In this document: piece after piece, positions 1 to 23,810 of the stretch
How the letters are laid out: the number at the start of each line of letters is the position of its first letter
Numbering within the stretch: the first letter of the stretch is position 1
DNA from: a virus
DNA: 23,810 nucleotides
IMG/VR virus record: IMGVR_UViG_3300004154_000048
Span: 1 to 23,810 of that record
Strand: one strand, 5' to 3'
The notes under the pieces: model-generated
Seen by the model: only the letters and a program-made list of their open reading frames with translations
Databases searched by the model: none
What the model was told of the DNA's origin: nothing
Program-made: the position numbers and the translations under genes

Positions 1-224
1 CCACCAACCGAAACACCCGCGGTCAACGAGCCCGCGCTGGCCGCCGCCGACAGGTCAACCGCCATGCCAATCACCTCACCAGCGAAAGGCATCGAGAAAC
101 CGTCAACCGCGACGCCCGCATCCTGGGCAGTCAACTGCACGTTCGTCTGGCTGGCCGCCACAGCGTCCTGCACAAACACAATCGGCACCACCTGGCCCTT
201 AGAAATTTTGTTGTCAATCTGCAT
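1..224 (-). CDS. Small phage structural protein, partial (C-terminus beyond window edge)
   Basis: An open frame starts at ATG 224 behind a strong GGAGG Shine-Dalgarno at 230-234 and runs off the left edge after 74 codons. The visible protein begins MQIDNKISKGQVV and is rich in Val, Ala, Gly and Ser with alternating hydrophobic residues (DGFSMPFAGEVIG, then SAAASAGSLTAGVSVGG), a pattern seen in beta-rich phage head- or tail-surface proteins. It lies downstream of the capsid and SGNH genes in the same direction, so a virion role is likely. I do not recognise a named family, and the missing part prevents a better call. Confidence 0.6.
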   Translation of the reverse strand, partial: MQIDNKISKGQVVPIVFVQDAVAASQTNVQLTAQDAGVAVDGFSMPFAGEVIGMAVDLSAAASAGSLTAGVSVG

Positions 225-331
225 ATTTACCTCCACGGAACCGTTTCAACGGCCCAAAACAGAGAAATTTGAAACGCCGCTCAGCCATCCGCGCAGCCTC
301 CCGGCGATATACACTATGTAAAGTTTCTTTT

Positions 332-360
332 GCTAATGCTTGTTAGCGGGCTAAAAGCCC
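332..360 (-). other. Two tandem small hairpins at the 3' end of the SGNH gene
   Basis: Two adjacent inverted repeats sit at the stop codon: GGGCT/AGCCC (348-360) and GCTAA/TTAGC (332-347). Read in the gene direction they are followed by AAAAGAAAC, not a U-run, so this is not a classical intrinsic terminator. It may be a weak terminator or an RNA-end stabiliser. The rest of the 126-bp gap before the next gene shows only that gene's ribosome binding site. Confidence 0.3.
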
Positions 361-2009
361 ATAGCTGTTTTCCACGCCGCCGCTGTGAGAACATACCCCG
401 CCGCATTCGGATGAATGCCATCGCCCGTGTACGTTACGCCGTTATCTCCGTTTTCCAAAAATACTCGCTCATCCCCGCCCAGATGAGCAAATGATCTGAG
501 AGCAACAATGTCAGCTATCCACCCGGCTAGTGTGTCGCACTCTGTGTTGTACCCGCGACGCCAGGGCTGCATAAGAAAAATTTGTACACCGGGCCACTTC
601 GCACTCATCGCATCCAGGATATATAACGCATCAGCCTTCCACGCTGCCTCCAGCGGAATCGAAGTGGCATCGTTTGATCCAAGATTAAACAGGATATAGG
701 CTGGATTTTTCTTGGCTGACAATGCAGCTAAATCGGCATCAATCTTGGCTTTCATCGACGCAACGGAAGCACCGGACCTTGCAACGGGATCATAATGCGC
801 CCAATTTGATCCTGTTGCAGCCACTAAGGATGTCGTCAAATTTACAATGTACCCCTCACCGTACGTTTTGGAGTCGCCATAGGGCAAGTACCAGGATGGG
901 TTATAGTCGTAGCTCCTATTCGCTGGCATACTTGCGAGCATAGGCCAACAAATCAAATTCGCTCCAGTCGCGAAACCAGTGACCTTTACGCCAGTGGCTC
1001 CGACAAACAAGTCGTTAAAATATGTGTTCTGCTTGGGCGCGCTTCCAACAGACGTTTTTATCCTAAAATCACTGCATTCTATTCGTATTCGATAGGCAGT
1101 ACCAACATTTAATGTCGTTGCCTCAAACCCTAGCACGTATTCCGTGTCGGTTCCAGTAACCCTAGAAAACAATCTGACACTTCCTGCCGCCTGATTCCCG
1201 ACAAGTTTCCAGCAGTTATCATCGTCTACGCGGCGGAACATTAAGTTCAATACTTCTCCTGTGTCAGGAGTCCACGTGAACTCTATAACTGCATTGCTAT
1301 CCATTGTCACAATCTGCCCATCCGAAGGGGAAGCAACATAACTCGTCGCTAATCCAGTGCCTGTAAGCTGCCAGGATGCTCCACGCACTTCGGCCACATC
1401 GTTAACGGAGAACGGCTTGCTAAAACCGTCAAAAGCCGGATACATGGTTGCTGTATTCCCACTCAAGGCTGATCCCAACACAGTCCAATCATAATAAATG
1501 CCCCCACGAATAAGGGCTAATACCCCAACTGTGAGCAGTACTAAACAAAGTTCATATTCTATTTCCGGTAAGATTTTCGACTGCGAAACCAAATACGCAC
1601 CAGGATATAGGAGCCAGCTTCCGTAGCTGTAAACGATCCCAGTATCAGGCTGGCCCGGAGTTGTGTTAGATTTCAGCCCAATAGCCATCACGTTCCCGGC
1701 AGCGGACGACATTTTGAACCGAAAATAAACAGCAGATTTATTGGCTCGTAGGCATCCATTCGAGTTCCGCGCAAACGGATCTCCAAAAGCAGGAGATGCT
1801 TTCCCGCCAGAAAAAACAAGTTCTCCCCCGGATATGGTAACTTTATTTTCCGTGTCGGTTACAACGCGAGTTCCAGGGCCGGGTTCTGCTGCTGTTCCGT
1901 TTACGCCCCCCGCCGCCCGATCGGTTATAAACATATCTCTGAATAGGTACGATATTCCACCCCCAAACACCGTAGTCAACGCTAACGGCAGTCTTCTCAA
2001 TAATCCCAT
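351..2009 (-). CDS. Virion-associated SGNH hydrolase/esterase (tail-spike or head-fibre-like)
   Basis: 552 residues starting at ATG 2009 behind GGAGGT. The C-terminal third carries SGNH-hydrolase blocks in order: GDSKTYG with nucleophile Ser380, NLGSND around residue 442-447 (block III), and DGIHPN with Asp530 and His533 (block V). This family removes acyl groups from glycans or other surface polymers. Residues about 25-350 look like beta-sandwich, LamG-like carbohydrate-binding regions, a design common in phage tail-spike or fibre proteins that bind and deacetylate host surface polysaccharide. It follows the capsid operon with a 52-bp gap. The gene is visibly AT-richer than its neighbours, which suggests a separately acquired receptor-binding module. 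The exact location on the virion is not known. Confidence 0.8.
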   Translation of the reverse strand: MGLLRRLPLALTTVFGGGISYLFRDMFITDRAAGGVNGTAAEPGPGTRVVTDTENKVTISGGELVFSGGKASPAFGDPFARNSNGCLRANKSAVYFRFKMSSAAGNVMAIGLKSNTTPGQPDTGIVYSYGSWLLYPGAYLVSQSKILPEIEYELCLVLLTVGVLALIRGGIYYDWTVLGSALSGNTATMYPAFDGFSKPFSVNDVAEVRGASWQLTGTGLATSYVASPSDGQIVTMDSNAVIEFTWTPDTGEVLNLMFRRVDDDNCWKLVGNQAAGSVRLFSRVTGTDTEYVLGFEATTLNVGTAYRIRIECSDFRIKTSVGSAPKQNTYFNDLFVGATGVKVTGFATGANLICWPMLASMPANRSYDYNPSWYLPYGDSKTYGEGYIVNLTTSLVAATGSNWAHYDPVARSGASVASMKAKIDADLAALSAKKNPAYILFNLGSNDATSIPLEAAWKADALYILDAMSAKWPGVQIFLMQPWRRGYNTECDTLAGWIADIVALRSFAHLGGDERVFLENGDNGVTYTGDGIHPNAAGYVLTAAAWKTAMGF

Positions 2010-2061
2010 GCTACACCTCCGCTAATGAGACTTATCAGTACTCTACCCACGCTCTTCACCG

Positions 2062-2418
2062 CTAACCCTTCACAAACAACTGCAACGCCCGCGCCGCTCC
2101 CTGGTTCTCAGCCGCGCCCGTGCCCGTATTCACGCTCACGAGCTTCATGTACCGTACCCCCATCACCTCGGTCGGCAGCTTGTACCATCCCGCCTCGGCT
2201 GTCAGCACCCCGCTGATCTTCACCAAAGCCCCTGTCGTATCTCGCACCCAGTCGTACGTTCCGCCCAGATTGGGGCTCATCTTGAACGCCACATTCGCCG
2301 CCGTCCACGCTTCTGGGATGCGCACCAAACCGCACGCCGGGATATACTCCTCCAGATTCACGGCGTTGCTCTCCGCCGCGCCGTTTGCAATCGTCAAATT
2401 GACCAATGCCTCTTCCAT
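2062..2418 (-). CDS. Small phage structural protein downstream of capsid
   Basis: 118 residues from ATG 2418 with an AGGAG ribosome binding site immediately after a strong hairpin. The sequence (ANVAFKMSPNLGGTYDWV, then GALVKISGVLTAEAGWYKLP, then MGVRYMKLVSVNTG) has the strand-turn-strand look of small beta-sandwich proteins often encoded just after HK97-type capsid genes. By position it may be a capsid decoration or head-completion protein. No catalytic motif or membrane segment is visible. The family assignment is inference from context and composition. Confidence 0.65.
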   Translation of the reverse strand: MEEALVNLTIANGAAESNAVNLEEYIPACGLVRIPEAWTAANVAFKMSPNLGGTYDWVRDTTGALVKISGVLTAEAGWYKLPTEVMGVRYMKLVSVNTGTGAAENQGAARALQLFVKG

Positions 2419-2433
2419 ACCCTGCTCCTTTTT

Positions 2434-2459
2434 GGGGAGGGCAGTTTCCCGCCCTCCCC
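2434..2459 (-). other. Strong intergenic hairpin after the capsid gene
   Basis: A perfect 9-bp stem (GGGGAGGGC/GCCCTCCCC) with an 8-nt loop lies 20 bp past the capsid stop. In the reading direction it is followed by AAAAAGGAGC, which supplies the next gene's Shine-Dalgarno instead of a U-run. It probably acts as an attenuator or RNA-processing/stability element that separates high capsid expression from downstream genes. Confidence 0.5.
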
Positions 2460-2479
2460 TCGAACTCGAAAACCAAAAC

Positions 2480-3988
2480 TTACAGCGTGATGTTGTAGAT
2501 CACATCCGCCGCTTCGATTCCGCTGGCCGCGCCGGTCGGGGTAAAGCGCCCCAAACCAAGCCGCAGGCTGTGCACGATGCGGGTCTGGTCCGTGGCCGGG
2601 ATGCGCTCGGTCTCGGTCTTGATCCGGCGGCGCCATCCAACCTTGAACCCGCGGCGATTGATGGTCGCCAACTGGCCCAGCGTGTTGTTTCCTGCGGTGG
2701 TGCTCACCTTACCGTCCGCCTCGGTCTTGCTCACCGCCATCGAACCGATCACCGGGTGACCCAGCGCGCGGGCGACCTCACCGTTGAAAATCGCCTTACC
2801 CTGTTGCTGGTAGCTCACAATCAGCTCGTCCAGCAGGGCGACGCGGTCCGCGGTCTCGGGATCCGCGATGAACACCAGGTCGTTCGGGTCATTCGGATGG
2901 CCCCAGTCCACCTTGTTGGTGGCGTCCATCATCCGGCCCTTCACGTCCCGCAGCGCGTTCAGGCTGATCCCGGCGCCCAGACTCTTGCTGTTGCCGGTGT
3001 TATCCACCAGCCCCGCATGCCGGATGCCGTCCAACGCTAGGTAGTGCTTGGTGTCAGCCGGATCGGCGTCGTCCAGGTTGATGTTGCCGGTGCCTGCGTT
3101 GGTCGTGTCCCCGTTCAGCACCAGGCTGTCACCGTAGAACCCAACGCTCAGCATGGCCTGGCGGCGCAGGAACGACACGAACGGCAGGATCGAATCCTCT
3201 TCCATTTCACCGCTCCACATCTGGTGGATCACGAACTTCTTAGCATCTACCTGCACCCGGTTGCTGCCGGTCTTGGTGCTGCCGTAGTTGCTGCTGTTGT
3301 TTGCGGTGCTTTCAGACACCCACAGCATTTCCGGGAAGTCCACTTCCACCGGCAGGTACGCGGTCGGAGCCTGCATCTCGAACGAATCGAGCAGGCCAAA
3401 GATGCGACTTTCGCGCGCGGCAGCCTCCCACAAATCGCCCACGTACTGCGCCCCGATCAACTGCAACCCATAACCGGTCTCGGCGGTGTCCATCGCGCGT
3501 ACTGCGTTCTGGTACGCCCCAGTCAGTTCCCACGCGCCTTTAGCGGCTAGCGCCCGATCTCCGCCCTTGAACCAGGCCAACGGGATCCGCGGGAACATAT
3601 CGTCCAGCGCCCGGCGATCCATCTCGCGCACCTGCTCTTCCGGCAGGTAGTACGCCTGCGAGATCGCCCCGAACGTCTTGCGCAGGGTCTCGCTCGGTCC
3701 TTCATAGGTGCCGCTGCTCACCTTGCGCTGACCGCGCAAGGATTCCTGCAAGTCGAACAGGAACTCGATGTCCGCGAGGCTCAGGCCCCAGCGCGCGTAC
3801 TTGGTGCCCAGCAGCTTGGCCTCACCATCGTTCCCAAAGCGCATCTTGCGCTGGAACTCGGTGTCATTCACCAGCAGGCTGAACTGCTCGCTCACCAGCT
3901 TGCGTAGCTGGGTCTCGTTCATCGACTGGCCTAAAGCGTCCAGTCTCTCGTTGATACCCTTCATCAGGGTCTCGAAATTGTCAGTCAT
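2480..3988 (-). CDS. Major capsid protein, HK97-fold
   Basis: 502 residues from ATG 3988 behind AGGAGGTC. It sits directly after the prohead protease and its start overlaps that gene's stop, the usual order protease-capsid. The N-terminal ~150 residues are charged and helical (DNFETLMKGINERLDALGQS), fitting a delta/scaffolding-like region that the protease may remove. The core resembles HK97-type capsids: a KKFVIHQMWSGEMEED segment like the E-loop/spine region, a PNDLVFIADPETADRVALL segment, and an ALGHPVIGS motif typical of the A-domain. It is longer than the usual 300-400 residues, consistent with an attached N-terminal domain. The family call is firm from context plus motifs; the cleavage site cannot be placed. 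Confidence 0.85.
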   Translation of the reverse strand: MTDNFETLMKGINERLDALGQSMNETQLRKLVSEQFSLLVNDTEFQRKMRFGNDGEAKLLGTKYARWGLSLADIEFLFDLQESLRGQRKVSSGTYEGPSETLRKTFGAISQAYYLPEEQVREMDRRALDDMFPRIPLAWFKGGDRALAAKGAWELTGAYQNAVRAMDTAETGYGLQLIGAQYVGDLWEAAARESRIFGLLDSFEMQAPTAYLPVEVDFPEMLWVSESTANNSSNYGSTKTGSNRVQVDAKKFVIHQMWSGEMEEDSILPFVSFLRRQAMLSVGFYGDSLVLNGDTTNAGTGNINLDDADPADTKHYLALDGIRHAGLVDNTGNSKSLGAGISLNALRDVKGRMMDATNKVDWGHPNDPNDLVFIADPETADRVALLDELIVSYQQQGKAIFNGEVARALGHPVIGSMAVSKTEADGKVSTTAGNNTLGQLATINRRGFKVGWRRRIKTETERIPATDQTRIVHSLRLGLGRFTPTGAASGIEAADVIYNITL

Positions 3989-4949
3989 TTTGACCTCCTA
4001 CGGTCTGCAAACGATTCAAGATATTGGCAAGCACGGCCCCGCGCTCTGCGTCGTCGTCCTCGGGCTCTTCCTCGTCTTTAGCCTGCTCCTCCTCGGGCGC
4101 TTCTTCGGCTTCATCAGCCTCGATCTCCTTCTGCGCCCGCTGGATCACGCCATCGATCAGGGTCAGCGCCTGGCGTAGGTCGTCCATGTTGCGCCGCGAG
4201 AGCACCGCTCCCGAACGCTGTTCGACCTCCACCGGGTAAAACGCCTCTTCCCCTTCCAGGAATAGCCCGCGGATCTCACCGGCGCTCAGCGCGGCCAGCT
4301 CGTCGTTGGGTACGAACTCCGGCGCGGTTTTCCCCATCCGCCGGTATTTCGGCAGCAGTGCGCGGTAGCGTTTCTCACGGTCTTCATCGTCATCAGATCC
4401 AGGCAGGTACAAACGAGCCATCTCGCTCGCTAACTCCCGCCACGGATCCTCGGTTGAAGTGTCCGCATCTTTCGCCTCGATCATCTCCCGCAGCACCTGG
4501 TACTGCCGCTGCATCAACGCGTCCGGGTCGCCCGGCACCGGCACCGCCGCAATCTCCAGCAGTTCCCAGTCCGTCACGTCCCGACCGTTCATGTCCAAAC
4601 TTGTCCAGTTCACGCTCACCGCATGCAGGAATCCCTCGCGGTATTTCCGCTCCACCTGCCGCGCAAACTCATCTCCCTGGTCGAAGGTGATGTCCGCGTC
4701 CAGGCGCTCTCCGCTCGGATCCGCGATCACCTCGGCCCGCCCGATCGGCAGCCGGTTGCCCATCATGTCGTGCGCCCACGTCACCACCGGGTTGCGCCGG
4801 TAGTTATCCAGACGCACCCCGCCGACCACCAGGTTGAGGCCGTCCCGCTTGACCCCTTCCCGTGAAATCACAAACCGGATCGGCGTGCCCGCCGCGCTCT
4901 CTGCCGCCCCGTCGGCGGCTCGTTCACAATACGCTCTCAAATTTGGCAT
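3981..4949 (-). CDS. Prohead (capsid maturation) protease, HK97 type
   Basis: 322 residues. ATG 4949 is chosen because a GAGGAGGAG ribosome binding site precedes it and it lies 1 bp from the portal stop; the same frame extends upstream to 5054 only by overlapping the portal's C-terminal coding region. The N-terminal half matches HK97-family (U35) prohead proteases: GVRLDNYRRNPVVTWAHD with probable catalytic His60, PIGRAEV, then FLHAVSVNW with probable Ser112, then WELLEIAAVPVPGDPDA. The acidic C-terminal tail (EADEAEEAPEEEQAKDEEE region) may be a scaffold-binding segment. It cleaves capsid and scaffold during head maturation. It is translationally coupled to the capsid gene by an 8-nt overlap. 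Confidence 0.88.
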   Translation of the reverse strand: MPNLRAYCERAADGAAESAAGTPIRFVISREGVKRDGLNLVVGGVRLDNYRRNPVVTWAHDMMGNRLPIGRAEVIADPSGERLDADITFDQGDEFARQVERKYREGFLHAVSVNWTSLDMNGRDVTDWELLEIAAVPVPGDPDALMQRQYQVLREMIEAKDADTSTEDPWRELASEMARLYLPGSDDDEDREKRYRALLPKYRRMGKTAPEFVPNDELAALSAGEIRGLFLEGEEAFYPVEVEQRSGAVLSRRNMDDLRQALTLIDGVIQRAQKEIEADEAEEAPEEEQAKDEEEPEDDDAERGAVLANILNRLQTVGGQND

Positions 4950-4950
4950 C

Positions 4951-7119
4951 CTACTCCTCCTCGTCTTCCACCACCGGCTGCATCGTGCACCGGCAGTTGA
5001 TGTCTTCTTCAGCCGCGCCCAGTTGCCCAGGCCCCGGCCCGCGTCCCGATCCAACCTCGAAATCCTCGTCCATGTCTATCGGCGCGTTCTGGTAGCGCCT
5101 GTGCGCTTCCACGTGGCTGTCCCGTGCCCGGTCGTCCAATTCCGCCAGCCACGTCTTGCGAATCTTCAAGCCCGTCTGCTTCCAGGCCTCCAGCCGCCCG
5201 CCGTTCATCGCCCCGGTCACTTCCGTCCTGGCAATCGCCTCACTCGAGCTTTGGATCCGGTCACCCATCACCGCTTCCACCCGCGCTTGCAATTTCACCA
5301 GCCCCTCGCCCCCTTCGATGCCCTCGCTCAGGCTCTTCTGCAAGGTCTTCCAGGTCGTCTCGTTCACTTCCTTGGCAAACCGCTGCGCCCGCCGCTCGAT
5401 GAACCGTGCCGCCCCTGCCGCGCTCACGTCGAAGACCAGGTTCAGCGTTCCCATCTCGATGTACTCTTCCTCGCCCGTTTCCTGCACCAGGTCGCGTAGC
5501 TTGGGCCGGATCCGCACCCTGAACCGCTTGATCCAGTCCGCCAGGTTGAACAGGTCGCCCAGGTCCGCCCGCTGGCCGGTCGATTGGATCGACCGTTCCG
5601 CCTTTTCGAGCTTACTCAGCACGCTCTCCTTCTGGCTGCGCATCAGCTCGGCCACTGCCTCGCCAATCACCCGCTCCCACCGGCTCGCCCGCCGGTCAAA
5701 CTTCTTCCACGCCCGCTCATGCTCAGCGCTCCGGTACTCGACCCCCTGGACCGCCCTCACAGATCGCATCGACCGCGGCTCTTTTCCTTCCTCTTCCTCT
5801 GGGCTAACGGCTGACGGCTGAGAGCTGACAGCTTCTTCCTCTTCCTCTGAGCTGATAGCTGACGGCTGATGGCTGACGGCTTCCTCCAACGCTTCGACGG
5901 GCACTGCCGTGCCCGGCGCCCACCACGTATCCCCCCACGGCAGCGGCTTCTTGCCCTCTTCCTCCCGCCATTCGTTGATCAACATCGCCCCACGGTCGAT
6001 CTGATTCATCGCTCGTGTCCAGCGATCCGTCTTTGCCTCTTGCAGATCAGCAACCTCACTGTCGTCAAACTCGACCAGGTCGGCCTCGCCCCCAAACATG
6101 GGCACCAGCTGCTCGGTTATTTCTCCGGCAATGAATCGCGCCTCTGGCAGCACCGCGTGGGTCCAGGCCGCCCGCATAGCCGCGGGGAAATTCTCATAAG
6201 TCCGTTTCCCGCCCGCCAGGTCCTGCGGCCACTTGTAAGCCCGGCAGATCTCCTCCAGCGACAACTGGATGCCCTGGATAAACTCAGCGTCATGTGGGCT
6301 AATTCCCAGCGCCTTCGTCTCTACCTCGAAGCGAAACACGCCCCACCGGTGCGCCTTGTCCACGCCCTTGAACCGCTGGTCCAGCAATGCCTCGATCTCC
6401 CCGGCCTGCTGCTCGGTCAGTTGCGTGTTCTGCTTTGGGATGACCAGCCCGCCCGTCTGCAACCCGTTGCGGAACAGGTTGCGGTTCGAGCGCCACGCCT
6501 CCCCGGCATAGTCCGCTGCGATCCTCGATGCCGCCAGCGGCGAAAGCCCGTCGTACTCATCCATCGGGTTCGGATAGCGGAACCAGATCACCTCGCTCGG
6601 CAGGTAACCGATCGGCGTTCCCCCGGTCATCGGCGTGTAAGCAAACCCCTTAATGTAATTCACCGGGTCAGGGTACACCACCACCCGATCAGGCCGCCCC
6701 CACCAGATCTCCCGCGGTGTCTGCGTCCCCGACGGCCCCCGCTCCAGGAACCAGAAGGCCTTGCCCCACAGGCACAGGCTCAGTTCCGTCATCGAGATCA
6801 ATCGGTTCATCGTCCAGTGCGGGTTCACCTTCGTCAGAAGCTGCACCAGGTTCCCCTGGGTCACCTCTTCCCGCTTTCCGTTGCGCAACTTCATCGCCCG
6901 CTGCGGCAGGCTTGAAAGCAAATCTGCCCGCCCCGTCGCGCACGCATACACCCCGTTCGACTTGGCGATGTACTCCCCGTACTCCTCTGGCGCGAATTGG
7001 CTGTCCGGCCCACCCACGCCGTACGCTTGCATCGTCGCATCCACCACGCCCGGCCCCAGCACAAACGACCGCAGCGATTGGCGCACCCGTTCCCGGATTC
7101 CCGTCGTCCAGCGCGCCAT
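4951..7119 (-). CDS. Portal protein fused to a MuF-type head morphogenesis domain
   Basis: 722 residues. Residues about 40-410 are an HK97-type portal (SNGVYACATGRADLLSSLP, MTELSLCLWGKAFWFLER, EVIWFRYPNPMDEYDGLSPL, FRNGLQTGGLVIP), which forms the dodecameric ring for DNA entry. Residues 413-445 are a Glu-rich linker with a tandem 16-residue repeat. Residues about 615-715 match phage Mu gpF-like minor head proteins: IARTEV at 629-634, DDRARDSHVEAH at 662-673 and INCRC at 707-711. The start ATG overlaps the TerL stop by one base (TAATG), which implies translational coupling. The two domains are usually separate neighbouring genes, so the fusion is notable. The linker repeat belongs to a family dispersed in this element. 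Confidence 0.9.
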   Translation of the reverse strand: MARWTTGIRERVRQSLRSFVLGPGVVDATMQAYGVGGPDSQFAPEEYGEYIAKSNGVYACATGRADLLSSLPQRAMKLRNGKREEVTQGNLVQLLTKVNPHWTMNRLISMTELSLCLWGKAFWFLERGPSGTQTPREIWWGRPDRVVVYPDPVNYIKGFAYTPMTGGTPIGYLPSEVIWFRYPNPMDEYDGLSPLAASRIAADYAGEAWRSNRNLFRNGLQTGGLVIPKQNTQLTEQQAGEIEALLDQRFKGVDKAHRWGVFRFEVETKALGISPHDAEFIQGIQLSLEEICRAYKWPQDLAGGKRTYENFPAAMRAAWTHAVLPEARFIAGEITEQLVPMFGGEADLVEFDDSEVADLQEAKTDRWTRAMNQIDRGAMLINEWREEEGKKPLPWGDTWWAPGTAVPVEALEEAVSHQPSAISSEEEEEAVSSQPSAVSPEEEEGKEPRSMRSVRAVQGVEYRSAEHERAWKKFDRRASRWERVIGEAVAELMRSQKESVLSKLEKAERSIQSTGQRADLGDLFNLADWIKRFRVRIRPKLRDLVQETGEEEYIEMGTLNLVFDVSAAGAARFIERRAQRFAKEVNETTWKTLQKSLSEGIEGGEGLVKLQARVEAVMGDRIQSSSEAIARTEVTGAMNGGRLEAWKQTGLKIRKTWLAELDDRARDSHVEAHRRYQNAPIDMDEDFEVGSGRGPGPGQLGAAEEDINCRCTMQPVVEDEEE
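5791..5886. repeat. Tandem 48-bp repeat in portal linker ('AVSxQPSAxS' family)
   Basis: Two near-identical 48-bp units (starting 5791 and 5839) share GCTGACGGCTGA at the same position. The period is exactly 16 codons, so the portal frame is kept and the protein gains AVSSQPSAVSPEEEE and AVSHQPSAISSEEEEE. A third related copy lies at 14006-14048. The composition (short GCTGA-like subrepeats) is that of known dispersed bacterial repeats which insert in coding and non-coding DNA. Confidence 0.75.
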
Positions 7120-8660
7120 TAGAATACCAACCTTCCGGTCAGAGTCATTGGTCCAGCCACCATGTAAAGCCCTCCTGCCGCCGTGTCAATTTGATCGTCA
7201 TGCCGACCGTTGGGGAAGTCCAGCGCCTCCAGGATGAAGGCCTGCACCCACGGCCCCCGCACCAGCTTCACCTTGCCCGCCTTCGCCCGCCCTTGCAGCG
7301 GGCGGCACCTGGTCACCTTGTCGTTCTGCGGCGTCACCCGCCGGATGTCCACGCTGGCCAGGCTCGGATCGCGCATCAGCTCCTGCCACAGCAGCGCGCT
7401 GAATGCCACCGTTTCCACCGCCCAGGTCGTTCCAGCCTCTTCTGGGCTCAGCATCGCCACTCGGACCCGCGCCATGAACTCGTTGATCTCCTGCACCCGG
7501 ATCATGTCCCGCAGGTACACGTCTCCGTTTTCGTCCATGGCCACCCCCACGCACGAATTGAAGTCCGCCGTGCGGTGCTCTCCCATCGCCGGGTCAAAGT
7601 ACCGCATCCACCGCAGCTTTTCCGGCGCGCGGTCGACAATCTCGAAATCCGCCGCGTCGAAGAACCCGCCCTCTTGTGGTCTCGGCTGCTGCTGATAAAG
7701 CGCATGCCAGTCCAGCATGCCGCCGTTCAGCTCCAGGTTCTTACGGATCCTGGCCAGCGCGTCCTCATCATATTTCTGCGGCCACAGCGCCTCGCCTGCC
7801 TTGCGCATCAGTGGGTCCGAGCGGTCCCGCCACAGCCCCTCCATCAGTGCCTGGTTCTGTTGCTCGTCGCTGGCCGCCATCTCGCCCAGGTCGTAGGCCA
7901 GCGCTGGCAGGCACAGCACCGTCCACTGGTCTGCCAGTGGGTCGGTGGCCATGGCCTTCAGTAGCTCACCGCTCAGGTCTTCCCGATGCCACCGCGTGTG
8001 GATGATCACCACCGCGCCGCCCTCTTCCAGCCGCGTATATGCCGAGCTGGTGTACCAGTTCATCACCTTTTTCCGGTACGCCACGCTGTCCGCATCCTCT
8101 CGGTTTTTGTACGGGTCGTCGATCACCAGCAGATGTGCGCCCTTGCCCGTGATGCCCCCGCCCACACCGGCAGCCACCACCCCGCCTCGGTGCGGCTCGG
8201 CCAGATCCCAGTTGCTCTTCGCCCGCGCGTCTTCGCTCAGCTCCACCGGCTGCTCCACCGCGCTCTGCTGCCCAAAGATCGCCGCGAACCGTTCGCTGGT
8301 CACAATCTGCCGGATCGCCCGGCTGTTGTCGCTGGCCAGCTCTGCCCCGTAGCTCGTCACGATCACCCGCCGGTCCGGTTGCCTGCCCAGCAGCCACGCT
8401 GGGAAGATCTGGCTCACCTCCACCGTCTTCCCGTGTCGAGGTGGCATCTCGATGATCAGCCGCCCAATCCCCGTCTTCCCGCCCGTGCGGATGTAGGTCT
8501 CCACCTGCTCCAGCATCTCCGCCACCAGGTCATGGTGCGGCCTCGCCTGCCACCACGGAAACACGTACGACCCGAAAGCCGTCAGCCGCCGCCGCGCCAG
8601 CTCCCGCCGCGCCCGCTCAGCCCGCGCCACCTCTGGAGAAATCGCCGTTGCGACCATCAT
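7119..8660 (-). CDS. terL: Terminase large subunit (DNA-packaging ATPase/nuclease)
   Basis: 513 residues. The N-terminal ATPase has Walker A MPPRHGKT at 72-79 and Walker B HLLVIDDP at 177-183; SGELLK and HTRWH motifs follow. The C-terminal RNase-H-like nuclease shows the expected acidic residues: Asp356 in RYFDPAMG, Glu416 in WAVETVAF and Asp488-489 in NGRHDDQIDT. The protein packages and cuts concatemeric DNA at the portal. It overlaps TerS by 4 nt (ATGA) and touches the portal start at its stop. Start MMV at 8660 is used; the second Met is equally possible. Confidence 0.95.
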   Translation of the reverse strand: MMVATAISPEVARAERARRELARRRLTAFGSYVFPWWQARPHHDLVAEMLEQVETYIRTGGKTGIGRLIIEMPPRHGKTVEVSQIFPAWLLGRQPDRRVIVTSYGAELASDNSRAIRQIVTSERFAAIFGQQSAVEQPVELSEDARAKSNWDLAEPHRGGVVAAGVGGGITGKGAHLLVIDDPYKNREDADSVAYRKKVMNWYTSSAYTRLEEGGAVVIIHTRWHREDLSGELLKAMATDPLADQWTVLCLPALAYDLGEMAASDEQQNQALMEGLWRDRSDPLMRKAGEALWPQKYDEDALARIRKNLELNGGMLDWHALYQQQPRPQEGGFFDAADFEIVDRAPEKLRWMRYFDPAMGEHRTADFNSCVGVAMDENGDVYLRDMIRVQEINEFMARVRVAMLSPEEAGTTWAVETVAFSALLWQELMRDPSLASVDIRRVTPQNDKVTRCRPLQGRAKAGKVKLVRGPWVQAFILEALDFPNGRHDDQIDTAAGGLYMVAGPMTLTGRLVF

Positions 8661-9325
8661 TCCTCTGCCTCTTCTCCCTCTCCATCAGCTTGCTGATGGG
8701 GAGGGTTAGGGGTGGGGTCCTGGGTGAGGGTAGATCCAGCCAACTTCCGCAGCTCTTCCTCGCTCATCTGGCTCAAATCCTCCAGATCACCCGCCCGCCG
8801 CACATCCACCTGCGTGCGCGGCGTATAATCGCCGGTCAGCTCCAGGAACAACTTGCGGTCAGGGTTGCTGCGGTGATCGTTCTGGCTCGCGCTCTCCGCC
8901 AGCGCCCGGAACACGTCCGCCCGCTTCTCCATCAGCGGCAGCGCCTGAAGCATGGCGATCAGATCGTCGATCGCCGGGTTCCGCTTGCGCCACGTGCCAA
9001 TCTGCCGGTCGCTGGTCAGCCCCAGCACTTCCCGCGCTAGGCTTTCCTGCGTCTTCGGCCACCGTCCCGCCCTGGGCGATGCCGCCCACGCGATATAACA
9101 AGCCACCCGCCACGGCCACCCCGCGTTGAGCAGCTCGGCATACTGCTCGAACCACTCTGGCGTATCCGTCTGCCCGCTCAGCTCCAGCGCAACCTTGCTC
9201 GCCTGGCTCCGCCTTCGTGCCTCCTCGGGCGAGACGAACCCCTGCTCCGATCGGTCCGTCTCGTCCAACTGGAGACCCAACGCAAGCTGTTCATAGTAAC
9301 CGGCCTCGGGTGCTCGAAATTTCAT
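8657..9325 (-). CDS. terS: Terminase small subunit-like DNA-binding protein
   Basis: 222 residues directly upstream of and overlapping TerL, the standard place for the packaging-site recognition subunit. The region PWRVACYIAWAASP ... TQESLAREVLGLTSDRQIGTWRKRNPAID (about residues 70-125) is a helix-turn-helix segment like that of phBC6A51-type small terminases. The end (DLSQMSEEELRKLAG) looks like a helical TerL-contact tail. The last ~25 residues (LTQDPTPNPPHQQADGEGEE) are encoded by a dispersed palindromic repeat at 8676-8731, so the original C-terminus was probably replaced or extended. The ribosome binding site is weak (AAGGTG). Confidence 0.8.
   Translation of the reverse strand: MKFRAPEAGYYEQLALGLQLDETDRSEQGFVSPEEARRRSQASKVALELSGQTDTPEWFEQYAELLNAGWPWRVACYIAWAASPRAGRWPKTQESLAREVLGLTSDRQIGTWRKRNPAIDDLIAMLQALPLMEKRADVFRALAESASQNDHRSNPDRKLFLELTGDYTPRTQVDVRRAGDLEDLSQMSEEELRKLAGSTLTQDPTPNPPHQQADGEGEEAEE
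8676..8731. repeat. Dispersed palindromic repeat (copy 1) inside terS 3' end
   Basis: A 14-bp stem (8676-8689 with 8692-8705; one G-T pair) has a 2-nt loop and is followed by GGGTGAGGGT-type G-rich sequence. This matches the CCCTCTCC ... GGGGAGGG ... GTGAGGGT layout of REP-like elements that are widespread in bacteria. Related copies lie at 10381-10469 and 10791-10838. It is read through in the TerS frame. Confidence 0.65.
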
Positions 9326-9326
9326 C

Positions 9327-9764
9327 TCAGTTCACCTTCACAGTTCTGCGCCGCGGCATAGTTTTTTTTTGTTCAACCGCCGCCTGCGGCATCTCTTCGA
9401 TCGCCTGCCTGGCCCACTCGTCATGCTCGTGCACAGCGCTCCCCAGATCGTTCATCTTCTGGACCAACTGCGTCAGCAGTGTGTTCGTTTCTGCCGCCTG
9501 CGTTGTCTGTGCCTTTTGCATCTCCTTCACCGTGGACCGCCAGGACTCGTCTCGCTTATCCTGGGCATCCTCGCGCAGCTTGCTTTGCTCGCGCTCAAAA
9601 GACCGCTGCGCCTCGCGCTCTGCATCGCGTTTGGCGTCTTGCGTGTCTAGCCATCCTGTGAACTCGCGCCAAAATTTCCGCGCGCCGATGCCCAGAGCTG
9701 CAACCACCAGAACAAGCAAAGCCACCACCGGGAACTGCCCCCAAATCGATCCTGGGTCTGGCAT
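9327..9764 (-). CDS. Single-pass membrane protein with long coiled coil (lysis or virion accessory)
   Basis: 145 residues. One membrane helix lies at about 10-27 (FPVVALLVLVVAALGIGA) and a highly charged coiled coil runs from about 40 to 125 (DAKRDAEREAQRSFEREQSKLRED). The tail is basic. This layout resembles phage spanin-i (Rz-like) or holin-associated proteins, and its place between a holin-like gene and terminase supports a lysis role, but no family motif proves it. The 3' end contains a run of nine A residues (coding EQKKT), a possible slippage site. TerS starts 1 bp after its stop. Confidence 0.7.
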   Translation of the reverse strand: MPDPGSIWGQFPVVALLVLVVAALGIGARKFWREFTGWLDTQDAKRDAEREAQRSFEREQSKLREDAQDKRDESWRSTVKEMQKAQTTQAAETNTLLTQLVQKMNDLGSAVHEHDEWARQAIEEMPQAAVEQKKTMPRRRTVKVN

Positions 9765-9766
9765 CG

Positions 9767-10162
9767 TTACCCCCCGTTCTTTACGTAAGCCCGGTTCCTG
9801 GAAGCCTCTGCCTCGCGCATGTGCTCCAGCGCATAGCTCTTGCCCACCAGCGGCGCGCCCTTTAGTGCCTTCTCATGGGTCAACCGCGAACTGATCAACT
9901 GCCACGCGAACCCAAACACCACCGCCAGCACATTCGCCAACTGGGCCGCGAACTGGTTCGCCCCCTCCACGTCGAAATCTGGTTTCACCAGCCCGACCAC
10001 GAACAGCAGGATCATGCCGAGCAGGTTCAGGCCGGTGGCCACCGCTGGCGCCTGCCCGTCCTTCACCCACCCCACCGTCTTGGCAATGTTCACCAGCGCA
10101 GCGATCAGCGCTCCCACTCCGCCAAGAGCCAAAAATGCAGCCAACAAACTCTCGATCGACAT
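9767..10162 (-). CDS. Holin-like three-helix membrane protein
   Basis: 131 residues from ATG 10162, chosen because AGGAGG lies upstream; a longer frame to 10210 would run through a hairpin and lacks a ribosome binding site. Three hydrophobic helices are visible at about 5-25 (SLLAAFLALGGVGALIAALV), 42-60 (TGLNLLGMILLFVVGLV) and 71-92 (QLANVLAVVFGFAWQLI), followed by a charged cytoplasmic tail with HEKALKGAPLVG. Size, topology and place before a coiled-coil membrane protein fit a class I holin, which would permeabilise the membrane for lysis. No endolysin gene is visible in this window, which weakens the call. Confidence 0.6.
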   Translation of the reverse strand: MSIESLLAAFLALGGVGALIAALVNIAKTVGWVKDGQAPAVATGLNLLGMILLFVVGLVKPDFDVEGANQFAAQLANVLAVVFGFAWQLISSRLTHEKALKGAPLVGKSYALEHMREAEASRNRAYVKNGG

Positions 10163-10196
10163 ATCCTCGGCCCTCCTTTGGCCTTTAAAACGGTCG

Positions 10197-10225
10197 CGCC
10201 CGGCCTCCACATCAGAGACCGGGCG
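10197..10225. other. Hairpin upstream of holin-like gene
   Basis: An 11-bp stem (CGCCCGGCCTC with GAGACCGGGCG, one mismatch) and 7-nt loop lie just upstream of the holin-like gene's ribosome binding site. A second hairpin is next to it at 10242-10263. Neither is followed by a T-run in the gene direction. Confidence 0.45.
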
Positions 10226-10241
10226 CTCACCCCGTTACCTT

Positions 10242-10263
10242 GCCCAGGGCCACGCCCCTGGGC
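10242..10263. other. Perfect 8-bp hairpin in lysis/packaging leader
   Basis: GCCCAGGG (10242-10249) and CCCTGGGC (10256-10263) form a perfect stem with a 6-nt loop. It is one of several structured elements in the 315-bp gap between the HNH gene and the holin-like gene, possibly part of a leader RNA or packaging site. Confidence 0.4.
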
Positions 10264-10275
10264 TGCAAATCAATA

Positions 10276-10302
10276 TTCAGTCATTGAATTTCAATAACTG
10301 AA
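10276..10302. promoter_or_regulatory. 27-bp near-perfect palindrome, candidate operator
   Basis: TTCAGTCATTGAA and TTCAATAACTGAA form 13-bp arms around one central base, with one mismatch. Its AT-rich composition contrasts with the GC-rich surroundings, and it lies upstream of the lysis/packaging genes. The near-zero spacer argues for a dimer-bound DNA site more than an RNA hairpin. No regulator gene that would bind it can be identified here. Confidence 0.45.
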
Positions 10303-10345
10303 TTTTAAAACATTCTTAAACCACTGTCAACGAATCAACAAATAA

Positions 10346-10374
10346 GGTCCGGCAACCCGCCGGGCCTCTTTTTT
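10346..10374. terminator. Intrinsic, probably bidirectional terminator
   Basis: GGTCCGGC/GCCGGGCC (8 pairs including one G-U) closes a 5-nt AACCC loop and is followed on the plus strand by TCTTTTTT. On the minus strand the same stem is followed by TTATTTGTT, a weaker U-rich tract, which would end transcripts coming from the HNH/zinc-protein block before the lysis/packaging genes. No plus-strand gene reads into it, so the minus-strand role is the likely one. Confidence 0.6.
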
Positions 10375-10380
10375 CTTCTC

Positions 10381-10469
10381 TGCCCCCTCGCCCCGCCGCT
10401 TCGGCGCACCCGTAGGGGTGTCGGGAGAGGGTGGGGAAGCACTGGCCTTGCCAGTGTGAGGGTAAGCCT
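10381..10469. repeat. Dispersed repeat (copy 2), downstream of HNH gene
   Basis: TGCCCCCTCGCCCC, then a GCCGC-TTC-GGCGC mini-hairpin, then GGGAGAGGGTGGGG and GTGAGGGTAAGCCT. The same blocks in the same order occur at 10791-10838, on the other side of the HNH gene and in the same orientation. Copy 2 holds two internal insertions relative to copy 3. Confidence 0.7.
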
Positions 10470-10477
10470 CGAAAACA

Positions 10478-10777
10478 CTAGACTATTCTATGCACCCACC
10501 GATCCCGCCTGTGCTGTAAATGCAAATCCTGGTCATACCGCAGGTGGCACCGCTGGCACCAGTGCCGCAAATTCTCCATCGCGTTGTTCTCCGTGTCGTG
10601 ATCCAAATGCGCCACCGTCAGCACCACCCGGCTCCCCGTCACCGGGTGCGCCTTCCCATTCTCCGCCCGGCACTCCGGGTAAAACGGGCTCCCCTCGCAT
10701 CGATCCCCGCTCCTCGCCCGCACCATCTCCCGGATCTCCGCCCAATTCGCCGGATACTTCTTATAGTCGATCGGCAT
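10478..10777 (-). CDS. HNH-family endonuclease
   Basis: 99 residues from ATG 10777; the frame is open further upstream only through a dispersed repeat. A Cys at DRCEGSPFYPEC pairs with a downstream CQRCH to form the zinc site, and the core TVAHLDHDTENNAMENLRHWCQRCH has the His-Asn-His arrangement of small HNH nucleases. Such proteins near terminase genes often assist terminase in cos/pac cutting in HK97-like phages; others are homing-type nucleases. It is flanked by direct repeats (10381-10469 and 10791-10838), so it may have been acquired as a cassette. The ribosome binding site (GAAGGG) is weak. Confidence 0.8.
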   Translation of the reverse strand: MPIDYKKYPANWAEIREMVRARSGDRCEGSPFYPECRAENGKAHPVTGSRVVLTVAHLDHDTENNAMENLRHWCQRCHLRYDQDLHLQHRRDRWVHRIV

Positions 10778-10955
10778 CTTGCCCTTCTTTCTGCCCCCTC
10801 GCCCTCTTAGGGAGAGGGTGGGGGTGAGGGTAAGCCTGTGGATCCACATCAGCTTTCCCCGCCAACCACCCCAACACCCCCAGCACAAACCCCGCCCCCA
10901 ACACCCAGCACACCCCCACCCCGCACATCACCCCCATCAAAAACTGCCCGTTCAC
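10761..10955 (-). CDS. Small membrane protein (C-terminus encoded by repeat)
   Basis: 64 residues from GTG 10955, which overlaps the stop of the ASCH-like gene as GTGA and has GAGGGG close upstream. Residues 3-31 form a hydrophobic helix or hairpin (FLMGVMCGVGVCWVLGAGFVLGVLGWLAG). The tail from about residue 42 (AYPHPHPLPKRARGQKEG) is translated from the dispersed repeat at 10791-10838 and runs into the HNH start, so the original stop was probably lost when the repeat arrived. Function unknown. The GTG start and short length leave doubt that it is expressed. Confidence 0.45.
   Translation of the reverse strand: MNGQFLMGVMCGVGVCWVLGAGFVLGVLGWLAGKADVDPQAYPHPHPLPKRARGQKEGQDADRL
10791..10838. 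repeat. Dispersed repeat (copy 3), upstream of HNH gene
   Basis: CTGCCCCCTCGCCC, then GGGAGAGGGTGGGG and GTGAGGGTAAGCCT. In one frame it translates as LTLTPTLSLRGRGG, a peptide signature of a repeat common across many bacterial genomes. It lies between the small membrane protein and the HNH gene. Confidence 0.7.
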
Positions 10956-11662
10956 CCCTCTACCCTCTTGAACTCAATCACCCACACCCACGGGTTCACA
11001 TCCCACCCAAACCCGCGTTTGGCGTTGATCTCATTCCACAACCGGTGGAACTCCACCACCGCGTCATACTCCCGATCAACCTTGTCTGGATCTGCGTCAG
11101 GCCCTGGCCGCCACACCCCCTCAGCCAGCGCGTCCGCGTAGGAAATATCCTGCACCCGCTCCACCCGCACGTTAGTGGCCTCCAGCGTGATCCTGCTCGC
11201 CCAGCGAGGCATGTAGATAGATGGTCGCCATTTCGCGGTGCCAGAAAAACTTTCAGCTACAATTGGCGCCTCATTCGCTTTCCACCAGATGTGATCCCTA
11301 TTTCCGCAATGCACGTCGAAGCAATTTTGATCATCATGAGCCCACGTCTCCCGCACCCACAGCCAGTCACTTACAACGTATTTTTGCCGGGTGCCATAGA
11401 TAGTTGATACCGTTCCATTGTCGTGGCGCAGATCAAATAAATAATGGCTAGGCGTCTTACGAACAAAGATTTTCTCCATCGAATCTCGGTATATGTATTG
11501 CAGAGACTCCGGCCACATCACCTGCCTAGTTTGAATCTTCCTTCCATCCAGGATTGCTCTAACCATCTCGCCAGAAAAAATAATTGGCAGATCCGTCCTG
11601 TTGCCCCTCGCCAATATATCCTGCATCATCTCATTTGAAAGCATAATCCGTTGCTCTTTCAT
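10952..11662 (-). CDS. ASCH-like phage protein of unknown function
   Basis: 236 residues from ATG 11662, supported by GAGGAG upstream and a 4-nt ATGA overlap with the preceding zinc-ribbon gene. The order of motifs matches a phage family related to ASCH-domain proteins: LPIIFSGEMVRAILDGRKIQTRQV, then WLWVRETWAHDD, then KWRPSIYMPRWASRITLEAT, VQDISYADALAEG, and the end WNEINAKRGFGWDVNPWVWV. ASCH folds resemble PUA domains and are thought to bind RNA or modified nucleotides, but the role of this phage branch is not established. Codons here are more AT-rich than in the head genes. Confidence 0.75.
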   Translation of the reverse strand: MKEQRIMLSNEMMQDILARGNRTDLPIIFSGEMVRAILDGRKIQTRQVMWPESLQYIYRDSMEKIFVRKTPSHYLFDLRHDNGTVSTIYGTRQKYVVSDWLWVRETWAHDDQNCFDVHCGNRDHIWWKANEAPIVAESFSGTAKWRPSIYMPRWASRITLEATNVRVERVQDISYADALAEGVWRPGPDADPDKVDREYDAVVEFHRLWNEINAKRGFGWDVNPWVWVIEFKRVEG

Positions 11663-11850
11663 TTCTTTCTCCTCGTCTTCACAATCACATTCCAAAAAAA
11701 CCTTACTACCTCCATCGGCTTTGCCGTTCCATAGAGGCATGTATCTCGGCTGTCACATTGTGGGCATTTAGGCATGTTAGGCATGATGTGCCTCTCTGGT
11801 AACTTGAACGTCGCCCCGCATCTATCGCATTCGTAATAAAAATAATCCAT
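11659..11850 (-). CDS. Small zinc-ribbon protein
   Basis: 63 residues from ATG 11850 with GGAG upstream. Two CxxC knuckles are visible, YECDRCGATF at residues 6-16 and PKCPQCDSRD near 27-36, a rubredoxin-like zinc ribbon. A hydrophobic/basic C-terminus (VVRFFWNVIVKTRRKK) follows. It stands in a tandem of cysteine-rich genes with 1-4-nt junctions. A nucleic-acid or protein adaptor role is likely but unproven. Confidence 0.7.
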   Translation of the reverse strand: MDYFYYECDRCGATFKLPERHIMPNMPKCPQCDSRDTCLYGTAKPMEVVRFFWNVIVKTRRKK

Positions 11851-11853
11851 AGC

Positions 11854-12183
11854 TCACTCCTCTCCTTCCCACCCACACTCCAAATAATCCCCGTTCTCCG
11901 GTACAAAATTTTTCAATGATCGAGCGACAAAATCTCGCATGTATTGATCAGTCTCCTTTTCCTCTGCCCCGCTTCCGTACGAGACATCTCTCAGCGCCCG
12001 GCAGTCCGCACAAATATCCTCAAGTAACCCCGGTTCCACTTCATCAACAGCGACCCACTTGCCACAGATCAAACAATTGAATCCGTTCAACCCGCATACA
12101 TTCTCAATATGAGTGCAGGCCTCGGAACCATCCATAAAACCTTTGCAGTCACACTCAAAACCACACCACGGACACTCGTGCAT
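11854..12183 (-). CDS. Cysteine-rich zinc-binding protein
   Basis: 109 residues from ATG 12183 behind GGAGG. Cysteines are arranged CPWC, CDC, then FNCLICGKW and ICADC (three or more probable zinc sites). The block LNGFNCLICGKWVAVDEVE...ICADCRALR is clearly related to LNAFNCLNCERWITGEEAA...YCDECTAKR in the next gene upstream, so the two genes share a duplicated ~40-residue module. The C-terminal half is acidic. No enzymatic motif is seen; a role in binding nucleic acid or a host protein is possible. Confidence 0.7.
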   Translation of the reverse strand: MHECPWCGFECDCKGFMDGSEACTHIENVCGLNGFNCLICGKWVAVDEVEPGLLEDICADCRALRDVSYGSGAEEKETDQYMRDFVARSLKNFVPENGDYLECGWEGEE

Positions 12184-12396
12184 TTAAAAACCTCCTTCTC
12201 TTTTCGCCGTGCACTCATCGCAATAACCATCCATGCGACGCGCCGCCTCTTCCCCGGTGATCCATCTTTCGCAATTCAGGCAGTTGAAAGCATTCAGATC
12301 AATCCCCTCGTTGCATAAGGGGCAGGGCGATTCTCCGTCATATCCCTCACGCACATACCCAGTTCCATTGCACAAATTACAATATTCGACTGACAT
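12184..12396 (-). CDS. Cysteine-rich zinc-binding protein with DnaJ-like knuckle
   Basis: 70 residues. ATG 12396 is preferred because AAGGAG lies just upstream; an upstream TTG in frame has no site. The N-terminus YCNLCNGTGYV resembles one CxxCxGxG knuckle of DnaJ, paired with PCPLCNEG. The C-terminal module FNCLNCERW...YCDECTAKRE is paralogous to that of the downstream gene. The stop is directly adjacent to the next start, consistent with one operon. Confidence 0.7.
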   Translation of the reverse strand: MSVEYCNLCNGTGYVREGYDGESPCPLCNEGIDLNAFNCLNCERWITGEEAARRMDGYCDECTAKREGGF

Positions 12397-12452
12397 AACT
12401 ACTCCTTCCAATTCGTGAAATTCGTGGATAACTCATCTCCGTCCCTCTTCCC
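12397..12452 (-). other. Short leader of the zinc-protein operon
   Basis: The gap holds the ribosome binding site of the first zinc gene and a small tandem ATTCGTGAA/ATTCGTGGA motif of the kind found dispersed in bacterial genomes. I see no convincing promoter. Confidence 0.3.
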
Positions 12453-12481
12453 CCAGGAAGGCCCCTTAGCGGCCCTCCTGG
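12453..12481. other. 11-bp hairpin next to the partition repeats
   Basis: CCAGGAAGGCC (12453-12463) pairs with GGCCCTCCTGG (12471-12481) with one G-U pair and a 7-nt loop. It starts right at the end of the repeat array, downstream of the RHH gene. There is no U-run on either side, so it may be an RNA-end structure or part of the DNA site itself. Confidence 0.4.
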
Positions 12482-12483
12482 AG

Positions 12484-12573
12484 TCTCTAGCGCTTCCCTA
12501 TACGCTGGCGTAGCCTGTTTTCTCTACGCTTCCGTATACGCTTCTCTCTGCGCTTCCGTTTGCGCTGGCGTAG
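12484..12573. repeat. Three ~30-bp iterons, candidate centromere (parS/parC-like)
   Basis: Three related units start at 12484, 12521 and 12543, each with TCTCT followed by CGCTTCC and then TATACGCT or TTTGCGCT; the two outer units end in GGCGTAG. The array lies 4 bp downstream of the RHH gene that follows ParA. Short direct repeats beside a parA-plus-RHH operon are the normal form of a partition centromere. The site is inferred from position and repetition alone. Confidence 0.6.
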
Positions 12574-12576
12574 ATT

Positions 12577-12954
12577 TCACTTTTCTTCACTTTCCGGCAA
12601 CACCAGCACACTGTCATAAAACGGGCTGTGGCTGGGCCGCCTCGGCCACCGCTCCAGGTCCACCCCGGCCCGCATCGCCTGGATCAACATCGCTCCCGCC
12701 ACCGAGCTCACCGGCACGCTCTGCTCTTGCGCCAGTTCCCGCACCGCCTTGATCAGCCATTCCGGCAGGTCATAGCTGGCCTTCTTCCGCGCCCGGTCAG
12801 CCTCGATCTTCTTCCGCTGCCCCGGTGTCAGTCCCTTCGCTCGCCGCGTCCTGTCGGCATGCCGCAGCACCGGGTCGTCCTGCCCGAACACCGCGCTGCT
12901 CACCGCCTCGTCCGTTACCGCTTGCACTGGGTAGTTTTTCTTGATGGCCATCAT
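12577..12954 (-). CDS. Ribbon-helix-helix DNA-binding protein, probable ParA partner
   Basis: 125 residues from ATG 12954 (ATG 12951 also possible), 1 bp after the ParA stop. The segment ASYDLPEWLIKAVRELAQEQSVPVSSVAGAMLIQAM (about residues 63-98) has a strand followed by two helices, as in RHH/CopG-like DNA-binding domains that act as dimers. The basic N-terminal region (LTPGQRKKIEADRARKK) is flexible and could stimulate ParA ATPase, as N-termini of centromere-binding proteins do. It would bind the iterons at 12484-12573 and autoregulate or segregate the element. Family and role are inferred from motif plus context. Confidence 0.7.
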   Translation of the reverse strand: MMAIKKNYPVQAVTDEAVSSAVFGQDDPVLRHADRTRRAKGLTPGQRKKIEADRARKKASYDLPEWLIKAVRELAQEQSVPVSSVAGAMLIQAMRAGVDLERWPRRPSHSPFYDSVLVLPESEEK

Positions 12955-12955
12955 C

Positions 12956-13762
12956 TCACCTCACCACCCGCTCCACAATCTCAGCCAGGTGCAGATAGCC
13001 CCCCACCCGCTTCCGGCTGTTGGTCGCCTTGATTCCATTCGCCGCATAGCCGACCGCTGCCGCGCTGTTCGGCGCATACTCCCAGATCGTCACCCCCCGG
13101 CTGGCCGCTTCCCGCACCTTCGTGTCCTCTGGAATAGGAGGCAGCACCAGATCAGGTCCCCCCACCAGCTCAGCCAGTCGGCGCAGGTTGCTGTCCGTCT
13201 CGTTCGTCTTCCGCTCATAGATCGTCGGCAGCACCCCGATCACCGTCGGCGCCGTCACGCTCGGGAAGGCTCCCAACCCACGCACCGTCTTCAGGATCTC
13301 CGCCGTCCCGTCCAGCCCCAGATAGTCCAGCACCACCGGCACCAGCACGAAATCAGCCGCCGCCAGCGCGCTGATGTGCAGCGTATCCGAGCCCGGCGCC
13401 AGGTCCAAAAAGACCAGGTCATACTTCCCTTCCGCGGCCATCAACGCCTCGCCCACCACCCGCTCGCGCTGCGGCATATCTACCAGCCACACCCCGATCT
13501 TGGCCGTCTTCTTATCGCTCGTCACGATGTCCAGCCCCATCCGTGCCTCGATCACCACCTCGCTCAATGGGTCCTCGCCCACCAGCCAGCGAAACAGCCC
13601 GCTGCCCTTCGGCTTGCCCAGCAGCTTCGCCACGTGCCCCTGCTGGTCCACATCCACCACCAGCACCTTGTACCCCTGCCCAGCGAACCAGCTCGCCAGC
13701 GCGATCGTCGTCGTCGTCTTCGCCATCCCGCCCTTCTGATTGGCCACTGCAATGATCTTCAT
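12956..13762 (-). CDS. parA: ParA-family partition ATPase
   Basis: 268 residues with a deviant Walker A motif KGGMAKTTTT at 10-19 (signature Lys10 and Lys15), VVDVDQQGHV (A' motif) and FLDLAPGSD (Walker B). Size without an N-terminal DNA-binding extension fits small type Ib ParA proteins, which pair with RHH partners. It moves or positions DNA on the nucleoid and implies an extrachromosomal phase or unstable copy number. It overlaps the upstream small gene by ATGA and is followed 1 bp later by the RHH gene. A role in FtsK/envelope positioning is a less likely alternative. Confidence 0.9.
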   Translation of the reverse strand: MKIIAVANQKGGMAKTTTTIALASWFAGQGYKVLVVDVDQQGHVAKLLGKPKGSGLFRWLVGEDPLSEVVIEARMGLDIVTSDKKTAKIGVWLVDMPQRERVVGEALMAAEGKYDLVFLDLAPGSDTLHISALAAADFVLVPVVLDYLGLDGTAEILKTVRGLGAFPSVTAPTVIGVLPTIYERKTNETDSNLRRLAELVGGPDLVLPPIPEDTKVREAASRGVTIWEYAPNSAAAVGYAANGIKATNSRKRVGGYLHLAEIVERVVR

Positions 13763-13956
13763 TTCGTTTCTCCGTTCTTCTTGATGATCTTCAAATCCAC
13801 CAGCTTCACCGACCGCCGCCGGGCATACACCCCGTCTTCCCGCTCCACGTTCGGCCCGTACTCCACCACCGCGTCCGCCTCATAGGCAAACACCACCACC
13901 CCCGTCATCCCATCCTTCATCACCACCCGGTCCCCCGCCTCAATCTTTTCTTCCAT
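13759..13956 (-). CDS. Small beta-rich protein (KOW/SH3-like), unknown
   Basis: 65 residues from ATG 13956 with GAGG upstream. EAGDRVVMKDGMTGVVVFAY and AVVEYGPNVER form a beta-strand pattern like KOW or small SH3-like barrels that bind nucleic acid or protein. It overlaps ParA by 4 nt (ATGA), so it belongs to the ParA-RHH operon. Its place before ParA is unusual; it could be a regulator of partition. The 81-bp gap to FtsK upstream contains a dispersed repeat. Confidence 0.6.
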   Translation of the reverse strand: MEEKIEAGDRVVMKDGMTGVVVFAYEADAVVEYGPNVEREDGVYARRRSVKLVDLKIIKKNGETK

Positions 13957-14005
13957 CGTTTCCTCTCTTATTCGTGTCTATTTTCTTCATTCGCGGATCG
14001 TCTTT

Positions 14006-14048
14006 TCTTCTCTGGCTAACAGCTGACGGCTGATAGCCTACAGCTTCT
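14006..14048. repeat. Dispersed 'AVSxQPSAxS' repeat, copy at the ftsK 3' end
   Basis: CTGGCTAACAGCTGACGGCTG plus the following TGATAGCCTACAGCTTC matches each 48-bp unit in the portal linker (5791-5886) over about 36 bp. The ftsK stop codon lies inside it. It probably moved into the 3' end of the gene. Confidence 0.65.
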
Positions 14049-15300
14049 CCCCTTGAGGCCCTTGAGGCTCCTTGAGGGCTTGAGGAATCGCCGCCAAAAC
14101 CCTGGGGGCCAGTTGCCGCGCGTTCCCCACGCCTGCCACCAGCCACCCCTTCGACGACCACTCGTTCAACATCATCCGCGCGCGCCACTCGCTCCACCCG
14201 ATCTCCTTCAGCTTGGGGATGCTCATCACCCCACCCCACTCTGCTGCTGCTCGTTCTGCCAGGTGCAGTTCTCGCCCCACCGGCACGTCGCTGGCCGCCG
14301 TCTCCAGCGCGGGCAAAAACGCCTGCGCCTCCACCAGCCGTGCCCCCCAGCTCATCAACAGCCGCCCCTTCGTCTTCGGCAGCTTCTCCGCTCCGCTCCG
14401 TCCCAGCACCACCATGCTGTCCGAGACAGCCGGGACCGGGAAACAAATCCGAGTCGCCAGGTTGGTTTTGATCAACCCGCCCACCTCCTGCACGCTCGTC
14501 CGCTGGGTAGCCAGCACCGGCAGGATTCCATACGCCCGCCCGGTTGCCACCACCTGCGCTAGCCGCCCTTGCAGCTCAGCCGGTACCAGGGCCGCCTCGT
14601 CGATGATCAGCACCACCCACAGCATTTCCGTTATCCCAGCAGGCCCAAGCTGCGCGATATATTCCATAATCCCCCGCGCCCCGGCTTCCTTGAATTGCTC
14701 TGCCCGCTCCTCGATCGTCTTCTCCAGGTAGCTCAGCCCCGTGTCCAGATCATCCATGGCCAGCACGTGCGGCTCGTTCTCATACCGCCCGAACTCGTTG
14801 CCGCTCTTTCCATCCCACAGCACCAGCTCGCACTCTTTGCCATGCAGCAATGCCTGAATCCAGCCGTGCAGCAGCATCGTCTTGCCAAATCCGCGCGTTC
14901 CGCCCACCAGCACGCTGTCCGCATCCACCAGCGAGATCCACAGTGGCCCCTTGCGTGTCATGCCGATCGGAACGTCCATCGACCTCGCCTGGGCGCTCAT
15001 ATCCAGCGCTTGGCTCTCCAGCCGGTGCGCCAATCGCTCCACCCTCGTCCCCACCTGGTAGAAGATCCCTACACTGTTCGTCCGCACCACCGATGCGCCG
15101 CCCAACCGTGTCGCCAGGTCGTGCCGGAACTGGTCGCTCAGCACCGACCGCATGTTGCGCACATTGTGCGGGTTCACGCTCATCACCACCCGCTCGTCCA
15201 GCTCCCAGGCCCAAAACCAGGGCAGGCTCGCATCGTGCACATGCGGCTCCAACAGGCTTGCCATCGCCGCCACAATCTCATCCACGCTTCTAGCGCCCAT
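14038..15300 (-). CDS. FtsK/SpoIIIE-type DNA translocase ATPase
   Basis: 420 residues from ATG 15300 behind GGAGG. The motor has Walker A GGTRGFGKT at 133-141, Walker B LWVVLIIDEAA at 227-237 and a LATQRT sensor-like motif near 263. C-terminal residues about 340-400 look like a winged helix (SIPKLKEIGWSEWRARMMLNEWSSKG). No transmembrane helix is visible, so membrane attachment may be through the membrane proteins encoded just upstream. FtsK-like motors pump double-stranded DNA; related single motors in actinomycete elements (Tra) transfer DNA between cells. The short tail (KEPQGPQGEKL) derives from repeats. Distinct from TerL, which is present too. Confidence 0.85.
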   Translation of the reverse strand: MGARSVDEIVAAMASLLEPHVHDASLPWFWAWELDERVVMSVNPHNVRNMRSVLSDQFRHDLATRLGGASVVRTNSVGIFYQVGTRVERLAHRLESQALDMSAQARSMDVPIGMTRKGPLWISLVDADSVLVGGTRGFGKTMLLHGWIQALLHGKECELVLWDGKSGNEFGRYENEPHVLAMDDLDTGLSYLEKTIEERAEQFKEAGARGIMEYIAQLGPAGITEMLWVVLIIDEAALVPAELQGRLAQVVATGRAYGILPVLATQRTSVQEVGGLIKTNLATRICFPVPAVSDSMVVLGRSGAEKLPKTKGRLLMSWGARLVEAQAFLPALETAASDVPVGRELHLAERAAAEWGGVMSIPKLKEIGWSEWRARMMLNEWSSKGWLVAGVGNARQLAPRVLAAIPQALKEPQGPQGEKL

Positions 15301-16330
15301 CCTGCGCCTCCTTCCAATCGGCCTCCAGCACCTCGATGATCTCTTGCGTCACCGGCGGCGTCTGTCCCGACCGATACACCATATACCGCGGCCCTGCCTT
15401 CGGCGCTGCCTCTCGAAACTCTCGCCCGCTGCTGTTCCCGTTCGTCTTTTGCTGCGGGATGAACAGCGACCCGCGGTGTTGCAGATCCACCATCTGGTCT
15501 CTGGCTGTGGTTCGCTCCTGGGTCGCCCCATCCGCCAGCATCGGCTTGCTCGGGTCCAGCATCGGCCCGGTGTTGCGATCCAGATCCACGTAAGCACCTT
15601 GCGGCGTGATAATGATCGGCGCGTCCCCTCTCGCGTCTCTCTGGATCACGCGCAGCACCGGCACAGCCACCCGCACCAACACTACCGCGATCAGCACCAG
15701 GATCAGCGTCGCCAGGATCCCGATCACAAACGGCATCACCGCGGTCATATCGTTCACGATTCGCTGCCGTTCGGTGTTCATCCGCAAAATCTCGGCCTGC
15801 TCTGTGCTGATCATCCCCACGTACACCGCCGTGGCCGTCGCATCGCTGGCGTCCGCCGTGGCCGTTCCCGACCATGACCGCTCGGCCCGCAAGGCCAGCG
15901 CGGCGTCGCCCGTGGCCGTCCACTGCGCCAACATCAACGCCATTGCGTCCGTCGTGGCCTGTGCCCCCTGGGTCGCCCGGGCCGCGCCTTCGGTCGCTTG
16001 CATCGCTGCCTGGGTCAGTCCTGCCACAAACGCCTGGCCGGTGGCCATTCGTGCCCCTTCTGCCTGGGTCGCCTGGAACCGCGCCGCCTCAGCCGTAGCC
16101 TCGGCAATCATATTCGTCGCCCGCTGCCGTTCCCGCTCCAGGTCCAGCACTGCCCCGGTGGCCGTCGCGTCGATCACCTGCCTCGTCGAGGCAAAAGCCC
16201 ACTCTGTGGCGTTCGGAGTCCCGCTCGGTGCCAGGGCCGTGCCCACGCTCTGCGCCATCGGCGCAACGTCGCAGGCCGCGAATAACACCAGCGCAGCCAC
16301 AATCGTGAGAACAGCCGTTGCCCGTTTCAT
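15290..16330 (-). CDS. Ala/Thr-rich lipoprotein with C-terminal membrane helix
   Basis: 346 residues from ATG 16330, touching the upstream stop as TGATG. A signal sequence with a lipobox-like FAAC (Cys20) starts the protein. Residues 30-190 are a long Ala/Thr/Gln-rich helical region (ATAEAARFQATQAEGARMATGQ, ATEGAARATQGAQATTD) typical of extended stalks. A second membrane helix spans about 197-220 (AVMPFVIGILATLILVLIAVVLVRV), leaving about 120 residues in the cytoplasm (DLDRNTGPMLDPSKPMLAD). It overlaps the FtsK gene by 11 nt. A scaffold linking envelope and motor is a plausible inference. Whether it is lipidated is unproven because Phe, not Leu, precedes Ala-Ala-Cys. Confidence 0.75.
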   Translation of the reverse strand: MKRATAVLTIVAALVLFAACDVAPMAQSVGTALAPSGTPNATEWAFASTRQVIDATATGAVLDLERERQRATNMIAEATAEAARFQATQAEGARMATGQAFVAGLTQAAMQATEGAARATQGAQATTDAMALMLAQWTATGDAALALRAERSWSGTATADASDATATAVYVGMISTEQAEILRMNTERQRIVNDMTAVMPFVIGILATLILVLIAVVLVRVAVPVLRVIQRDARGDAPIIITPQGAYVDLDRNTGPMLDPSKPMLADGATQERTTARDQMVDLQHRGSLFIPQQKTNGNSSGREFREAAPKAGPRYMVYRSGQTPPVTQEIIEVLEADWKEAQDGR

Positions 16331-16836
16331 CACCACCCCCACGGGTTCGTGCTCTGATCGACCGGCGCGTTTTGTTCCACCAGCATCGGCGCATCTTGCC
16401 CGGCCCGGCGCGGCTGATTCTGCCGCATCTGCTCTTGCATCATCTGCATGGCCATCATTCCCATCATCATCTGCAACGGGTCGCCCGAGCCCATCAACTG
16501 CGGCATCTGCTGCCGTTGGAAATTCGCGTTCGGTCCCGGCGCCCACTTGCCAAATGCGCCCTGACCAATCCCGGCCTGCTGCACCATCCGCTGGACCTTG
16601 ATCAGCCGGTACACCAGGTATCCCACCACGATCATGCCCAGCGCCAGCATGACCACCAGCGCCACCACCAGCACCGAGTTCGACCTGGCCGTCTCCAGTT
16701 GCGCCGCGCTGGCAATCTGCGCGGCCCTGGCCGCCTCGATCGCTGCCTGCGCCTGATTCGCGGTCGCCGCGCTGCTGGCAATCCAGCCCACCACCAGCGC
16801 CAGCAAAATAATCACCGCCAAAATGATCAGTACCAT
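16330..16836 (-). CDS. Two-helix membrane protein with Met/Gln-rich tail
   Basis: 168 residues from ATG 16836 with AAGGTAGG upstream. Helices lie at about 2-20 (VLIILAVIILLALVVGWIA) and 54-80 (VLVVALVVMLALGMIVVGYLVY), joined by an Ala-rich helical loop (QAQAAIEAARAAQIASAAQ). The C-terminal ~90 residues are low-complexity, with MMMGMMAMQMMQEQM and QNQPRR, and look disordered. It is coupled to the downstream lipoprotein by a 1-nt overlap. Function unknown; part of the FtsK operon. Confidence 0.7.
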   Translation of the reverse strand: MVLIILAVIILLALVVGWIASSAATANQAQAAIEAARAAQIASAAQLETARSNSVLVVALVVMLALGMIVVGYLVYRLIKVQRMVQQAGIGQGAFGKWAPGPNANFQRQQMPQLMGSGDPLQMMMGMMAMQMMQEQMRQNQPRRAGQDAPMLVEQNAPVDQSTNPWGW

Positions 16837-16842
16837 CTCAAC

Positions 16843-17130
16843 CTACCTTTCGTACATCCGAAAGAACTTGCAAATCGCCTTGTAATGCCGCTCCGTCAGC
16901 GCGCGCATCCCAAATGCCATACCGGCCCCAATCAGCGCGCCAATCGCTCCCCCCACCCATTGAGCGATCACTGCTCCAACCAGCCCGCCGCCAATCGCCA
17001 GCAGTGCCGCCATCCCGATGGTCGCTACCCAGGCTAAAACAGAAAAATTCGCTTCCGCTTTCTTCTCCTGGGCATCCGCCTCAATGAAGGCAATATGACC
17101 TGCATCGGTGTTCCAATCCCATTCGTTCAC
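16843..17130 (-). CDS. Two-helix membrane protein
   Basis: 95 residues. GTG 17130 is chosen because it overlaps the upstream stop as GTGA and follows GAGGAG. After an acidic N-terminus (NEWDWNTDAGHIAFIEADAQEKK), hydrophobic segments at about 32-50 (VLAWVATIGMAALLAIGGG) and 53-77 (VGAVIAQWVGGAIGALIGAGMAFGM) are Gly-rich and could pack or form oligomers. A basic C-terminus (ALTERHYKAICKFFRMYER) is likely cytoplasmic. No family recognised; its position in the FtsK operon suggests an envelope component. Confidence 0.7.
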   Translation of the reverse strand: MNEWDWNTDAGHIAFIEADAQEKKAEANFSVLAWVATIGMAALLAIGGGLVGAVIAQWVGGAIGALIGAGMAFGMRALTERHYKAICKFFRMYER

Positions 17131-17366
17131 TCCGTCCTCCTCGGCATCGCCGCCAGATCCACCCAAATGTCTCGCCCTGGCACTCTGCCCGCGTTCACCT
17201 GGCAGATCCCGCCCACCATGCGCGTCTCAAAATCGCCATACCCCGCCGCTTCCGCGGCCTGGGCGCATTCGGTCTCTGCCCCATTCCAACCATCGCCCCC
17301 ACCAATGGGGCAGGTCAGTTGGATAAAAATCATCACCGCCACGACCAGCAAAATTTTCTTGTTCAT
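17127..17366 (-). CDS. Small secreted protein
   Basis: 79 residues from ATG 17366 behind AGGAGG. A short signal peptide (NKKILLVVAVMIFIQL) is followed by a Gly/Cys region (CPIGGGDGWNGAETECAQAAEAAGYGDF) and a third Cys (GGICQVNAG). It ends with an ATGA-type overlap to the next gene and begins with one to the previous. The Cys residues may form disulfides outside the cell. No family recognised. Confidence 0.65.
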   Translation of the reverse strand: MNKKILLVVAVMIFIQLTCPIGGGDGWNGAETECAQAAEAAGYGDFETRMVGGICQVNAGRVPGRDIWVDLAAMPRRTE

Positions 17367-17629
17367 CGTTCCTCCTGATACTTCCTCATCAACCGCCGCA
17401 CGCTTTCAGGCCCTGGCACCCACGTCCGCATCTGCCCGCAAATCGAGCAGCGCACGTCCGCCACATGCCCCTCCACCGCGGCCATCACGTCCACGCTCTC
17501 CGGTAATCCTTCCAGGCCATAATCTACCGCCTGGCGGTACAGCAGCAACAGCCGGATCCCGCTTCCGTTCCTCACCACCTGCCCCATCGTGTGCCCGTTG
17601 GGGCACTTCCACTCAGCCACAGGTTTCAT
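17363..17629 (-). CDS. Zinc-ribbon-like small protein
   Basis: 88 residues from ATG 17629 behind GGAGGG. WKCPNGHTMG at the N-terminus and RCSICGQMRTW near the C-terminus can supply a C..H + CxxC zinc site. Between them lies a helical segment (SGIRLLLLYRQAVDYGLEGLPESV). It overlaps both neighbours by 4 nt. It is the only obvious cytoplasmic zinc protein of the FtsK operon and may be an adaptor. Confidence 0.65.
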   Translation of the reverse strand: MKPVAEWKCPNGHTMGQVVRNGSGIRLLLLYRQAVDYGLEGLPESVDVMAAVEGHVADVRCSICGQMRTWVPGPESVRRLMRKYQEER

Positions 17630-18120
17630 TTACCCTCCATGACCACTAAATATCCACGCGGCACCCAGTCCGCTACAGCCAGTTTCAGCATGATGGTCTT
17701 CCCCAGTACATCCAGCTCGAGCGGCAGCGGCTGGCCATCCGCGTCCCGCGGGGCCGCTTCCGGCACTGACCTGGTCACGAGCTGCTCGGCGTCTTTGTCC
17801 ATCTCGATGTAGTGCCGCGTAGCCGCGTCGATGGCCGCCTGCCGGAAGGACGTGCCCTTCCCGATCCACCATGCCACTGCCCGCCGCTTGTCCTCTTTCA
17901 GCTTCAGCTCTACCACCTCTCGGATGTTCCACCACATTCGCAGGTGATACACCCCCAGCGGGTCTTCTTTGTACTGGTGGATCCGCAGCGTATCCAGGCA
18001 GGTGCTCGGCGTCTGTGCCGTCCACTTGTCCCAGGATGGCGCCTGCTCCATGCTCACCACATGCAGCTCGCGCACCCATCCCTGGCTGATCTCATCCGTC
18101 AGCACAACGTCATTCGCCAT
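17626..18120 (-). CDS. Conserved-looking protein of unknown function in FtsK operon
   Basis: 164 residues from ATG 18120; GAGGTGG precedes it and it overlaps the upstream lipoprotein by 11 nt. Charged and Trp-rich segments (GWVRELHVVSMEQAPSWDKW, LRMWWNIREVVELKLKED, AVAWWIGKGTSFRQAAIDAA) and an Asp/Leu-rich C-terminus (LPLELDVLGKTIMLKLAV) suggest a soluble alpha/beta protein. No known motif is visible. Operon position links it to the membrane/FtsK set. Confidence 0.65.
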   Translation of the reverse strand: MANDVVLTDEISQGWVRELHVVSMEQAPSWDKWTAQTPSTCLDTLRIHQYKEDPLGVYHLRMWWNIREVVELKLKEDKRRAVAWWIGKGTSFRQAAIDAATRHYIEMDKDAEQLVTRSVPEAAPRDADGQPLPLELDVLGKTIMLKLAVADWVPRGYLVVMEGK

Positions 18121-18478
18121 ATACCACCTCGCACTTCGCCCACCCCACCCGCCAGTACCCAGGCCGCTCAACCGGCTCAGTCCGGTATTCCACCTGTGCC
18201 CACCCATCTACGCAATTTCCGGTCTTGACCAGGTCGCCCGCCACCGTCATGCCCTGGCTCTTGTAGACCCGCTGCCCGCGCGCATCCAGCCGGTAGGTGA
18301 AGACCTCGATACTCTTTTCCGGCGCGCTCACCTGCGTCGTCGGCAAAACTGTGGCCGTGGGCGCCAGTGTGGCCATAGGAGAGGCCGTAGGCATCACCAC
18401 TTCCGCCTGCTCTTGCATCGCCATGCAGCCGGTGACGATAATCACCACCATCAACAAAATCGCTACAGTTGTTTTCAT
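18110..18478 (-). CDS. Lipoprotein with Thr/Pro linker and SH3b-like domain
   Basis: 122 residues from ATG 18478 behind GAGGAGT. Signal sequence with lipobox VTGC at Cys18, a Pro/Thr linker (PTASPMATLAPTATVLPTT) of the kind frequent in Chloroflexota exported proteins, then a compact domain with strands EVFTYRLDARGQRVY, MTVAGDLVKT, GWAQVEYRTE and VGWAKCEVVYGE, reminiscent of bacterial SH3 domains that bind cell wall. It is the first gene of the eight-gene FtsK operon. An anchor to peptidoglycan or envelope is an inference. Confidence 0.7.
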   Translation of the reverse strand: MKTTVAILLMVVIIVTGCMAMQEQAEVVMPTASPMATLAPTATVLPTTQVSAPEKSIEVFTYRLDARGQRVYKSQGMTVAGDLVKTGNCVDGWAQVEYRTEPVERPGYWRVGWAKCEVVYGE

Positions 18479-18524
18479 GACTCGTTTACTCCTCAATTTC
18501 GCATAACAAGATTCAAGCAAGCTC

Positions 18525-18551
18525 TGTGAACTTCCGTTTCGGAAGTTCACA
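18525..18551. repeat. Perfect 27-bp palindrome with iteron arms
   Basis: TGTGAACTTCCG and CGGAAGTTCACA are exact 12-bp inverted arms around TTT. Each arm contains the GTGAACTT iteron. It lies about 47 bp upstream of the lipoprotein start and could also act as an operator for the FtsK operon. Confidence 0.75.
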
Positions 18552-18729
18552 CAAGTACACAAGAAGTACACACACCTCTATAGTTCCCCATGGCAAATGA
18601 GCGCCTGACCCCCCTATAAGTTAACCAAAGTACAAGAAGTACACATTCAGAGCGGTCGTAGGAGCATCGAAGGCTCGATTTCTGCCACTTTTGACCGTTT
18701 TTCAACCTTAAAAAAGGCAAAATCGTCTC

Positions 18730-18852
18730 TGTGAACTTGTGAACTTTGTGAATACTCATAGGGGGGGTGCCCATTTGCATTGCAAATCCGGCCCCCTTAC
18801 AAAAACAATTCAGGAGTAGCACATAGAAGTTCACAAAGTTCACAAGTTCACA
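18730..18852. repeat. Perfect 23-bp inverted repeat enclosing a hairpin
   Basis: 18730-18752 and 18830-18852 are exact reverse complements and each holds two direct GTGAACTT iterons. The 77-bp loop contains the 15-bp palindrome ATTTGCA-T-TGCAAAT (18773-18787) flanked by GGGGGGG on one side and CCCCC on the other, a longer potential cruciform. Confidence 0.8.
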
Positions 18853-18859
18853 CGTTGTC

Positions 18860-21688
18860 TTAGACATTCTTTAAGGTTCCTTGTTGGGCCTCTCCAGGCT
18901 TTGGCCCGAAATCCTCGCGGTTGATTCCATACTTGTTCGACAGCCCGATCAGCTTGGGCTCGTTGAACACAACATAGAAGCCATCCCGCCGCCGTGGCGT
19001 CACCTGGAAGTTCAACCCGCTGCGCAGGATGCGCCCGATGCGCTGGCTCTTGATCTCCTTGCCCGCCTTGTTGTTATCCTCCTCGTCTTCGTCATTCATT
19101 TCGTTCACAATTTCATTCGTGATCTTGGTTACGTCGCCCACCTTGATCAGGAATGTGCCATCCAGTTCCGGCTTGACCATCTTTTTATTCAGGTCCGGGT
19201 ATTGCCAGATCTTCCACAGCGCCTCGATTACCCGTGCGTCCAGCGTCATGCCCGCGCTCACGATCGTCTCGGCATAGTATTCGCGCAGCACCGACCGGAT
19301 CGCGTCCTGCTGTTCTGGGTCGTCCTTGGCGATCGCCAGCAGCGGCCCCGCCACCTGGTTCAACCGCGCCGAGATCGTCAGGTCGTAGAAGTCCTGATCC
19401 ACCGGGATCTCTGGCAGCCAGGTCTCCATCCGAAAACGCAGCAGCAGGTTGCGCAGCGCCTGGGCTCGTTCCCGCACCTGGTCGTTCACCGTCAGCGGGA
19501 TCTTCGCCGCGACCAGCTCGGTCATTTCTCGCGGCGCAATCTTGAACGTCAGCGACCTGGACCCAACCGCGTCATCCCGAAAGTCCTTGCGCATGGCGAT
19601 CAGCTTCGGGCAGAACGTGCGGAAGGCCCGCTCCTCAAAGTCCTTGGTCCCGTTCGGCCCGATCACCTCCACCGTTCGCCAGATCGGGTTGCCCCGCATC
19701 GCCCCCAGGTTGTAGAACTTGATCATGTCCTGCTCGGTGTCGCTGTTTTGGAGGTCTGCCTCGTCCAGGAAGCACACGCCCTGGTAGCGTTCCACTGCCC
19801 GAAACAGGCTGGAGGTCGAGCCTGCGCCGTTCGCGGTCATGGTCCGGTAGCAGATCATCCCGATCCTCTTCATAAGTTCACTCTTGCCCGAGCCAGCCCC
19901 ACCCATCGCGCGCAGGTACAGGCACGTCTCGAAGCTGTCGTACACCCACGTCAGCAGGATCCAGTAGGCGATCAACCGCGCAGCCTGGTCGCTGGGCAGC
20001 AGGTAGATGTTCTTGAGGTACATCTCGATGTAGGTGATCAGCTCCTTGATGCTCTTGCGGTCGCCCAGCCCCGAGGCGAACACGATCGCCCCGCTTCGCA
20101 GTGTCTCGTTCGGTGGATAGGGCACGTACCGCTGGCCGTCGATCACCACGTCCGACCCGCTGTGGATCTGCCCGTCTGGATCTCGCCACGCCAGCATGGC
20201 CTTGTCCGCTTTCACGTCATACAGATACTCCACCAGGTGATCGCCCACCGGCCCGCCCCACGTGTACACCGGCTCGCCCTGGGCTTCCTTCTCTGCGGCC
20301 TTGCTCTGATACGCCTTCAGCATGGCCTGGAGTTCGCGCAGCCCCACCCGCAGCAGCTTGGCCAGATCGTTGCGGTACTGCGCAAAGTCCAGCTCGCCCA
20401 GCTTGGAGATCACCTGCAACGCCTTGACCATGGCCTCGTCCCTGGGCGCACCGTCCAGTGCCCCCGCCCACGCCGCGATTGTCTCTGCATACGTCCTCGC
20501 CTCGTGCAGCATCCCCCGCACCTCGGCCCGCTGGGCTTCATCGTTCACCCCCGCCCCAACCATCGCCCGCAGCAGGTCGTTGGCGTCCTTCACTTCGTGC
20601 TCTGCCCCATCCTGCCCGCGCCAGTTGCGGTATTCCCGCACCTGCCAGCGCAGCAGGCGCGCCTTCGGCCCCATCGCGTCGGCCACCTTCCAGGCGTTCT
20701 TCTGCCCGGCCTCGTCCGCATCTAGCCCGATGTACACGGCCTGGTGCCGCTCGAGCATGGCGGCCAGCTCTTCGCCCGGCGCAACGCCCGCCAGCGCCAC
20801 GGCGTCCAGCCCCCACTGCCCCAGCGTGATCGCGTCCGCCTGCCCTTCCACAATCACCACGTGCTCAGCCCGTGGCGCATAGTGCTGGTTGAAGAAGGCC
20901 TGGCGCTTGCCCACCAGCGCTTCGGGCAGGTTGTAGTGGAACTTCTCCACAATCCCCCGCGCCGACAGATACACCAGCCGCCCGTTGTAGAGATGCGGGT
21001 ACACCAGTCGCCCGTGCCCCAGCATCCCCGGGATGTAACCGTCCAGCACCCAGTTGTCGTTGGGCTCCACCCCGTGCCTCTTGCCCCATGCGGTCACGTC
21101 ACCGCGCATACCCAGGATGGCGACCGCGGCAGGACTGGTCACGTCTACCTGCGCTTCGGCCATCGCCGCCAACATCTCTTCCCGCTCTTCCCGCGTGCCT
21201 GTCCCGCTAAAGCCCAGCATAGCCCGCACAGCCGTGCCCGGCTCTTTCTCGCCATCCACGTCCCCAGCCCACACGCCCCACCCGCGCCCCTCGGCGTAGG
21301 CCTTCGCATCATCCGAGGCCATGAACCAGCGCACGAACACCCGGTGCGCCACTTCCAGCACGCTCTCCCGCATCCGCGCCGCCATCCTCGCCTCGCCATC
21401 TTCCCGGCCCCACTGCACCCTGGGCAGCCCCGCCCGTGCCGCCAGCGCTTCCACCGCCGCCTTGAAGTCCATGCGCTTGCTGCGCTCTGTCCAGGCGATC
21501 ACGTCCCCCCATTCCCCGCGCGTGTTCCAGTGGTACATCTGTGCTTGCACATCCACCACCAGCCCGCCCACCCCGTTCGTCGTGCACTTACGATAGCGCC
21601 CGCGCTTTGGCAGTGGGTACCCGTCCGCCTCGATCACGTCCTCGATTGGATTCTTCTCTTTGACCTGGTCAACAATGCTTTTTTCCAT
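18860..21688 (-). CDS. Primase-helicase fusion (TOPRIM primase plus P-loop ATPase)
   Basis: 942 residues from ATG 21688 with GGGAG upstream. Residues 1-90 align by eye with the DnaG zinc domain (YHWNTRGEWGDVIAWTERSKRMDFKAAVEALAARAGL) but lack its cysteines. A TOPRIM domain follows with VVIVEGQADA at 277-286 and GLDADEAGQ at 321-329. A helicase-type ATPase has Walker A GGAGSGKS at 596-603 and Walker B VCFLDEAD at 638-645. The C-terminus (QRIGRILRSGLNFQVTPRRRDGFYVVF) resembles a winged helix that could bind the iterons downstream. It is the likely initiator/priming/unwinding protein of this element. Exact AAA+ family is not certain. Confidence 0.85.
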   Translation of the reverse strand: MEKSIVDQVKEKNPIEDVIEADGYPLPKRGRYRKCTTNGVGGLVVDVQAQMYHWNTRGEWGDVIAWTERSKRMDFKAAVEALAARAGLPRVQWGREDGEARMAARMRESVLEVAHRVFVRWFMASDDAKAYAEGRGWGVWAGDVDGEKEPGTAVRAMLGFSGTGTREEREEMLAAMAEAQVDVTSPAAVAILGMRGDVTAWGKRHGVEPNDNWVLDGYIPGMLGHGRLVYPHLYNGRLVYLSARGIVEKFHYNLPEALVGKRQAFFNQHYAPRAEHVVIVEGQADAITLGQWGLDAVALAGVAPGEELAAMLERHQAVYIGLDADEAGQKNAWKVADAMGPKARLLRWQVREYRNWRGQDGAEHEVKDANDLLRAMVGAGVNDEAQRAEVRGMLHEARTYAETIAAWAGALDGAPRDEAMVKALQVISKLGELDFAQYRNDLAKLLRVGLRELQAMLKAYQSKAAEKEAQGEPVYTWGGPVGDHLVEYLYDVKADKAMLAWRDPDGQIHSGSDVVIDGQRYVPYPPNETLRSGAIVFASGLGDRKSIKELITYIEMYLKNIYLLPSDQAARLIAYWILLTWVYDSFETCLYLRAMGGAGSGKSELMKRIGMICYRTMTANGAGSTSSLFRAVERYQGVCFLDEADLQNSDTEQDMIKFYNLGAMRGNPIWRTVEVIGPNGTKDFEERAFRTFCPKLIAMRKDFRDDAVGSRSLTFKIAPREMTELVAAKIPLTVNDQVRERAQALRNLLLRFRMETWLPEIPVDQDFYDLTISARLNQVAGPLLAIAKDDPEQQDAIRSVLREYYAETIVSAGMTLDARVIEALWKIWQYPDLNKKMVKPELDGTFLIKVGDVTKITNEIVNEMNDEDEEDNNKAGKEIKSQRIGRILRSGLNFQVTPRRRDGFYVVFNEPKLIGLSNKYGINREDFGPKPGEAQQGTLKNV

Positions 21689-21697
21689 AGCGCTCCC

Positions 21698-21795
21698 GTT
21701 ATGCGTACTAAAAAACGTTCGATAAATGCCTAGAAAACCCTCAAAACCTGCCCGCCTGGCTCATTCCAGTACGCATAACAGGATTTACGCGTACC
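21698..21795. promoter_or_regulatory. Inverted GTTATGCGTACT operators upstream of primase
   Basis: GTTATGCGTACT (21698-21709) and its exact reverse complement AGTACGCATAAC (21768-21779) are 58 bp apart; a related TTTACGCGTACC follows at 21784-21795. They flank the region where the primase promoter should lie. CGCATAACAGGATT here also resembles CGCATAACAAGATT at 18500-18513, upstream of the FtsK operon, so one regulator could control both. I cannot place a convincing -35/-10 pair. Confidence 0.5.
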
Positions 21796-21926
21796 AAAAC
21801 TACCCACCACCGCGCCCGATTTCCTGGCACACCCCCGCCCGAGGCGGCATTTGCACACCGTTTGGTGAACTTCGTGATTTTTAATGCTACTGAGTTCAAG
21901 AACTGAAGCCGCGCGCCCGGACATGC
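21796..21926. other. Gene-free upstream region of replication operon
   Basis: No gene is supported. One extra GTGAACTT iteron lies at 21865-21872, outside the main array near 18.5-18.85 kb. The rest shows no clear repeat or RNA. Confidence 0.4.
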
Positions 21927-22163
21927 CTAGACCCCCAACCACTGATCACGGATCGAGGCCTGCGCCCCCCGGATCAACGTCGCCGCCGCCCGGCAATCCC
22001 GCACGGCAGGCTCCATCAGGCTGGCCGTCTCCTGGTCCAGTTGCATCGCCGCGCTCACCCGCACGCTGACCAGCTCCAGGTACACCAGAGCATTGCCCAG
22101 CCGCGCCAGGCAGCCCTCCACGCCCTCCACACGCGTCTCCTCACTCAGTCCTGGTCGTGCCAT
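21927..22163 (-). CDS. Small helical protein, unknown
   Basis: 78 residues from ATG 22163 with GGAGGT upstream, overlapping the previous gene by 23 nt. Nearly all of it looks alpha-helical (LARLGNALVYLELVSVRVSAAMQ, ETASLMEPAVRDCRAAATLIRGAQASI). No motif or membrane helix is visible. Its place before the primase gap suggests a replication or regulatory accessory, but nothing proves it. Confidence 0.55.
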   Translation of the reverse strand: MARPGLSEETRVEGVEGCLARLGNALVYLELVSVRVSAAMQLDQETASLMEPAVRDCRAAATLIRGAQASIRDQWLGV

Positions 22164-22470
22164 CCAGCACCTCCCGCAGCAGCGTGCCTTCCCGGTCCCG
22201 CGCAGCCTCCTGCGCCGAGCGCGTAATATCCCGGTCGCGCCAGTACGACGCCATCACCAGGAACCCGCCCAGCACCGTGCTAGCCCAGATCAGGGCCAGC
22301 TCCATCCACGATCCCCACAGGGCCAAAACCGCCGAGACCGGCAGCAGGATGGCCAGGTTGCCCAGCACGTAGCGTTTGAGCACGTGCAGCCGGTGGTTCC
22401 TCAACCAATAGTGCTGGATCACCAGTACCAGCCCCGTTACAATCGCCGCCAATGCGATCTGCTCCCACAT
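22141..22470 (-). CDS. Three-helix small membrane protein
   Basis: 109 residues from ATG 22470 behind GGGAGG. Hydrophobic helices at about 4-20 (QIALAAIVTGLVLVIQ), 35-52 (VLGNLAILLPVSAVLALW) and 55-75 (MELALIWASTVLGGFLVMAS), then a charged coiled-coil-like tail (DRDITRSAQEAARDREGTLLREVL). Size and layout are common in phage superinfection-exclusion or holin-like proteins, but no family motif identifies it. Confidence 0.65.
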   Translation of the reverse strand: MWEQIALAAIVTGLVLVIQHYWLRNHRLHVLKRYVLGNLAILLPVSAVLALWGSWMELALIWASTVLGGFLVMASYWRDRDITRSAQEAARDREGTLLREVLDGTTRTE

Positions 22471-22585
22471 CGCGTGCCTCCCTCAGTAACCGCAGTACCA
22501 GGCGCGCGCCGGATCTCCAGGCAGCAGCATGCTGTGGAGGGCAGGGTCGCGTGGTGACCGTCAGTTGAGTCTCCATAGGAAAGAT

Positions 22586-22621
22586 GAAGGGGAGGGCCGA
22601 CAGGGGCAGCCGCTCCCCTTC
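22586..22621. other. Intergenic hairpin before membrane-protein gene
   Basis: GAAGGGGAG (22586-22594) and CTCCCCTTC (22613-22621) form a perfect 9-bp stem with an 18-nt loop, 11 bp after the stop of the 248-residue gene. Like the capsid-gene hairpin at 2434-2459 it uses a GGGGAG stem and has no U-run. The remaining 115 bp to the next start hold only its ribosome binding site. Confidence 0.4.
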
Positions 22622-22631
22622 CCGTTATGTG

Positions 22632-23378
22632 CTAGATCCCGCGCTCTTGCAGCGCTTCTTCGACCAGGTCCTTCACCAGCCGGACCACTTCCGCCATATT
22701 CACCAGCCCGGTGCTCCGCTCTTCGTCCGTGGCCGCATAGACCGGCTCCACCGGCGCAGGCGGGCGCTGGACAATATCAGCGGCGATCTCAGCCTCCAAC
22801 GCCTTCACCTTCCCAACCTGTTGCGAGAAATACTCGCCCCGCTCGGCAGCCAGTGCCAGGGCCAGATCCATTTCCTGGATCGTTGTAGGATAGTAGTTCG
22901 GATCACAAACCCAATGACTGCTGGACCAGACAATTTCCACCATCCCCTGGCACAACTCGCCATCATCTTCGCCTGGTTCTGTGGTTCGCACCCCCGCCAC
23001 GATGTACGCGGGTTTTTCTTTCAGGTGCAAAACGCTGACGCCCTCTTCCTGGGTCATGCCGCGCAAATTCAGCTTGATCCATATCGGCAGGCACCCCGGA
23101 GCTGTCAGGAAGAGTTCTGGCCAGTAATCAGGCTCGGCATGTTCTGGCGGGAAATTGACGAACGGCAGCAGCTCCTCGGGGATATACTCCCCCATCTGCC
23201 CGCGGAACACCTGCCAGAACTTGCGGTTCCCCGCCTGGCGTTCCATCGCCCGCCGCAAATCCTCGGCTTCTCTCTCGGCCCGCTGCTTATCCAGCTTCCT
23301 CTTTCCCGCCTGGATCAACGCCTCCACCGAGGCCGTCCGCTTGCTCTCATCCGTCACAATCGCATTCACATCGTTCAT
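22632..23378 (-). CDS. Phage early protein of unknown function
   Basis: 248 residues from ATG 23378 behind AGGAG. An N-terminal coiled coil (EALIQAGKRKLDKQRAEREAEDLRRAMERQ) is followed by a central globular domain with Trp/Pro/Cys-rich segments (FVNFPPEHAEPDYWPELFLTAPG, MVEIVWSSSHWVCDPNYYP) and a second helical C-terminus (VRLVKDLVEEALQERGI). No catalytic motif is visible. It lies between the integrase block and replication, a usual place for accessory early genes. Confidence 0.65.
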   Translation of the reverse strand: MNDVNAIVTDESKRTASVEALIQAGKRKLDKQRAEREAEDLRRAMERQAGNRKFWQVFRGQMGEYIPEELLPFVNFPPEHAEPDYWPELFLTAPGCLPIWIKLNLRGMTQEEGVSVLHLKEKPAYIVAGVRTTEPGEDDGELCQGMVEIVWSSSHWVCDPNYYPTTIQEMDLALALAAERGEYFSQQVGKVKALEAEIAADIVQRPPAPVEPVYAATDEERSTGLVNMAEVVRLVKDLVEEALQERGI

Positions 23379-23387
23379 CGTTTGCTC

Positions 23388-23579
23388 CTATCTCACCGTC
23401 ACATAAACGCGTGCGATCCCCGGGTCCTGCCGGTTCTGATACGGCACGCTTTGATCGATCAGCTCGTACCCATCGTTCTCCAACATCATCCCGATGGCCT
23501 CCGCCACACCCTCCACAATCTCCGGTTCAGCTTCCACCCGGATCCGCACCACCCGCCGTTTTGGCTCTTTCTCGTCCAT
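23388..23579 (-). CDS. Small alpha/beta protein, unknown
   Basis: 63 residues from ATG 23579 with GGAGG, 8 bp after the integrase stop. The pattern strand-helix-strand (RRVVRIRVEAEP, EIVEGVAEAIGMMLENDG, YELIDQSVPYQ, GIARVYVTV) resembles a ferredoxin-like fold. It is probably expressed with the integrase. Function unknown. Confidence 0.6.
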   Translation of the reverse strand: MDEKEPKRRVVRIRVEAEPEIVEGVAEAIGMMLENDGYELIDQSVPYQNRQDPGIARVYVTVR

Positions 23580-23587
23580 CCGTCCTC

Positions 23588-23810
23588 CTATTTCCGCCGA
23601 AGTTTTCCCAACTCGCCCGCTTCCACAGCCTCGGCCAGGTCTTCCCGCCCGGCCTGCGTGTAACGCGCGGTCGTCTCAATTTTGCTGTGCCCCAGAATCA
23701 CCTGCGCCTCGGTCAGTGGCCGCGCCGCGTCGATCATGCTTTTCGCGCACGTGTGCCGCAGCGCGTGGCAGCTCAACCCTTCCATGCCCAACTGCCTCGC
23801 CAGCTCCTCC
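23588..23810 (-). CDS. Tyrosine recombinase/integrase, partial (C-terminal end)
   Basis: The frame enters from the right edge and gives 73 residues of the catalytic domain: HALRHTCAKSM supplies the H-x-x-R pair, ILGHSKIETTARYTQ supplies the second His and the nucleophilic Tyr. These are the C-terminal motifs of phage-type and Xer-type tyrosine recombinases; the first catalytic Arg and N-terminal DNA-binding domain lie outside the window. It most likely integrates and excises the element. No attachment site is visible because the flank is missing. Confidence 0.85.
   Translation of the reverse strand, partial: EELARQLGMEGLSCHALRHTCAKSMIDAARPLTEAQVILGHSKIETTARYTQAGREDLAEAVEAGELGKLRRK

Follow-up and report, generated by a model that had tools for sequence, protein, structure and literature searches.

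Introduction

Most of what is known about partition systems comes from the plasmids of a few phyla. For type Ib systems, the description in PMC5016525 places the centromere upstream of the operon and makes the RHH protein the repressor of that operon. For the RHH adaptor ParR, it is described in PMC9426499 that the specificity for its own parC decides incompatibility. Partition genes are also carried by phages: the phage-plasmids of glacial viromes, as presented in PMC4490671, possess ParA/ParB partition genes recognized by Pfam, and an integrase was present in one case.

Here we analyzed a single linear virus record of 23,810 bases, referred to below as the window, in which the main genes are all on the minus strand. 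We consider it quite likely that the window comes from a temperate tailed phage and carries its type-Ib-like ParA-RHH-parS partition module, with the centromere downstream.

Results

ParA and RHH Genes of the Window

The cassette and its surroundings comprise the following features.

12451-12483, minus strand: stable hairpin directly past the repeat array (MFE z of -3.68 for 12415-12490)
12489-12572, minus strand: repeat array on the 3' side of the RHH gene, made of about seven degenerate 12-bp iterons; the presumed centromere (parS), placed by periodicity and register
12577-12954, minus strand: gene for a putative RHH centromere-binding protein (ParB/ParG-like) of 125 aa, assigned from Pfam, the fold model and its position adjoining ParA
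12769-12783, minus strand: codons of the presumed DNA-recognition strand K58-A-S-Y-D62, with columns from the HMM alignment
12956-13762, minus strand: gene for a ParA ATPase of 268 aa without an N-terminal HTH extension
13759-13956, minus strand: gene for a 65-aa, beta-rich, KOW-like protein, overlapping parA by ATGA

The ParA gene of the initial annotation was confirmed. The protein matched Pfam AAA_31 at E = 1.3e-35 and phrog_164 at 3.1e-45, and its P-loop at residues 9-17 has the deviant Walker A motif KGGxxKT, which is invariant across three homologues. The closest solved structures were Soj proteins (Soj 1wcv). The motor beside the RHH gene is a ParA ATPase, not the actin-like ParM of type II ParMRC systems.

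The RHH gene had also been named in the initial annotation. Pfam RHH_5 matched it only at E = 0.0039, which is below the curated cut-off, but the AlphaFold model (mean pLDDT 80) had mainly RHH proteins (CdbA, CopG and Arc) as its best structural matches, with a VIA Z of about 4 and a Foldseek E that was not significant. Judged from this model, the 125-aa product is an RHH protein. Its N-terminal region, the part in which type Ib adaptors carry an arginine finger that stimulates ParA, is basic and contains a conserved DPAV motif. The RHH gene is kept beside ParA in related loci. No ParB_N match was detected among the window proteins scanned with Pfam; the adaptor adjacent to ParA is the RHH protein, not the HTH-type ParB of type Ia systems. 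In tblastn, the RHH protein had no match in 72,556 plasmid records or 50,697 phage records. When the FtsK-like, KOW-like or RHH protein was used as the sole query, no relative was found in IMG/VR.

The closest relatives of the cassette are L002, a 40-kb IMG/VR record (ParA 55% identical), and L003, an Anaerolineales MAG (54%). Since these are the nearest relatives, the host is probably a member of the Anaerolineae.

The ATGA overlap between the 65-aa gene and parA is present as first described. That this gene is a part or a regulator of the module was not borne out. No homologue of the KOW-like protein was detected in the compared loci (local phmmer), in the IMG/VR scan or in the PDB, and a single-sequence fold model was useless (pLDDT 45). 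The gene preceding parA differs among loci: by ORF reading, L002 has another small gene in this place, which also overlaps by ATGA; that of L003 is HNH-like and that of L205 resembles a methyltransferase gene. Because homologues are lacking and the preceding gene differs in these three loci, the KOW-like gene is, on present evidence, a passenger outside the module. The trio of KOW-like, ParA and RHH genes, for which the initial annotation had suggested a search in other genomes, occurs only in the window among the loci compared.

A 12-bp Repeat Array Downstream of the RHH Gene

Three adjacent 30-bp repeats had initially been proposed next to the RHH gene. These were ruled out by the low identity of the region at lag 30 (0.37, compared with 0.49 at lag 12, 0.55 at lag 24 and 0.53 at lag 36) and by the pairwise matches among the proposed units, which were 10/30, 21/30 and 11/30. 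The true unit is 12 bp and is present in about seven copies at 12489-12572. The consensus is TACGGAAGCGCA, and the seven in-register units match it at 10, 11, 8, 11, 4, 9 and 10 of 12 positions. The impression of 30-bp repeats arose because of a 60-bp (5 x 12) recurrence, by which the similar pair of 30-bp units sits 60 bp apart.

The repeats of the window are beyond chance. When the intergenic region was dinucleotide-shuffled 60 times, their periodicity was never reached. The best score in this test, 0.604, was that of the 30/60 comb (60 being 5 x 12), and the 12/24/36 comb scored 0.605. In addition, no non-overlapping 84-nt stretch of the window matched the 12-bp comb score of the array. A cruder count of repeated 6-mers gave only p = 0.035 for the array. 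On the 5' side of parA in the window, no repeated 6-mer was detected (p = 0.595).

A terminator scan found no terminator. Since the hairpin at 12451-12483 is not followed by a T-run, it is not a standard terminator; it is possibly the end of the par transcript. The motif CAGGAAGG (CCAGGAGGGC in the window, 12475-12484, minus strand) was observed 3' of the arrays in loci whose arrays differ. It occurs within 260 nt in 9/59 loci, and shuffles gave at most 5 for any 8-mer.

Position and Pitch of the Arrays in Related Loci

The ParA sequences of the window, L002 and L003 were aligned and used as the query, and the best 80 of 131 IMG/VR relatives were taken. RHH profile searches around the taxa of the L003 genome matched 23 of 396 genomes for the class (E <= 0.001), 16 of 400 for the phylum (1e-5) and 85 of 400 for the order (1e-5). 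The resulting 97 non-redundant ParA-RHH pairs were divided into a first set of 51, including the window, 26 pairs with upstream boxes and 20 weak or tandem-RHH pairs. One locus (L158) was later shifted to the upstream-box set, which left 50 loci for the pitch and Lys/Arg analyses.

In the first set, the 300 bp behind the 3' end of the RHH gene contained a significant repeated 6-mer (p <= 0.01) in 35/51 loci, and the 5' side of parA did so in 3/51. The 3' array fell short of p <= 0.01 in 16/51 loci, the window among those. According to the initial annotation, its reading would fall if close relatives that keep parA lacked the repeats. Most relatives that keep parA have arrays 3' of the RHH gene, and the partition-like locus of the initial annotation, with its ParA and RHH genes, was supported. 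Among the 50 loci, spacings between same-strand repeats were mostly 12 (53 cases) and 13 (34), and the first repeat starts at a median of 13 nt past the RHH stop.

The second set of 26 pairs has the opposite tendency, with repeats 3' in 2 and 5' in 8, and its GGGGCGACCC boxes coincide with a promoter-like stretch. L147, L150, L151 and L210, among others, form a sister ParA-RHH clade in which such boxes and the stretch beneath them were seen 5' of parA. In the third set of 20 pairs, repeats were 3' in 6 and 5' in 1. On the ParA tree, 6 changes are enough to account for the three sets, against a shuffled mean of 40.9. The window is placed there in a supported group of 11 rows, every one of which belongs to the first set.

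Several variants of the gene arrangement were also observed. In L109, L113, L114, L122 and L127-L136, the proteins adjacent to ParA are about 200-240 aa, and some have repeats 3'; those of L109, L113, L114 and L122, as read, apparently have two RHH domains per chain. In L002, a gene named cytosine-methyltransferase-like by ORF reading lies between parA and the RHH gene (6834-8420). A prophage-like stretch of L208 (11397-12218) has an HTH-type ParB (ParB_N 2e-17) in addition to a ParA-RHH pair.

The Recognition Strand and the Array Core Covary

The array cores vary among loci and include GCCAGC, GGTTGC, GGCACC, GACACC, GGTATC and others. At least three copies of GCCAGC were present in 10/14 loci with a Lys-x-Thr recognition strand and in 0/83 others, where the 14 include the loci from which this rule was derived. 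A link between the RHH beta strand and the core had been noticed in those first loci and was fixed as a rule in advance of the others. Among held-out loci, L100 and L102 agreed with the rule, and L097, with two copies, did not; as there is no ParA in its fetched stretch, L097 is outside the 10/14 and 0/83 counts. Of the further held-out loci, L175, L184 and L198 agreed, and L195, L179 and L182 disagreed.

A simpler rule, formulated post hoc once all loci were known, relates the first strand residue to the core: Lys goes with GCT in 16/17 loci and Arg with GGT in 24/31. The exceptions are mostly Arg-x-Asn strands, which deviate systematically, with GGCG/GGAC cores. The starred (supported) branches of the ParA tree force at least 8 Lys/Arg changes. 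The core follows Lys/Arg in a mean of 7.0 of 8 independent pairs and takes the opposite direction in 0.0 (sign test, median p = 0.016). In a preregistered blind test, the single qualifying locus, L224, a near relative of L101, failed. Among extra loci with no ParA in the fetched stretch, L231 fits the rule. It is broken by L217 and L213, whose proteins are those of L103 and L097; the cores of L187 and L190, likewise with no ParA in the fetched stretch, are neither GCT nor GGT. The window itself has a Lys-x-Ser strand and a mixed array (CGCTGGCG twice and CGCTTC four times), which is consistent with GCT.

Thus, the covariation of recognition strand and array core is well supported, and it supports that this RHH protein, and not another, reads this array. 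The Lys/Arg rule itself is unproven because the only locus that qualified for the blind test failed.

Two finer rules were also tried. A one-to-one code for every strand was rejected, since Arg-x-Thr occurs with GGCACC, GACACC or GTCACC, Arg-x-Met splits between GGTT and GGTG, and Arg-x-Asn has GGCG/GGAC. A rule for residue 3, by which aliphatic residues or Phe go with GGTA, held in 7/9 versus 2/24, but with only 4 independent pairs it did not reach significance (p 0.25).

Phage Genes around the Cassette

The window is a piece of a tailed-phage genome, in which phage structural genes and partition genes occur together (portal, terminase and ParA-RHH). The terminase gene was found by Pfam. Other features are as follows.

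Portal gene: Pfam 8.7e-54
14038-15300, minus strand: FtsK/SpoIIIE-like ATPase gene, 5' of parA (Pfam FtsK_SpoIIIE, 6.5e-11)
18860-21688, minus strand: Toprim primase gene, 942 aa (Pfam Toprim_2)
23588-23810, minus strand: tyrosine recombinase gene, C-terminal end only, cut by the end of the record (Phage_integrase, 2.9e-10)

Terminase_6N was matched in 13/16 virus records, in 12 of them above the cut-off. A homologue of the window primase lies in the fetched flank of 10/15 other virus records; it was also found in L069, which is a second record like L018. Since most virus records have a homologous primase close to the cassette, the latter travels together with a replication gene, and the primase is probably its partner in replication.

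Homologues of the FtsK-like ATPase occur near several related cassettes, with matches in 11 loci (L101 and L124 being the same place). The order of an FtsK-like ATPase gene, a lipoprotein-like gene and a small membrane protein gene upstream of parA recurs in an integrated element; the places concerned are the window (14038-16836), L205 (2131-4922) and L069. Short repeats of the GCTGACAGCTGA type were observed at 5787-5887, within the portal gene, and again at about 14009-14050. At 351-2009, a GDSL-type hydrolase domain forms the C-terminal end of a 552-aa late-region protein, perhaps a tail-linked enzyme.

Plasmid-like or Integrating Life Cycle

The plasmid-like stage predicted in the initial annotation is plausible. 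The ParA of the window is 44.8% identical to a ParA (hrd7_34360) of AP024711.1, the best among the plasmid matches listed. AP024711.1 is a 212-kb plasmid, complete and circular, from Leptolinea sp. HRD-7, a member of the Anaerolineales. The neighboring protein hrd7_34370, which is annotated as hypothetical, is an RHH protein of the second set, with boxes upstream. Thus, a sister of the window cassette sits on a real plasmid.

Other observations go against a purely plasmid-like life. A tyrosine recombinase was found in 10/16 virus records, the window included, and two related cassettes are located in one 3.44-Mb contig. By ORF reading, one of these is within about 10 kb of ordinary-looking host genes, near succinate-dehydrogenase-like genes. 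The module might stabilize a prophage or ICE-like element that integrates, acting solely in the interval from excision to integration, and would then be no mark of a plasmid-prophage. This reading competes with the plasmid-like life cycle and leaves the partition function untouched. Against it stand the sister-clade pair on the complete circular plasmid and the 6/16 records that show no recombinase, although these records are fragments. Moreover, a recombinase of the Cre type could have another use, the resolution of plasmid-prophage dimers, as with Cre in P1. We regard the purely integrating life cycle as possible but on balance doubtful.

Discussion

The two partition genes and the repeat array were observed directly, as were the position of the array behind the RHH gene, its conservation in related loci and the covariation of its core with the recognition strand. 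By analogy with type Ib systems (PMC5016525), DNA binding, ATPase stimulation and segregation would proceed as follows. The RHH protein would dimerize via paired beta strands and bind the 12-bp iterons 3' of its own gene, probably with one dimer per iteron as the pitch suggests, to form the partition complex. Its N-terminal part would stimulate the ATPase of nucleoid-bound ParA, and ParA would move or space the excised circular copies of the phage genome, one per daughter cell. The module would serve a replicon with its own primase. It may act in a purely episomal lysogeny or between excision and integration.

An alternative function for the array has to be weighed. It may mainly be a transcriptional operator, through which the RHH protein, perhaps with ParA as a co-regulator, acts in the manner of Arc-type phage repressors on the small zinc-ribbon genes downstream and on the late region. 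In favor of this, repression is a classic role of RHH proteins, and the array does lie between the RHH gene and the next gene. Against it, usual operators have fewer repeats than the seven or so iterons of the window, the array stays with the RHH gene while the genes behind it differ, and the three small genes directly 3' of it in the window (11659-12411) have no homologue in the compared loci. A promoter-like TTGACA/TATAAT stretch underlies the boxes upstream of parA in the sister clade, whereas a scan of 12150-14150 in the window found no sigma-70-like promoter. The pairing with ParA by itself is no evidence against an operator because the loci were selected for this pairing. On this evidence, we judge that a mainly regulatory role is unlikely. 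It is very improbable that an initiator binds the iterons as replication-control repeats and that the RHH protein is a copy-number regulator: a primase gene is near most cassettes and plasmid origins carry iterons too, but no Rep initiator was found among the window genes scanned, and the array core covaries with the RHH strand.

Beyond the partition module of the window, we propose, with a little less than even confidence, that Anaerolineae phages and related elements possess a large ParA-RHH family with a 12-13 bp centromere downstream of the adaptor gene, in which one residue of the RHH recognition strand has switched many times between Lys and Arg together with base 2 of the core (GCT/GGT), creating partition-incompatibility groups. 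If this is true, the groups would let related prophages share one cell. The roughly 50 loci in which adaptor and presumed centromere vary together form a comparison set for DNA reading by RHH proteins and for changes of partition specificity. The family also suggests that phages of this poorly cultivated group pass through plasmid-like or excised circular stages.

Comparison with Known Systems

As far as open-access word searches show, the new points are the presumed downstream RHH centromere of 12-13 bp and the way it varies jointly with the adaptor among phages of Chloroflexota and related elements; these searches turned up neither a 12-bp RHH centromere in a downstream position nor a partition system of Chloroflexota phage-plasmids. 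Already known, from what PMC4490671 and PMC9426499 describe, are partition genes in phages with integrases and adaptor-centromere specificity for the RHH protein ParR, respectively.

The glacial phage-plasmids resemble the window in that phage genomes carry partition genes, one of them together with an integrase; the description in PMC4490671 concerns ParA/ParB and, in the part available, does not extend to an RHH adaptor or an iteron array. The type II ParMRC systems (R1, pSK41 and the pCW3 family of C. perfringens) share with the window an RHH adaptor with direct repeats. In contrast, the motor of the window is a ParA ATPase and not the actin-like ParM, and its repeats are downstream. The pair of Leptolinea sp. 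HRD-7 on AP024711.1 has a related ParA and an RHH partner of the same family, and is located on a circular plasmid. It belongs to the sister clade, in which a promoter-like stretch upstream of parA carries the GGGGCGACCC boxes, whereas the array of the window is 3'.

The closest likeness is to type Ib systems, such as ParF-ParG-parH of TP228 and delta-omega-parS of pSM19035. In common with these, the window has a small ParA without an N-terminal HTH, a putative RHH centromere-binding protein in which an N-terminal extension precedes the RHH domain, and short repeats as the presumed centromere. The pitch of 12-13 bp differs from the heptads of omega, and the N-terminal extension is predicted to be partly helical, whereas type Ib adaptors are described as flexible there (PMC5016525). 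The type Ib assignment of the initial annotation fits the proteins but not the position of the repeats: the presumed centromere of the window is downstream of the RHH gene and none was seen upstream (p = 0.595; upstream repeats in 3/51 pairs at p <= 0.01), whereas PMC5016525 describes it upstream. Since the downstream centromere departs from that description, we call the module type-Ib-like, not a member of type Ib by every criterion.

Follow-up and report, generated by a model that had tools for sequence, protein, structure and literature searches.

The tm6, lipo7 and FtsK genes of a temperate-phage contig are, from comparison of related loci, the conserved part of a longer gene run, and DNA translocation at the cell envelope is the best reading of what they do. 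The genes lie in IMG/VR virus record IMGVR_UViG_3300004154_000048, of which positions 1 to 23,810 were analyzed (this whole stretch of 23,810 nt is termed the window). Since the three-gene module is found only on mobile DNA, usually beside plasmid-partition genes, it probably serves the inheritance of the phage genome as an episome or its movement between cells. We tentatively favor inheritance, with tm6-lipo7-FtsK as a membrane-tethered dsDNA translocase that serves episomal prophages and plasmids by acting on the carrier's own DNA.

The gene run and its conserved part

An earlier, sequence-only reading of this DNA had described eight reading frames at 14038-18478, mostly overlapping by 1-11 nt, as a single dedicated operon and machine. 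The frames are real: all eight are present on the minus strand in the ORF listing of the window, at the positions given earlier (Table 1), and six of the seven junctions overlap, by 11, 4, 4, 4, 1 and 11 nt, with a 6-nt gap between tm5 and tm6. The conserved module, in addition, runs on past this interval into the genes for ParA and an RHH-like protein, just downstream of which lie the ~21-nt repeats.

Table 1. Features of the module region in the window
Feature	Position	Strand	Description
lipo1	18110-18478	-	122 aa small lipoprotein; lipobox VTGC
sol2	17626-18120	-	164 aa soluble protein
Zinc-ribbon protein	17363-17629	-	88 aa; CPxxH + CxxC
sec4	17127-17366	-	79 aa small secreted peptide; N-terminal hydrophobic stretch
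tm5	16843-17130	-	95 aa glycine-rich membrane protein; GTG start
tm6	16330-16836	-	168 aa; two hydrophobic segments
lipo7	15290-16330	-	346 aa; lipobox FAAC; second hydrophobic segment 201-219
FtsK/SpoIIIE-type ATPase	14038-15300	-	420 aa; PF01580 match
65-aa protein between FtsK and ParA	13759-13956	-	ORF
ParA partition ATPase	12956-13762	-	AAA_31 E 1.3e-35; phrog_164 ParA E 3e-45
RHH-like DNA-binding protein, probable ParA partner	12577-12954	-	RHH by inspection; homologues adjoin ParA elsewhere
Three imperfect ~21-nt repeats (GCGYAWASGGAAGCGYAGAGA-like), candidate centromere	12484-12570	-	sequence reading; repeat family D4

The eight genes do not hold together as one unit, and comparison splits the run into backbone genes, unconserved small genes and the three-gene module. 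The phage family of the window was reached through a portal alignment. In L065, a close relative, the sol2 and zinc-ribbon genes lie between the primase and lysis genes, and the sol2 homologue is 47% identical and in the same position. The zinc ribbon is 70% identical in L065 and L011 and 56% in L018; all three are phages of the window's family, and the sequence examined of each lacks FtsK. The sol2 and zinc-ribbon genes, present in L065 in the absence of FtsK, are therefore assigned to the phage backbone, outside the module. No homologue of lipo1 was found in L065 or any module locus, and none of sec4 or tm5 in any module locus; sec4 and tm5 lie inside the accessory block and are not conserved with the module. 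The search of the module loci also found no homologue of the 65-aa protein. The tight, overlapping junctions speak for one operon and machine, but with two of its genes occurring elsewhere without FtsK, and tm6-lipo7-FtsK occurring without the other five, for which no module locus has a homologue, that proposal is now very improbable.

The motor and its membrane anchor

By family and fold, the FtsK protein belongs to the FtsK/SpoIIIE motor superfamily. It scores 42.5 bits with Pfam FtsK_SpoIIIE (PF01580; cut-off 24) and matches PHROGs family phrog_1358 with an E of 3.5e-44, and its best PDB match by phmmer is TcpA (E 3e-15). An N-terminal alpha/beta region is followed by a RecA-like motor and a C-terminal winged helix. 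The best structure matches of the model, which was built from an alignment of only six sequences (mean pLDDT 61.9, with the motor part low in places), are the FtsK motor 6t8o (Foldseek E 4e-14; VIA Z 19.2 over 290 residues, rmsd 7.9 Å) and TcpA (VIA Z 17.9). The C-terminal wHTH domain was modeled with a pLDDT of 80.7. No link of this domain to FtsK gamma could be made: it is similar to many wHTH folds equally, and Pfam does not report FtsK_gamma (PF09397) for this protein. Walker A residues G134, G139 and K140 and Walker B residues D234 and E235 are invariant among the module FtsKs, so that the residues for ATP hydrolysis (K140, D234 and E235) are conserved in relatives. As had been read from the sequence, the ATPase has no membrane helix of its own: none occurs in its 420 aa, and the sole hydrophobic stretch, 215-233, corresponds to the Walker B strand.

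The earlier proposal that a membrane neighbor recruits this motor is supported by lipo7. This protein has a lipoprotein signal, an Ala/Thr-rich external region, one transmembrane segment and a conserved cytoplasmic tail with the motifs RDxRGDAP ... TARDQxVDL. The FtsK gene follows lipo7 directly, on the same strand, in 29 of the 29 loci in which the sequence continues. In four loci (L141, L143, L145 and L153) the two are fused into one ORF, with signal peptide, Ala/Thr region, transmembrane segment and motor in a single frame. Distance matrices of lipo7 and FtsK are correlated (r 0.485), and none of 5000 permutations gave a value as high. The third protein, tm6, has two transmembrane segments, a WxPGPNAxF/W motif and a C-terminal W-x-W, and iterated search placed its homologues upstream of lipo7 in 15 module loci. 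Neither lipo7 nor tm6 has a convincing family match in Pfam, PHROGs, NCBIfam or PADLOC; the impression that no described system has this content holds for the libraries searched.

Carriers and partition linkage

Homologues of lipo7, collected by a scan with an alignment of its tail, occur in 18 of 396 Anaerolinea-class genomes and in five further IMG/VR contigs. None was found in 296 genomes of Prauserella's phylum or 97 genomes of an Omnitrophota MAG's phylum, scans that had no positive control within either phylum. Neither single-protein FtsK scans of viral and genome collections nor a primase scan gave a match. To date the module is known only from mobile DNA, phages included, of a single group of filamentous bacteria. 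It is carried by at least six tailed phages (the window, L169, L170, L171, G720:C436 and G748:C149). Contigs L103, L104, L105, L107 and L135 carry it as well; they have genes of plasmid or integrative type, with no phage gene in the part that was read. Most likely it is a mobile, transplantable cassette of temperate phages, plasmids and integrative elements in Anaerolineae-type Chloroflexota. The window encodes TerL, a portal, a head protease and a weak MCP match together with ParA, and so combines tailed-phage structural genes with a partition system, one of two marks of a phage-plasmid. The other would be a prophage kept as an autonomous replicon; as the record is a fragment whose end is the C-terminus of an integrase (23588-23791), this prophage may also be integrated.

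FtsK-like genes are common in phages and plasmids of Gram-positive bacteria (159 phage records have a match), and in phages they are for the most part unexplained in their role. Together with the tailed-phage carriers, this would fit an anchored motor at the envelope that is active in infection and not in the prophage, be it in the entry of phage DNA, in the processing of circular genomes or in superinfection exclusion. However, the module also lies on the contigs without a phage gene in the stretch read, and PADLOC returned generic ATPase matches only, which makes a role in infection improbable. The sequence-only reading had offered a DNA-translocation or exclusion machine at the envelope; translocation remains the best reading, and exclusion finds no support; the neighbors are partition, replication and integration genes.

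Of 32 module loci, 20 have a ParA or actin-type gene no more than about 6 kb away, and the same search, with HMMs trained partly on module neighbors, gave no match in 66 portal-family phage loci (798 kb). In many module loci no other gene intervenes, and the partition gene shares the strand of the module. RHH-like homologues adjoin ParA in L103 (8.6e-11) and L135 (8e-5). The partition type switches between ParA and actin at least seven times on the FtsK tree, with clustering no better than for shuffled labels; the FtsKs of L103 (ParA) and L104 (actin) are near-identical. The 12 loci in which no partition gene was detected are mostly short contigs, but also include L168, L170 and L171 (10-18 kb examined).

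Proposed function and comparison with known systems

In the proposed mechanism, ATP drives FtsK as a dsDNA motor that is presumably hexameric and whose C-terminal winged helix would read DNA. The lipid-anchored lipo7, with its one transmembrane segment, would tether the membrane-less motor via its conserved cytoplasmic tail; the invariant gene order and the fusions show the association, and the contact residues are putative. Synteny suggests that tm6 is a small accessory membrane subunit. ParA or the actin-like protein, each with an RHH protein, would position the episome, and the anchored motor may move or clear episome DNA at the division septum, as FtsK/SpoIIIE does for chromosomes; both roles are proposed from linkage. 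With less confidence than for inheritance itself, we consider it possible that the module is a new kind of episome-inheritance machine, in which a lipoprotein-anchored FtsK pump and interchangeable ParA or actin partition systems drive the DNA of phage-plasmids across the septum. In this reading, plasmids and episomal prophages of filamentous Chloroflexota would have their own counterpart to SpoIIIE. Against inheritance, the partition linkage could merely mark episome backbones and need not imply a role of FtsK in segregation, 12 module loci have no detected partition gene, and TcpA and TraB, the nearest characterized relatives besides FtsK, are transfer proteins.

The main rival is cell-to-cell transfer, in which a TraB/TcpA-like translocase would pass dsDNA across a septum or contact zone to the filament neighbor without relaxase or type IV secretion, as in Streptomyces. 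FtsK itself aside, TcpA, the conjugation coupling protein of pCW3, is among the best structure and sequence matches; a C-terminal winged helix is predicted, and a TraG/TraD-like gene adjoins one module copy (L104). AICE-type elements require a single FtsK-like protein but no type IV secretion system (PMC3218068). Transfer of dsDNA would also fit the absence of a PF03432 relaxase from all module contigs, many of which are fragments, an absence that counts for inheritance as well. However, NCBIfam plasmid_TraB (NF041214) gives only 30.7 bits against a cut-off of 800, the consistent neighbors are partition and not transfer genes, and packaged phages already possess a transfer route. Nor was a clt-like 8-mer cluster specific to the module detected: the lone strong cluster, iteron-like AGTTCAC repeats at 18525-18852, was rejected as a set of FtsK loading sites because L065, which has no FtsK, has the same repeats. 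Transfer is a serious but less probable reading.

DUF2637, encoded upstream of the module in L141, L145, L168 and L171, was considered as a link to actinobacterial conjugation. It is not counted as evidence, since it is not beside FtsK in one mycobacteriophage and two actinobacterial plasmids and in G566:C13 lies within a relaxase locus without the module. In the paper collection searched, none treats FtsK together with Chloroflexi phage-plasmids, DUF2637 or Anaerolineae prophages.

The phage FtsK-like gene becomes part of a three-protein complex that can be tested, with episome stability and cell-to-cell transfer as two clear alternative predictions. Its motor has a defined, sometimes fused anchor and is accompanied by two unrelated partition types that have been swapped repeatedly. 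The findings suggest that a plasmid lifestyle may be widespread among Anaerolineae phages.

Among known systems, type VII secretion EccC/EssC differs: it has several ATPase domains, whereas the module FtsK has one motor domain and scores 45.7 bits against a cut-off of 509. The Bacillus phages 268TH004 and Pascal share a short FtsK gene in a tailed phage, but there the next gene encodes a Replic_Relax protein, not a lipoprotein; of the module contigs, only G712:C63 has Replic_Relax. TcpA of pCW3 (6o1w-6o1z) shares the FtsK-like motor. It has its own transmembrane region, absent from the module FtsK, and is part of a conjugation system whose locus type includes relaxase and mating-pore genes; a search of the module contigs, many of them fragments, with PF03432 gave no relaxase. 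Streptomyces TraB and AICE Tra are, like the module motor, lone FtsK-like dsDNA translocases on mobile elements, and need no relaxase (PMC3218068); partition linkage and a lipoprotein anchor are not described there, and TraB binds clt repeats and moves dsDNA between cells; the repeat cluster found here is not module-specific. The chromosome translocases FtsK and SpoIIIE share the RecA-like dsDNA motor with its Walker A and B motifs, the alpha/beta fold and, as predicted for the module protein, a C-terminal winged-helix domain. The gamma winged helix of chromosomal FtsK reads KOPS; for the predicted winged helix of the module, Pfam reports no FtsK_gamma match. The chromosomal proteins carry an N-terminal multi-transmembrane domain in the same chain; the module FtsK, about 420-470 aa long and encoded on mobile elements, has instead a separate or fused lipoprotein as its anchor.

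Composite nature of the eight-gene run

The window covers 23.8 kb of the genome of a tailed and probably temperate phage, with every gene on the - strand. It carries the C-terminus of an integrase, a primase-helicase and the eight-gene run; beyond these come ParA, HNH, holin-like genes, the two terminase subunits (small and large), portal, protease and the major capsid protein. Its nearest relatives are L005, a prophage-like region of an Anaerolinea MAG, and the IMG/VR contig L065, which matches the window at 61% in the primase, 73% in the large terminase (TerL) and 75% in the major capsid protein.

The sequence-only reading had taken a lipoprotein (lipo1), a soluble protein (sol2), a zinc ribbon, a secreted peptide (sec4), two membrane proteins (tm5 and tm6), a second lipoprotein (lipo7) and an FtsK ATPase as one overlapping set. 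The eight ORFs and their overlapping junctions were borne out by an ORF check, and the absence of a membrane helix in the ATPase was confirmed on its sequence. As a unit, the set did not hold. Genes sol2 and zinc ribbon are present in L065, from which tm6, lipo7, FtsK and ParA are missing, and lipo1, sol2, zinc ribbon, sec4 and tm5 are without a match in any locus of the conserved tm6-lipo7-FtsK module. The primase of L065 is followed by two other small genes, sol2 (47%), the zinc ribbon (70%) and then immediately the holin-like genes and terminases. The zinc-ribbon gene is also found in two further loci, L011 and L018.

Considering that L065 lacks the intervening genes, we regard about 7.1 kb of the window, flanked on one side by the zinc ribbon and on the other by a promoter-like region, as an accessory block, which stops just short of the promoter-like region. 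The site 5' of the holin-like gene resembles a cargo hot spot, since L005 carries different genes there, in the place of the FtsK block. By inspection, a 586-aa DUF262-like ORF and an 1102-aa ORF of L005 resemble defence genes.

AGTTCAC-type repeats are clustered between the primase gene and lipo1; TGTGAACTT with at most one mismatch has 14 matches in the window versus 2.8 expected. L065 has a similar cluster at the equivalent place.

Coordinates of the features discussed
Feature	Location	Remarks
Eight-gene run	window 14038-18478	- strand
Repeat cluster	window 18525-18852	AGTTCAC/GTGAACTT, between primase and lipo1; candidate origin iterons or operators of the phage family, from sequence
Zinc-ribbon gene	window 17363-17629	family conserved in at least 4 phages of the window's group, HTMGQVVRNGSGIR motif; backbone gene adjoining sol2
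Accessory block	window 10211-17362	
Promoter-like region	window about 10240-10340; L065 6320-6380	conserved, 5' of holin-like gene; TTGACA then ATTCARTTATTGAAATTCAATGAYTGAAT, a candidate inverted-repeat operator
Three imperfect ~21-nt repeats	window 12484-12570	immediately 3' of the gene for an RHH-like DNA-binding protein; possible centromere for ParA
Alternative genes	L005 369-6483	5' of the same holin-like gene
FtsK of the module family, preceded by another membrane protein	L074 (G024:C567) 2-775	two hydrophobic segments; lipo7 match absent
DUF2637 membrane protein	L168 4477-5466; L171 2175-3125; L141; L145	5' of module

Spread and architecture of the module

Chloroflexota yielded FtsK relatives that align over almost the whole protein. 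A search profile built on the tail of lipo7 matched 18 of 396 genomes of the Anaerolinea MAG's class and five IMG/VR contigs of 28-58 kb, the label 'Anaerolineae' for the carriers being based on the MAG of L005. Many module loci are short MAG contigs; in all 29 with enough sequence, lipo7 is followed by FtsK on the same strand. The two are joined in a single ORF in L141, L143, L145 and L153, the lipo7 match preceding the motor match, with the L143 ORF truncated inside the motor. Homologues of tm6, a two-TM protein, lie upstream of lipo7 in 15 loci, as found by an iterated search seeded with the window protein only. The distance matrices of FtsK and lipo7 are correlated (Mantel r 0.485, 0 of 5000 permutations as high).

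FtsK has the Walker A motif GGTRGFGKT and the Walker B motif VVLIIDEA. The sequence-only reading had named, as a refutation, non-conservation in relatives of the residues needed for ATP hydrolysis; K140, D234 and E235 proved invariant. The C-terminal domain is modelled as a winged helix (pLDDT 80.7), which may read DNA. Lipo7 consists of a lipobox, an Ala/Thr-rich external part, a TM helix (201-219) and a cytoplasmic tail. The tail (RDxRGDAP and TARDQxVDL) is its most conserved part and the external part is variable, a pattern that would fit a docking role. We propose that the tail docks FtsK, which would act as a hexamer. In L074, the two-segment membrane protein is perhaps an alternative anchor. 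The one weak PHROGs match of lipo7 (phrog_22087, E 0.0023, function unassigned) was set aside as low-complexity similarity.

Partition linkage and possible function

In 20 of 32 loci the module has a ParA or actin-type (ALP/MreB-like) gene nearby, often directly after FtsK; Pfam confirmed the identity of such genes in example loci. The partition profiles, trained partly on module neighbours, also matched L134, L140, L144, L146, L147, L151, L169 and L172, all outside the training set. Across the 798 kb of 66 phage loci of the portal family they had no match. The ParA/actin type switches at least seven times along the FtsK tree, with clustering no stronger than for shuffled labels; L103 (ParA) and L104 (actin), from the same genome, have nearly identical FtsKs. 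Because partition systems have been swapped repeatedly at the same spot, the motor appears to go with partition generally and not with one partner protein. This favours a role in how an episomal prophage or plasmid is inherited, to which we tentatively give a nearly even chance.

Partition linkage by itself is not decisive, and two other roles rank below inheritance. Transfer like that by TraB, the Streptomyces dsDNA transfer protein, is the main rival, at a lower probability, and action at the infection stage is less probable still.

Further neighbours of the module are DnaA_N initiators, integrases, primases and a resolvase. No PF03432 relaxase was found on any module contig. Tailed-phage genes accompany the module in the window, G720:C436, G748:C149, L169, L170 and L171, with several unrelated TerL types.

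DUF2637 also adjoins the integrase of mycobacteriophage Kratark (gp34), and 408 Mycobacterium phage records match it. The 12.4-kb contig L173 (G566:C13), a mobilisable Chloroflexota element in its own right, encodes a relaxase, a TraD-like ATPase, an RHH-like protein and DUF2637 but has no FtsK module.

For the module, the analysis shows the order of its genes, the fusions, the motifs and fold of the motor, and the linkage to partition genes. Pfam, NCBIfam, PHROGs and PADLOC hold no family for a lipoprotein-anchored, partition-linked FtsK of Chloroflexota elements, and our literature search found no account of one. The motor superfamily itself is already known, and the FtsK structure model (mean pLDDT 61.9) resembles the FtsK motor and TcpA, the coupling protein of pCW3.
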